A DNA stretch of 47,376 bases from an uncultured Alphaproteobacteria bacterium. Its GTDB lineage: Bacteria; Pseudomonadota; Alphaproteobacteria; RF32; CAG-239. Position 1 is the first letter of the stretch. Each line of letters opens with the position of its first letter. The position numbers and the translations under genes are program-made. This document shows, one piece after another, positions 1 to 47,376 of this stretch. The notes beneath the pieces were generated by a model. That model was given only the letters and a program-made list of their open reading frames with translations, was not told the DNA's origin and made no database searches. The stretch spans positions 1 to 47,376 of the forward strand of contig CALYBB010000028.1 of NCBI GenBank assembly GCA_944393715.1, read 5' to 3'.

Positions 1-184
1 CGTTGAAGAATCTAAAGTTACCGATAACGCCAGCTTTATTGACGATTTGGGCGCAGATAGTTTGGATACAGTAGAATTGGTTATGGCTTTTGAAGAAGAA
101 TTCGGATGCGAAATTCCGGATGAAGCCGCCGAAAAAATTCTGACTGTTAAAGATGCAATCGACTATCTTTCGAAGAATGCTTAA
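1..184 (+). CDS. acpP: Acyl carrier protein, 3' part
   Basis: Carries growing acyl chains on a 4'-phosphopantetheine arm during type II fatty acid synthesis and supplies acyl groups for phospholipid and lipid A synthesis in the cytoplasm. The reading frame enters from the left edge at base 2 and ends at TAA 182-184, giving the last 60 residues. The pantetheine attachment serine lies in GADSLD, followed by the helix II sequence [18 protein letters not shown] and the usual C-terminal AIDYLSKNA. The 5' part is outside the window. In most alphaproteobacteria fabF follows directly; here a terminator and then mltG follow, so fabF is absent from this place. Confidence 0.95.
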
Positions 185-210
185 GTCTGAATGGCTTTAG
201 GAAAGTTAAT

Positions 211-252
211 GAAACTCGCCGACGTGGTTATCCGGCGAGTTTCATTTGTTTT
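211..252 (+). terminator. Rho-independent terminator after acpP
   Basis: A perfect 11-bp stem (GAAACTCGCCG at 211-221 and its complement at 233-243) with an 11-nt loop is followed by a T-rich run. It separates acpP from mltG, so mltG probably needs its own promoter or read-through. Confidence 0.8.
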
Positions 253-303
253 ATGACGACGAATCGTCTTTGTGTTTGGCAATGCTTGGTAACAGATAAA
301 CAA

Positions 304-1278
304 ATGCGACTTAATCGAAAATTTATTTTGCGGAAACTTGTTTTGCCGGCAGTGGGAATGGCCATTATTGGCTTTGGGGTTTTGAGGCATTGGATATATG
401 AGCCGACACACCTTGAAAAATCGGTCTCGGTTATTATTCCGCGCGGAATGGGGACTTTTGCCGCGGCCAACCTTTTGGTGGATGCTGGGGTAATTGACAA
501 ACCATGGCTCTTTAAGTTATCAGCGCGTTTTTTGGGGCAAGACCGACAACTAAAAGCCGGCGAATATGTCTTCAGCGGAGATGTCTCCCTTTATGATGCG
601 ATGGAAAAAATCGGCAACGGCGATGTCTTTTATCGGCAAATTACGTTGGCAGAAGGGCTAACCAGCAAACAGATGCTACAAACACTGGCTGACGAATTGC
701 TGTTATCCGGAGAGATGACTCTTGAAGCGCCAGAAGGTTCACTCTTGCCGGAAACTTATAGTTTTGTGCGCAATGACACCCGCAACAGTATTGTTGCCCG
801 AGCGCAAAAATCCATGAATGAAGCGCTGGACGCCGCATGGAACAACAGACAAGATGATTTACCTCTTAAAAATAAACAAGAGCTTTTGATTCTGGCCTCC
901 ATTATTGAAAAAGAAACGGCAATTGACAGTGAACGTCGTTTGGTTGCTTCGGTTTTTGTCAATAGGCTGCGCAAGGGGATGAAACTCCAGACGGACCCTA
1001 CGGTTATTTATGCCTTAACCAACGGACAAAAAGATTTGAAAAGGCCTTTAACACGCAAGGATTTAAGCATTGACAGCCCTTTTAACACCTATAAATACTA
1101 CGGCTTACCTCCGGAGCCGATCTGCAACCCCGGTAAAGCGTCTTTAGAAGCTGCGGCTCATCCCGAATCCAGCGATTATCTTTATTTTGTCGCTGATGGT
1201 GCCGGCGGGCATAATTTCGCCGTCTCACTCAAAGAACACAACAACAATGTCCGGCAATGGAAAAAAAATCGAAAATAG
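304..1278 (+). CDS. mltG: Endolytic murein transglycosylase MltG
   Basis: Inner-membrane lytic transglycosylase (YceG/MltG family) that cleaves nascent peptidoglycan strands and is thought to set glycan chain length. The protein has an N-terminal membrane anchor (about residues 8-27, KLVLPAVGMAIIGFGVL), a LysM-like region, then the catalytic domain. The motif ASIIEKET carries the catalytic glutamate, and LQTDPTVIYAL and YKYYGLPPEPICNPG are family signatures. Length (324 residues from this start) is normal. An in-frame ATG at 253 would add 17 residues, but they look non-conserved and overlap the leader just after the terminator. Neither start has a clear ribosome binding site, so the start is uncertain. 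Confidence 0.93.
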   Translation: MRLNRKFILRKLVLPAVGMAIIGFGVLRHWIYEPTHLEKSVSVIIPRGMGTFAAANLLVDAGVIDKPWLFKLSARFLGQDRQLKAGEYVFSGDVSLYDAMEKIGNGDVFYRQITLAEGLTSKQMLQTLADELLLSGEMTLEAPEGSLLPETYSFVRNDTRNSIVARAQKSMNEALDAAWNNRQDDLPLKNKQELLILASIIEKETAIDSERRLVASVFVNRLRKGMKLQTDPTVIYALTNGQKDLKRPLTRKDLSIDSPFNTYKYYGLPPEPICNPGKASLEAAAHPESSDYLYFVADGAGGHNFAVSLKEHNNNVRQWKKNRK

Positions 1279-1339
1279 TTATTGCCAAAAAGGCTTTTTT
1301 TGTCTATTCTGTCTGTCGGAAATGAATTATTTAAATTAT

Positions 1340-1630
1340 ATGATTATGAAAATTTATCAAGAAAAAAAAATCTTCTCGGAAGAGGAGATTAGAAAGGCTA
1401 CTTTAGATTTTTTGACCGAAAACACTTCAGTCAGCAGAGATTCTATTCGTCCAGACAGCAGTTTTATAAGAGATCTGTCAATGGATAGTCTGGAGCGTGT
1501 TGAATTTATTATGTGGGTGGAAAGAACTTTTTCCGTCTGCATTGACAGTTTTTATTATGACAAGCTTGACACACTCCGGCAGACTGTTGATGTCGTTATG
1601 GCACAACAGAAACTCTGCAAAAATTCTTGA
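1340..1630 (+). CDS. Second acyl carrier protein-like protein
   Basis: A small protein of about 96 residues with the acyl carrier fold signature. DLSMDSLERVEFIMWVERTF matches the ACP helix II region, with the serine in DSL as the likely phosphopantetheine site. It differs strongly from the AcpP encoded at the left edge: it lacks the acidic GADSLD context and has a basic N-terminus. Starts at 1340 or 1346 are both possible, with no strong Shine-Dalgarno. Specialised ACPs of this kind serve lipid A, polyketide, aryl polyene or other dedicated acyl transfer in other bacteria, but no partner enzyme is adjacent, so the pathway is unknown. It ends in a strong terminator. Confidence 0.8.
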   Translation: MIMKIYQEKKIFSEEEIRKATLDFLTENTSVSRDSIRPDSSFIRDLSMDSLERVEFIMWVERTFSVCIDSFYYDKLDTLRQTVDVVMAQQKLCKNS

Positions 1631-1639
1631 GACACTACG

Positions 1640-1677
1640 GCAGCGCTTGCTCTTTTGAGAAAAGCGCTGCTTTTTTA
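1640..1677. terminator. Terminator between ACP-like gene and ybjN-like gene
   Basis: A 9-bp perfect stem (GCAGCGCTT at 1640-1648 with its complement at 1662-1670) is followed by six T. It lies between convergent genes. The stem may also work on the minus strand, where A/T-rich sequence follows. Confidence 0.85.
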
Positions 1678-2172
1678 AGCCTGTCCAATGGTTTCCATCA
1701 TTAGCGGAAAAAGAGCCTCTTTGGGATCCATGCCTTTGGTTAAAACTGCCTTAAACACCGGATAAATGCGCTCGCACTCTTTAATGGCAATATCAATCAT
1801 TTGCGCTATCTTATGCTCAAAAAATTCTTCGCCGTAGTTTAAAAAGACAGAATGCTTAAACACCGGCATATTTTGTTCGGTCCAATAAGAAAAATGACCA
1901 ACCCACAAATTTTCGTTGACCAAAGCCAAGAGTTCAAATATTTTGCTGCGATCCTCAAGCTTGTTGTCAATATTCATCAGGCATGACATGTGAAGACATT
2001 TCATTGAAGATTCCCAAGCAAAAAATAACAACATGTTGTCCCATTTGCCCTGAACTTCGACCACAACTTCATTGGCGTTGCGGCGTTCAAGTTCAAAGGA
2101 GCGGGAGGCGAAAATACTTTCGACCATGTCTATCGGATTGACCGTTAAGGCTAAGTTCTGAGCCGGCTGCAT
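1675..2172 (-). CDS. YbjN-family protein (type III secretion chaperone-like fold)
   Basis: About 165 residues matching the alphaproteobacterial YbjN/'sensory transduction regulator' family. The N-terminal NPIDMVESIFASRSFELERR, central LFFAWESSMKCLHMSC, ELLALVNENLWVGHF and C-terminal IKECERIYPVFKAV are the conserved blocks. Members are cytoplasmic with a fold related to type III secretion chaperones; the molecular role is not settled. The frame is open upstream to 2301, but a GGAG at 2182-2185 is well placed for the ATG at 2172, and homologues begin 10-15 residues before NPID. It is convergent with the ACP-like gene and divergent from lgt. Confidence 0.82.
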   Translation of the reverse strand: MQPAQNLALTVNPIDMVESIFASRSFELERRNANEVVVEVQGKWDNMLLFFAWESSMKCLHMSCLMNIDNKLEDRSKIFELLALVNENLWVGHFSYWTEQNMPVFKHSVFLNYGEEFFEHKIAQMIDIAIKECERIYPVFKAVLTKGMDPKEALFPLMMETIGQA

Positions 2173-2430
2173 TCTATCTTTCTCCATATTTAAAATCGGC
2201 ATTTTATCCGCGGGTACGGTTAAAGCTTGCATTGGCCGAAACGTAAATGCAACCGCCGAGTCGCATTTGTCCACCAAATTCATGGCTGTGGATAAAATCA
2301 ATCGTCTTTGTTTTATGAAAAATCAATGTAATAACTCAAAAAAAAGTTTTTTTATTTTTTATATGTGGATATATTTGTGGAAATTAATTATTCTTTAAGC
2401 ACTGTTTTTTGAAGAGAGGTTTTTTGGTTT

Positions 2431-3219
2431 ATGACAGGTTTGATTTATCCCGAAATATCACCGATTGCTTTCAGCTTAGGTCCTATTGATATTCGTTGGT
2501 ATTCTTTGGCGTATCTCTGCGGTATTTTGGCTGCGTGGTTTTTGCTCTTGCACAACAACGACAAAAACCGGCTTGGCTATACCAGACAGCAAATTGAAGA
2601 TTTGGCTTTTTATGTTACGCTCGGTATCATCATAGGCGGACGGCTGGGCTATGCGATATTTTACGGCGGTGCCGAGATGTGGCTTAAACCATGGCGGCTG
2701 CTGGAGCTGTGGAAAGGCGGAATGTCTTTCCATGGAGGAATAGCCGGTGTTATTGGGGCGGTGTGGTTGTTTGCAGGCAAGTATCAATATAAATTTTTGA
2801 CCATTACGGATTTGGTGGTTTTATATACGCCAATTGGCATGTTTTTGGGACGAATCGCTAACTTTATCAATGATGAACTCTGGGGAAGGGAAACGGATGT
2901 GCCGTGGGCGGTTCGCTTTCCGAACGGCGGCTATGTGCCGCGGCATCCTTCACAGCTGTATGAGGCTTTTTTTGAAGGAATTATTATTTTTATCGTGCTA
3001 AATTGGCTTTGGCGTTATGCAAAAATCCGCAATAACTCCGGAGTTGTTTCAGCCGTATTTGTTTTGTTGTATGGTCTTTTTCGGATTTTGATGGAACAGT
3101 TTCGCCAGCCAGATGCCCAACTTGGTTTTTTCTTTGGGCATATCACCATGGGACAGATGCTTTCCGTGCCGTTGATTATTATGGGTTTGTGGGTTTTAAT
3201 TCTTAAACTAAAAAAATAA
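2431..3219 (+). CDS. lgt: Prolipoprotein diacylglyceryl transferase
   Basis: Inner-membrane enzyme that transfers diacylglycerol from phosphatidylglycerol to the lipobox cysteine of prolipoproteins, the first step of lipoprotein maturation. The 262-residue protein has seven or so membrane segments and the family signatures: IRWYSLAYLCG near the N-terminus, MSFHGGIAG, the Lgt signature GRIANFINDELWGRETDVPW, and PRHPSQLYEAFFEG. Its client lipoproteins in this window include the NlpD-like and BamE proteins. A purine-rich GAGAGG lies at 2414-2419. The stop codon abuts the convergent downstream gene with no gap. Confidence 0.97.
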   Translation: MTGLIYPEISPIAFSLGPIDIRWYSLAYLCGILAAWFLLLHNNDKNRLGYTRQQIEDLAFYVTLGIIIGGRLGYAIFYGGAEMWLKPWRLLELWKGGMSFHGGIAGVIGAVWLFAGKYQYKFLTITDLVVLYTPIGMFLGRIANFINDELWGRETDVPWAVRFPNGGYVPRHPSQLYEAFFEGIIIFIVLNWLWRYAKIRNNSGVVSAVFVLLYGLFRILMEQFRQPDAQLGFFFGHITMGQMLSVPLIIMGLWVLILKLKK

Positions 3220-4377
3220 TCATCCCTGTGACGTTACGTTGTGGCTGAATTTTAGCGTTTGACGCAGGGCTTTGTCTGCGCGCATTAAAACTTCTACCGC
3301 GCCGGAATCGCTGCGCTTTTTCTCGGCAACACTGCAAGATATTGTCAATTTGACAGGATTTTTTCTTGCTACATATTCAAAAGACACTCCGGCGACGGTT
3401 CGGCGAATATTGTCTAACAGGGCAAATGCTTCTTTTTTATCCAGCTTTTTATAAAGAACAATAAATTCATCCGCCGCATAGCGATAGATCTGACCTTCCG
3501 GATTTAAATCTTCCAAAATAGCCGACAACATCAAAACAATTGTATTTATTTTTTTGCGACCGAGAGTTAAGGCTAGTTTTTCGTAATTGTCGATGCAAAT
3601 AATTCCTAAACTGTATTTGAGAGGAAAACGCTTTGATTGCAGCAAATAGGAGTTGCGGCTTAAAAATCCGGTCAGATCGTCATAGTAATGATTATAGGCC
3701 AAAGTATAGACCATGCTGATCCCTAACATCAGCTGAGCCATGCAAAAAAACAGGCTGACGGCAGAAGCTTGAGCGGCGTAGAAAAAGCCGCAACCAATGC
3801 TTAATGACGCAAATAAAACGCCGTAGTCCTCCAAACGACCATCTTTAACAGCATAAACTAAAGACCATGCAACCAATACGCCAAAAAGAAAAAATGACGG
3901 CAGGTTTATACCTTGCCAAACCAGTAGAGGCTTAAACCCTCCACGGCCCAAAAACTCCAAAAGCATCCATTGCAAAACAATTCCGACCAGCAGAAATAAC
4001 GATTGTTTTCCTAAAAAACGGCGATCATAAAAAAGGTAAAACACCAACAGATTCAGCGGTGTTAAAACTTCAATTCCCCAAAACCAAAATTCTGACGAAA
4101 AGCCTGAACCAAAACGCTGTTTCATATAATTAATCAGGATATAGGCCAAAACCGTAACAATCATAAAAAACAACAAACGGCCACGGTTAAAATTGAGCAA
4201 AATAAGCAAATTTAAAACGCTCAGAATATAAAAAGCCCAATGAAAAATTGACGCCGTTTCAAAACTAAATCCGCCCATGGATAAAAAACTCAACAGACCC
4301 TCAGCAAAGATAGATGCCGGCACCAACATGTTGGCAATCAACGGGATATATTTTTCCAATACCTGCTGCAAGCGCAT
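3220..4377 (-). CDS. Multi-pass membrane protein with degenerate GGDEF domain
   Basis: The N-terminal half holds about seven to eight hydrophobic segments. The C-terminal 160 residues resemble a diguanylate cyclase domain: YYDDLTGFLSRNSYLL matches the D-(P/D)-LTGLxNR start, and RYAADEFIVLYK occupies the GGDEF position. The two glycines of the active loop are alanines (AADEF) and no inhibitory RxxD site precedes it, so cyclase activity is doubtful; it may bind GTP or c-di-GMP or act as a sensor scaffold. An AAAGGA eight to nine bases ahead favours the ATG at 4377 over the one at 4410. It lies between lgt and queA, facing queA's direction. Confidence 0.78.
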   Translation of the reverse strand: MRLQQVLEKYIPLIANMLVPASIFAEGLLSFLSMGGFSFETASIFHWAFYILSVLNLLILLNFNRGRLLFFMIVTVLAYILINYMKQRFGSGFSSEFWFWGIEVLTPLNLLVFYLFYDRRFLGKQSLFLLVGIVLQWMLLEFLGRGGFKPLLVWQGINLPSFFLFGVLVAWSLVYAVKDGRLEDYGVLFASLSIGCGFFYAAQASAVSLFFCMAQLMLGISMVYTLAYNHYYDDLTGFLSRNSYLLQSKRFPLKYSLGIICIDNYEKLALTLGRKKINTIVLMLSAILEDLNPEGQIYRYAADEFIVLYKKLDKKEAFALLDNIRRTVAGVSFEYVARKNPVKLTISCSVAEKKRSDSGAVEVLMRADKALRQTLKFSHNVTSQG

Positions 4378-4436
4378 GCCTTTTATCCTTTGTTCGCAAA
4401 AATCATCCATGCGGCAGAAATTGTAGCCTTAAAAGG

Positions 4437-5522
4437 TTAAATTTTATTTACGCATTTTAAAATTGAACTGTCGCCATAGGAATAAAAACGATACTTTTCC
4501 GCTATTGCGTGTTTGTAGGCTTTTTGCATCGTTTCCAGCCCCGCTACGGCGCTGACCAGCATAAACAGTGTCGATTTTGGCAGATGGAAATTGGTTATCA
4601 GCATGTCAATAATCTTAAATTTATACCCAGGCGTGATAAAAATATCCGTTTCGCCGACAAAAGGATGAACAATCCCCTGAGCATCCGCCGCACTCTCAAG
4701 AAGCCTTAGAGATGTTGTGCCTACGGCTATAACCCGATGACCTTGTTGATGTGCCGCGTTAACGGCAGCTGCGGCGGCGGGTGTGATAATCCCATATTCG
4801 GCATGCATTTTATGATCCTCGGTATTTTCGGATTTTACGGGCAGAAACGTCCCTGCGCCAACATGCAGCGTTATAAAAATCTGGTTAACGCCTTTTTCTT
4901 TTAAGCGATGCATGATCTCCGGCGTAAAATGCAATCCGGCTGTCGGTGCCGCAACGGCTCCTTCACAACGAGCATATACGGTTTGATAATTTTCTTTATC
5001 ATCAAATTTATGCCATAGGGAATCTTTTCCCGGTCGATCACGTTTGATGTAGGGCGGCAGAGGCATAAAACCAAATTTTTGCAAAAGATCAGGTAGCTTA
5101 TCTTCATTACAATTAAATTTAAGCAAGACGCCATCTTCGGAATTTTTTTCCAAAACTTCGGCTGAAAAATCTGATTCTTCTGCCGAAATTTCATCATTAC
5201 AAAAAGAAATCACATCTTGCGGCTTCAGACGCTTGGCGTTCTTAACGAAAGACCACCAAGTGAGTCCATCAACCGGATGATAAAGCGTTACCTCAACCAG
5301 AGCGCCACCGCGGCGACCATAAAGACGCGCCGGAATAACTTTGGTGTCATTGCAAACCAAAACATCTCCCTTTTCAAGCAAATCCGGCAAATCGCTGAAA
5401 TGTCGATCGACGATGGATCCTTCGGATGACAGATCAAGCAGACGGGAAGCATGGCGTGGTGTTACCGGCTGTGATGCAATGAGCTCCTTAGGAAGATCAA
5501 AATCAAAAATATCTACTTTCAT
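4437..5522 (-). CDS. queA: S-adenosylmethionine:tRNA ribosyltransferase-isomerase
   Basis: Transfers and isomerises the ribosyl moiety of S-adenosylmethionine onto preQ1 in tRNA to give epoxyqueuosine, the penultimate step of queuosine synthesis at wobble position 34. All family blocks are present in 361 residues of normal length: FDLPKELIASQP at the N-terminus, LVCNDTKVIPARL, AAPTAGLHFT, HVGAGTFLPVK, EDHKMHAEY and NFHLPKSTLFMLVSA. Other queuosine genes are not nearby. Confidence 0.97.
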   Translation of the reverse strand: MKVDIFDFDLPKELIASQPVTPRHASRLLDLSSEGSIVDRHFSDLPDLLEKGDVLVCNDTKVIPARLYGRRGGALVEVTLYHPVDGLTWWSFVKNAKRLKPQDVISFCNDEISAEESDFSAEVLEKNSEDGVLLKFNCNEDKLPDLLQKFGFMPLPPYIKRDRPGKDSLWHKFDDKENYQTVYARCEGAVAAPTAGLHFTPEIMHRLKEKGVNQIFITLHVGAGTFLPVKSENTEDHKMHAEYGIITPAAAAAVNAAHQQGHRVIAVGTTSLRLLESAADAQGIVHPFVGETDIFITPGYKFKIIDMLITNFHLPKSTLFMLVSAVAGLETMQKAYKHAIAEKYRFYSYGDSSILKCVNKI

Positions 5523-5681
5523 TTGCGGCCTCTATTCAAAAATTGCTGCTGCGTGTTATATTACAAAGTATGTTATTCCGCAACTATTTTTATGAGAGGC
5601 CTTGTCGGCAATTTTTGCTTGCTTTGTTTATTGTTTTATACTATAAGTATAAATAACAATAAAGTCTTTAAAGGAAGGATT

Positions 5682-6794
5682 ATGATTACCAAACGAAATC
5701 TTAAATGCCTAGAAGGACTGTTGTTACTGATTTCTCTGTCGTGCACCGGAAGCAAACGCAAGACTGCCGCTCAGATGGATATTTCGGTGGACACTGTGAC
5801 CAAATATGTTGTTTTTCTTGAAGCCTGCATCGGCTGCAAATTGCTTATTAATCATCATAACTGTATGCTAACGGCAAAAGCCAGAGAACTTGTCGGAAAA
5901 TCTCAGCATATCTATGGCGAAAACTGGTTGCCTGCCGGAAAGACATTTAATTTGCTCAGTCTTAAAAATTTGCGCGGTATTTTTTATCTAAAAGCCATTG
6001 CTAATTACGGCAACAAACGCAACGCCTCACAAAAACTTGCGGCTTCCGTCGAAACAATTAACACTTATGTTGAATATTTGGAAAAGACTTTAGGCCAGCC
6101 CCTGATGCAAACCAGCAATCACGGCTCATATCCGACTTTTCTTGGTCAGCAACTGCTGATAAAATCAGATAAATTGTTTAATTTGCTTGTGTTTTCGGCT
6201 CAAAAAGGGAAAATTACGGCAAATTCCAAAATAAGGCTGGCTTTGGCTCGGGAGATAGACGCAGCCTTTATTACGCCAGAAGCTGAAAATACCCGTCAGG
6301 ATATTATGATTTTTGCCGATGATCCAAATTTTCATACCGATGATTGGGATATTGCCATAACCTATTCTGAGCCGGAATCTCCGGATTTGATGCTTATTTT
6401 TAAGCGGGAAATTCCTTGCGGCTTTTTTGCCAGCCGAGAGTATTTGAAAGAATTTGGACAGCCGAAAGATATTTCGGATATGCAGAAAAATCATCGTATT
6501 CTTGACGGCAGCGGCAGGCCTTATGCCGATAAAAAATACCGCCATATGATGCAAAATTGCTGCAGGGTTTGCCCTATCAGTAATCTTAACATATTTTTGA
6601 CCGATATGGCTCGGTATGGTGCCGGAATCTGTGTTGTGCCCCTGACCATATCTCAGACCAATTTGATTTATTTGGCCGATCTGCCCTGCGAAGCCAAGGC
6701 TACTATTTATTTAAGCGCACATAAAGAAATCGCCAATCTTCCGGATTTTCAGGCGGCTATCAGCGATTACAGCCACATGTTAGAACAATTTTAA
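5682..6794 (+). CDS. LysR-like transcription regulator with two tandem winged helices
   Basis: A 370-residue DNA-binding protein. Residues about 7-74 and 94-161 are two similar units, each resembling the LysR N-terminal winged helix (shared pattern LK-L-G-L, a G-KR stretch, VxTxxxYVxxLE, then G--L). The C-terminal part resembles a LysR effector domain: DDWDIAITYSEP, CGFFASREYLKEFGQP and RYGAGICVVP match the usual D-DIAI, ASPAYL and GAGIALLP segments, though the domain is short and divergent. The ORF is open back to 5523, but AAGGAAGG at 5671-5678 clearly selects the ATG at 5682. No target operon is evident; queA is divergent. Confidence 0.78.
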   Translation: MITKRNLKCLEGLLLLISLSCTGSKRKTAAQMDISVDTVTKYVVFLEACIGCKLLINHHNCMLTAKARELVGKSQHIYGENWLPAGKTFNLLSLKNLRGIFYLKAIANYGNKRNASQKLAASVETINTYVEYLEKTLGQPLMQTSNHGSYPTFLGQQLLIKSDKLFNLLVFSAQKGKITANSKIRLALAREIDAAFITPEAENTRQDIMIFADDPNFHTDDWDIAITYSEPESPDLMLIFKREIPCGFFASREYLKEFGQPKDISDMQKNHRILDGSGRPYADKKYRHMMQNCCRVCPISNLNIFLTDMARYGAGICVVPLTISQTNLIYLADLPCEAKATIYLSAHKEIANLPDFQAAISDYSHMLEQF

Positions 6795-6800
6795 TTTTTT

Positions 6801-7520
6801 CTATTCGACCCGCGCTATGGTCAAATTGTCTATTGATTTAGGACGAGCCTGACGGACCGTTTTGGCGCATTCTTTCAGCGTTGCACCGGTTGTCAAAACA
6901 TCGTCTATTAGCAAAACTCTTTTACTGGTAATTATTTCCGGCCGATTAACCAAGAAGGCTCCTTTGACATTACTCAGTCGCTCCGTGCCGAGACATTCAA
7001 CTTGCGGGCGCGTTCTTCTGTTTTTGACGATGGCGTCACAACAGATTTTAACTCCGGACAGACCGTAAAGCTCCTTGGCCAGCAATGCCGACTGATTATA
7101 ACGGCGCTTCAACAAACGGGTATAGTGCAAAGGAACGGGAATAATAACATCAACGCCCGCCGCAAATATGTCTTTGCCGGCAACAAACATCATTTTAGCC
7201 AGCAACGGAGCCAAGTCTGTGCGATCATGAAACTTAAAATCTATAATTAATTTTTTGGAAAAATCATTATATTCAAAAGCCGAGCGCGACAAACGAAACG
7301 GCCGCCGTTTATGTGCCGAACAATAAGCGCATATTTTATGACCTTTGCCATCGGACAAATTTGCAAACGGCTGACCGCAGCGGTAACAAAGAGAATCTTT
7401 GATAAAATCAAATTTGGCAATGCATTTGTCGCACACGCCCTTGTCCGTATCAAGAACACACCCGCAGACGGCGCAACGCGGCGGAAGAATCAAATTTATG
7501 ATATCTTTAAGAAAACTCAT
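6801..7520 (-). CDS. comF: ComF family phosphoribosyltransferase-like protein
   Basis: A 239-residue ComF/GntX-type protein. The N-terminal third carries zinc-ribbon cysteine pairs (CAVCG, CDKC, CYRCG, CAYC). The C-terminal part has the phosphoribosyltransferase PRPP loop VLLIDDVLTTGATL. In naturally competent bacteria ComFC helps single-stranded DNA uptake or processing; in other proteobacteria the role is poorly defined. Its ATG overlaps the sucD stop by four bases, so it is translationally coupled at the end of a sufE-sucC-sucD-comF run. Confidence 0.92.
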   Translation of the reverse strand: MSFLKDIINLILPPRCAVCGCVLDTDKGVCDKCIAKFDFIKDSLCYRCGQPFANLSDGKGHKICAYCSAHKRRPFRLSRSAFEYNDFSKKLIIDFKFHDRTDLAPLLAKMMFVAGKDIFAAGVDVIIPVPLHYTRLLKRRYNQSALLAKELYGLSGVKICCDAIVKNRRTRPQVECLGTERLSNVKGAFLVNRPEIITSKRVLLIDDVLTTGATLKECAKTVRQARPKSIDNLTIARVE

Positions 7521-8386
7521 TTGAGTTTGGCCAATTTAAAATGGATATCATTTATATGGTCAACAACCGTTATGCCTGCGGCATTTAGGGCATCTTTTTT
7601 GTCCTGAACCGAAATGTAGCCCTTGGTCATAATGTCTCCGGCATATCCCATTTTATGGCCAAAGGGAATCGCATTTCCGGCAATAAAAGCTATCACCGGC
7701 TTTTTATATTTCTGATTTTTATACCAAGCGGCAGCAACCTCCTCAAAGGCTCCGCCTAGACGCCCAATCATAATAATCGCTTTTGTTTGCCGATCTGCCA
7801 TAAAAGCGGATAATGCATCAATAAAATCCATTCCGATTAAAACGTCATCTCCAAGGCCAATAACCGTGGACTGGCCTTCGCCGGCGCGTTTGGTTTCCAG
7901 AACCGCCTCATAAGTCAGTGTTGAAGAACGCGAAACAATGCCTATATGTCCCCGATTATGGATGTTTTCGGGGAAAATTCCCAAACGTGCCTCCCCTGGG
8001 GTAATAATCCCCGGCGTATTTGGTCCGATTAGCTGCGACGACGTACCTCTTAACATTTCTTTGATTTCAAGCATGTCTTTTAGAGGAACGCCGTCGGCTA
8101 TACTGACCATTAGCTTTATGCCCGCCTCAACGGCTTCTTTAACCGCTGATTTTACTGCCGCTGCCGGAACATACATGATACTGGCTGTTGCTCCCGTTTC
8201 GGCGACGGCTTCTTTAACCGTATCAAAAACCGGCAAATTGAGATGCAGCTGCCCGCCTTTGCCCGGCGTAACACCACCGACAATTTGGGTGCCACAGTTT
8301 AATGACCGCCGGATATGAAAAGAAGCCTGAGTGCCCGTAATTCCCTGACAAATGACTTTGGTCTTTTTATTGACGAAAACCGACAT
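7517..8386 (-). CDS. Succinyl-CoA synthetase alpha-like subunit lacking the active-site histidine
   Basis: 289 residues align end to end with alphaproteobacterial SucD: KVICQGITGTQASFHIR, VGGVTPGKGG, LPVFDTVKEAV, GPNTPGIITPGE. SucD normally forms a phosphohistidine in the MGHAGAI motif while making succinate, CoA and ATP from succinyl-CoA. Here the motif is MGYAGDI: Tyr248, codon TAT at 7643-7645, replaces the histidine. Other normally fixed positions also differ: GPNCPG is GPNTPG, SRSGTLTYE is SRSSTLTYE, the GGDPxxG loop is GDDVLIG, and GEIGG is GRLGG. The frame is intact. It is therefore either an inactive or a repurposed member; the sucD name should not be applied without evidence. It sits one base after the sucC-like gene. 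Confidence 0.88.
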   Translation of the reverse strand: MSVFVNKKTKVICQGITGTQASFHIRRSLNCGTQIVGGVTPGKGGQLHLNLPVFDTVKEAVAETGATASIMYVPAAAVKSAVKEAVEAGIKLMVSIADGVPLKDMLEIKEMLRGTSSQLIGPNTPGIITPGEARLGIFPENIHNRGHIGIVSRSSTLTYEAVLETKRAGEGQSTVIGLGDDVLIGMDFIDALSAFMADRQTKAIIMIGRLGGAFEEVAAAWYKNQKYKKPVIAFIAGNAIPFGHKMGYAGDIMTKGYISVQDKKDALNAAGITVVDHINDIHFKLAKLK

Positions 8387-8387
8387 G

Positions 8388-9590
8388 TTAAGCTGCCTCC
8401 TCTAACGCTACGGCTAATTTATCAACAGATTCCTCCATCGTATCAGCCCAGATAACCGGCAGGCGTGAATTTTCCAAAATTTCCTTGGCGCGATCCCTGT
8501 TTGTCCCTTCAAAACGTACAACCATCGGCACATTTAGTCCAACTTCTGATGCCGCTGAAACAATGCCGTCGGCAATTAAATCACAACGCAAAAAACCACC
8601 GAGAATATTTAATAAAATTCCTTCAACTCTCGGATTGGTCATAATGATTTTGATGCCGGAAGCAATTTTGTCTTTATCAACGCCGCCTTTGACGTTAATA
8701 AAACACGCGGCATCAATATTTTTGTCTCGCAGCAAATCCATCGCTGCCAGCGCCAAACCATCGCCGTTGACAATGCAGCCAACTGCTCCGTCAAATTCGC
8801 TGTAAGTAAATTTGTAGCGGCTTGCCTGCAACTCGCGTTCGGAAACTTCGCAATCGTCTTTGAGTTGCCGAATATCGGCATGACGGAACAACGCATTGTC
8901 ATCAAACGATATTTTGGCATCAAGCGCGACCAATTCGCCATTTTTAAGAACGCCGACCGGATTAATCTCAATCATTGATGCGTCCTTCTCCAAAAAGGCT
9001 CTGTGTAGTGCATTTATTAAACATTCAAGATGTTTGGCAGACCTTGGCGGAAGTTTCAAAAAATCCATAACTTCTCTTACTTGTTCCGGTCGTGCACTGC
9101 CAGCAAGATCCAGTCTGACTTTTAAAATTTTATTTGGTCTGTTGAGAGCCGTTTTAAGGACGTCCTCATCTTTGGTTACGGCCGCCAGCAACGTTAATTC
9201 GGCCGTAACACGGCTGACGGCTAAGGCCATATAAAAACTTTTTTCGACCCGATTGAACGCTTCGATATAAATACGGCTAACTTTTTTGCCTGACGGCCCC
9301 GTCTGTATTGTTACCAGTGTTTTGCCCAACATTTGTGCTGCATTTTCATAAATATGGCGGCGATATTTGATAACCCTAATTCCGCCTTCAGACCCTGCTT
9401 CTTTTTCTAAAAAATAGCCTTTGCTGCGCGCCCCAGACTGAATTTGGGCCTTCAGAACCCACGGGCCATGAGCAGACACGATTTCCGCAGCGGCTTTGGC
9501 TTCGGCCGGCGTATAAGCTATCACGCCTTTGGGAATTTTAACCCCGTAGCTGCTCAAAATTTGCTTGGCCTGATATTCATGTATGTTCAT
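8388..9590 (-). CDS. Succinyl-CoA synthetase beta-like subunit, divergent active site
   Basis: 400 residues with the ATP-grasp architecture of SucC: NIHEYQAKQIL start, LGKTLVTIQTGPSGKKV, ASMIEINPV, ALDAKISFDDNALFRH, RCDLIADGI, NVPMVVRFEGTN. Sites that are nearly invariant in the family are altered: the HAGGRGK loop reads QSGARSK, the STEGG segment reads VTKDED, NGAGLAM reads NGDGLAL, FLDVGGGA reads FINVKGGV, and NIFGGI reads NILGGF. It pairs with the downstream alpha-like subunit, which has lost its catalytic histidine. The two have drifted together, suggesting a maintained complex with a changed or lost reaction rather than random decay. Confidence 0.88.
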   Translation of the reverse strand: MNIHEYQAKQILSSYGVKIPKGVIAYTPAEAKAAAEIVSAHGPWVLKAQIQSGARSKGYFLEKEAGSEGGIRVIKYRRHIYENAAQMLGKTLVTIQTGPSGKKVSRIYIEAFNRVEKSFYMALAVSRVTAELTLLAAVTKDEDVLKTALNRPNKILKVRLDLAGSARPEQVREVMDFLKLPPRSAKHLECLINALHRAFLEKDASMIEINPVGVLKNGELVALDAKISFDDNALFRHADIRQLKDDCEVSERELQASRYKFTYSEFDGAVGCIVNGDGLALAAMDLLRDKNIDAACFINVKGGVDKDKIASGIKIIMTNPRVEGILLNILGGFLRCDLIADGIVSAASEVGLNVPMVVRFEGTNRDRAKEILENSRLPVIWADTMEESVDKLAVALEEAA

Positions 9591-9604
9591 CCGTTTTTAA
9601 CCTC

Positions 9605-10006
9605 TCACAGGATATCGGCATAGTGCCTTATTTTTTCAATCATTGCCTCCAGACCGTTGCGCCGCGACGGCGATAAGTGTTCCCTCAGACCCAAACGCGC
9701 AAAGATATCATCTATTTTAATTTCTTTAATTTGTTTGGCCGAAACATTATTATATACCATCAAAACAATAGCTATCAATCCCTTAACGATCATTGCATCG
9801 CTGTCGCCTGAAAAAGACAGTGTTCCATCTTCTTGTTTTGACGGAACCAGCCAAACCTGCGACTGACAACCGCGCACTTTCCATTCGTCGGTTTTAAATT
9901 TCTCTTCCAAAAGCGGTAGTTTTTCGCCTAACTCTATAATGTAACGGTATTTATCTTCCCAAGAATCCAAAAATTCAAAATTTTCTATCAGCTCGTCTAT
10001 ACTCAT
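9605..10006 (-). CDS. sufE: SufE sulfur-acceptor protein
   Basis: Accepts persulfide sulfur from the cysteine desulfurase SufS and passes it to the SufBCD scaffold. The active cysteine is in VRGCQSQVWLV; SWEDKYRYIIELG, DSDAMIVKGLIAIV and LSPSRRNGLEAM are the other family blocks. A GAGG eight bases ahead supports the ATG at 10006 (133 residues, close to the usual 138); ATG codons at 10030 and 10087 would add non-conserved residues. It is separated from the main suf operon by 1.5 kb holding an acetyltransferase and a peptidase, and leads the sucC-sucD-comF run 14 bases downstream. Confidence 0.94.
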   Translation of the reverse strand: MSIDELIENFEFLDSWEDKYRYIIELGEKLPLLEEKFKTDEWKVRGCQSQVWLVPSKQEDGTLSFSGDSDAMIVKGLIAIVLMVYNNVSAKQIKEIKIDDIFARLGLREHLSPSRRNGLEAMIEKIRHYADIL

Positions 10007-10175
10007 GTCTGCGACCTCAGAAATATCCATTTTTTTCTTTGTAACATCTAAAAGAAAACAAGGCAACAGAAAACGGCAGATATGCAATTTGACATTTTAA
10101 ACAGCGCCCATCTTGACAAATTTTTTCCAAAATGGTAGTCGTTAGGCATTGTTATCTGAATTAAAGGCAGAACGG

Positions 10176-10898
10176 ATGTTGGAAGTAAAAAAATTCAGCG
10201 GCACCGTCAAAGAAATTTTGCCGTTGGCCGATATTTATATGCGCTCTTACAATGAGCTTTCGCAAAATTATAAAACAGCGGCGGAGATGGCTTTGTATAC
10301 CAGAGGGCATTTTATTAAAAAGCTTAAAACTTGGGCTGTTAACCAGCAACAGGGCAAAGAACCTTTTATTTTTGTTTTGTATCATGACGGCAGCCCCTGT
10401 GGTATTATGAGACTTAGTGAGATTTCGGCTGACTATCGAAAGATCAGTTTGCAGATGACGGCCATTGAAAAAGAGCATGGCTTTTTGGACGGCTGGACGA
10501 TTGACCGGCAGCGCAAGATCCGGTACATTGATGATCCCGAATATGACAGCAAAACTCTTATCCTAAATCAGATATATTTGGCTCCGGAAGCCCAAAAAAG
10601 AGGGTTTGGAACGGCTTTTATTAAACAGGTTATTCCTTTGCTACAGCAAAAAGGATATGACCAGTTTATTGTTGAGTATAATGATCATAATTTGAATGGC
10701 AAAAAATTTCATGAAAATGTTTTATGCGCCAAAAAAATTGCCACAACAACGGATTTTGACCATATTGTATCCACCAATAACTGCAAACAGCTATGTATCA
10801 GTCCGGTAACTATCGGGATTAGTCGTTTTTCGACTGTTTTGGAAAATATCAAAGCGAAAGAAAAATTTTTTCAAAACAGGGAGCATCCGGAGCGATGA
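10176..10898 (+). CDS. GNAT family N-acetyltransferase
   Basis: About 240 residues. The acetyl-CoA binding region is visible at LNQIYLAPEAQKRGFGTAFI (motif A, Q-x-x-G-x-G/A), followed by LQQKGYDQFIVEYNDHNLNGKKF as the beta-5/alpha-4 part. The N-terminal half (YMRSYNELSQNYKTAAEMALY) is not a standard GNAT segment, and residues after about 190 form an extra tail. Substrate is unknown. AAAGG at 10163-10167 selects the ATG at 10176 rather than the TTG at 10149. The stop overlaps the next start (ATGA), so it is coupled to the M14 peptidase, hinting at a shared peptide or amino acid substrate. Confidence 0.75.
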   Translation: MLEVKKFSGTVKEILPLADIYMRSYNELSQNYKTAAEMALYTRGHFIKKLKTWAVNQQQGKEPFIFVLYHDGSPCGIMRLSEISADYRKISLQMTAIEKEHGFLDGWTIDRQRKIRYIDDPEYDSKTLILNQIYLAPEAQKRGFGTAFIKQVIPLLQQKGYDQFIVEYNDHNLNGKKFHENVLCAKKIATTTDFDHIVSTNNCKQLCISPVTIGISRFSTVLENIKAKEKFFQNREHPER

Positions 10899-11575
10899 TT
10901 AAAAATGCCGACCGAGCGGCAGATGATTTTGGCAATTTTATTGAGTTGCTAAAAATTGAAAATTCTTCTCAAAACAGTGAAAACCTTTTGCTTATCGGCG
11001 GTTTTCACGGCGACGAGCCAGAGGGCGAATTTATTCTCTGTAAAATGATTGATGAGCTTAAGGATGCGGTTTTTAATAGTCCTTACAATATTTATATAAT
11101 TCCTTGCTTGAATCCCAGCGGCAAATTGAAAAAGACTCGCGCTAACGGTAACGGTATTGATCTTAACCGCAATTATCCCACCGCCAATTTTTCTGCTATC
11201 AGCATCAACCCGCATACCGGAAATTTGAGCGCCGGAACACCTGCTTCGGAAAAGGAAACACTGGCGCTTATTCAGTGGGTTGAAAGGATTAGGCCACAGC
11301 GCATTTTGTCCATTCATTCCGATTTGCATGTTATTGATTATGACGGGCCGGCACGTGAGTTGGCTCTGCAAATGGCTCAAGACAGCGGTTATCCGCTGGT
11401 AGAGAATATCGGTTATCCGACGACGGGGTCTTTTGGCACTTGGGCCGGAATCGAGAGATGCATTCCTTTAATTACGCTTGAAACGCGGAAAGCCGAAAGA
11501 CAGGAAGATTTTGAAAAAATTTATCAGGAATTGCGGAAAGCTGTTTTTAATTTTTGTTGTCTTACTTTGAAATAG
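10895..11575 (+). CDS. M14 zinc carboxypeptidase, MpaA-like
   Basis: 226-residue cytoplasmic member of the M14 family, closest in layout to MpaA, which removes diaminopimelate from murein tripeptide during cell-wall recycling. Zinc ligands are His and Glu in GGFHGDEPEG and a His in ILSIHSDLH; the substrate-binding NPSGKLKKTRANGNGIDLN and NRNYP follow the family pattern; the catalytic glutamate is in ITLETRK. There is no signal peptide. It overlaps the preceding acetyltransferase by four bases and ends three bases before the convergent sufT. Confidence 0.88.
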   Translation: MIKNADRAADDFGNFIELLKIENSSQNSENLLLIGGFHGDEPEGEFILCKMIDELKDAVFNSPYNIYIIPCLNPSGKLKKTRANGNGIDLNRNYPTANFSAISINPHTGNLSAGTPASEKETLALIQWVERIRPQRILSIHSDLHVIDYDGPARELALQMAQDSGYPLVENIGYPTTGSFGTWAGIERCIPLITLETRKAERQEDFEKIYQELRKAVFNFCCLTLK

Positions 11576-11577
11576 AC

Positions 11578-11967
11578 CTAGAACAGCTCAAACATCTCTT
11601 TGGCTTCGTCGCTCAGCATATCCAAACTCCACGCCGGCTCCCAGACAATTTTGACCTCAACTTCGCCGACACCTTCAACTGAAGCTACCGCCGCAGCTGC
11701 TTGCTCGGGTAATTCTCCGGCTACGGGACACATTGGTGAAGTTACCGTCATTTCAATATAAACATCACCGTTGTTGCGTTGTTCCAGCTTGTAGACCAAT
11801 CCCATATCCCATATGTTGACCATAATCTCGGGATCCGAAACCATTTTTAAGGCCGCGATTAATTCATCGCGCGAGGCTTTTTTATGCCCCTCCGGCAGCG
11901 GCGAACCGGCTTTGGCAACATAATCTTTCTTATAAGCTTCAAGGTTAAAATCCGTTTGCTCTTCCAT
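11578..11967 (-). CDS. sufT: SufT, MIP18/DUF59 iron-sulfur maturation factor
   Basis: 129 residues of the MIP18/DUF59 family, which helps mature Fe-S proteins downstream of SUF assembly. ALKMVSDPEIMVNIWDMGLVY and VTSPMCPVAGELP with the conserved cysteine are the signatures; EVKIVWEPAWSLDMLSDEA closes the domain. AAGGA seven bases ahead supports the ATG at 11967; the frame is open to 12021 inside sufS. Last gene of the suf operon. Confidence 0.93.
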   Translation of the reverse strand: MEEQTDFNLEAYKKDYVAKAGSPLPEGHKKASRDELIAALKMVSDPEIMVNIWDMGLVYKLEQRNNGDVYIEMTVTSPMCPVAGELPEQAAAAVASVEGVGEVEVKIVWEPAWSLDMLSDEAKEMFELF

Positions 11968-11984
11968 TGTTTGTTTCCTTGATT

Positions 11985-13199
11985 TCAGAAAAAGGTTTTG
12001 GCCTTGTTCAACGCTTTGCACAAAACATCCATATCCGTTTTTGTATTGTACAATCCCAACGAGGCACGAACTACTGATTCATATCCCATGCGGCGCACCA
12101 GCGGCGCAGCACAATGATGACCTACCCGAACCGCAATTCCTTCTTTATCCAAAATAAAAGCTAAATCCTGCGGGTGAATACCATCGATAACAAACGAAAA
12201 AATGCCGCCTTTGCTTTCGGACGTTCCAATCATGTGCAAGCCGCCGATTTTGGAAAGTTCCGCCATTGCATGAGATGTCAATTCGTCTTCATGCGCTTTA
12301 ATATCATCAAGCCCTAGGGACATCATGTATTTTAAGGCCTCGGCCAAACCAATGGCCTGAACAATCGCCGGTGTTCCCGCCTCAAAACGCGCAGGCGGTA
12401 CGTCAAAAGTTGTGGTCTGATAGGTAACAACATCAACCATGTCACCGCCACACTGATACGGCGGCATCGAATCCAAAATATCATATTTGCCGTATAAAAC
12501 GCCGATGCCGGTCGGACCGTAAGTTTTATGTCCGGAAAAGGCCAAAAAATCGCAGTCTAGATCTCTGACGTCAATCTTTTGGTGCACCGCCAGCTGACAG
12601 GCATCGACCAAGACTTTAGCGCCGACACGATGCGCCGCGGTTACAATCTCCTTAAGCGGTAAAATTGTTCCCAAAACGTTTGACATACCGGTTATGGCTA
12701 CTAATTTGGTCTTGCCGTTTAATTTTTGACAAAAATCATCCCAATCGAATGCGCCGTCATCTTTAACCCGACAAATCTTGAGTTCAAAACCGATTTCATC
12801 GCGCAAAACCTGCCACGGCACCAGATTGGCATGATGCTCGGCTTCAGAAATCAGCACTTCGTCGATTTTGGTTAAAAATTTGCGACCCCAAGAAGCTGCC
12901 ACCAGATTGATTGATTCGGTCGCGTTGCGGGTAAAGACGATTTCGGAAGATGAAGCGGCGTTCAAAAAATGCCGTACTGTTTCTCTGGCTTCCTCATAAG
13001 CCGAGGTTATTTCCTCAGACAACAAATAGGATCCTCGGTGAACATTGGCATATTCCGTACTGTAAATTTGCGCCATTTTATTAATAACGCAACGCGGTTT
13101 TTGCGCTGAAGCTCCGGAATCCAAAAAAGTGTTGGCTTTGCCATTAATTTTTATGTCAAAAATCGGAAAATCTTTTCTTACTTGCTCAATATCGTACAT
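11985..13199 (-). CDS. sufS: Cysteine desulfurase SufS
   Basis: Pyridoxal phosphate enzyme that takes sulfur from cysteine as a persulfide for Fe-S cluster assembly, with SufE as acceptor. The PLP lysine is in SGHKTYGPTGIG, the catalytic cysteine in VGHHCAAPLVRR (group II desulfurase form), and FLDSGASAQKP, YANVHRG, FTRNATESINLVA and EAEHHANLVPW are family blocks. 404 residues is the normal length. It lies 17 bases downstream of sufD and 17 bases upstream of sufT. Confidence 0.97.
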   Translation of the reverse strand: MYDIEQVRKDFPIFDIKINGKANTFLDSGASAQKPRCVINKMAQIYSTEYANVHRGSYLLSEEITSAYEEARETVRHFLNAASSSEIVFTRNATESINLVAASWGRKFLTKIDEVLISEAEHHANLVPWQVLRDEIGFELKICRVKDDGAFDWDDFCQKLNGKTKLVAITGMSNVLGTILPLKEIVTAAHRVGAKVLVDACQLAVHQKIDVRDLDCDFLAFSGHKTYGPTGIGVLYGKYDILDSMPPYQCGGDMVDVVTYQTTTFDVPPARFEAGTPAIVQAIGLAEALKYMMSLGLDDIKAHEDELTSHAMAELSKIGGLHMIGTSESKGGIFSFVIDGIHPQDLAFILDKEGIAVRVGHHCAAPLVRRMGYESVVRASLGLYNTKTDMDVLCKALNKAKTFF

Positions 13200-13216
13200 T
13201 TTATTGCCCTCTTACA

Positions 13217-14482
13217 TTATGCCGGCAAGTTGCTGCCAAGCGATAATTTAATCCAAGAGCGGATGTTTTCATTATCTACTTTAGCCATAACATCGTTCAG
13301 ATAGGCATTAATCAACATTTGTTCAGCTTCGATTTTGGGAATACCGCGGGAACGCAGATAAAAAAGCTGTTCGGCATCCAGCCGGCCGCAGGCGGCACCG
13401 TGCGAACACTTGACATCATCAGCAAAAATTTCTAATTCCGGTTTGACATCTATTTCGGCCTCATCACTCAAAAGCATGGCTTTATGCAGCTGATAACCTT
13501 CGGTTTTAACCGCATCGGGAGCAATATGGATTTTTCCTTGAAAAACGCCTTTTGCTTGTCCGCCGACGACACCTTTGATCAGTTGCGACGAGGTGGTTCC
13601 GGACTTAAGGTGCTCTATATCTGTGGTGGTATCAATCGTTGCCCAGCCGTTCATTTTGTAGGCGGCATCAACTTCTGCCGCGGCATTTTCCTCCGCCAAA
13701 CAAACTTGTGTTTCGTTGCGTGCCAAATCAGCGCCTTTTTGCAAACAAAAACTTTTGTATAAGCCGCCGGCTGCTACTTTAACGGTGTTCAAGGCCAGAT
13801 GGCCGGCCTTAAAGGCTTCGTCCTGAAATTTATAATGACGCAAAGAGGCGCCCGCCGCTACCGTGATTTCATTGACGATATTGACCAAATACGATGATTT
13901 TGGCGCACCGGTATAGCCGTAGTATTCGACCACCTCGGCCGTGGCGTTTTCGTCAATTTCTACAATATGATGCAAATTGTATAACTCTGCACGATCCACC
14001 ACGGTAACATGACTTATCAAGGCCAGTGGCTTTTCGAGCCTAGTACCTGCTTTGATATGGATATAGGCTCCCTCATTAAGGCAGGCTGCATTAAGTGCGG
14101 CAAACGGATACTTCGTCATATCCGCTAATGCACCAAGCTTATTTTTTACACCCGGACGAAACATCAGAGCCTCAATCAGCGGCAAGATTTCAACGCCAGA
14201 CGGCAAATCGTCGTCGCAGGACAAAAAAACGCCATTTTCAAAATAAAGTTTATGCGCAGCAAAGGGCAGATTGACCGCCGGCACAGTGAACTTGTTATTT
14301 CCGCGCGGATCAAAAACAAAATCGGTGCTTAAAAAACGATTAGGCTTGGTGTATTTCCAAGCTTCAGTCTTGGCTGTCGGGATACCCTGACGCGCAAACT
14401 CCCGCCGGCCAGCCGCACGGTACTCTTTAAGCCATGGCAGCTCGTCGCCCACCAATTTTATATCCGACAACAGTGTGTTCAT
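13217..14482 (-). CDS. sufD: SufD scaffold subunit
   Basis: Partner of SufB and SufC in the SufBC2D scaffold where Fe-S clusters are built. 421 residues with the N-terminal helix region (AGRREFARQGIPTAKTEAWKY) and the C-terminal beta-helix blocks: KGVVGGQAKGVFQGKI, AVKTEGYQLHKAMLLSDEA, CSHGAACGRLDAEQLFYLRSRGI. Start overlaps the sufC stop by four bases, indicating translational coupling. Confidence 0.96.
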   Translation of the reverse strand: MNTLLSDIKLVGDELPWLKEYRAAGRREFARQGIPTAKTEAWKYTKPNRFLSTDFVFDPRGNNKFTVPAVNLPFAAHKLYFENGVFLSCDDDLPSGVEILPLIEALMFRPGVKNKLGALADMTKYPFAALNAACLNEGAYIHIKAGTRLEKPLALISHVTVVDRAELYNLHHIVEIDENATAEVVEYYGYTGAPKSSYLVNIVNEITVAAGASLRHYKFQDEAFKAGHLALNTVKVAAGGLYKSFCLQKGADLARNETQVCLAEENAAAEVDAAYKMNGWATIDTTTDIEHLKSGTTSSQLIKGVVGGQAKGVFQGKIHIAPDAVKTEGYQLHKAMLLSDEAEIDVKPELEIFADDVKCSHGAACGRLDAEQLFYLRSRGIPKIEAEQMLINAYLNDVMAKVDNENIRSWIKLSLGSNLPA

Positions 14483-15240
14483 CGATTTTCTTTCATAAAT
14501 CCGGCATAGCCCGTCTGCTCCAACTCGGCCGCCAATTCCCGACCGCCGGTCTTAATAATGCGGCCATCGGCATAAATATGAACAAAATCCGGTACAACAT
14601 GTTCCAGCAAACGCTGAAAATGGGTAATAATCAGCATAGAACGTTTGCCGTCGCGCAAAGCATTTACTCCGTCGGCAACAATTTTGAGCGCATCAATATC
14701 CAAGCCGGAATCGGCCTCATCAAGAATGGCAAAATCCGGCTTCAGAACGGCCATTTGCAAAGCCTCAAGACGCTTTTTCTCACCACCGGAAAAACCGACA
14801 TTGACCGCGCGTTTAATCATCTCGGCATCAAGGTTGAATTTTTTGCCTTCTTCACGCACCATTTTGATGAACTCCATGGTATCAAGCTCCGGCTCGCCGC
14901 GGTATTTGCGAATAGCGTTGACTGAATGCTTCAGGAACGCGGTTATCGGCACGCCAGGGATTTCGACCGGCGACTGCATGGCCAGAAAAATACCTTCACA
15001 GGCACGCTCTTCCGGCGATAATTTAAGTAAATCTTTACCTTTGAACCATATCCGGCCAGAGGTAACATGATACCCTTGCTTGCCGCACAAAATATTTGAC
15101 AACGTCGATTTTCCGGCGCCGTTTGGCCCCATCAGAGCATGAACCTCTCCGGAATTAATCGTCAAATTGAAATCTTTGATAATTTCTTTGCCGTCTACAC
15201 CGGCGGACAAATCTTCAATTTCAAGCAGCGGTATGGTCAT
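14479..15240 (-). CDS. sufC: SufC ATPase
   Basis: ABC-type ATPase of the SufBC2D complex. Walker A GPNGAGKST, the SufC-type signature FSGGEKKRLE, Walker B FAILDEADSGLD, and the switch histidine in ITHFQR are present. MTIPLLEIEDLSAGVDGKEI is the normal N-terminus, so the ATG at 15240 is preferred over the open frame back to 15273. This start lies 20 bases inside the preceding MazG-like gene, so the two are likely translated together. Confidence 0.96.
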   Translation of the reverse strand: MTIPLLEIEDLSAGVDGKEIIKDFNLTINSGEVHALMGPNGAGKSTLSNILCGKQGYHVTSGRIWFKGKDLLKLSPEERACEGIFLAMQSPVEIPGVPITAFLKHSVNAIRKYRGEPELDTMEFIKMVREEGKKFNLDAEMIKRAVNVGFSGGEKKRLEALQMAVLKPDFAILDEADSGLDIDALKIVADGVNALRDGKRSMLIITHFQRLLEHVVPDFVHIYADGRIIKTGGRELAAELEQTGYAGFMKENR

Positions 15241-15511
15241 GCGTTTTTTCCCAATCATCCAGCCGGCGTTCAATCTTCAGTAGTTTGCCGGCCTTATATT
15301 CTTCAACCTGATCTTTAATGCCGTAGCAGCATTTGAGCTGTTCCAGCATGATTTCAACATCGGCGGTTTCTTCAATCAACTCATCAATGTTATTTTTTTT
15401 GCGATTGACGTTTTTCAAAATTTCTTTGGTCAGCTCGCTCATTTCTTCAATAACCTGAAGCATCTGCGGCTCTTTTCCCCAAGTTTTCACAGCTCTTTCA
15501 TAAATTGTCAT
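15221..15511 (-). CDS. MazG-like nucleotide pyrophosphohydrolase
   Basis: A 96-residue all-alpha NTP pyrophosphatase-type protein. The metal-binding pattern of the MazG superfamily is visible: EE-x-x-E in VIEEMSELTKEIL and E-x-x-D in LIEETADVEIML. Enzymes of this superfamily hydrolyse nucleoside triphosphates to monophosphates and pyrophosphate; small single-domain versions are common in phages and Firmicutes. Its position between sufB (three bases) and sufC (20-base overlap) inside the suf operon is unusual and suggests co-expression with Fe-S assembly. Substrate cannot be told from sequence. Confidence 0.82.
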   Translation of the reverse strand: MTIYERAVKTWGKEPQMLQVIEEMSELTKEILKNVNRKKNNIDELIEETADVEIMLEQLKCCYGIKDQVEEYKAGKLLKIERRLDDWEKTHDHTAA

Positions 15512-15513
15512 CC

Positions 15514-16965
15514 TTACCCGACACTCCCTTCCAGTGAAATGTTAATCAATTTGGCTGCCTCAATGGCAAATTCCATCGGCAGATGCTGCATGACCTCTTT
15601 GCAGAAACCGTTGACAATTAAACTGACAGCTTCCTCCTCGCCGATACCGCGCTGGCGGCAATAGAACAATTGTTCGTCCGATATTTTTGAGGTCGTCGCC
15701 TCATGCTCAAGCTGCGCGGTTTTGTTACGGTTTTCAATATATGGTACGGTATGCGAACCGCAGGTTGTACCAATCAGCAGACTGTCGCATTGGGTATAAT
15801 TGCGCGCATTGTCGGCGCCCGGCGTTACTTTAACCAGACCACGGTAAGTCTGATTAGAAAAGCCGGCGGATATACCTTTGGAAATGATTTTTGAAGTGGT
15901 ATTTTTGCCAATATGAATCATTTTGGTGCCGGTATCGGCCTGCTGGCGGTTGTTGGTGATCGCCACAGAGTAGAACTCGCCGCTTGAATTGTCGCCTTGC
16001 AACACGCAGGACGGGTACTTCCACGTTATCGCCGAACCGGTCTCAACTTGTGTCCACGAGACTTTGGCATTTTCGCCGCGGCAGGCAGCCCGTTTGGTCA
16101 CAAAATTATAAACACCTCCTTTGCCGTCTTTATCTCCGGGGTACCAGTTCTGCACGGTAGAGTATTTAACCTCGGCATTGTTTAAGACCACAATCTCGAC
16201 AATTGCGGCATGGAGCTGATTTTCATCACGCTGCGGTGCGGTACAGCCCTCCAAATAAGACACATAGCTGTCATCATCGGCAATAATCAGCGTGCGCTCA
16301 AATTGGCCGGTGTTTTTGGCATTAATGCGAAAATAGGTTGACAGCTCCATCGGACATTTGACACCTCTGGGAATATAAACAAAAGAGCCGTCGGTAAACA
16401 CCGCCGAATTGAGGCAGGCAAAAAAGTTATCGGTATAAGGCACCACCGAGCCTAAATATTTTTGCACCAGATCAGGGTGCTCGCGAACGGCTTCGGATAT
16501 TGAGCAAAAAATAACGCCTTTTTCGGCCAGTTTGGCACGATAGGTTGTGGCAACCGACACGCTGTCAAAAACGGCATCAACCGCGACCACACCGGCCAAG
16601 ACTTCTTGTTCTTTCAGCGGAATTCCCAACTTATCGTATGTCTCAAGCAAGGTCTTATCAACCTCGCTCAAGCTTTTTGGCGCAACTTTTTGCTTGGGTG
16701 CCGAGTAATAGGAAAGGCTCTGATAATCGATTTTATCGTACTTGAGTTTGGCCCAAGAAGGCTCTTTCATTCCGCACCAAAACTCAAATGCTTTCAGGCG
16801 CCACTCCAAAAGCCAGTCAGGTTCTCCTTTTTTGTGGGAGATCAGCCTGATGACGTCGGCATTAAGGCCGGCCGAAACCGTATCGGCTTCAATATCCGTT
16901 ACAAAGCCGTATTTATACTTGTCGCCGGACTCGTCGGCGATTGCTATGTTATTCTTTTCTTCCAT
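15514..16965 (-). CDS. sufB: SufB scaffold subunit
   Basis: Core scaffold subunit of the SUF Fe-S machinery. Blocks: [74 protein letters not shown], the LEGCTAP cysteine region, and C-terminal [14 protein letters not shown] and [19 protein letters not shown]. The frame is open to a TTG at 17004, but the ATG at 16965 (483 residues) matches family length; no strong ribosome binding site is visible for either. First gene of the suf operon. No sufA and no iscR/sufR-type regulator gene lies next to it. Confidence 0.95.
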
Positions 16966-17079
16966 CGCAAGAAAGAAATTAGTGTTTTTTTTATTTAAAA
17001 TCAACCACTATTTAACCTTATTTTAGCTTTTGTGCATCTAGGATTATCCTTGGGATTTTTCGGCAAAAGGAGAGTAAAA

Positions 17080-18117
17080 ATGGACATTTTGATAGCGGTT
17101 TTGGCTGTGGCCGCAGCTTCTTTTTTGATGACCACCTTATTTTTGTTTAAAACGCTCAAACAAACCAAAAACAGTCTGCAAGAACTTTTGCGCGAAGCCG
17201 AAACCCCCGATCAAGCTTCAAAAGTTGATGTCGGAGACGTTTATTTCAAGGTTGACGAACAGTTTAATGTTTCTTTTGTTAACGAGACCGGAATACGCGG
17301 CCTTGGATACCATGCCGAAGATATCGTCGGCAAACCTCTGTTGGGCAGTCTGGTTGAAAATAATGAAGCCAATCGCGAATTTTTGCAAGAAACTTTCGGC
17401 AATTTGGCAAAAAAACAAACGACTTTTAATACTCAGATGCTTGTTAGACGCGCCGATAATAAAAATATGCTGATGTTGACAAGGATCAGACCAATTCTGG
17501 ATGAAATTTTGCAATGCCGCGGCCTGAGCTTTTTGTGCAAAGATATTTCCCAAGCCAACAAAATGCAAGATAAAATAAAAGCCTATGAGGCAATTGACCC
17601 TTTCACCAATCTCTTAAACGAACAGACACTCAAACAGCGGCTTGAGCATGATTTCAAGCTGGCAGGACGCTATAATAAAGAACTTTCGACCGTGGTTATT
17701 GAGCTTAAGGATATTTATGATTTTGCCGCCAGAGGAATCGATTTTGAAACCGCTGACAAGATGCTCAGAGATATTGGCGGCATTGTTGTTGATTTGTTGC
17801 CCGACGGATGTTATGCCGGACGCGTTGAAAAGACAAAAATAGTCATGGTCTTAAAAGATTTTTCGCGAGAACAGGCGCTGCAAAAAGCTGTTTTGTTGTT
17901 TGAACGCAGCATAGATGCCATCCGCGCCCTACGGATTGATGCGGCCAATGCGCAAATGATCGTTATTGCTTATTCCGACCGCAAAGGTTTTACCGATAGT
18001 TATGACGCCATGACCGGACGTCTGGAGCGTCATATAAGCATGGCCCTCAAACAAAAAGAGTACGGCATTGTTTCTTCCGAACGCGGCAAAGCCGGTTTAG
18101 AAAATATTAAGAGTTAG
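17080..18117 (+). CDS. Membrane-anchored PAS protein with degenerate GGDEF-like domain
   Basis: 345 residues: an N-terminal membrane helix (DILIAVLAVAAASFLMTTLF), a PAS domain at about 55-160 (VYFKVDEQFNVSFVNETG, GYHAEDIVGKPL), a short coiled link, and a C-terminal region starting IDPFTNLLNEQTLKQRLEHD that matches the start of diguanylate cyclase domains (DPLTGLxNR). The GGDEF loop itself is replaced by GRVEKTKIVMVLKDF, so no cyclase activity is expected. AAAGGAG before the ATG at 17080 decides the start; the frame is open to 17032. Divergent from sufB; likely a signal-sensing membrane protein of unknown output. Confidence 0.75.
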   Translation: MDILIAVLAVAAASFLMTTLFLFKTLKQTKNSLQELLREAETPDQASKVDVGDVYFKVDEQFNVSFVNETGIRGLGYHAEDIVGKPLLGSLVENNEANREFLQETFGNLAKKQTTFNTQMLVRRADNKNMLMLTRIRPILDEILQCRGLSFLCKDISQANKMQDKIKAYEAIDPFTNLLNEQTLKQRLEHDFKLAGRYNKELSTVVIELKDIYDFAARGIDFETADKMLRDIGGIVVDLLPDGCYAGRVEKTKIVMVLKDFSREQALQKAVLLFERSIDAIRALRIDAANAQMIVIAYSDRKGFTDSYDAMTGRLERHISMALKQKEYGIVSSERGKAGLENIKS

Positions 18118-18175
18118 ATGTTAAATCTTGAAGTATAGAGCTTTATGAAAATTGTTTGGAAGGCCTTACTTTAAG

Positions 18176-19075
18176 ATGTTTTGCAAATGGCTGCCGTTGT
18201 GCTTTGTTTTGCTGCTTGGTGCCTGTTCGTCTGACATTGAGCTGTTTGGCTATACCATTTGGGGGGTCGGCGATTATAACCGCCCGTCATCGGTCAGGGT
18301 AGAAAAAGGCGACACGCTTTATAGCATTTCGCGCGCTCACGATGTGCCGATGCGCGAGGTTATTGAGATTAATGGATTGAGACCTCCTTATACGTTGCGG
18401 GTTGGTCAAGTTATCCGGCTGCCGGAGGCAAAATACCACATCGTAGCACGAGGCGATACGCTTTACAGTATTTCGCGTCGTTATAACGTTGACATGCCGA
18501 CTTTGAGCCGAACCAATAACCTGACAGCGCCATGGACATTGCATATCGGTCAAAAGCTTTTGCTGCCGGGGTCGATCGTAACCGGAAAAGGGACTTCTAC
18601 GGCCAGAACTTCGAGCACAAAATACTCGACAAAAAAAACAACAGCCCAAAAGAGTTCTTCACGTGCAAAATACACTTATGTTCAGCCGTCGACCAAACGA
18701 AAATCAAATTTTATCTGGCCGGTTAAAGGGACGGTTATTTCAAAATTCGGACCGGTGGCCAAAGGACGCAACAATGACGGCATCAACATCAAAGCGGCTC
18801 GCGGCACGGTGGTCAAGGCTGCCGATGCCGGAACAGTGGCTTATGCCGGCAACGAACTCAAAGGCTTCGGCAATCTTATTTTAATCAAGCATAATGACGG
18901 CTGGGTTACGGCCTATGCTCATAATGATACCTTGAAAGTACGCAAGGGACAAAAAGTGGCCAAAGGCACGCCTATTGCCACCGTCGGCACTACCGGCGGC
19001 ATGACAACGCCGCAACTACACTTTGAAACCCGCGCCGGCAAAAAAGCCGTTAATCCTATGGCTTATCTGCCGTGA
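18176..19075 (+). CDS. nlpD: NlpD-like lipoprotein, LysM plus non-catalytic LytM domain
   Basis: Outer-membrane lipoprotein that likely activates a cell-division amidase. Lipobox LLGAC places the lipidated cysteine at residue 17. Two LysM peptidoglycan-binding domains follow (VEKGDTLYSISRAHDVPM and VARGDTLYSISRRYNVDM), then a Ser/Thr/Lys-rich linker, then an M23/LytM domain. The first zinc-binding motif, HxGIDI in active enzymes, reads NDGINI, while AYAHNDT and LHFETR are kept, as in E. coli NlpD, which activates AmiC rather than cutting murein itself. GGAAGG at 18158-18163 is the likely ribosome binding site. Followed by yajC as in other alphaproteobacteria. Confidence 0.88.
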   Translation: MFCKWLPLCFVLLLGACSSDIELFGYTIWGVGDYNRPSSVRVEKGDTLYSISRAHDVPMREVIEINGLRPPYTLRVGQVIRLPEAKYHIVARGDTLYSISRRYNVDMPTLSRTNNLTAPWTLHIGQKLLLPGSIVTGKGTSTARTSSTKYSTKKTTAQKSSSRAKYTYVQPSTKRKSNFIWPVKGTVISKFGPVAKGRNNDGINIKAARGTVVKAADAGTVAYAGNELKGFGNLILIKHNDGWVTAYAHNDTLKVRKGQKVAKGTPIATVGTTGGMTTPQLHFETRAGKKAVNPMAYLP

Positions 19076-19184
19076 TAATTGCCAAGCGGCAAAAAATATC
19101 TTGTGAAATAATAAAAAATTCCCTATATATGCATTGAGAATTGTTTTATATTGTTGCTGATATTAATAGTAATGGAGATGAGAA

Positions 19185-19505
19185 ATGTTTGTCAGTCCTG
19201 CGTTTGCACAGGCAGCCGGAAGCGCCAGCGGCAGTGGTTCGCTGACCGGTATGATTTTGCAACTTTTGTTGATCTTTGCCATTTTTTACTTTTTGCTTAT
19301 CCGCCCACAGCAAAAGCGCCTTAAAGAACACGAGGCCAAACTTAGGGCCATAAAACGCGGCGACAGGGTTATTACTGGCGGCGGCATTTATGCCAAGATT
19401 ACCGATGCACCGGAGAATGCCGATGAATTGAAGGCCGAGATTGCCGAGGGCATTACCGTTAAAATATCTCGCGCGACGGTACGCGAGGTGCTGACCGAGG
19501 AATAG
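19185..19505 (+). CDS. yajC: Preprotein translocase subunit YajC
   Basis: 106-residue single-pass membrane protein of the SecDF-YajC complex. Short periplasmic start, membrane helix MILQLLLIFAIFYFLLIRPQ with the family's RPQQKRLKEHE, then ALKRGDRVITGGGIYAKI-type cytoplasmic domain (here IKRGDRVITGGG). GGAGATGAG precedes the ATG. Forty bases ahead of secD, presumably one operon. Confidence 0.95.
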   Translation: MFVSPAFAQAAGSASGSGSLTGMILQLLLIFAIFYFLLIRPQQKRLKEHEAKLRAIKRGDRVITGGGIYAKITDAPENADELKAEIAEGITVKISRATVREVLTEE

Positions 19506-19544
19506 TTTCGGTCGAAAACTTAAAGTCTGTTAAGGTAAACGAAT

Positions 19545-21089
19545 ATGTATAAGTTATCCAAATCACGAGTTATTACCATTTTGGCCATTTGCGCGGCGGG
19601 CATTTTCTTTGCTGTGCCAAATATTGTCCCAAACAAGGATGCCCTGCCTGCTTGGTGGCAGCCGATCAACCTTGGACTTGATTTGCAGGGCGGGTCTAAT
19701 CTTTTGCTGGAAGTTAAGCTTGACGAAGTGCTAAAAGAGCGCATGGGCTCCATTGAGGATGCCGCACGGCAGATTATGCGCGAAAACCGTATCCGTTACA
19801 AGAGCCTGACCTCAAACGAAAACGGTGTTAAAGTTGCTATTGAAAATACATCATCACGCACTAAAGCTGCCAATTTGTTCCGCAAGATTGACGAGGGTAT
19901 TGTTGTCGAAGAAAGCGGTAACGGCGGTTTGGATATTCATTACAGCGATGCGGCACTGGCTCAGCTGAAAAGGAAGATTGTCGACCAGTCGATTGAGATT
20001 GTGCGGCGGCGTATTGACGAGCTCGGCACCAAAGAGCCGTTGATTCAATCGCAGGGAGCCGATCGTATTGTGGTGCAGCTTCCGGGGTTGCAGAATCCGG
20101 AATATGTTAAGACATTGCTTGGTAAAACGGCCAAAATGTCTTTTCACCTAGTTGACAGCACAGCCAGAGCATCTGATGCCAGACGAGGCAAGCTTGGCGG
20201 CAAATACAAGCTGGCCTATGGTGAAATGGGCGAACCCTATGTTATCTCGCGCAAGCCGGTTGTCGGGGGTGAAGATTTGGTCGATGCTCAGCCTTCTTTT
20301 CAGGACGGACAAGCGGTTGTTTCGTTCCGCTTTAATTCGCATGGCGGCAAGAAGTTTGGAGAAGTTACCCGCGACAATATAGGCGAGAGGCTGGCCATCG
20401 TTTTGGACAACGAAGTTATTTCGGCGCCGGTTATTCAGAGCGCCATTATGGGCGGCTCGGGCGTTATAACAGGAAACTTTACTGTCGAATCGGCCAATGA
20501 TTTAGCTTTGCTGCTGCGATCCGGCGCTTTGCCGGCGCCGCTTGAGGTGCTGGAAGAAAGGACTGTCGGTGCCGGTTTGGGAGCGGACTCGATTGAGGCC
20601 GGCGTAACGGCTTCATGCATTGGGTTGGCAGCTGTTGTGTTTTTTATGGTTGCAGCCTATGGTCTGTTTGGTTTGTTTACCACGATAGCGGTGTTTATGA
20701 ATCTGTTGTTGATGCTCGGTGTCTTGAGCCTGATGGGTACGACTCTGACGCTGCCGGGCATTGCCGGTATTATCTTGACCATCGGCATGGCGGTTGATGC
20801 CAATGTGCTGATTTTTGAGAGGATGCGCGAAGAAGTTAAGAACGGACGCTCTACCCGCGATGCGGCTGATGCCGGATTTACCGAGGCTTGGTCGACTATT
20901 GTTGATTCAAACCTGACGACACTGGTTGCGGCAATTGTTTTGTTTTATTTCGGCACGGGGCCGGTCAGAGGCTTTGCGGTCACGTTGGCCATTGGTATTG
21001 CAACATCGATGTTTACCTCGGTAACGGTTACCCGCCTGATCATTACCGCATGGCTAAACAAATATAAGCCGACCAAATTACCGATTTAA
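19545..21089 (+). CDS. secD: Protein translocase subunit SecD
   Basis: 514 residues. Uses the proton gradient with SecF to pull exported proteins through SecYEG on the periplasmic side. LGLDLQGGSNLLLEV after the first membrane helix, the P1 domain with IVVQLPG, then the six-helix RND-type C-terminal part: NDLALLLRSGALPAPLEVLEER, GIAGIILTIGMAVDANVLIFERMREE (conserved D in helix 4), and SNLTTLVAAIVLFYFGTGPVRGFAVTL. Full length. Confidence 0.97.
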   Translation: MYKLSKSRVITILAICAAGIFFAVPNIVPNKDALPAWWQPINLGLDLQGGSNLLLEVKLDEVLKERMGSIEDAARQIMRENRIRYKSLTSNENGVKVAIENTSSRTKAANLFRKIDEGIVVEESGNGGLDIHYSDAALAQLKRKIVDQSIEIVRRRIDELGTKEPLIQSQGADRIVVQLPGLQNPEYVKTLLGKTAKMSFHLVDSTARASDARRGKLGGKYKLAYGEMGEPYVISRKPVVGGEDLVDAQPSFQDGQAVVSFRFNSHGGKKFGEVTRDNIGERLAIVLDNEVISAPVIQSAIMGGSGVITGNFTVESANDLALLLRSGALPAPLEVLEERTVGAGLGADSIEAGVTASCIGLAAVVFFMVAAYGLFGLFTTIAVFMNLLLMLGVLSLMGTTLTLPGIAGIILTIGMAVDANVLIFERMREEVKNGRSTRDAADAGFTEAWSTIVDSNLTTLVAAIVLFYFGTGPVRGFAVTLAIGIATSMFTSVTVTRLIITAWLNKYKPTKLPI

Positions 21090-21113
21090 CCCAAAGACAT
21101 AAGGACAAAAAAA

Positions 21114-22049
21114 ATGATCAGAATATTTAAATGGGTTACCAAAGACACCAATATTAATTTTATGAAATCGACCAAAATTACTTATGCGGTTTCGAGTGCT
21201 TTGATTTTGCTGGCCGCTGCTTGCATTACTTTTAAGGGATTTAACTTCGGTATTGATTTTTCCGGCGGCATCTTAATGGAGATAAAATCGCCGGAGGTAA
21301 TTGATGTCGACGCCATGCGTGACACTTTGAGCAAGCTGGATATTGATGACTTGAATCTGCAAGCCATGGGAGAGGACGGCACTGAGATCGTTATTCGGGC
21401 TCAGGCCAAGACATTGGATGAGAAAGCGCAGATGAGCATTATTAATCAGATTAAAGAGGCGCTGGGCTCTTCTTATGAATATCGTCGGATTGATCTGGTC
21501 GGGCCGCAGGTTGGCGACGAGTTGAAAAAAGACGGTATTATTGCTTCGGTGATTGCTATTTTGGCGATTACAGCCTATATCTGGTTTCGCTTTGAGTGGC
21601 AGTTTGCTTTCGGCGCCATTATTGGCTTGGTGCATGATATTTTGGTAACGGTCGGCTTGTTGTCTTTGTTTCAACTGGATTTCAGCCTGACGACGGTGGC
21701 GGCTATTTTGACCTTGGCCGGCTATTCGGTCAACGACACAGTGGTTACTTATGACCGAATCCGTGAGAATCTGCGTAAATATAAAAAGATGAACCAGACA
21801 GATTTGCTGAACAAAAGTATCAACGATATTTTGTCGCGCACTATTTTGACCGGCTTTACAACGTTGTTTGCTTCGCTGGCGCTATTAATTTGGGGCGGTG
21901 ATACGCTGCGCAGTTTTGCTTTTACTATATTTTGGGGCGTAATTATCGGCACCTATTCGTCGATTTATGTGTCAACGGCGTTTTTGGCTTTCTTTGATTT
22001 GCGCGCTTCGCAAAACGAAGAAGTTATCAACCCGTTTGGCAATGCTTAA
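21114..22049 (+). CDS. secF: Protein translocase subunit SecF
   Basis: 311-residue partner of SecD. GFNFGIDFSGGILMEI after helix 1, FRFEWQFAFGAIIGLVHD, GYSVNDTVVTYDRIREN and the SRTILTGFTTLFASLAL segment are family signatures. AAGGA eight bases before the ATG; 24 bases after secD. Same operon as nlpD/yajC/secD by spacing. Confidence 0.97.
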   Translation: MIRIFKWVTKDTNINFMKSTKITYAVSSALILLAAACITFKGFNFGIDFSGGILMEIKSPEVIDVDAMRDTLSKLDIDDLNLQAMGEDGTEIVIRAQAKTLDEKAQMSIINQIKEALGSSYEYRRIDLVGPQVGDELKKDGIIASVIAILAITAYIWFRFEWQFAFGAIIGLVHDILVTVGLLSLFQLDFSLTTVAAILTLAGYSVNDTVVTYDRIRENLRKYKKMNQTDLLNKSINDILSRTILTGFTTLFASLALLIWGGDTLRSFAFTIFWGVIIGTYSSIYVSTAFLAFFDLRASQNEEVINPFGNA

Positions 22050-22063
22050 AACGGAGGAATGCT

Positions 22064-22897
22064 ATGGCAAAACAGGCTTGGAAGGCCGGAACAATGCTTT
22101 TTCCTCTGCCACCGGTAATGGTTACCTGCGGCACGGCGGAAAGGCCTAATGTTTTGACAATTGCGTGGACGGGAATTGTTAATTCTGAGCCGCCGCTGAC
22201 TTATATTTCAGTGCGCCCGAGCCGGATGTCGCATCAGCTGATTGAAGAAACGAAAGAGTTTGTCATTAACATTGTTAATCTGCCGTTGGCTAAGGCCTGC
22301 GATTTTTGCGGGATTAAATCCGGACGCAATACCGACAAATTCAAAGAAATGAATTTGGAATTGGAACCATGCCAAAAGGTTAAAACACCAATGCTTAAAG
22401 CGGCACCAGTGTCGTTGGAGTGTAAAGTTCTTGAGAAAAAAAGCTTTGGCACGCATGATATGTTTTTGGCGGAAATTGTTAATGTTAACGTGGATGACAA
22501 GTATATTGAGGAAGACGGGCGGCTGGCGCTTGAAAAAGCCGGACTGGTGGCCTTTGCCCACGGGCGGTATTATACGCTGGGGCGCGACCTTGGCGCGTTT
22601 GGGTTTTCGGTTGATAAGACAAAAGAGAACAAAACCAAACCGCGTAAATCGAAATTTATGGATATTTTGAAGATTGAAGAACAGCTTAAAGAAGGGACGT
22701 TGAAAATTAAAACCCGCAAGAAGTCTCTGTCTAAAGCTGACGGTCGCAAAAGAAGACCCAATAATGCAAAAGGAAATAGATCAAAAGATGCTGGCGGTTT
22801 TCCGCAAAAGAATCGGCGAATCGGCGGCAAGCATGGATTTTTGGGACAACGGGGCAAAACGTGGTTTCGGAAAAAAGTTGATAAAAAGGCGGATTAA
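22064..22897 (+). CDS. Flavin reductase / flavoredoxin-like FMN-binding protein with basic tail
   Basis: Residues 1-190 match the flavin reductase-like FMN-binding split-barrel family of the flavoredoxin type: FPLPPVMVTCGTAERPNVLTIAW, GIVNSEPPLTYISVRPSR, FVINIVNLPLA, DFCGIKSGRNTDKF. Such proteins bind FMN and move electrons from NAD(P)H or ferredoxin partners. The last 80 or so residues form an extreme Lys/Arg/Gly-rich tail (TRKKSLSKADGRKRRPNN onward) not part of the fold; it could be a nucleic-acid or membrane-binding tail, or a frame artefact (another frame is open from 22764 to 22949). GGAGG at 22052-22056 sets the start. Confidence 0.85.
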   Translation: MAKQAWKAGTMLFPLPPVMVTCGTAERPNVLTIAWTGIVNSEPPLTYISVRPSRMSHQLIEETKEFVINIVNLPLAKACDFCGIKSGRNTDKFKEMNLELEPCQKVKTPMLKAAPVSLECKVLEKKSFGTHDMFLAEIVNVNVDDKYIEEDGRLALEKAGLVAFAHGRYYTLGRDLGAFGFSVDKTKENKTKPRKSKFMDILKIEEQLKEGTLKIKTRKKSLSKADGRKRRPNNAKGNRSKDAGGFPQKNRRIGGKHGFLGQRGKTWFRKKVDKKAD

Positions 22898-22912
22898 AAA
22901 TCCGCCTTTTCG
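22885..22912. terminator. Terminator at the end of the flavin reductase gene
   Basis: A 10-bp stem (AAAAGGCGGA at 22885-22894, complement at 22901-22910) with a 6-nt loop that includes the TAA stop. It has T-run properties on both strands and lies between convergent genes. Confidence 0.85.
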
Positions 22913-22945
22913 TTTGAAATTATTGTATAATGAAACTTACCTTCA

Positions 22946-23893
22946 CTAGGAGGAACAACTATCAAAATTACACATCTTTAGAAAATCTGATGAGCTGAGC
23001 TCTTTGTCATAATAAAAGAAACAACGGTATTGATAAGATTCTTCTTTTGATTTTTTCTCTGGACCGAAGCCCAGTTTGACGGCCAAAGCGTTATTGGCGT
23101 CGACTTCATTAGATGTCCAATAATAACTGTCGGTATTAATTTCATTAACCTGCACATTATAATGTTCTTTAATATCGGGAATTATTACCTGATTAAACTT
23201 AGACGCTATCTGTCTCATCTTCTGTACTTCTTTGGCGCTAGGTAAAAATGTGTCGCCATTAATGTCTGCAAAATTAACCGTGCCGTAGCATTTTTTAATG
23301 ACCGTGGAAGCATAAACGTTGCCTGAAGCTTGAGCGTCCTTAAACCACGGGTGATAGGTGTTGCAATAGCCTAATTTTTCACAGGATTTTGTGACATTGG
23401 TGTACTGTGTACAGCCTACCCCCTCGCCGCCTATCTCATTGTATCCGTTAGGAGTATTGTATACACAATTGCCCACACCGGTATCTCCGCCTGCCCTTCC
23501 CCACCGTTCAAGTCGTATACTACTATTAGGATCATATTCATCTAGAGCTGCCGCCAGAGAGGTCGTTGCGTCAACTATGATCCCCATAGGCACGCGGTCT
23601 GTCGGAAAACCGTTGTAACATTTTCTATTGTCGTATATTATCATGCCGTTACCGCAGCTTGACTCTACCGGACTGTCATCCGCCTCGCCACTTTCTTCTT
23701 TCTTGGGAGCGCAGTAATAGCCGTCACCAAAAGGACATTTTAATTTGGCCGCGCTGCCGCATTCGGAAGCCGTCATATCATACCCCAGCTCGCTGCAAGA
23801 CGGCGGGGTAGAGCAGTCAACAGCCGCATAAGCGCCGCCAACCGCAGCACTAACTAAAACGACGCTAGTCAGCAACAAGTACTTTTTCATCAT
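22946..23893 (-). CDS. Secreted cysteine-rich protein A, DUF1566/Lcl-like C-terminus
   Basis: 315 residues with a signal peptide (LLLTSVVLVSAAVGGAYA, cleavage near residue 23), then a Cys-rich unit DCSTPPSCSELGYD ... AAKLKCPFGDGYYC. The C-terminal half, with FLPSAKEVQKM and YYWTSNEVDANNALAVKL, resembles DUF1566 / Lcl C-terminal domains, which have a 'LPT.EE ... YWSS' pattern and occur in secreted or surface proteins. Cysteines are plentiful (about 18), implying disulfides in the periplasm or outside the cell. The first 183 bp are almost identical to the divergent gene at 24217, after which the two drift with short identical patches. Function unknown; a surface antigen or adhesin is plausible. 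Confidence 0.8.
   Translation of the reverse strand: MMKKYLLLTSVVLVSAAVGGAYAAVDCSTPPSCSELGYDMTASECGSAAKLKCPFGDGYYCAPKKEESGEADDSPVESSCGNGMIIYDNRKCYNGFPTDRVPMGIIVDATTSLAAALDEYDPNSSIRLERWGRAGGDTGVGNCVYNTPNGYNEIGGEGVGCTQYTNVTKSCEKLGYCNTYHPWFKDAQASGNVYASTVIKKCYGTVNFADINGDTFLPSAKEVQKMRQIASKFNQVIIPDIKEHYNVQVNEINTDSYYWTSNEVDANNALAVKLGFGPEKKSKEESYQYRCFFYYDKELSSSDFLKMCNFDSCSS
23711..23893 (-). repeat. Inverted long repeat, left arm (5' end of secreted protein A)
   Basis: 183 bp that match the first 183 bp of the divergent paralogue (24217-24399) in inverted orientation with four mismatches by my count, three of them in the first 20 bases. The match stops abruptly after the codon for the Cys in DGYYC. 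Confidence 0.9.
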
Positions 23894-23910
23894 CTTTTAT
23901 CTCCCTTGCT

Positions 23911-23940
23911 GTTGCAAAAAAAGGTTCCTTTTTTTGCAAC
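23911..23940. repeat. 30-bp near-palindrome, copy 1 (core TT)
   Basis: Half-site GTTGCAAAAAAAGG, core TT, then the complementary half-site CCTTTTTTTGCAAC. It lies in the leader of the minus-strand secreted protein, 17 bases upstream of its ATG. Confidence 0.9.
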
Positions 23941-24005
23941 GTTCTTTTATGAGCCTAAGCCCTATTTTCTTATTGTTTTTACTATATTTTTTTTGCCCCT
24001 TTGCT

Positions 24006-24035
24006 GTTGCAAAAAAAGGAACCTTTTTTTGCAAC
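24006..24035. repeat. 30-bp near-palindrome, copy 2 (core AA)
   Basis: Same half-sites as copies 1 and 3, but the two-base core is AA, so the element is in the opposite orientation to both neighbours. Confidence 0.9.
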
Positions 24036-24045
24036 ACTTTTATCC

Positions 24046-24074
24046 ATGATAACATGCAATGGTTAAAAAAGCAA
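24046..24074 (-). promoter_or_regulatory. Candidate sigma-70-type promoter facing secreted protein A
   Basis: On the minus strand, TTGCTT (24069-24074) and TATCAT (24046-24051) are separated by exactly 17 bases. Transcription would run leftward through palindrome copies 2 and 1 into the gene ending at 22946. The opposite direction shows only weak hexamers (for example TTGATT at 24092 with TATGGC at 24115). Confidence 0.45.
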
Positions 24075-24157
24075 TAACAATGCATAACTGATTGATTGAC
24101 CTATATTTTATCCGTATGGCCAGCCACATTGCGCAAATTAATCTCTTCTCTCAATCT

Positions 24158-24187
24158 GTTGCAAAAAAAGGTTCCTTTTTTTGCAAC
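24158..24187. repeat. 30-bp near-palindrome, copy 3 (core TT)
   Basis: Identical in orientation to copy 1. It lies in the leader of the plus-strand secreted protein, 29 bases upstream of its ATG; flanking bases (TCT and AGA) extend the inverted repeat by three pairs. Confidence 0.9.
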
Positions 24188-24216
24188 AGATTGCCGCAGG
24201 TTGAGGGAGGGATAAG

Positions 24217-24399
24217 ATGATGAAAAGATATTTGTTGCTGACTAGCGTCGTTTTAGTTAGTGCTGCGGTTGGCGGCGCTTATGCGGCTGTTGACTGCTCG
24301 ACCCCGCCGTCTTGCAGCGAGCTGGGGTATGATATGACGGCTTCCGAATGCGGCAGCGCGGCCAAATTAAAATGTCCTTTTGGTGACGGCTATTACTGC
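24217..24399 (+). repeat. Inverted long repeat, right arm (5' end of secreted protein B)
   Basis: Near-identical inverted copy of 23711-23893. The region encodes the signal peptide and first Cys-rich unit. A further 27-base identical patch (the codons around CYNGFPTDR) occurs about 100 bases downstream in both genes. Confidence 0.9.
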
Positions 24400-25203
24400 G
24401 TTCCCGAAGACGGCGGAGGCAGTTCGACCGAACCGGATACACCCGCCGTATCAACGGCATCATGCGGCAATGGTATGATACTTTACGATGATATGCAATG
24501 TTACAACGGTTTTCCGACAGACCGCACGCCGGTTGGCATCGTGATTGACGCAAAAAACTCTATGGCGGCGGTTTTGACGCCCAATCAGGGAACGGTTTGG
24601 GGAATAAAAGGCACAAATACCGGTTTGGGTGATTGCGCAATCGCCGGCAACTCCTATGCGGATGATGGCAAGTATGCAGATATAGGTGGTGAAGGACTGG
24701 GCTGTACTTTTAGCGGCTTTGAAAATAACTGGACGCAGTCGATTTGTACGACAACCAGTTGTGAAAAATTGGGCTATTGCAACTCAAGCCATCCGTGGCT
24801 GATTAACCGATCTGATGCCTCTATCTTTAATAAATGCGGCGGCTCGGTTAATTTCTCAAGCGCCGACACTAGCGACTTTTTACCCAGCGCCAAAGAAGTA
24901 AGAATGATGGCCGTCATAAAAGATAAATTTAATCAGTCAATTGCCAGTATTAGAGAACATTATAGTACTTTAAATAATCCTAATAGTGCTGAGGAAATTA
25001 ATACCAATTATTATTGGACATCTAATGAAGCTGATGCCAATAATGCCTTGGCCGTCAACATGAACACTAATCTTGGAACCAAGATAGAGACAAAAGATAA
25101 GGCATCGTACTTCGAATCGCGTTGTGTCTTTTATTATGGCAGCAAACTCGGTTCACTTGATTTCCTATCGACGTGTAAGTTTAATGCTGACAGTTTCCCA
25201 TAA
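24217..25203 (+). CDS. Secreted cysteine-rich protein B, DUF1566/Lcl-like C-terminus
   Basis: 328 residues, paralogue of the divergent gene at 22946-23893. Same signal peptide and DCSTPPSCSELGYD ... GDGYYC unit, then SCGNGMILYDDMQCYNGFPTDR. A variable middle (loops around WGIKGTNTGLGDC and CTFSGFENNW) differs from its partner. The C-terminal part contains FLPSAKEVRMM and YYWTSNEADANNALAV, as in DUF1566/Lcl-like domains. Conserved framework with variable segments suits a surface-exposed antigen or adhesin under diversifying selection. GAGGGAGGG precedes the ATG; a strong terminator follows. Whether both copies are expressed together is an open question because of the palindromes upstream. Confidence 0.8.
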   Translation: MMKRYLLLTSVVLVSAAVGGAYAAVDCSTPPSCSELGYDMTASECGSAAKLKCPFGDGYYCVPEDGGGSSTEPDTPAVSTASCGNGMILYDDMQCYNGFPTDRTPVGIVIDAKNSMAAVLTPNQGTVWGIKGTNTGLGDCAIAGNSYADDGKYADIGGEGLGCTFSGFENNWTQSICTTTSCEKLGYCNSSHPWLINRSDASIFNKCGGSVNFSSADTSDFLPSAKEVRMMAVIKDKFNQSIASIREHYSTLNNPNSAEEINTNYYWTSNEADANNALAVNMNTNLGTKIETKDKASYFESRCVFYYGSKLGSLDFLSTCKFNADSFP

Positions 25204-25285
25204 TAAAGATAAGCGGCGCCGATTCGTCGGCTTTTTGCGGCAAACCGCCGGTGCAATAAGCTTTTAGGTTTTGGTGCTGTTTCCT

Positions 25286-25315
25286 GCCGCCCGATAACGG
25301 GCGGCGATTTTTTTA
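25286..25315 (+). terminator. Terminator after secreted protein B
   Basis: An 8-bp GC-rich perfect stem (GCCGCCCG at 25286-25293, complement at 25298-25305) with an ATAA loop, followed by GA and seven T. Confidence 0.9.
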
Positions 25316-25392
25316 ATGATCGTGCAAAAAATATAAAATATATCTATTTGAAAAACATATATTTTTTTATTTTTTTGAAAAATTTTTTATCC

Positions 25393-25415
25393 CTTAAGCA
25401 AACCTTAAGTTTAAG
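25393..25415 (+). promoter_or_regulatory. CTTAAG direct-repeat operator ahead of the ygiW-qseBC-like operon
   Basis: CTTAAG at 25393-25398 and 25404-25409 are separated by five bases (11-bp phasing, same helix face); a third near-copy TTTAAG follows at 25410-25415. This matches the layout of the PmrA/QseB-type response regulator box, two TTAA half-sites with five-base spacing. It lies 76-92 bases before the ygiW-like ATG, so autoregulation by the response regulator encoded at 25881 is likely. Confidence 0.65.
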
Positions 25416-25484
25416 ATGTTGAATTGTAGTTGTAAGCAACAAATGTTCTAACTTAACTTTGATTTTTGAAAAAGGAGATGAAAG

Positions 25485-25856
25485 ATGAAAAAATTAGCAA
25501 TGGTTTCGGCTTTGGCTTTGGTTATCGGTTTTTCGGGTAATGCTTTGGCTCAACAGAATTTCGGTGCGGCTAATGCCGGCGGCTATACCGGCCCTTCGGC
25601 AGCATCTATGACGGTGGCAGAGGCTAAAAAGCTCGGGGACGATACTCCGGTGGTTTTGATTGGTAAACTAGAAAAGAGCCTCGGCGGCGAAAAATATCTG
25701 TTTACAGACAACACCGGTTCGGTTACCGTAGAGATTGATAATGATGATTGGCGCGGCCTGACGGTCAATGACAAAGATACCGTCGAAATCCGCGGCGAAG
25801 TTGACAAAGATTTTATGAATTTTGAAATTGATGTCGACTCAATCGCCAAAAAATAA
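25485..25856 (+). CDS. YgiW/YdeI-type periplasmic OB-fold stress protein
   Basis: 123 residues with a signal peptide (MKKLAMVSALALVIGFSGNALA, cut before QQN) and a BOF (bacterial OB-fold) domain: TVAEAKKLGDDTPVVLIGKLEKSLG, KYLFTDNTGSVTVEIDNDDW and VEIRGEVDKDF are family features. Homologues in enterobacteria (YgiW, YdeI) contribute to resistance to peroxide, cationic peptides and metals. AAAGGAG precedes the ATG. It leads the operon with the two-component genes, as ygiW does with qseBC in E. coli. Confidence 0.92.
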   Translation: MKKLAMVSALALVIGFSGNALAQQNFGAANAGGYTGPSAASMTVAEAKKLGDDTPVVLIGKLEKSLGGEKYLFTDNTGSVTVEIDNDDWRGLTVNDKDTVEIRGEVDKDFMNFEIDVDSIAKK

Positions 25857-25880
25857 ACTTTGGCATAAGGGGCTTGAAAA

Positions 25881-26540
25881 ATGCGCATTCTTTTGGCAGA
25901 AGATGACCGGCTTATCGGCGACGGCTTAAATATCGGCCTTAGTAAAATGGGGTTTACCGTCGACTGGTTTATGAATGGCGATGAAGTCTTTGAGGCCTTG
26001 TTTCAAGCCCCTTATGATGCCGTGGTGCTCGACTTGGGTTTGCCTGACCGCGACGGTTTATCCATCCTTAAAGAATGGCGGCTTAACAAACGCAACGAAC
26101 CTGTGCTGATCCTTACCGCCCGCGGCGATGTTGACCAAAGGGTTATCGGGCTGGACAGCGGCGCCGACGATTATCTGGCCAAACCTTTTGCTTTAACCGA
26201 GGTTGCGGCCAGACTTAAGGCGCTTATCCGCCGCTCTCATGACCGGACGGAGCCGGTTATTACCGCGGGAAAAATTGCCTACTACCCACAGACCAAAAGC
26301 GTGACATTAGACGGCAAGCCGGTAACTCTGGCGCCGCGAGAGCTGCGTGTTTTGGAACTTTTGATGATGAATCCAAATAAGGTTTTGGCCAAAAGCACCA
26401 TCGAGGAAAAACTTTATGCCTGGGATAATGACGTGCAAAGCAATGCCGTTGAGGTTCATGTGCATCACCTGCGCAAAAAACTAGGCAAAAACATTATTAA
26501 AACTGTCAACAAAATCGGCTATATGTTGGGGGAGGTATGA
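25881..26540 (+). CDS. OmpR-family response regulator, QseB/PmrA-like
   Basis: 219 residues: receiver domain with acidic pocket LLAEDD, phosphoacceptor Asp in [18 protein letters not shown] and the lysine in YLAKPF, then a winged helix with [12 protein letters not shown] and the recognition-helix region [15 protein letters not shown]. The receiver and linker resemble QseB. Start overlaps nothing; the stop overlaps the kinase start by four bases. It likely binds the CTTAAG repeats upstream of the operon. Confidence 0.94.
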
Positions 26541-27883
26541 AAAAACTCAGTCTGAAATTGCGGCTGATGCTGTTTTTTTTGATTATTGCCGGAGCGGTAT
26601 GGGCAGCATCCGGTGTTTTGGCATGGTTGGAAAGCCGCGAACAAACCGATGAGTTTTTTGATACTTACCAGTTAATGCTGGCGCGCCAGCTGGCTACCGC
26701 CGACTGGAACAATATTAAACCAAATACCCAAAAAAGCGTTGATACAATTATCGATAAACTGGAAGATGACGGCGACGAGGAAGATGAGGCTATCGGGCTG
26801 GCGGTGTTTGATGCGGCAGGCAATATGGTCTTTCATGATAATGAAAACGGCCGCTATTTTCGCTATGTGCCGGCTTCGGGCTTTGTTGATCAGATGATCG
26901 ACGAAGAAGACGAGATGTGGCGAATTGTATGGGTTACCAGCACCGACGGCAAATATATTATCGCTGTCGGGCAAGAACTTGACTTTCGCAATGATATTGC
27001 CTTGGAAATGATTGAGGCGACGTTTATCCCTTGGGTATGCGGACTCGGCGTTTTGCTGATTGCTATTGTCGGGCTTATCAGCAAAGAATTTTTGCCGCTT
27101 AAAAAACTGGCACAAAATATTGCCGGACGCGAATCGGATAATCTGGCGCCGATTGAAGAAGAAGGCGTGCCAAAAGAGGTTTTGCCCTTGGTGCAGGCAA
27201 TGAATGCTTTGCTTGCCAAAATAGCCGATATGTTGCAGCGTGAGCGCAGTTTTATTGCCGACTCTGCTCACGAGTTGCGCAGTCCGCTGACAGCCCTTAA
27301 GGTGCAACTTGATGTGGCCGAGTTGGCCGGCAATGACAAAAGCGTGCGGCAAAAGGCCTTGAACAATCTGCGCGAAGGTATTGAACGATCTTCTCGATTG
27401 GTGGAACAAATGCTGGCTTTGTCAAAACTTGATGCCGCACACCCAACCGAAAACAAAGAAGACTTAAATTGGGGCTTGATTATCGGTAATGCGGTTGAAG
27501 AACAACAAAGCGCCGCCACGGAAAAAAATATCGATATCAATGTATCTTGCGGCAAGCCGGCGTTCTTAGACCAAGGGCAAAGTTTCTTATGGTCTTTGCT
27601 ATTGCGTAATCTGCTGGATAACGCCATCCGCTACAGCGGCGAAGGTGCAACAATAAATATTGAGCTCAACGCCGAAGGACTTGAAATCAGCAACAATAAA
27701 ACCATGCTGAACAACCAATATCTGCCGCGTCTGGGCGAAAGATTTTTCCGGCCGGCCGGACAACAGGCGCGCGGCAGCGGGCTTGGCCTGTCGATTGTCG
27801 AAAAAATTGCCGCATTGCATGGCTGTAAAGCGACCTACAGCCGTCATGGCGATGTTTTTAGCGTCCGTGTAAACCCGATATAA
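26537..27883 (+). CDS. Sensor histidine kinase, QseC/PmrB-like
   Basis: 448 residues: membrane helix 1 (about 9-30), periplasmic sensor of about 130 residues, membrane helix 2 (about 162-182), HAMP-like linker, HisKA with phosphoacceptor His in [14 protein letters not shown], and the ATPase domain with N box [14 protein letters not shown] and G box [12 protein letters not shown]. The periplasmic part is strongly acidic ([20 protein letters not shown]), as in sensors of cationic ligands or metals. Translationally coupled to the response regulator. Confidence 0.94.
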
Positions 27884-27948
27884 AAAGCAGATCTCTGAAA
27901 AAATCTATTGCATAAAAATTTTATTGTGTTAATTATTTATCCTGCTTT

Positions 27949-28025
27949 CGGGACGTAGTTCAGTCTGGTAGAGCGCTTGCATGGGGTGCAAGAAGTCGGA
28001 GGTTCGAATCCTCTCGTCCCGACCA
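27949..28025 (+). tRNA. tRNA-Pro (anticodon GGG)
   Basis: The acceptor stem CGGGACG (27949-27955) pairs with CGTCCCG, followed by ACCA. The anticodon stem CTTGC/GCAAG encloses the 7-nt loop ATGGGGT, giving anticodon GGG. The T arm GGAGGTTCGAATCCTC is standard, and the CCA end is encoded. It reads proline codons CCC and CCU. Confidence 0.96.
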
Positions 28026-28029
28026 TAAA

Positions 28030-28058
28030 AAAGCTCATCAAAAGATGAGCTTTTTTTA
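28030..28058. terminator. Bidirectional terminator between tRNA-Pro and the restriction gene
   Basis: A 9-bp stem AAGCTCATC/GATGAGCTT (28031-28039 with 28044-28052) with an AAAA loop has a T-run on the right and an A-run on the left, so it can stop the tRNA transcript and the leftward restriction-modification transcript. Confidence 0.85.
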
Positions 28059-28117
28059 TGGATGAGGATATCCCCCTTCGGTATCTGATCTCGCATAAAC
28101 GCCTTATCCTGCGACGT

Positions 28118-28885
28118 TTATGCCTTTTCCAAAATCTTATCTATCATGGAAATAACGTCGTGATTGTGTCTCGCGCTTAGGATACCAAAAATTTTAAGCA
28201 TCTCTAGAAAATTGCCGATATTTTGCGCCGTAATATTAAAATCGGCATTTTCTTTTGCTGTAGCCGTGCGACCGATGATACCGGCTGAATCAGCCAATTC
28301 TGTTACCGGAAAACAAAAATACAACATCGGCTGGATGCCGACGGCATATTGTTTTTCTGTTACTTTTATCTCTGCCAAAACCTCGTGATCGTTAAACTGA
28401 TGAACCAACATAGGGTATTTTACCTGAGTGCACGAAAAATCTGTGCCGGACACTTTCTTTTCTGCCGGCTGGCTCCGTTCAATGGCAAATTTTTCGGAAT
28501 TTTCAATAAAATCCTCTTCCTTCAAATTTTCCAAAAATTCTTTAATTTGTAAAAGAGCTTTTTGGGGAATGACTTTCCATTGATAAAAATAAAATATATA
28601 TTCGGACAGTTCATAAAGCGTTTTTTCTTTTCCGTTAGCACCGATAAAGCAACAATCTTTGATGGTTGTCAGCTTTAGTTTTTCCTCTTCTTTTACAGCA
28701 ACATCATAGCCTATTTGCCATTCGACGTAACATTGCGGCGAAAAAGCCTCCGCTTTGGTGGGAACCGGAATACCGTACTCATTGAAATTGTTTCTTTTTT
28801 TAATTCTTATTTTTCCGGTTGCCTTTGTCAGCGGAATGGCCACACTGATAATTTTGCTTTTAGGATCCAGATTTTTTATCCACAT
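28118..28885 (-). CDS. Putative R.PabI-family restriction enzyme (DNA glycosylase type)
   Basis: 255 residues. Partner of the overlapping methylase (26-base overlap; GGAG seven bases before the ATG). There is no PD-(D/E)xK or HNH motif. The N-terminal IPLTKATGKIRIKKRNNFNEYG, CYVEWQIGYD, a central VKYPMLVHQF, VGIQPMLYFCFPVTEL, and C-terminal ILSARHNHDVISMI resemble, from memory, R.PabI relatives of Helicobacter and Campylobacter. R.PabI excises adenine from GTAC rather than cutting phosphodiester bonds directly, using Tyr, His and Asp residues; here H240-x-x-D243 has the His-x-x-Asp spacing and Tyr53 or Tyr60 is available. The family call is recognition, not a search result; the restriction role follows also from context. 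Confidence 0.65.
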   Translation of the reverse strand: MWIKNLDPKSKIISVAIPLTKATGKIRIKKRNNFNEYGIPVPTKAEAFSPQCYVEWQIGYDVAVKEEEKLKLTTIKDCCFIGANGKEKTLYELSEYIFYFYQWKVIPQKALLQIKEFLENLKEEDFIENSEKFAIERSQPAEKKVSGTDFSCTQVKYPMLVHQFNDHEVLAEIKVTEKQYAVGIQPMLYFCFPVTELADSAGIIGRTATAKENADFNITAQNIGNFLEMLKIFGILSARHNHDVISMIDKILEKA

Positions 28886-30005
28886 AGTGCTCTCCCAACA
28901 TATTTTTGAAATATTCGTTTATGGCAGCCGTGTCTGCTGCCGAGACCTCTTCACCCAAGAGCAGGTGTCTTAAAAAGGCGTATTTGCTCAAGCTGCGGCG
29001 CATAAAGCTCGGTTCGATTTTTTTAAAAGCGTCAATATCAATCATAACATCGTTGTTGCCGAGATAGTAAGGAATATGCGGTATGTATTCTTTGAAAATA
29101 TCGGCATAGCAGTAAAGCGACAATTTTTCTTTTGGAATACGGATTGTGCTATTATTTTCTCTTTCAATAAATGTTTTTGTCCTCTTCAGGGCATTGATGT
29201 CTCTCATCGTCCAGAAAAAAGCAACCGAATGTTCCAGATCTATTTTCCGATGATTGGGATATTTGGTAATGTAATTACCCAGACTGTCAAAGTGATCCAG
29301 TCTGAGAGTACTCCCTTCTTTGGTCTTAAACGCATATTTTTTGATGAAAGCATAATCCATTCCTTTGCTATCTCTTTTGTAGAGGGCTATGATGATCGGG
29401 AAATGGGTTGTTTTGGAAGTGGCGGAAAACTCACCGCTGCTGATGATGAGGCCGTCAATCAGCACATAATTTTTTTTGAACAAGCCCAAACTTTCAAAAT
29501 TCGCCTTTTTAATCAGATAGGACAACGGGTGCAGGACACAGATATAATCAGCGGCTAATTTGGCATAAGACAGAAGAAAAGATACGCCCATGTCTCGGTG
29601 CTTTAAATCTTGGTCAATCTCGCAGATATCTTTTTTTATATCATTGCGGATGATTGAGGTCGTATCATTATAAGGTGGATTGCCAACGATGATTATTTGT
29701 TCCTCCGATGATAAGGCATATTGCGCGCGGCCGACATCTTTCAGGCTGTTGTGGCAATACAGCCGGTTAGAAGAAATATTTTTTTTGGCTTCTGCCAAAG
29801 CGGCAGCATCATAATCCGCACCAATAGAATTTTCCGAGCGCAAAAAGCTGCCATAGCCGCAGGAAGTGTCCACAATTTTGAACTTATCCAGCTGATTGAT
29901 ATGCTTTGCAAGCAATTCATAAACTTTATCGACTAAAGCCATCGGGGTGTAGTAGCTGCCGAAATTTACCGTGTCTGCATAGCCGAGATGCTGCTGTTCT
30001 TCCAT
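28860..30005 (-). CDS. N6-adenine DNA methyltransferase (TaqI-like class) of a type II system
   Basis: 381 residues. SAM-binding motifs: FGSYYTPMALVDKVYELL (motif X), VDTSCGYGSFL (motif I, D-x-x-x-G-x-G-x-F), GADYDAAAL (motif II), and the catalytic NPPY in IIVGNPPYND (motif IV). The motif order (X-I-IV, then a C-terminal recognition region) is that of gamma-class N6-adenine methylases such as M.TaqI. GAGGA six bases ahead of the ATG. It protects host DNA from the overlapping restriction gene; if that gene is R.PabI-like the site would be GTAC. The pair sits between merR and tRNA-Pro, a likely insertion. Confidence 0.9.
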   Translation of the reverse strand: MEEQQHLGYADTVNFGSYYTPMALVDKVYELLAKHINQLDKFKIVDTSCGYGSFLRSENSIGADYDAAALAEAKKNISSNRLYCHNSLKDVGRAQYALSSEEQIIIVGNPPYNDTTSIIRNDIKKDICEIDQDLKHRDMGVSFLLSYAKLAADYICVLHPLSYLIKKANFESLGLFKKNYVLIDGLIISSGEFSATSKTTHFPIIIALYKRDSKGMDYAFIKKYAFKTKEGSTLRLDHFDSLGNYITKYPNHRKIDLEHSVAFFWTMRDINALKRTKTFIERENNSTIRIPKEKLSLYCYADIFKEYIPHIPYYLGNNDVMIDIDAFKKIEPSFMRRSLSKYAFLRHLLLGEEVSAADTAAINEYFKNMLGEHYVDKKSGS

Positions 30006-30074
30006 TTTATTTCCTCTTTAACGATATTAAATGTAATTCGGAAAATCTACCACAAAAATTAATTCTGAGGCGAA

Positions 30075-30482
30075 TTATTCGGCGCCGGACAAAGCTTGTT
30101 TTAATTCCGCCTGCAGAGAGGATAATTCGTCTTTGACTTGAATCAATATCTTGCGAGCATCGGCATCAAGCTCGATTTCCTGCGGCGCGGCGGCAAAAAA
30201 GTCTTTTTGGATTTCTGCACCAAGAATCGTTTTTAGGCCTTTTTCTTTGAACAGTTTTTGTACGCCCTCAATCGTATAGCGCTCATCGTATAAATAGTGT
30301 TTGATGGTTTTAATCAACTTAACATCGTCCGGCCGATAATAACGGCGACCGCCGGATGTTTTCATCGGCTTGATCTGTTCAAATTTGGTCTCCCAAAAGC
30401 GCAGGACATGAGTCGCCACCCCGAGTTCTTCGGCCAGTTCGGCTATGGTGCGGAATGCCGCTTTGCTTTTATTGACCGGCAT
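30075..30482 (-). CDS. MerR-family transcription regulator
   Basis: 135 residues. N-terminal winged helix [25 protein letters not shown] and [35 protein letters not shown] match the MerR family; the C-terminal half is a short helical dimerisation region without metal-binding cysteines. It lies 12 bases after ihfA, the conserved alphaproteobacterial ihfA-merR arrangement. Target unknown. Confidence 0.92.
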
Positions 30483-30494
30483 AAAACACCCCGT

Positions 30495-30785
30495 TTATTT
30501 GTTGATGGCTTTGCGCATAGTCTGCGATGGCTTGAACGAAATTACCCTGCGCGATGATATGACCGCCTCGACTCCGGTTTTGGGATTGCGTCCCGTGCGC
30601 GCTTTCTTATCCCGCAGCGAAAAAGTGCCGAAAGAGGACAATTTGACATCTTTACCCTCGCTTAATTCTTTGACGATTTCATCAATGATCATGTCCAAAA
30701 TATCGCTCGAATCTTTTCTTGAAAGACCTATCTCGGCATAAATAGCTTCAGCAACGTCCAAACGGGTAATAGTGTTCATTTTCAA
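30495..30785 (-). CDS. ihfA: Integration host factor alpha subunit
   Basis: 96-residue DNA-bending protein of the HU/IHF family. TRLDVAEAIYAEIGLSRKDSSDILDMIIDEI, VKLSSFGTFSLRDKKARTGRNPKTG (the beta-arm with the intercalating proline in RNPKTG) and ISSRRVISFKPSQTMR are present. In most alphaproteobacteria fabH separates plsX from ihfA; here only 151 bases lie between them. Confidence 0.96.
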   Translation of the reverse strand: MKMNTITRLDVAEAIYAEIGLSRKDSSDILDMIIDEIVKELSEGKDVKLSSFGTFSLRDKKARTGRNPKTGVEAVISSRRVISFKPSQTMRKAINK

Positions 30786-30936
30786 TCCTTATCTTAATTT
30801 GTTTTTCTTCAATCACTTTGGCAAAAGTTATAATAAATTGCCGCGAAAGGCAAGATATAATCCACAACTTTTTTGTTTGGTTTCAAACAAATATCTTTAT
30901 CTGTCAGCTTTTAGAATACCTGCTTTTTGAGCCAGA

Positions 30937-32004
30937 CTAATAGACATCGTAAAGGACTGTCTGCAGCTCATCAAAATCTGCTTTTTCGATTTCTTCGCGG
31001 ATTGTCGGCACAAAATTTTGACGAACCAATTTGGCCGCATTATCTACCGCACGCGAGAACGAAAAAGCATCTGCTCCGCCATGACTTTTAACAGAAAGTC
31101 CGTTTAAGCCGACAAACATTGCGCCATTATAAAGCCGCGGATCCATAATCTTTTTAATCTTCCAGACGGCAGGCAGCATAAATACCATGCCGATTTTAGC
31201 AAAAAAAGATCCTTTAACGGCATCCTTAATCATCCGTGTGATTTGTCTGGCTGTTCCTTCAATGGATTTTAGCGCGATATTGCCGGTAAAACCATCAGCA
31301 ACAATCACGTCCGCTTTGCCGTTAGCTATTTCATGAGGTTCAATATAGCCAATAAAATTCATGTTTATTTTTGAATTTTTGATCATTTGCGCCGCCTTGC
31401 GAATCTCTTCTTTGCCCTTCATTTCTTCCGAGCCGATATTCAAGAGCGCAACTCGGGGCTGCTCAAGTCCCAGAGCATGACGCGCCAAAATCTCGCCCAT
31501 AAAAGCAAACTCAGCCAGATTAATAGCGTCACACTCGGTATTAGCTCCCAAATCGAGCATAACATATTTGCCGCTGCGATGAGGCATGATACTGACGATT
31601 GCCGGACGGTGAATTTTGGTTATGGTTTTGAGAGTTAGTTTGGATATAGCCATCAGCGCACCGGTATTGCCGGCCGAAACCACCGCTTGTGCCTCACCGG
31701 CACGGACGGCATCTATGGCCATAAACATGCTGGTATTGCGGTTGCGAATGACTGAGGATGGCTTGTCTTCATTATGAACCATCTCCGGCGCATGACGCAG
31801 CTCACAAACTTTTTCTAATGCGGGAAATTGATGCAGAAGAGGTGTTACCTTGGCGGTATCACCAAACAAAAGAAAACGAATATCCGGATGCTCTTTGGCT
31901 GCAATAGCCAGCCCTTCTATAACGACTCGAGGGGAGTTATCTCCCCCCATTGCATCCACAGATATGACCATATTATTTTCAGCCACTGTTTGCTCCGTCG
32001 CCAT
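30937..32004 (-). CDS. plsX: Phosphate acyltransferase PlsX
   Basis: 355-residue peripheral membrane enzyme that converts acyl-ACP to acyl-phosphate for glycerophospholipid synthesis. VISVDAMGGDNSPRVVIEG, VVSAGNTGALMA, LDLGANTECDA, ALLNIGSEEMKG, VADGFTGNIALKS and YNGAMFVGLNGLSVKSHGGA are signatures. GAGG four to five bases before the ATG at 32004. Follows rpmF. FabH, its usual downstream neighbour, is missing here. Confidence 0.97.
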   Translation of the reverse strand: MATEQTVAENNMVISVDAMGGDNSPRVVIEGLAIAAKEHPDIRFLLFGDTAKVTPLLHQFPALEKVCELRHAPEMVHNEDKPSSVIRNRNTSMFMAIDAVRAGEAQAVVSAGNTGALMAISKLTLKTITKIHRPAIVSIMPHRSGKYVMLDLGANTECDAINLAEFAFMGEILARHALGLEQPRVALLNIGSEEMKGKEEIRKAAQMIKNSKINMNFIGYIEPHEIANGKADVIVADGFTGNIALKSIEGTARQITRMIKDAVKGSFFAKIGMVFMLPAVWKIKKIMDPRLYNGAMFVGLNGLSVKSHGGADAFSFSRAVDNAAKLVRQNFVPTIREEIEKADFDELQTVLYDVY

Positions 32005-32043
32005 ACGGCCTCAAAGGATCCAAGGCCTTTGTTATCAATAAAA

Positions 32044-32229
32044 CTATTCGGCCGTTTTCTGCAAAACGACTTCACGACCATCATACTGACCACATTTTGG
32101 GCAGACATTGTGAGGTCTTTTCAATTCTCCGCAGTTCGGGCATTCCATGTAGGAGTTAGCCTTCAGCGCATCATGCGAACGGCGCATGTCGCGGCGGGAT
32201 TTTGACGTCTTCTTCTTTGGTGTTGCCAT
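32044..32229 (-). CDS. rpmF: 50S ribosomal protein L32
   Basis: 61 residues with the N-terminal [19 protein letters not shown] and two CxxC zinc pairs at C30/C33 and C43/C46. Conserved position between yceD and plsX. Confidence 0.97.
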
Positions 32230-32365
32230 TTTTCCATACTCTATTAAAGGTTATTTAAATTTAATTGCCGGCATCTGCTGTTTGTTTTGTGCAACAAATG
32301 CCTATATGCGCGAAATTCTTATGCTCTTTTAATCAAAATTTTTATATTTTGCAAGGCTTTTTTTG

Positions 32366-32890
32366 TTATTTTTTTAATTTTTTCAGCACGGCAAACGGAT
32401 TGGCTTTTTCCGTTGTTTCCTCGTCAAACTCCGACTTAAAAGCAAAAACTTCTCCTTCACGCCGTGGAAAATCATCCAAAACCAAAGCCAGCTGCTCCAT
32501 TGCTATGGCCGCTAAATCGATTTTTCCGTTATCCAAAATATCGGGCACGTCCTTTTCTATATCTGTTTCTGCTTCCAGCGAGATTTTTTCAGCCTCGGTC
32601 ATTTTGGTATCAAACTTTAAGGCAAAGTCGGCATAATACGGGCGGACAAAATTTTCCAGAGAGATAACGCTGGTCTGTTCAACCTCTGCTTCAATACTTC
32701 CCCAAACATCGGCCAGATGCTCTTTCTTATGCAGCTTGACACAGATTTCGGCAGCAAATGATTTAACCGACGGAACCTGCATAACTTCTGCAATAAATAT
32801 TAACTCTTCCGGCGATGCCTTAAATTTGTATTTGCGCACAGCCTGACTCATATCCTCAAGTTTCAGGGGATAAGAAAAAAGATTTTGCAT
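32366..32890 (-). CDS. yceD: DUF177 / YceD-family protein
   Basis: 174 residues from the ATG at 32890, which has AAGGA eight bases ahead; the longer frame to 32995 overlaps the bamE leader and has no conserved residues. The family signature PFAVLKKLKK ends the protein, and an acidic C-terminal half with SLEAETDIEKDVPDILDNGKIDL is typical. YceD is co-transcribed with rpmF in many bacteria and is linked to 23S rRNA and ribosome maturation. Confidence 0.88.
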   Translation of the reverse strand: MQNLFSYPLKLEDMSQAVRKYKFKASPEELIFIAEVMQVPSVKSFAAEICVKLHKKEHLADVWGSIEAEVEQTSVISLENFVRPYYADFALKFDTKMTEAEKISLEAETDIEKDVPDILDNGKIDLAAIAMEQLALVLDDFPRREGEVFAFKSEFDEETTEKANPFAVLKKLKK

Positions 32891-32957
32891 AAATATTTTC
32901 CTTATGTTATAGAAATGATTATGTAATCTATGGGGATATAACTGCAAGGATATAAAT

Positions 32958-33428
32958 ATGTCAATAAACAAAATTGTTTGGACTTTTTTTTGCACGGTAT
33001 TTTTAGCTTCTTGCTCCAGCGCAAAAACTAACGAGTGGTTTGTCTCTCACAACGGTAATATGCCGTCGGAAGAAAGAATCGCTCAAATAAAAAAAGGAAC
33101 CGCGCAAGAAGATGTTGTCCAAATTCTCGGAGTTCCGTCTGCAATTATATCTTTTGATACGAATACCTGGCTGTATATGTCATCGGATATTAAAAGAGTT
33201 GCCTTTTTTGAGCCAGAGGAAGTCGACCGCAAGATCTTAAAAATAACTTTTAACAACAGTGGAAAAGTTGCCCGCGTTGATCGGCTGACAAAGGCAGACG
33301 GCGCGGATATCACCCCCTCAAAAGACAAAACCGAGGTTCGTGGTCAGGAAGCGGGCTTTTTCCGCAGGTATTTCGGCGGGGTCGGACAGTATAATCCCTT
33401 TGCCGGACAAAATACTTCCGGATTATAA
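32958..33428 (+). CDS. bamE: BamE/SmpA outer membrane assembly lipoprotein
   Basis: 156 residues. Lipobox FLASC with the lipidated cysteine at residue 19. The BamE core is IAQIKKGTAQEDVVQILGVPSAI, followed by TWLYMSSDIKR and LKITFNNSGKVARV. BamE is part of the Bam complex that inserts outer-membrane beta-barrels. Divergent from yceD-rpmF-plsX, as in other alphaproteobacteria. Confidence 0.92.
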   Translation: MSINKIVWTFFCTVFLASCSSAKTNEWFVSHNGNMPSEERIAQIKKGTAQEDVVQILGVPSAIISFDTNTWLYMSSDIKRVAFFEPEEVDRKILKITFNNSGKVARVDRLTKADGADITPSKDKTEVRGQEAGFFRRYFGGVGQYNPFAGQNTSGL

Positions 33429-33429
33429 G

Positions 33430-34155
33430 TTACTTTGTCGTCAGGTAATTGATGATACCGTAAAGGGTATTAAGTTCTTGTTCTGTCATTTCAGAACGGG
33501 TGAAGATGTTGCGCAGATTTATAACAAGTTTTTCCTTTTTGTGCTCATCTTTGTAATTGGCAAAATTTTCCAGTCTATTTTCGAGATGCCGACAAAACGA
33601 CAAAACTTTTTCTTTATCGGCAACCCGCGTGTGGTTGGTGACCAGTTTGGGAGGTTGCGGCATAATCTGCGTTTTATAGAATTCATAGCCGACCAACAAG
33701 ACAGCCTGAGACAAATTCAGTGAACAATGCTCCGGATTAAGCGGCACATTAATAACGGCATCGGCTAAACAAACGTCCTCGTTGCGCAGACCTGTCCTTT
33801 CTGGGCCAAACATCAATCCGCATTTTTCGTTGTTTGAGAGACGAACGGCAATTTCAGCCGCTCCGGCATCGGCATTAAAAACTTTTTTGGTTTGATCCCT
33901 ATGGCGCGCCGTTGTTGCCAGAACATACTGCAGATCGGCAATTGCGGCTGTCGTTGAGTTATAGACTTTTGCCTGCCGCAAAACTTCTTCCGAATTTGAT
34001 GATGCCGACAAAGCCTTAGCCGACAGATGATCCTCTCGAGGATTAACCAGCCGAAGCTCTTTTAAGGCACAATTTTTCATGGCGCGAGCTGCCATGCCGA
34101 CATTTTCCGCAAGCTGCGGTTCAACCAATATGACACAGGGAATGTTATCGGACAT
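33430..34155 (-). CDS. trmJ: tRNA (cytidine/uridine-2'-O-)-methyltransferase TrmJ
   Basis: 241-residue SPOUT methyltransferase that 2'-O-methylates position 32 of tRNA. Knot motifs: VILVEPQLAENVGMAARAMKN, LRLVNPR, LMFGPERTGLRNEDV and INVPLNPEHCSLNLSQAVLL. The ATG at 34155 starts right before the conserved block; an alternative at 34173 adds six residues. It overlaps the upstream exported protein gene by 11 bases. Confidence 0.94.
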   Translation of the reverse strand: MSDNIPCVILVEPQLAENVGMAARAMKNCALKELRLVNPREDHLSAKALSASSNSEEVLRQAKVYNSTTAAIADLQYVLATTARHRDQTKKVFNADAGAAEIAVRLSNNEKCGLMFGPERTGLRNEDVCLADAVINVPLNPEHCSLNLSQAVLLVGYEFYKTQIMPQPPKLVTNHTRVADKEKVLSFCRHLENRLENFANYKDEHKKEKLVINLRNIFTRSEMTEQELNTLYGIINYLTTK

Positions 34156-34690
34156 TTGACCCTGCAACTTCATCCATAAACGGAGGCCTGCTCAGATCGG
34201 CTTTGTCAAATAAATACTCTTCCATTGCCGAATCCTGCTCCGGATTAAAATTCGGTTCTTTTACTTTTGCCTCAATCTGCCGCGCTTCTGTTTCCGTTTT
34301 GCCTTCTTTTAGTGCTGCACGGCGTTTTTGAATCTTTTCGGCATTAGTCATAACATCAATAAAATCCTTTCTTTCTCGTATTGATTGTTTTTTAAGAGAA
34401 TTTCGGATGTCTTTTTTGGCGGCAGTATCAATTTCGGCTTTTTGTTCGGGAGTCATTGTTGCGGCGGCCGGCTGCTCTGCTTCGATCAGAGCCTGCGCCT
34501 CTTCTCTGCTAATCAGGCGTACATCAGATTTTTTTGTTTCCACCACAGCCGGCGATGTTTCTTCTATTGCGGCGGTCGGTTTATTATGCTGTACCACTGC
34601 CGCTGTTGAACCATTAATCATCTGGGCAGAAATACTGCCCGTAAACAGCATCCCTATCCCGCATAACAACCATAAACTTGACTTTCTCAT
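34145..34690 (-). CDS. Exported protein of unknown function
   Basis: 181 residues, not recognised. Signal peptide SSLWLLCGIGMLFTGSISA, cut before QMING. The mature part is polar: an Ala/Glu/Thr-rich N-terminal region, then a highly charged helical region (KKDIRNSLKKQSIRERKD, QKRRAALKEGKTETEARQ), then SRPPFMDEV at the end. No cysteines in the mature part. It follows another exported unknown (13-base gap) and overlaps trmJ, so all three may share a transcript. Confidence 0.7.
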   Translation of the reverse strand: MRKSSLWLLCGIGMLFTGSISAQMINGSTAAVVQHNKPTAAIEETSPAVVETKKSDVRLISREEAQALIEAEQPAAATMTPEQKAEIDTAAKKDIRNSLKKQSIRERKDFIDVMTNAEKIQKRRAALKEGKTETEARQIEAKVKEPNFNPEQDSAMEEYLFDKADLSRPPFMDEVAGSNVR

Positions 34691-34702
34691 TAAATTTGTT
34701 CC

Positions 34703-35419
34703 TTAATCTTGATTTATCAGATCAATACTGTTAAACAACAAGTTTTCCATATCCAACCCCGACTGGTCTTCCACGACATCAAGAAACCCCGAAAACATCG
34801 TATCAAAAGGATTATTCTGATGCCCAAGTCCATTGTAGGCATCATGCAAATCTTGCGAATAGTTCTGTAAAAAATCTTGAAACTTATTATCGTAACTGCT
34901 CGGAATTTTATAGCCTAAATCCCGCAAATGTTTCAACATAATGTTCATGTTGTGGTTATTGACTTCCGGCGCCAACATTTCCTGACCATAGGCCGTGCCG
35001 TAGGTCGTTACTTCTCCGGTATAACCAAGTTGCCCGAATTTTCCGGAGCCACGCCAAGCTCCACCCGACCGTGCAACGGTATTTTGAGTCGGTGTAACGT
35101 CCTTGGCCGTTGTGGTGCTAAGCGTGTCAATTTTTTGTACCTCAACGCCGGTTTTAGCATTGCCTTTGGCGTCAATTACCGGTTTGTAGACCGGAGCCGA
35201 AGCATCTGCATTAATGGCTTTGTATTTGATGGACGGAATATTAACCTGACGGTCCTCCGAACGAGAAATATGACCGACACCAGAATCTGCCGGAGCAGAA
35301 GCCGCAACGGCAGCATCAAAGGCAGCCGTATCCCAAGGACTTGCCGGAAGCTGAGCAACTGCCGGCGCCATAAAGCAAAGACTGATGAGACTGCTCCACA
35401 AAAAAACTGATTTTTGCAT
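34703..35419 (-). CDS. Exported protein of unknown function
   Basis: 238 residues, not recognised. Signal peptide SVFLWSSLISLCFMAPAVA, cut before QLPAS. The mature N-terminal half is Ala/Thr/Asp-rich and low in hydrophobic residues, probably disordered; the C-terminal third (ILKHLRDLGYKIPSSYDNKF, DFLQNYSQDLHDAYNGLG) looks helical and folded. No lipobox, no cysteines in the mature part. Paired with the exported protein downstream. Confidence 0.7.
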   Translation of the reverse strand: MQKSVFLWSSLISLCFMAPAVAQLPASPWDTAAFDAAVAASAPADSGVGHISRSEDRQVNIPSIKYKAINADASAPVYKPVIDAKGNAKTGVEVQKIDTLSTTTAKDVTPTQNTVARSGGAWRGSGKFGQLGYTGEVTTYGTAYGQEMLAPEVNNHNMNIMLKHLRDLGYKIPSSYDNKFQDFLQNYSQDLHDAYNGLGHQNNPFDTMFSGFLDVVEDQSGLDMENLLFNSIDLINQD

Positions 35420-35505
35420 TGTCTTCCGCCTCCTTAGAATTTCACGCCATGTATAATTATCATATCATAAAATACGGAAACAGAGTATTACAAAATTGTT
35501 ATATT

Positions 35506-36168
35506 TTACTTAATTTTTGCTTTTTTTATTTTAGCAATTTCTTTTTCCAGCCATTTTATCCGGCATTCTATGGGATCTTTGTCTGCGGCGCAGGCGCCGT
35601 AAGCTGTAAAGTCTTCCGGTTTTACCAGACTTTTGTCAACAACATGTCCGGGAACACCAACCACGGTTTTATTAGCGGCAACATCTTTAAGAACAACGGC
35701 ATTGGCACCTATTTTGACATTGTTGCCGATTGTAACCGGACCTAAGATTTTGGCGCCGGCTCCGACAATAACATTATCTTTTAGGGTTGGATGCCTTTTT
35801 TGTATTTTTTTGCCTTCGGCATCAAAAACCGTGGTACCGCCTAACGTGGCACCATGATAAAGGGTTACATTATCGCCGATTTCGGCTGTTTCGCCGATAA
35901 CGACCCCCATACCATGGTCAATAAAAAAGCCTTTGCCGACTCGAGCGGCCGGATGAATTTCTATTCCGGTAAAAAAACGAACGATTTGCGATAAAAAACG
36001 CGCCGTCAATCGCCATCCTCGGCACCAAAGCCAGTGACAAAAGCGGTAACATATGACAGCGTGTAATCCCGAAGACAACAAAAAGGCCTGAAAACGGTTG
36101 TGCGTAGCCGGATCGCGAGCAACAACGGCTTCCGCATCCTGAAGAATTATCTTGAATTTTGATTCCAT
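35506..36168 (-). CDS. cysE: Serine O-acetyltransferase
   Basis: 220 residues. Makes O-acetylserine from serine and acetyl-CoA for cysteine synthesis. Left-handed beta-helix with hexapeptide repeats; active-site block [20 protein letters not shown] and [11 protein letters not shown] are diagnostic, and [20 protein letters not shown] continues the coil. This is the shorter form lacking the long N-terminal helical domain of E. coli CysE. Its product supplies the cysteine used by SufS. Divergent from the hydrolase gene. Confidence 0.94.
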
Positions 36169-36259
36169 TTTGTGCTAAATTCCTTCAAAAAATTAACTCT
36201 TTGGCAAAGATTACAAAAATATAATACTCAAAACAACAATATTTTAGGTTAGTAACAAA

Positions 36260-37051
36260 ATGACAGAAGTGCTTTTTAACGGGCATGCCGGACGTCTTGA
36301 GGGGCGCTATCATCAAAGCGACAATCCTAGTGCGCCGATTGCGCTTATCCTGCACCCGCATCCGCAATATGGCGGAACCATGAACAATAAAGTTGTTTAT
36401 ACGCTGTTCAGCGTTTTCCAAAACTTAGGTTTTTCCGTTCTGCGTTTTAATTTTCGCAGTGTCGGACGCTCGCAGGGCGAATTTGAAGATGGCCCAGGAG
36501 AATTGTCGGATGCAACCATTGCTCTTGACTGGCTACAGGCGGTTAATCCCGAAGCTCGCCAGTGCTGGGTTGCTGGCTATTCTTTTGGTGCATGGATCGG
36601 GTTGCAACTTTTGATGCGACGGCCGGATATTAATAATTTTATTGCCGTATCTCCACCAGCCAACGAAAAAGATTTTTCGTTTTTGGCGCCATGTCCGACG
36701 TCCGGCCTGATTACCCAAGGGTGTATTGATGAAATTGTTATGCCGTCCAGCGTAACGGCGTTGGTTAAACGTCTGAATACCCAGCGCAATGTGTCTGTTG
36801 ATTATGCAATGGTCGAGGGGGCCGATCACATGTATAATAACCATTTGGTTGATTTATACAAGATCGCCGGACATTATATCATTGATGCCATGAAGAAGAA
36901 GGCTCCTATGCGCAAACGCCGCGGCCGCCGGAAAAAATCGGAAGAAGAGGCTGATGAGACTTTGCTACTTGAAGACGACAGCACGGTGGACGATGATGCT
37001 GATTTTGATGATATGGACGACGAAGATAATGATTTTGGCGAAGAAGAATAA
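36260..37051 (+). CDS. Alpha/beta hydrolase with charged C-terminal tail
   Basis: 263 residues. Core domain of the alphaproteobacterial 'alpha/beta hydrolase' type: LILHPHPQYGGTMNNKVVY, LRFNFRSVGRSQGEF, nucleophile serine in AGYSFGAW, and a candidate catalytic histidine in EGADHMYNN; the acid is probably in GCIDEIV. From about residue 212 the protein changes to a basic stretch (KKKAPMRKRRGRRKK) and then a run of Asp and Glu to the end, likely a disordered tail added to the usual fold. Substrate unknown. Strong terminator follows. Confidence 0.85.
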   Translation: MTEVLFNGHAGRLEGRYHQSDNPSAPIALILHPHPQYGGTMNNKVVYTLFSVFQNLGFSVLRFNFRSVGRSQGEFEDGPGELSDATIALDWLQAVNPEARQCWVAGYSFGAWIGLQLLMRRPDINNFIAVSPPANEKDFSFLAPCPTSGLITQGCIDEIVMPSSVTALVKRLNTQRNVSVDYAMVEGADHMYNNHLVDLYKIAGHYIIDAMKKKAPMRKRRGRRKKSEEEADETLLLEDDSTVDDDADFDDMDDEDNDFGEEE

Positions 37052-37070
37052 CTTAACGCTTTGCTTTGTA

Positions 37071-37101
37071 AAAAAGGCGGATCGCAGACCGCCTTTTTTT
37101 G
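37071..37101. terminator. Bidirectional terminator between hydrolase and alaS
   Basis: A 10-bp stem AAAAAGGCGG (37071-37080) with complement at 37089-37098 and an 8-nt loop, with T-run on the right and A-run on the left, serves both convergent genes. Confidence 0.9.
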
Positions 37102-37144
37102 TATGAGAATACGCTAGGCCTCGCATAACAAGCGGGCTTAGAGA

Positions 37145-39763
37145 CTACAGCGTCTTTTTGATCTCGGCAACGGCTTCGTCAAAACGATTGGTTATTGAAC
37201 CGCCGGTTTGAGCCATATCCGGCCGGCCGCCTCCTCCTTGGGCTCCAACAAATGGGGCTATTTTTTTGACCATATCCACTGCTGAATGTTTGTCTTTAAT
37301 ATCATCGCTGACGCCGATAACTACCGATGACTTGCCGTCGTTGACTGCAAACAACGCGACAACCACATTGTTCTTATATTTGTCTTTAATGTCATCAATG
37401 ACGGCTTTCATCTCTTTGGTCTGAATATCTCTTAACGTTTTGGCCACCAATTTGACGCCGTTGATTTCTTCAAACTCATTCTCGGTTTTGCCAGCACCGC
37501 TGACTAATTGTTTTTTAAGTTCAAAAATTTTGGCTTCCATTTCTTTACGTTCTGCCAAAAGCTGCTCTAATCGGCCTTCGACGTCATTGGCTCCGACTTT
37601 GAGCAAGCGGCTGATATGGCGGACTTTGTCTTCCATGTCGCGCGTGTGCTTAGCCGCACCGGAACCGGTAACGCATTCTAGACGACGAACACCGGCCGCT
37701 ACCGCAGAATCCGAAAGAATCGAAAAACCCCCTATATCACCGGTATGTTTAACGTGGGTACCGCCGCAAAGTTCTGTTGACACGCCACCGCCAATACAAA
37801 CAACCCGAACTTCGTCGCCGTATTTTTCGCCAAATAGCGCCATTGCGCCGCTGCCAATGGCATCGTCATGGCTCATGATTTTGGTCTCGACAGGATAGTT
37901 GGTGCGAATCATCTCATCGACCCGATCTTCCAGCGCACGTAGCTCATCAGCGCTGATTTGCTTGTTATAGGCAATGTCAAAACGCATCCGATCCGCCGCG
38001 ACATAAGATCCCTTCTGAGTCACGCTGCTTCCGAATTTTTCCTGCAATGCCTTATGCAACAAATGGGTTACCGTGTGGTTGCCCTGAACGGCAGCACGGG
38101 TCGCCGCGTCAACCGCAAAAGTTGCCGAATTTCCGGTTTTAACCTTACCGTCCATCAGGCGGCAGACATGAACATGCAGCCCGTCGCACTTCTTTTTGGT
38201 ATCAACGACCTCAGCGGTAAATGAAGCGCTTTTGATTATGCCGACATCGCCGACCTGACCGCCCATTTCGGCGTAAAACGGCGTTTGATTGGCCAATAGG
38301 CAAAACTCGCCCGCGGCGACTTCATCAACAATTTTATTATCCTGAACCAAGGCGGTAATCTCTGCATCGGCGGTCAGCGTGTGGTAACCCAAGAATTCGG
38401 TCGAGCCGAGTTTGTCTTGTAACTCAAACCAAACCTTTTCGGTACCGGAATCGCCGGAGCCGGCCCAATTTTTACGAGCTTCGGCTTTTTGCGCTGCCAT
38501 AGCATCGTTAAAGCCCTGTTCATCAACTTTAATATCGCGCAATTTGAGCGCATCCTGAGTTAAATCAAGCGGAAAACCATAGGTGTCGTATAGTTTGAAT
38601 GCGACTCTGCCGTCCAGCGTGGCACCGGCGGATAAGTCTTTGGTTTCGTCCGCTAGTAGTTTTAAGCCTTTTTCTAGGGTTTTGCCAAAGCGTTCTTCCT
38701 CGGTTTTAATGGTTTCTTTGATCAAAGTCTCGGCTTTATAAAGCTCAGGATAGGCTTCGCCCATTTCTTGCTGTAATGCCGGCAAAAGCTTATAAATCAT
38801 CGGTTCGTTGACGCCGAGCATATGGACATGGCGCATGGCGCGGCGCATAATGCGGCGCAAGACATAACCGCGGCCTTCGTTGGAGGGCAGGACTCCGTCG
38901 GCGATCAAAAAAGCCATGGCACGCAGATGGTCGGTAATAACATTGTATGAAGCGCGCAGCGAACCTGCGGGATCAACGTTGGTTAATTCTGCCGTTGCTT
39001 TAATTAAGTTGCGGAACAAGTCTATATCATAGTTGGAGTGAACACCCTGTAAAATGGCAGAGATACGCTCCAGCCCCATACCGGTATCAATGCAACGTTG
39101 TTTAAGCGGAACACGACTGCCGTCAGGCAAATCTTCAAATTCGTCAAAAACCAGATTCCAGATCTCAATCCAGCGATCGCCGTCTTCTTCTGGCGTGCCG
39201 GGAAGGCCACCCCAAACCTCAGGTCCATGGTCATAAAAAATTTCGGAACAATAGCCACAGGGACCGGTGTCACCCATCTGCCAGAAATTATCCTTGGTGG
39301 CGATCGGAATGATACGGTCTTCCGGCAGGCCGGAAACCTTTTTCCAGATGTCGCGCGAAACTTCGTCGGTGTGAAAATAAGTTACCGCCAGCTTATCCGG
39401 ACTAATGCCGAATTCTTTGGTGATCAGTTCCCACGCAAAGGCAATGGCCTCGTCCTTAAAGTAGTCGCCGAACGAGAAGTTACCCAGCATTTCAAAAAAC
39501 GTGTGATGGCGGACATCATAACCGACCGAATCCAAATCATTATGCTTGCCGCCGGCGCGAACAGATTTTTGAGAAGTGGCGGCGCGCTTAAAAGCGGCTG
39601 TTTCGTTGCCGGTGAAGATATTTTTAAACTGCACCATGCCTGAATTGGTAAACATCAGGGTCGGGTCATTATTCGGCACCAGTGAAGAAGATGGAACAAT
39701 TTTGTGACCATTTTTTGCAAAATATTTCAAAAAAGTGCTTCTGATCTCATTAACGGTTATCAT
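37145..39763 (-). CDS. alaS: Alanyl-tRNA synthetase
   Basis: 872 residues, full length. Aminoacylation domain with FLKYFAKNGHKIVPSSSLVP, TNSGMVQFKNIF, HHTFFEMLGNFSFGDYFK; editing domain with zinc motif HTVTHLLHKAL and the CGGTHVKHTGDIG block; C-terminal oligomerisation domain ending VGAQGGGGRPDMAQTGG. Divergent from sfsA. Confidence 0.98.
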   Translation of the reverse strand: MITVNEIRSTFLKYFAKNGHKIVPSSSLVPNNDPTLMFTNSGMVQFKNIFTGNETAAFKRAATSQKSVRAGGKHNDLDSVGYDVRHHTFFEMLGNFSFGDYFKDEAIAFAWELITKEFGISPDKLAVTYFHTDEVSRDIWKKVSGLPEDRIIPIATKDNFWQMGDTGPCGYCSEIFYDHGPEVWGGLPGTPEEDGDRWIEIWNLVFDEFEDLPDGSRVPLKQRCIDTGMGLERISAILQGVHSNYDIDLFRNLIKATAELTNVDPAGSLRASYNVITDHLRAMAFLIADGVLPSNEGRGYVLRRIMRRAMRHVHMLGVNEPMIYKLLPALQQEMGEAYPELYKAETLIKETIKTEEERFGKTLEKGLKLLADETKDLSAGATLDGRVAFKLYDTYGFPLDLTQDALKLRDIKVDEQGFNDAMAAQKAEARKNWAGSGDSGTEKVWFELQDKLGSTEFLGYHTLTADAEITALVQDNKIVDEVAAGEFCLLANQTPFYAEMGGQVGDVGIIKSASFTAEVVDTKKKCDGLHVHVCRLMDGKVKTGNSATFAVDAATRAAVQGNHTVTHLLHKALQEKFGSSVTQKGSYVAADRMRFDIAYNKQISADELRALEDRVDEMIRTNYPVETKIMSHDDAIGSGAMALFGEKYGDEVRVVCIGGGVSTELCGGTHVKHTGDIGGFSILSDSAVAAGVRRLECVTGSGAAKHTRDMEDKVRHISRLLKVGANDVEGRLEQLLAERKEMEAKIFELKKQLVSGAGKTENEFEEINGVKLVAKTLRDIQTKEMKAVIDDIKDKYKNNVVVALFAVNDGKSSVVIGVSDDIKDKHSAVDMVKKIAPFVGAQGGGGRPDMAQTGGSITNRFDEAVAEIKKTL

Positions 39764-39924
39764 TGTCTTTTCCCAAAAATCCTTATCAAAAAAATCCGGC
39801 GTTTATTTATAAAGTAAATTTTAGAAACTGGCAAGCGCTTTTTGCTTAAAAAACCGACGGTTGCCCCTTGATAAATTGGAAATTTTTATATAATAATGGA
39901 TTGTCATAATATTTTTCGGACAGG

Positions 39925-40629
39925 ATGTTTGCTTTGGAATATAATCATAAGTTGCTGTCGGCGACCGTTACCGGCGTTTATAATGAAATTATTATTGATG
40001 CCAGATTGGAGAACGGTGAAGCTGTTGCTGCTTTTTGCGGTGCACCGGAAATTGCCGAAATGTGCACTGCGGGAACGCCTCTTTGGCTCAAAAGAACCTC
40101 GCGCGGCAAACGTTTGGTTAAGTACAATATATCGTTTGTGCAAACACCGGAGGGGCTGGTCTTTGCTAATCCGCGCTATCTTCGTCAGTTATTTCAGGAG
40201 GCCTTTGATAACAGCGTTTTGACCGACCTAAAAGAATACACCCGCTGCACGCCGCTGGAGCACGCTGACACCACACTGGGGACGGATTTTGAGTTGACAG
40301 CACCAGACGGACAGAAATGTTTTGTCTTTGCGCTGCCGGTTTATCACAAAAAAGACAGTCAAATTGTTTTTCCTTTTGCCGTTAATTTTTTTGAAATGAA
40401 GATGATCGAGAAAATGCGCCAGCGACGGCAAAAAGGCGCCAAGACCTATATCTTTATGATTGCGCCACGAGAAGACTGCGTCGCAGCCAAATTTATCTGG
40501 AACGCCGATGCTGCCGGCGCCGCCGTTTTGTTTGAAGAAGCAAAAAACGGATTAAATTTTTTGTGTTACGGTTGCAAAACAACAAAAAACAGAATAGAAA
40601 TAGATCGTAGACTGGAAATCATTTATTAA
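39925..40629 (+). CDS. sfsA: SfsA-family protein, divergent
   Basis: 234 residues with the SfsA layout: N-terminal OB-like region (EIIIDARLENGEAVAAFCGAPEIAEMC in place of the usual HCPNTG-type segment) and the nuclease-like region with LPLxxK/VFPFAV. Usual family sequence is much better conserved (PNTGSM, SRTKRKLxYT), so this member has diverged. SfsA was described as a sugar fermentation stimulator; the fold suggests nucleic-acid binding. Place before map and radC is the alphaproteobacterial order, which supports the name. Confidence 0.7.
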   Translation: MFALEYNHKLLSATVTGVYNEIIIDARLENGEAVAAFCGAPEIAEMCTAGTPLWLKRTSRGKRLVKYNISFVQTPEGLVFANPRYLRQLFQEAFDNSVLTDLKEYTRCTPLEHADTTLGTDFELTAPDGQKCFVFALPVYHKKDSQIVFPFAVNFFEMKMIEKMRQRRQKGAKTYIFMIAPREDCVAAKFIWNADAAGAAVLFEEAKNGLNFLCYGCKTTKNRIEIDRRLEIIY

Positions 40630-40654
40630 TAGACTAAACCGAGGTAGAAACAAA

Positions 40655-41482
40655 GTGGCTCAAAAAATTGACAGCAAACGAAACAAAGACGGAATTATCA
40701 TTCATACCGATCCCAAGGACTATGAAGGAATGCGCAATGCCGGTAAGCTGGCTGCCGAATGCCTAGATTATATTACGCCGTACGTCGATGTCGGGGTAAC
40801 GACCGAGTATTTGGACGATTTGTGCCGACGTTTTATTCAATCACACGGCGCAATACCAGCCTGTCTCGGCTACCACGGCTATCCCAAAAGTACTTGTATT
40901 TCCATCAATCATGAAATATGTCATGGCATTCCATCGCCTGAGCGTAAACTCTTAAACGGCGATATGCTCAATATTGACGTTACAGTCATTTTGGACGGAT
41001 GGTTCGGCGACACCTCACGGATGTATTTTGCCGGCAAACCTTCGGTTAAGGCTAAGAGGCTGTGTGAAGTAACTTATGAGTGCATGATGCGCGGGATTGA
41101 GGCCGTACGTCCCGGCGCGCATTTTGGCGATATTGGCGCGGTGATTGAAGAAATTGCCCACCATTACGGCTATTCGGTCGTGGATATGTTCTGCGGTCAT
41201 GGTCTGGGGCGAATTTTTCATGACGAACCCAATGTGATGCATTGCGGCAAAAAAGGAACCGGCCCACAGCTGGAAGAAGGAATGTTTTTTACCATTGAGC
41301 CAATGATTAACTTCGGCAAAAAGGAAGCGTCCATTCTTGCAAACGAGTGGACTGCCGTTACTAAAGATCGCTCTCTGTCGGCACAGTTTGAACATTCGCT
41401 GGCTGTTACCAAAGACGGTTTTGAGGTGTTTACTTACTCGCCGGCGGGATTAGATCAGCCGCCTTATAAAAAGCAAGGCTAA
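40655..41482 (+). CDS. map: Methionine aminopeptidase type I
   Basis: 275 residues. Removes N-terminal methionine from new proteins. Five metal ligands: Asp in NIDVTVILDGWFGD (two), His in CGHGLGRIFHDEP, Glu in FTIEPMINFG and Glu in SAQFEHSLAV. GTG start at 40655, with GAGG at 40641-40644. Followed five bases later by radC. Confidence 0.97.
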   Translation: MAQKIDSKRNKDGIIIHTDPKDYEGMRNAGKLAAECLDYITPYVDVGVTTEYLDDLCRRFIQSHGAIPACLGYHGYPKSTCISINHEICHGIPSPERKLLNGDMLNIDVTVILDGWFGDTSRMYFAGKPSVKAKRLCEVTYECMMRGIEAVRPGAHFGDIGAVIEEIAHHYGYSVVDMFCGHGLGRIFHDEPNVMHCGKKGTGPQLEEGMFFTIEPMINFGKKEASILANEWTAVTKDRSLSAQFEHSLAVTKDGFEVFTYSPAGLDQPPYKKQG

Positions 41483-41487
41483 AAAGC

Positions 41488-42183
41488 ATGGATGAACAGC
41501 AACCGGACTATATTGGTCATCGTCAACGTTTAAAACAGCGATTTTTGCTCGGCAACGGACGGGATATGGCAGACTATGAACTTTTGGAGCTGGTGTTGAC
41601 ACTGGCTGTTCCTCGCCGCGACGTTAAACCGCTGGCAAAAAAGCTGGTGGCCGAGTTTGGCAGTTTCGCTAAAGCTATTTCTGCGTCGGAATATTCTTTG
41701 CGAAAAATTAAAGGAATCGGCGACAGCATTATTACGGTTTTTAAAATCATTACGGTTTCAACTCAGCGGTTATGTTGGCAAAATCTGGCCTCGGATGATA
41801 AACCTGTGTTGATTAATGTTGATACTTTGATTGACTTTTGCCGCAGCACCATCGCCTATTCGGAAGTTGAGGAGCTGCATGTTATTTATCTGAATTCCAA
41901 GCTCAATGCCATTGGTTATGAATTGTTGCAAAAAGGAAGTTTGTCGTCGGTCAGTATCTCTCCTCGCGAAATTGTTAAAAATGCTTTGGAGCACAATGCT
42001 GCCGGTATTATTATGGTACATAATCATCCGTCTGGTTCGGCCAAACCGTCCGACAACGACTTAAAGCTGACGAACAATGTCGCTCAGGCTTGTCAATTAA
42101 TGGGAATCCGCCTGCACGAACATATTATCATTACTCAGTCTGACTACTTCTCTTTTCTGGAACACGGGCTGATTAAAATCTAA
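41488..42183 (+). CDS. radC: RadC/JAMM-domain DNA repair-related protein
   Basis: 231 residues: N-terminal helix-hairpin-helix part (LRKIKGIGDS), then the JAB/MPN metalloprotease-like domain with EELHVIYLNSKLNAIG and the metal site HNHPSGSAKPSDND. Biochemical role is still unclear in the family. Its stop overlaps the convergent marC stop by four bases. Confidence 0.94.
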   Translation: MDEQQPDYIGHRQRLKQRFLLGNGRDMADYELLELVLTLAVPRRDVKPLAKKLVAEFGSFAKAISASEYSLRKIKGIGDSIITVFKIITVSTQRLCWQNLASDDKPVLINVDTLIDFCRSTIAYSEVEELHVIYLNSKLNAIGYELLQKGSLSSVSISPREIVKNALEHNAAGIIMVHNHPSGSAKPSDNDLKLTNNVAQACQLMGIRLHEHIIITQSDYFSFLEHGLIKI

Positions 42184-42788
42184 GCCGTCGTTTCTATGAC
42201 CGTTTCAATCAATATCGTGATATTGCTGGTAAATAATTTGATGGAAATAGTCAGCAGAATGATGCCGAAAAACTTTTTAAGCATATAGATGAAGCCTGCG
42301 CTCAGTTTCTTTTCAAATTTATCAGCCAGACGCAGAATCAAATAAATGCAGACCATGTTGGCAAAAACCGCACTCAAAAGATTCAACGGCGAAAACTGTG
42401 AGCGGATGGCTAACATCGTGGTTAGGGCTCCGGCTCCGGCAAGCAGCGGAAAAACGACCGGAAAAAAGCTCGAATCCTTAGGGGTATCCGCTGTGTCCTG
42501 AAAGATAGAAATATCCAATATCATCTCGCAGGCCATGACAAAAATAATCAGCGAACCAGCGACCGCAAAAGATGCTGTGTCGACTCCGAAAAGCCTGAGA
42601 AAAGCATCTCCGACAAAATAAAAAATCAAAAACATACATAGTGCCAATCCAGCTGTTTTTAAGGGTTTAACTATTTTGCCCTTGCGGCGCAGCGCTAAAA
42701 CTATCGGCAATGATCCTGGAACGTCAATAATGGCAAATAAAACAAAAAAAGCACCTAAAAACTGCTGCCAATTAAAATCCAAGGACAT
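42180..42788 (-). CDS. MarC-family integral membrane protein
   Basis: 202 residues with about six membrane segments. FVLFAIIDVPGSLPIVLAL, the family's NPxGxxP-like first motif here as IDVPGSLP, FAVAGSLIIFVMACEMI and FPLLAGAGALTTMLAI are MarC/NAAT family features. Function in most members is unknown. AGGAGG six to seven bases before the ATG at 42788 decides the start over the upstream ATG at 42839. Confidence 0.9.
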   Translation of the reverse strand: MSLDFNWQQFLGAFFVLFAIIDVPGSLPIVLALRRKGKIVKPLKTAGLALCMFLIFYFVGDAFLRLFGVDTASFAVAGSLIIFVMACEMILDISIFQDTADTPKDSSFFPVVFPLLAGAGALTTMLAIRSQFSPLNLLSAVFANMVCIYLILRLADKFEKKLSAGFIYMLKKFFGIILLTISIKLFTSNITILIETVIETTA

Positions 42789-42916
42789 TTTCCCCTCCTG
42801 TTGAACAGTATTTTCGCATTCATACTTAATTATAAACATAAATAATTAAAAAAATCTTGTGATAAACTGTCCCGCTATTTAGAATATGTTTGTTGTTTAA
42901 TTTTGGGGATTTTATA

Positions 42917-43753
42917 ATGAAAATATTTTTACGCATTTTAGCCGGAATACTTTGTCTGACAATTGTTTGGGCTATTGTTGTTTCCGCGCTATGGGGGAGG
43001 GTAGCAGCCTCTAACATTAAGGATAAGGCGCCCTATCCTTTTCACAACGGCGAGCATCATCTGATCGCCCATGCCGGCGGTAGAATCGACGAACATATTT
43101 ATACCAGTTCGCGAGAAGCCGTTGAAGATTCCATCAAGGCCGGCATGAAATTTATTGAGATAGATTTTATCAAGACATCTGACGGTTTTTATATTGCTGG
43201 ACATGACTGGAAGCTGTTTAACGAAGCAACAGGTCATGAAGACAGGGGCGATGAGCCGCTGACGCTGGCCGAAGTGAAAGCATCTAAGATTCACGGAAAG
43301 TATACGACCATGGACGCAAACGACGTGGCGGAACTGATGCGGAAATATCCGGATTGGATTTTATTGGTGGACAAAGCGCGCGATATTGAATACATCGCCG
43401 AATTGTTTCCTTTTCCGAAACGGGTGATTTTGCAGGTATATGGTCTATACGGCTATATGCGCGCTTTGAAAGCGGGAATCGATTATCCAACCCTGCGGCT
43501 GAAAGGCGGACGCCGCGGCGTTAAAGAAATTTACAAACTGTTTATGGACTGGCTCAATGTTAAATCGGTTATCTTGGGCGAAAAGTCGTTTGAGAAAAAT
43601 CTGGAATATATAGGCGAGTTGCATGACAAAGGCGTAACGGTTATTCTTTATGGCAACCCGCGATTCAAGATTGTCGAGAATCCGACCGAGATTAAGAAAT
43701 ACCTTGGCAAGTATCTGGATTTGGTTGATACGGACACGCTGCGCAGTCTGTAA
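42917..43753 (+). CDS. Glycerophosphodiester phosphodiesterase family protein
   Basis: 278 residues: membrane anchor or uncleaved signal (IFLRILAGILCLTIVWAIVV), then a GDPD TIM barrel facing the periplasm with IAHAGGRIDEH, AGMKFIEIDFIKTSDG and AGHDW. Active members release glycerol 3-phosphate from glycerophosphodiesters. The usual ENT after HRG is replaced, so the substrate range may differ. GGGGA eight bases ahead sets the ATG at 42917. It sits just before a phosphoglycerol transferase gene, so both may act on periplasmic phosphoglycerol groups. Confidence 0.85.
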   Translation: MKIFLRILAGILCLTIVWAIVVSALWGRVAASNIKDKAPYPFHNGEHHLIAHAGGRIDEHIYTSSREAVEDSIKAGMKFIEIDFIKTSDGFYIAGHDWKLFNEATGHEDRGDEPLTLAEVKASKIHGKYTTMDANDVAELMRKYPDWILLVDKARDIEYIAELFPFPKRVILQVYGLYGYMRALKAGIDYPTLRLKGGRRGVKEIYKLFMDWLNVKSVILGEKSFEKNLEYIGELHDKGVTVILYGNPRFKIVENPTEIKKYLGKYLDLVDTDTLRSL

Positions 43754-43770
43754 AAGTTTGTCGTCCGATT

Positions 43771-43832
43771 AAGGCTCTTGACGCGGCGCGGACAATGCGC
43801 TAAGTAAAGTCAAAGAGCCTTAATTTTTTTTG
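43771..43832 (+). terminator. Terminator after the GDPD gene
   Basis: Inverted repeat AAGGCTCTTGAC (43771-43782) pairs with a 13-base arm at 43809-43821 with one bulged base, followed by AATTTTTTTT. The intervening part contains a small GC-rich inner hairpin. Confidence 0.75.
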
Positions 43833-43845
43833 GGGAGTTTTAGTC

Positions 43846-45333
43846 GTGTTGTCGCTTCTTATCTTTTTTGTCGGATTTATGATGTTTTCTTCCGCCAACT
43901 GGGTGGTGAGAAAGTTCGGCGAGGTTACCTACGAGCAGATTATGTTCCACCTCAATATGCCGTTTTCATCCGAAATCCGTATGATCATGAGTTATCTTAA
44001 AAACACCGTAATGACCGGCGCGATTATCGTTGTGGTGTTGGTTTTGTTCTTTGGACTGAAATACCGTGTCCATGTCAAAATTATTGATGCCTTCCGCGAC
44101 TGGGTTAAGCAAAAACGACTGGCCTTGAGCCTTGTATGGCTGCTGTTTTGTGTGGTTTTTGTATTCTTTCGCATGAATGTTTATAATATGCTCACCTATC
44201 ACAAGTACAAGACCGAGACCTCAAACTTTTATGAAGAAAATTATGTTATCCCGCAGCAGGCCAAAATCACATTTCCGGCTCACAAGCGCAACCTGATTTT
44301 GATTTTTGCCGAATCAATTGAAGCGACTTATGCGCAAACACCTCTGCACGACTATTTTAAGGCCGACTTGATCCCCGAACTGCATAAACTGGCCAAAGAA
44401 AACATCAACTTCAGCGATAACGAATATCTTGGCGGCTCTTATGAAATTGACGGCACCCAGTGGACTCAGGCGGGACTGTTTGCGCAAACCTGCGGCGCAC
44501 CAATTCAACTGCCGATTAACGACCCCAACTGGTTTCATCCCAAAGAAGGATTCTTCCCTAAGGCTTGGTGTCTGTATGACATTTTGCGTAACGAAGGCTA
44601 TATCGAAAGCACGCTAATCGGCTCTAACGGTGAATTCGCCGGTATGGACAAGTTTGTTGAAACCCATGGTGCGCAACGGCTTTTGGATACCAATTTTTAT
44701 GCCGAGCGCGACGGAATCGAGCTTTCGTTTGAAAAAACGACAAAATTGCCGGACAAACAAGTATTTGTTTATGCCAAAGAAGAATTGGCCAATCTGGCGG
44801 CGCAGGACAAGCCTTTTGTCTTTACGCTGATGACGCTTGACACTCACTACGGCACGGCGCGTTTTGACGACAGCGTTTGCGAACGTAAGTACGGCCCGCA
44901 CAACAGCATTGAGAATGTGATATCCTGTTCGGACAAACAGATCAGCGACTTTATTGTCTGGCTGCAGAAACAGGGTTTTTACAAAGACAGCGTGGTGGTG
45001 GTTTTGGGCGATCACTTAACGATGAACAAGGTTTTTACCAAAGAGATGAACCGCAAACCGATTAATATTTTCATCAACTCACCGGTAGCAGCGGCTAATA
45101 CCAAAAACCGCGTGTTTACGCCGTTTGACATCTATCCGACGATTATCGAAAGCCTTGGCGCGAAGATTGACGGCCACCGTCTGGGCCTGGGAACATCATT
45201 GTTCTCAGATATGCCGACGTTAACCGAAGGCAAAATGACCGTAAAGGACATGGATATCAATGTCCGCAAGAAATCGCGGCTTTATGACTGGATGCTTTAC
45301 GGCAAAGACGTTCACGCAGACGACGCGCCTTAA
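43846..45333 (+). CDS. Sulfatase-superfamily phosphoglycerol transferase (OpgB/LtaS-like)
   Basis: 495 residues: three N-terminal membrane segments, then a periplasmic alkaline phosphatase/sulfatase-type domain. LILIFAESIEATY (first metal-site region), the nucleophile threonine region EIDGTQWTQAGLFAQTCG, DTHYG and VVVLGDHLTMN match OpgB (MdoB) and lipoteichoic acid synthase. OpgB moves phosphoglycerol from phosphatidylglycerol onto periplasmic glucans. GTG start with GGGGAG nine bases ahead. No glucan synthase gene (opgGH) is adjacent, so the acceptor is unknown. Confidence 0.88.
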   Translation: MLSLLIFFVGFMMFSSANWVVRKFGEVTYEQIMFHLNMPFSSEIRMIMSYLKNTVMTGAIIVVVLVLFFGLKYRVHVKIIDAFRDWVKQKRLALSLVWLLFCVVFVFFRMNVYNMLTYHKYKTETSNFYEENYVIPQQAKITFPAHKRNLILIFAESIEATYAQTPLHDYFKADLIPELHKLAKENINFSDNEYLGGSYEIDGTQWTQAGLFAQTCGAPIQLPINDPNWFHPKEGFFPKAWCLYDILRNEGYIESTLIGSNGEFAGMDKFVETHGAQRLLDTNFYAERDGIELSFEKTTKLPDKQVFVYAKEELANLAAQDKPFVFTLMTLDTHYGTARFDDSVCERKYGPHNSIENVISCSDKQISDFIVWLQKQGFYKDSVVVVLGDHLTMNKVFTKEMNRKPINIFINSPVAAANTKNRVFTPFDIYPTIIESLGAKIDGHRLGLGTSLFSDMPTLTEGKMTVKDMDINVRKKSRLYDWMLYGKDVHADDAP

Positions 45334-45347
45334 CCGGCGCGTTTTTT
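45323..45347 (+). terminator. Terminator overlapping the phosphoglycerol transferase stop
   Basis: A 7-bp stem ACGCGCC/GGCGCGT with the TAA stop in the loop, followed by six T. Confidence 0.85.
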
Positions 45348-45462
45348 ATGCCCCGGTGAAAACCATAAATTTTATTTATCGTTTTATAAAAAAACGGTAT
45401 TGTACTTTTGTTTTTATTGCCAATATCATAATAACCGAACAAGAACATTCAGGGAGAGTAAA

Positions 45463-46041
45463 ATGAAGACAGTTTATGCCTTTGTGCTCACGTTATTTAT
45501 GACCGGTATCGCTCAGGCGCAGGCTCCGGCTACCGCGACGGATCGAATCCGGCTGGCCGACCAAAAGTATGAGGCGCTATTTGCCGCCGAACATACCGAC
45601 GGCGATGAATATAATCTTGTCGGCCGGCTGCGGCAAAGCCGCTTTTTTATTCCGGAATTGTCGCTGGTAGCACAAACCGGCGACAAAATTGTCGGACATA
45701 TTCTGTTTACCAAGCTCAAAGCCGGCCAGACCACGCAGCTGGCCTTGGCGCCGCTTGCGGTGCTGCCGGATTATCAGCGGCAGGGTATCGGCGGACGGCT
45801 GATAAACGAAGGGCATAAAATCGCGCGACGCCTCGGTTATGCTTATTCCGTCGTTATCGGTTATCCGGCATATTATCCGCGGTTCGGTTATGTCGACGCC
45901 GCAAAATTCGGACTGAGGGCACCGTTTGAACTCCCTAAAGGCGTATTTATGGCCTGTGACCTGCAGGGAAACGGCCTGCCCGTTAATGCCGAGGTTGAAT
46001 ATCCGGCGGAGTTTTTTCCCGCTGACACAATCAACGGATAA
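45463..46041 (+). CDS. GNAT-fold acetyltransferase with N-terminal signal peptide
   Basis: 192 residues. The first 20 residues (MKTVYAFVLTLFMTGIAQAQ) form a standard Sec signal with cleavage near AQA/PAT. The rest is a YhbS-type GNAT domain: LALAPLAVLPDYQRQGIGGRLINEG (acetyl-CoA loop Q-x-x-G-I-G), ARRLGYAYSVVIGYPAYYPRFGY and a C-terminal FMACDL. GGGAGAG seven bases before the ATG supports this start. Export is unexpected for an acetyl-CoA enzyme. The stop overlaps the convergent FMN reductase remnant by 11 bases. Confidence 0.82.
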   Translation: MKTVYAFVLTLFMTGIAQAQAPATATDRIRLADQKYEALFAAEHTDGDEYNLVGRLRQSRFFIPELSLVAQTGDKIVGHILFTKLKAGQTTQLALAPLAVLPDYQRQGIGGRLINEGHKIARRLGYAYSVVIGYPAYYPRFGYVDAAKFGLRAPFELPKGVFMACDLQGNGLPVNAEVEYPAEFFPADTING

Positions 46042-46327
46042 AATTGGTATATTCAATCTCTTCCGGTTCCGGCTCGGTAATGCCGGCCTTGGCAGCCGCT
46101 TCTTTCATCTTCAAATAATAAGCCATATTTTTGGCCAGAATACGCATATTCTGCATTCCTTCTTTATCTTGCCGGACTTCATCGGGATTGGCACCGTGGA
46201 CCATATTCCAGTAGCGGCCGGAGATAACCGGCATCTCGGCAATCTGAAAATATTTATTCAGCTGATACAGCGTTGCGGTCGTCCCGGAACGACGGGCGCT
46301 GACAACGGCCGAACCCGGTTTATGGCG
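46031..46327 (-). pseudogene. 3' remnant of an NAD(P)H-dependent FMN reductase / flavodoxin-family gene
   Basis: About 98 residues equal to the C-terminal half of the flavodoxin-fold NADPH-dependent FMN reductase family: RHKPGSAVVSARRSGTTATL, LNKYFQIAEMPVISG and YWNMVHG. The N-terminal half with the FMN phosphate loop is absent. The frame continues upstream to 46375, but those residues do not belong to the family and overlap the HxlR remnant on the other strand. Confidence 0.82.
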
Positions 46328-46437
46328 AAGTTCAGCCGCGGGTTGAGTACAGCCTGAACAAAACCGGGTTGTCACTGCAAAACATCATTAATGCCATGGC
46401 CGAATGGGGAACCAAGTATAAAAACAATCTTTTATGA
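46321..46437 (+). pseudogene. 3' remnant of an HxlR-family transcription regulator
   Basis: 38 codons read YGEVQPRVEYSLNKTGLSL then QNIINAMAEWGTKY and stop at TGA 46435-46437. This is the conserved end of the HxlR winged helix (V-P-P-x-VEYSLTxxGxxL...M--WG). The N-terminal two-thirds are missing and no start codon is available. Confidence 0.78.
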
Positions 46438-46511
46438 ACATGATGAATGATTTACCGGAACAAACGGCTACCAAAGCCCGCATGGCCGCAGGAAATGGAC
46501 GGCGGATTTGT

Positions 46512-46955
46512 TCAGGAGGAAAGTTTTGCCCAGCGGGGATCTGATAACAGCCTGTTGATTTCTGAAACCGTTTTGCGATATGCCGGAGAAGCAATGCCGT
46601 ATCTTGATGCTATATCTTTAAGACGTTCGGACATCGTACAGTTTTTGCCGTCTGCCCGAACGCTCATATCAGCACAATTTAAAATAAACAACTCATCAGT
46701 CATATCGGCAGCTTCCGGTTTGCCATGGCCGGCAACTTCCTGCCAATATCTATAGCCTGAACGCTTTAAAATCTTTCCGCCGATCAGCGCATGATCCTGT
46801 CCTGTTTCTGCAAATTCATAACCCAAATCGTGCAGCAGTCCCAACAAAAACATATCTTCCGCATAGTGTTCATCATCCGGACGCATTTTTGATGCAAACT
46901 CTTTGGCTTTGCGGGCGACACCTAATATATGCAGCCATCTGTTTTCCGTAATCAT
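46512..46955 (-). CDS. HD-domain phosphohydrolase-like protein
   Basis: 147 residues. HD superfamily metal site: first His in WLHILGVARKA, HD pair in LLGLLHDLGYEF, then DHALIGGKIL, and an Asp in ILNCADMSV. Small HD proteins hydrolyse nucleotides or other phosphate esters; the substrate cannot be told. GAGGG nine bases before the ATG. Gene-poor AT-rich sequence lies upstream. Confidence 0.88.
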   Translation of the reverse strand: MITENRWLHILGVARKAKEFASKMRPDDEHYAEDMFLLGLLHDLGYEFAETGQDHALIGGKILKRSGYRYWQEVAGHGKPEAADMTDELFILNCADMSVRADGKNCTMSERLKDIASRYGIASPAYRKTVSEINRLLSDPRWAKLSS

Positions 46956-47288
46956 TTTTTATCCCTCGCTATAACGCCCAAGATAAAGTATAATTCCTAA
47001 AAACAGATTAAATACGGGAAAAACTGCCCTGCCGGGCAAAAACCACTTTCGAACAGATGATTTTAATCAGCAGCAGGAATATTGTGTGGGAAATGGAATA
47101 AAAAAGAGAGCTGAGAAATTAACAGAGGAAAATTGCATTTAAAATTATATAAAAATATTTTATATCTTTCTTTATCATTTATAAATTTAAATTCTTCTTT
47201 TTTAATATAAATATGGGTAGAGGGAATTATAGACTTTGAAAAATTTACGCACCAATTATTAGAGTTAAAAAATAAACAGGCTCAAGAA
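46956..47288. other. AT-rich gene-free stretch
   Basis: No convincing gene. A short GC-rich hairpin (TGCCC/GGGCA, near 47027-47040) and long A/T runs (47130-47215) are visible. The likely promoters of the HD gene (leftward) and of the partial frame at the right edge lie here, but no clear hexamers were found. Confidence 0.6.
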
Positions 47289-47376
47289 ATGTCAATATAT
47301 TGTCAGCAGTTTGATGAGGCCGATTTTCATATGCTGCAGCATGTGATAGATTATGCAAAGATGGGAATAAAAGCTC
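47289..47376 (+). CDS. Partial unidentified reading frame at the right edge
   Basis: From the ATG at 47289 the frame reads MSIYCQQFDEADFHMLQHVI and runs off the edge. The same frame stays open upstream to about 47213 (VEGIIDFEKFTHQLLELKNK) and looks coding there, but has no ATG, GTG or TTG at its start; an AGAGGG lies at 47219-47224, just before an ATT codon. It may be a gene with a non-standard start, a truncated gene, or chance. Not recognised. Confidence 0.35.
   Translation, partial: MSIYCQQFDEADFHMLQHVIDYAKMGIKA

Follow-up and report, generated by a model that had tools for sequence, protein, structure and literature searches.

Three copies of a 30-bp element between two divergent genes for secreted proteins are probably crossover sites of a trans-acting invertase of the Mpi type, which would work the leader switches of a 13-gene family. 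This reading is carried by the sites themselves, by an intact enzyme encoded in the same genome, by the joint variation of sites and enzyme across species, and by a short leader segment (S) present in both orientations at paralogous loci, all of which are read directly from the sequences. The window, that is, the whole stretch of DNA that was analysed (47,376 nucleotides), belongs to genome G000; its relevant features are listed below, with E1 to E3 denoting the three sites.

22946 to 23893, minus strand: gene A, for a 315-aa secreted Lcl_C-like family protein, putatively ON
23901 to 23907, minus strand: Shine-Dalgarno sequence of gene A (AAGGGAG), adjoining E1 and predicted to be partly open now
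23911 to 23940, no strand: site E1 on the gene-A side, core TT, exact copy of the 30-bp element
23941 to 24005, minus strand: segment S, 65 bp, in the putative ON orientation; reverse complement of S at loci L018, L019, L020 and L023b
24006 to 24035, no strand: site E2 on the promoter side, core AA (complementary to E1 and E3), exact copy
24036 to 24157, minus strand: promoter cassette, 122 bp, with the promoter pointing to gene A
24046 to 24074, minus strand: conserved promoter, TTGCTT (24074-24069), 17 bp, TATCAT (24051-24046), 10 bp upstream of E2
24158 to 24187, no strand: site E3 on the gene-B side, core TT, exact copy
24217 to 25203, plus strand: gene B, for a 328-aa paralogue of A, putatively OFF, as the promoter points away

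Sites in the leaders of one secreted protein family

E1, E2 and E3 have the architecture GTTGCAAAAAAAGG-NN-CCTTTTTTTGCAAC, and the three copies with half-sites around the cores TT, AA and TT lie exactly where the preliminary description had placed them. With up to three mismatches allowed, the 30-bp pattern occurs at 19 places in the 1.40-Mb genome (18 without a mismatch), whereas the reversed pattern, used as a control, occurs at none. Another two copies, each with a 1-bp deletion, fall outside the pattern matches and bring the total in the genome to 21. The genome-wide search proposed earlier placed all of them in leaders that belong to a single secreted, Lcl_C-like protein family, and nowhere else. 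The site sequence is kept to the base across the genome while the flanks differ, and each site, close to the 5' end of a leader, forms a perfect hairpin; at L022 a single site lies between promoter and gene. The exact element had no match in GTDB r220 genome contigs or IMG/VR, so there was no second strain to show the other orientation. The layout is that of a crossover site, with inverted half-sites around a 2-bp core. Inversion requires neighbouring sites to have complementary cores, and 9 of 11 adjacent pairs do (P 0.00055). The cores no longer match at L016 and L017, and both loci may therefore be frozen or locked. Site centres are 95-97 bp apart, a short distance for a serine invertase.

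Proteins A (minus strand) and B (plus strand), described previously as divergent secreted paralogues, are indeed that and share 60% identity. Their family has 13 full-length members in the genome; a site is found directly in front of 12, and the remaining member stands in tandem behind another. Members have an N-terminal signal peptide and shared conserved cysteines, and six of the 13 match Lcl_C, described in Pfam as the C-terminal domain of a Legionella adhesin. The first Foldseek match of a model of protein B (mean pLDDT 70) is the Lcl C-terminal domain 8q4e, which, with a probability of 1.00 but an E value of 0.026, is suggestive only. The family proteins are presumably adhesin-like in function.

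The invertase and its distribution relative to the sites

The genome was searched for serine and tyrosine invertases, a check also set earlier. It encodes one intact small serine recombinase of 197 aa (G000:C41:26757-27347), which scores 295.6 bits against NCBIfam NF009949 ('master DNA invertase Mpi'; cut-off 272). Its catalytic motifs GYIRVS and LSRLGR are kept, as an alignment to a DNA invertase and gamma-delta resolvase shows. The only tyrosine recombinases found, two in number, were set aside because both resemble XerC/XerD. The arrangement is one of a single enzyme and many dispersed sites, with the 21 sites in family leaders and the invertase gene on a contig other than that of the window.

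A relaxed site pattern was then applied to 33 genomes of the genus. It gave 19 matches in G000, 17 in G002, nine in G022 and two in G006, and none in the 29 other congeners. The closest orthologues of the invertase are those of G002 (80%) and G022 (78%), the next best being at 64%; apart from G000 itself, many related sites are found among the 33 genomes only in these two holders of the closest orthologues. Sites and invertase orthologues, as judged from these genomes, vary together across species. The sites of G002 and G022 keep the layout of A-tract and core and differ in the outer bases, and the C-terminal helix-turn-helix parts of the G000, G002 and G022 invertases likewise differ. A scan for palindromes with a 2-bp core around other invertase genes yielded one clear site-like match, in G006, the remaining palindromes near those genes being terminator-like or due to chance. 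From the covariation, and by exclusion, we infer that this Mpi-type enzyme acts on these sites. The earlier comparison with serine-invertase crossover sites has thus gained good support from the Mpi-family invertase, its covariation with the sites, the compatibility of the cores and the inverted S segments among paralogous loci.

A second Mpi-like gene in this genome (L025:1318-1905), located on another contig from the intact invertase, has lost the catalytic arginines. At L039:2352-2978, L040:2342-2941, L045:2300-2944 and L047:2333-2923 in congeners, such an Mpi-like gene adjoins that of an intact Mpi-type invertase; the arginine-less protein may be a regulator or a DNA-binding partner. In all three species (L024, L135, L136), the invertase gene is divergent from a gene whose product, large and secreted, starts like an autotransporter (MKKTLLIIAG...TTTVPSGETVQGGDVN). 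Invertases with 63-69% identity are also found in MAGs named Elusimicrobiota and Gastranaerophilales (L137, L143, L140, L142), suggesting horizontal transfer of the invertase or misbinned contigs.

Candidate invertible segments and leader hairpins

The sites delimit two kinds of candidate invertible segments, the promoter cassette and S. The leftward promoter-like sequence noticed previously (TTGCTT, 17 bp, TATCAT) is real; a promoter of the form TTATTGYTTTTTTAA...TATNNT recurs at a near-fixed distance before a site at 23 loci in three species. A simple promoter scan did not call it because TTGCTT/TATCAT is weak against the scan consensus, and the claim is based on conservation across loci instead. 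Cassettes are 122-126 bp long in this genome and 96 bp in G002, and those of the window, L021 and L023 (two cassettes) are bounded by complementary cores. The promoter has the identical orientation, away from the gene on the non-promoter side, in all 11 cassettes read (four in this genome, five in G002 and two in G022), none of which is inverted. In G002 and G022 the syntenic locus was located through its flavin-reductase neighbour, and the promoter points the same way there. It is therefore from the anatomy that cassette inversion is suggested. The proposal that a flip of 24036-24157 would turn the promoter from A to B is no more than compatible with the data: all 11 cassettes have one orientation, and it is the neighbouring segment that is found inverted. 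The cassette at L021:3755-3878 faces a flagellar operon that begins with a flgI-like gene, and the site between them is followed by a T-run. It is 98% identical to the cassette at L023:3905-4030 on a different contig, despite the differing genes, as if cassettes had been exchanged between loci.

S has no promoter inside and sits between promoter and gene; its length is 65-67 bp at seven loci of this genome and 61-72 bp in relatives. When all are read along the direction of transcription, these seven segments fall into two orientation groups, L016, L017 and the window versus L018, L019, L020 and L023b, with alignments in the same orientation within a group and only as reverse complement between groups. 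For instance, the S segments of L017 and L019 reach 84% identity when one of them is reverse-complemented, and in that orientation only (score 94, shuffles at most 9). In G002, S of L123 is reversed relative to L116, L120 and L122. Since L017, L019 and L020 serve closely related genes, more than one inversion of S is likely to have occurred. The best evidence for inversion, which comes from comparison between loci, concerns 23941-24005 and not the promoter segment 24036-24157; flipping within a population would be expected. Short segments are flipped at some loci and not at others, and the system therefore looks like a set of on/off switches with one recombinase. S probably acts through the leader RNA. 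Most S segments in the ON orientation have a short ORF with its own Shine-Dalgarno sequence (for example MSKNNGKNDF, MSQNNGKNDL and MRKNKGKNNF), possibly encoding a leader peptide; in the copy of the window, the ATG of this ORF is lost.

The two groups, designated ON (L016, L017 and the window) and OFF, also differ in the predicted folding of the leader. In the OFF group, the flanks of both sites extend the palindrome and an in-silico flip of S abolishes the extension; in the ON group, the flip has the reverse effect, less cleanly. With S in the OFF form, the gene-side hairpin is predicted at about -22 to -34 kcal/mol, versus -15 to -18 kcal/mol in the ON form. Pairing of the OFF-state S end with the flank of its own gene has a mean of 6.87, versus 3.42 with other genes and 1.00 in the ON state, and the own-pair sum is reached by 6 of 5040 permutations. 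The promoter-side site is mostly followed by a T-run at OFF loci and by purine-rich sequence at ON loci; L023b, OFF by the orientation of S, is without a clean T-run. The L020 leader was not called in a terminator scan, probably because the T-run is absorbed into the stem. The predicted probability of the Shine-Dalgarno sequence being unpaired is 0-0.04 at the four OFF loci and 0.53-0.65 at the three ON loci; for gene A it is 0.53 as is and 0.16 with S flipped. The effect is weak at L016 (0.65 to 0.40), and in G002 the Shine-Dalgarno sequence of the gene lies outside the hairpin. Masking may thus be specific to this species and not general.

We propose that the C41 invertase would act in trans on the 30-bp sites of the family leaders, recombining both the 122-126 bp promoter cassettes and the 65-67 bp S segments, and that the RNA of each site would also fold into a hairpin close to the mRNA 5' end. 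In the OFF state, the flanks would extend the hairpin, the T-run behind the first hairpin would make it terminator-like and the second hairpin would bury the Shine-Dalgarno sequence of the gene. In the ON state, with S inverted, the flanks would be unpaired, purine-rich sequence would stand behind the first hairpin and the Shine-Dalgarno sequence would be freed. The sequenced window would have gene A in the ON and gene B in the OFF configuration. The termination and masking steps are the more conjectural part: we give roughly even chances to the idea that serine-invertase half-sites double as the halves of an RNA switch, such that inversion of a promoterless 65-bp segment leads either to termination and a hidden ribosome-binding site or to translation, with one enzyme serving about a dozen adhesin-like genes.

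Alternative explanations and known systems

The elements might be static hairpins of the leaders, or else dispersed palindromic repeats resembling REP or MITE elements, and serve mRNA stability or regulation with no recombination. Such a role would suit the perfect hairpin formed by every element near the leader 5' end, the locus-specific complementarity of the flanks and the single site of L022, but it accounts neither for S in both orientations in two species, nor for the matching cores within loci, nor for the covariation of sites with the invertase orthologue; the confinement of all copies to the leaders of one gene family also argues against dispersed repeats. We consider this explanation unlikely, and slightly more so inversion by general recombination or template switching at long palindromes, with no dedicated recombinase. 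Palindromes can promote template switching, which could yield locus-specific flank complementarity, and 30-bp perfect inverted repeats are present. However, three observations point to an enzyme: 2-bp cores that permit inversion in 9 of 11 pairs, sites conserved to the base between differing flanks, and the co-occurrence of these sites with close Mpi orthologues.

The model of the preliminary description, in which only the cassette between E2 and E3 inverts and so chooses A or B, is about as improbable as static hairpins. It agrees with the conserved promoter inside the cassette, with the complementary cores of E2 and E3 and with the complementary flanks of E3, which extend the stem by 6 bp, as at OFF sites. 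Yet none of the cassettes read has its promoter facing the gene on the non-promoter side, the promoter of the syntenic locus has the same orientation in three species, and the segment seen inverted is the neighbouring S. Very improbable, finally, is that the palindromes are operators of a dimeric transcription factor: symmetric half-sites do adjoin the promoter, but the elements come after the inferred start and recur where the leader meets the gene, and inverted segments and matching cores would go unexplained.

The system that we favour would combine phase variation of the Mpi type with a leader switch like that of cwpV. If this is true, global single-invertase phase variation would reach beyond Bacteroides into uncultured gut-type alphaproteobacteria, where no report of it was found in the open literature searched, and the design would be simple, the recombination site being the regulatory hairpin itself. 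The open literature searched likewise yielded no paper in which DNA inversion masks a Shine-Dalgarno sequence, which is weak evidence, most subscription papers being outside the search. For inversion calling in gut metagenomes, the site set offers targets that can be used directly.

In hix, a 2-bp core is flanked by half-sites that have an A-tract, and the sites described here resemble those of Hin/hix and Gin/gix in this respect; the catalytic domain of the invertase is similar to those of Gin and gamma-delta resolvase. Unlike in Hin/hix and Gin/gix, the recombinase gene lies away from the switches, the sites are many and the segments far shorter. Mpi of Bacteroides fragilis is a master invertase, one enzyme acting on many loci (Coyne et al. 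2003, as described in PMC4747536 and PMC5903667). Common to both systems are a single small serine recombinase, assigned to one and the same NCBIfam family, and many dispersed short segments, candidate invertible ones in the present case, with surface-molecule targets. By contrast, the host here is an alphaproteobacterium, a class in which a 2018 survey detected no inversion signature among the four samples tested (PMC5903667), the targets are secreted Lcl_C-like proteins and not capsule loci, the half-sites differ between species, and most segments are promoterless leader pieces of 65-67 bp. In cwpV of Clostridioides difficile, switched by RecV, the promoter lies outside the invertible segment and the OFF orientation forms a Rho-independent terminator in the leader, the precedent for the OFF terminator proposed here (PMC5386303). 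S is likewise promoterless, with the promoter outside. The differences from cwpV are that RecV is a tyrosine recombinase whereas the present enzyme is a serine invertase, that here the hairpin is formed by the crossover site, and that the OFF orientation is predicted to bury the Shine-Dalgarno sequence as well.
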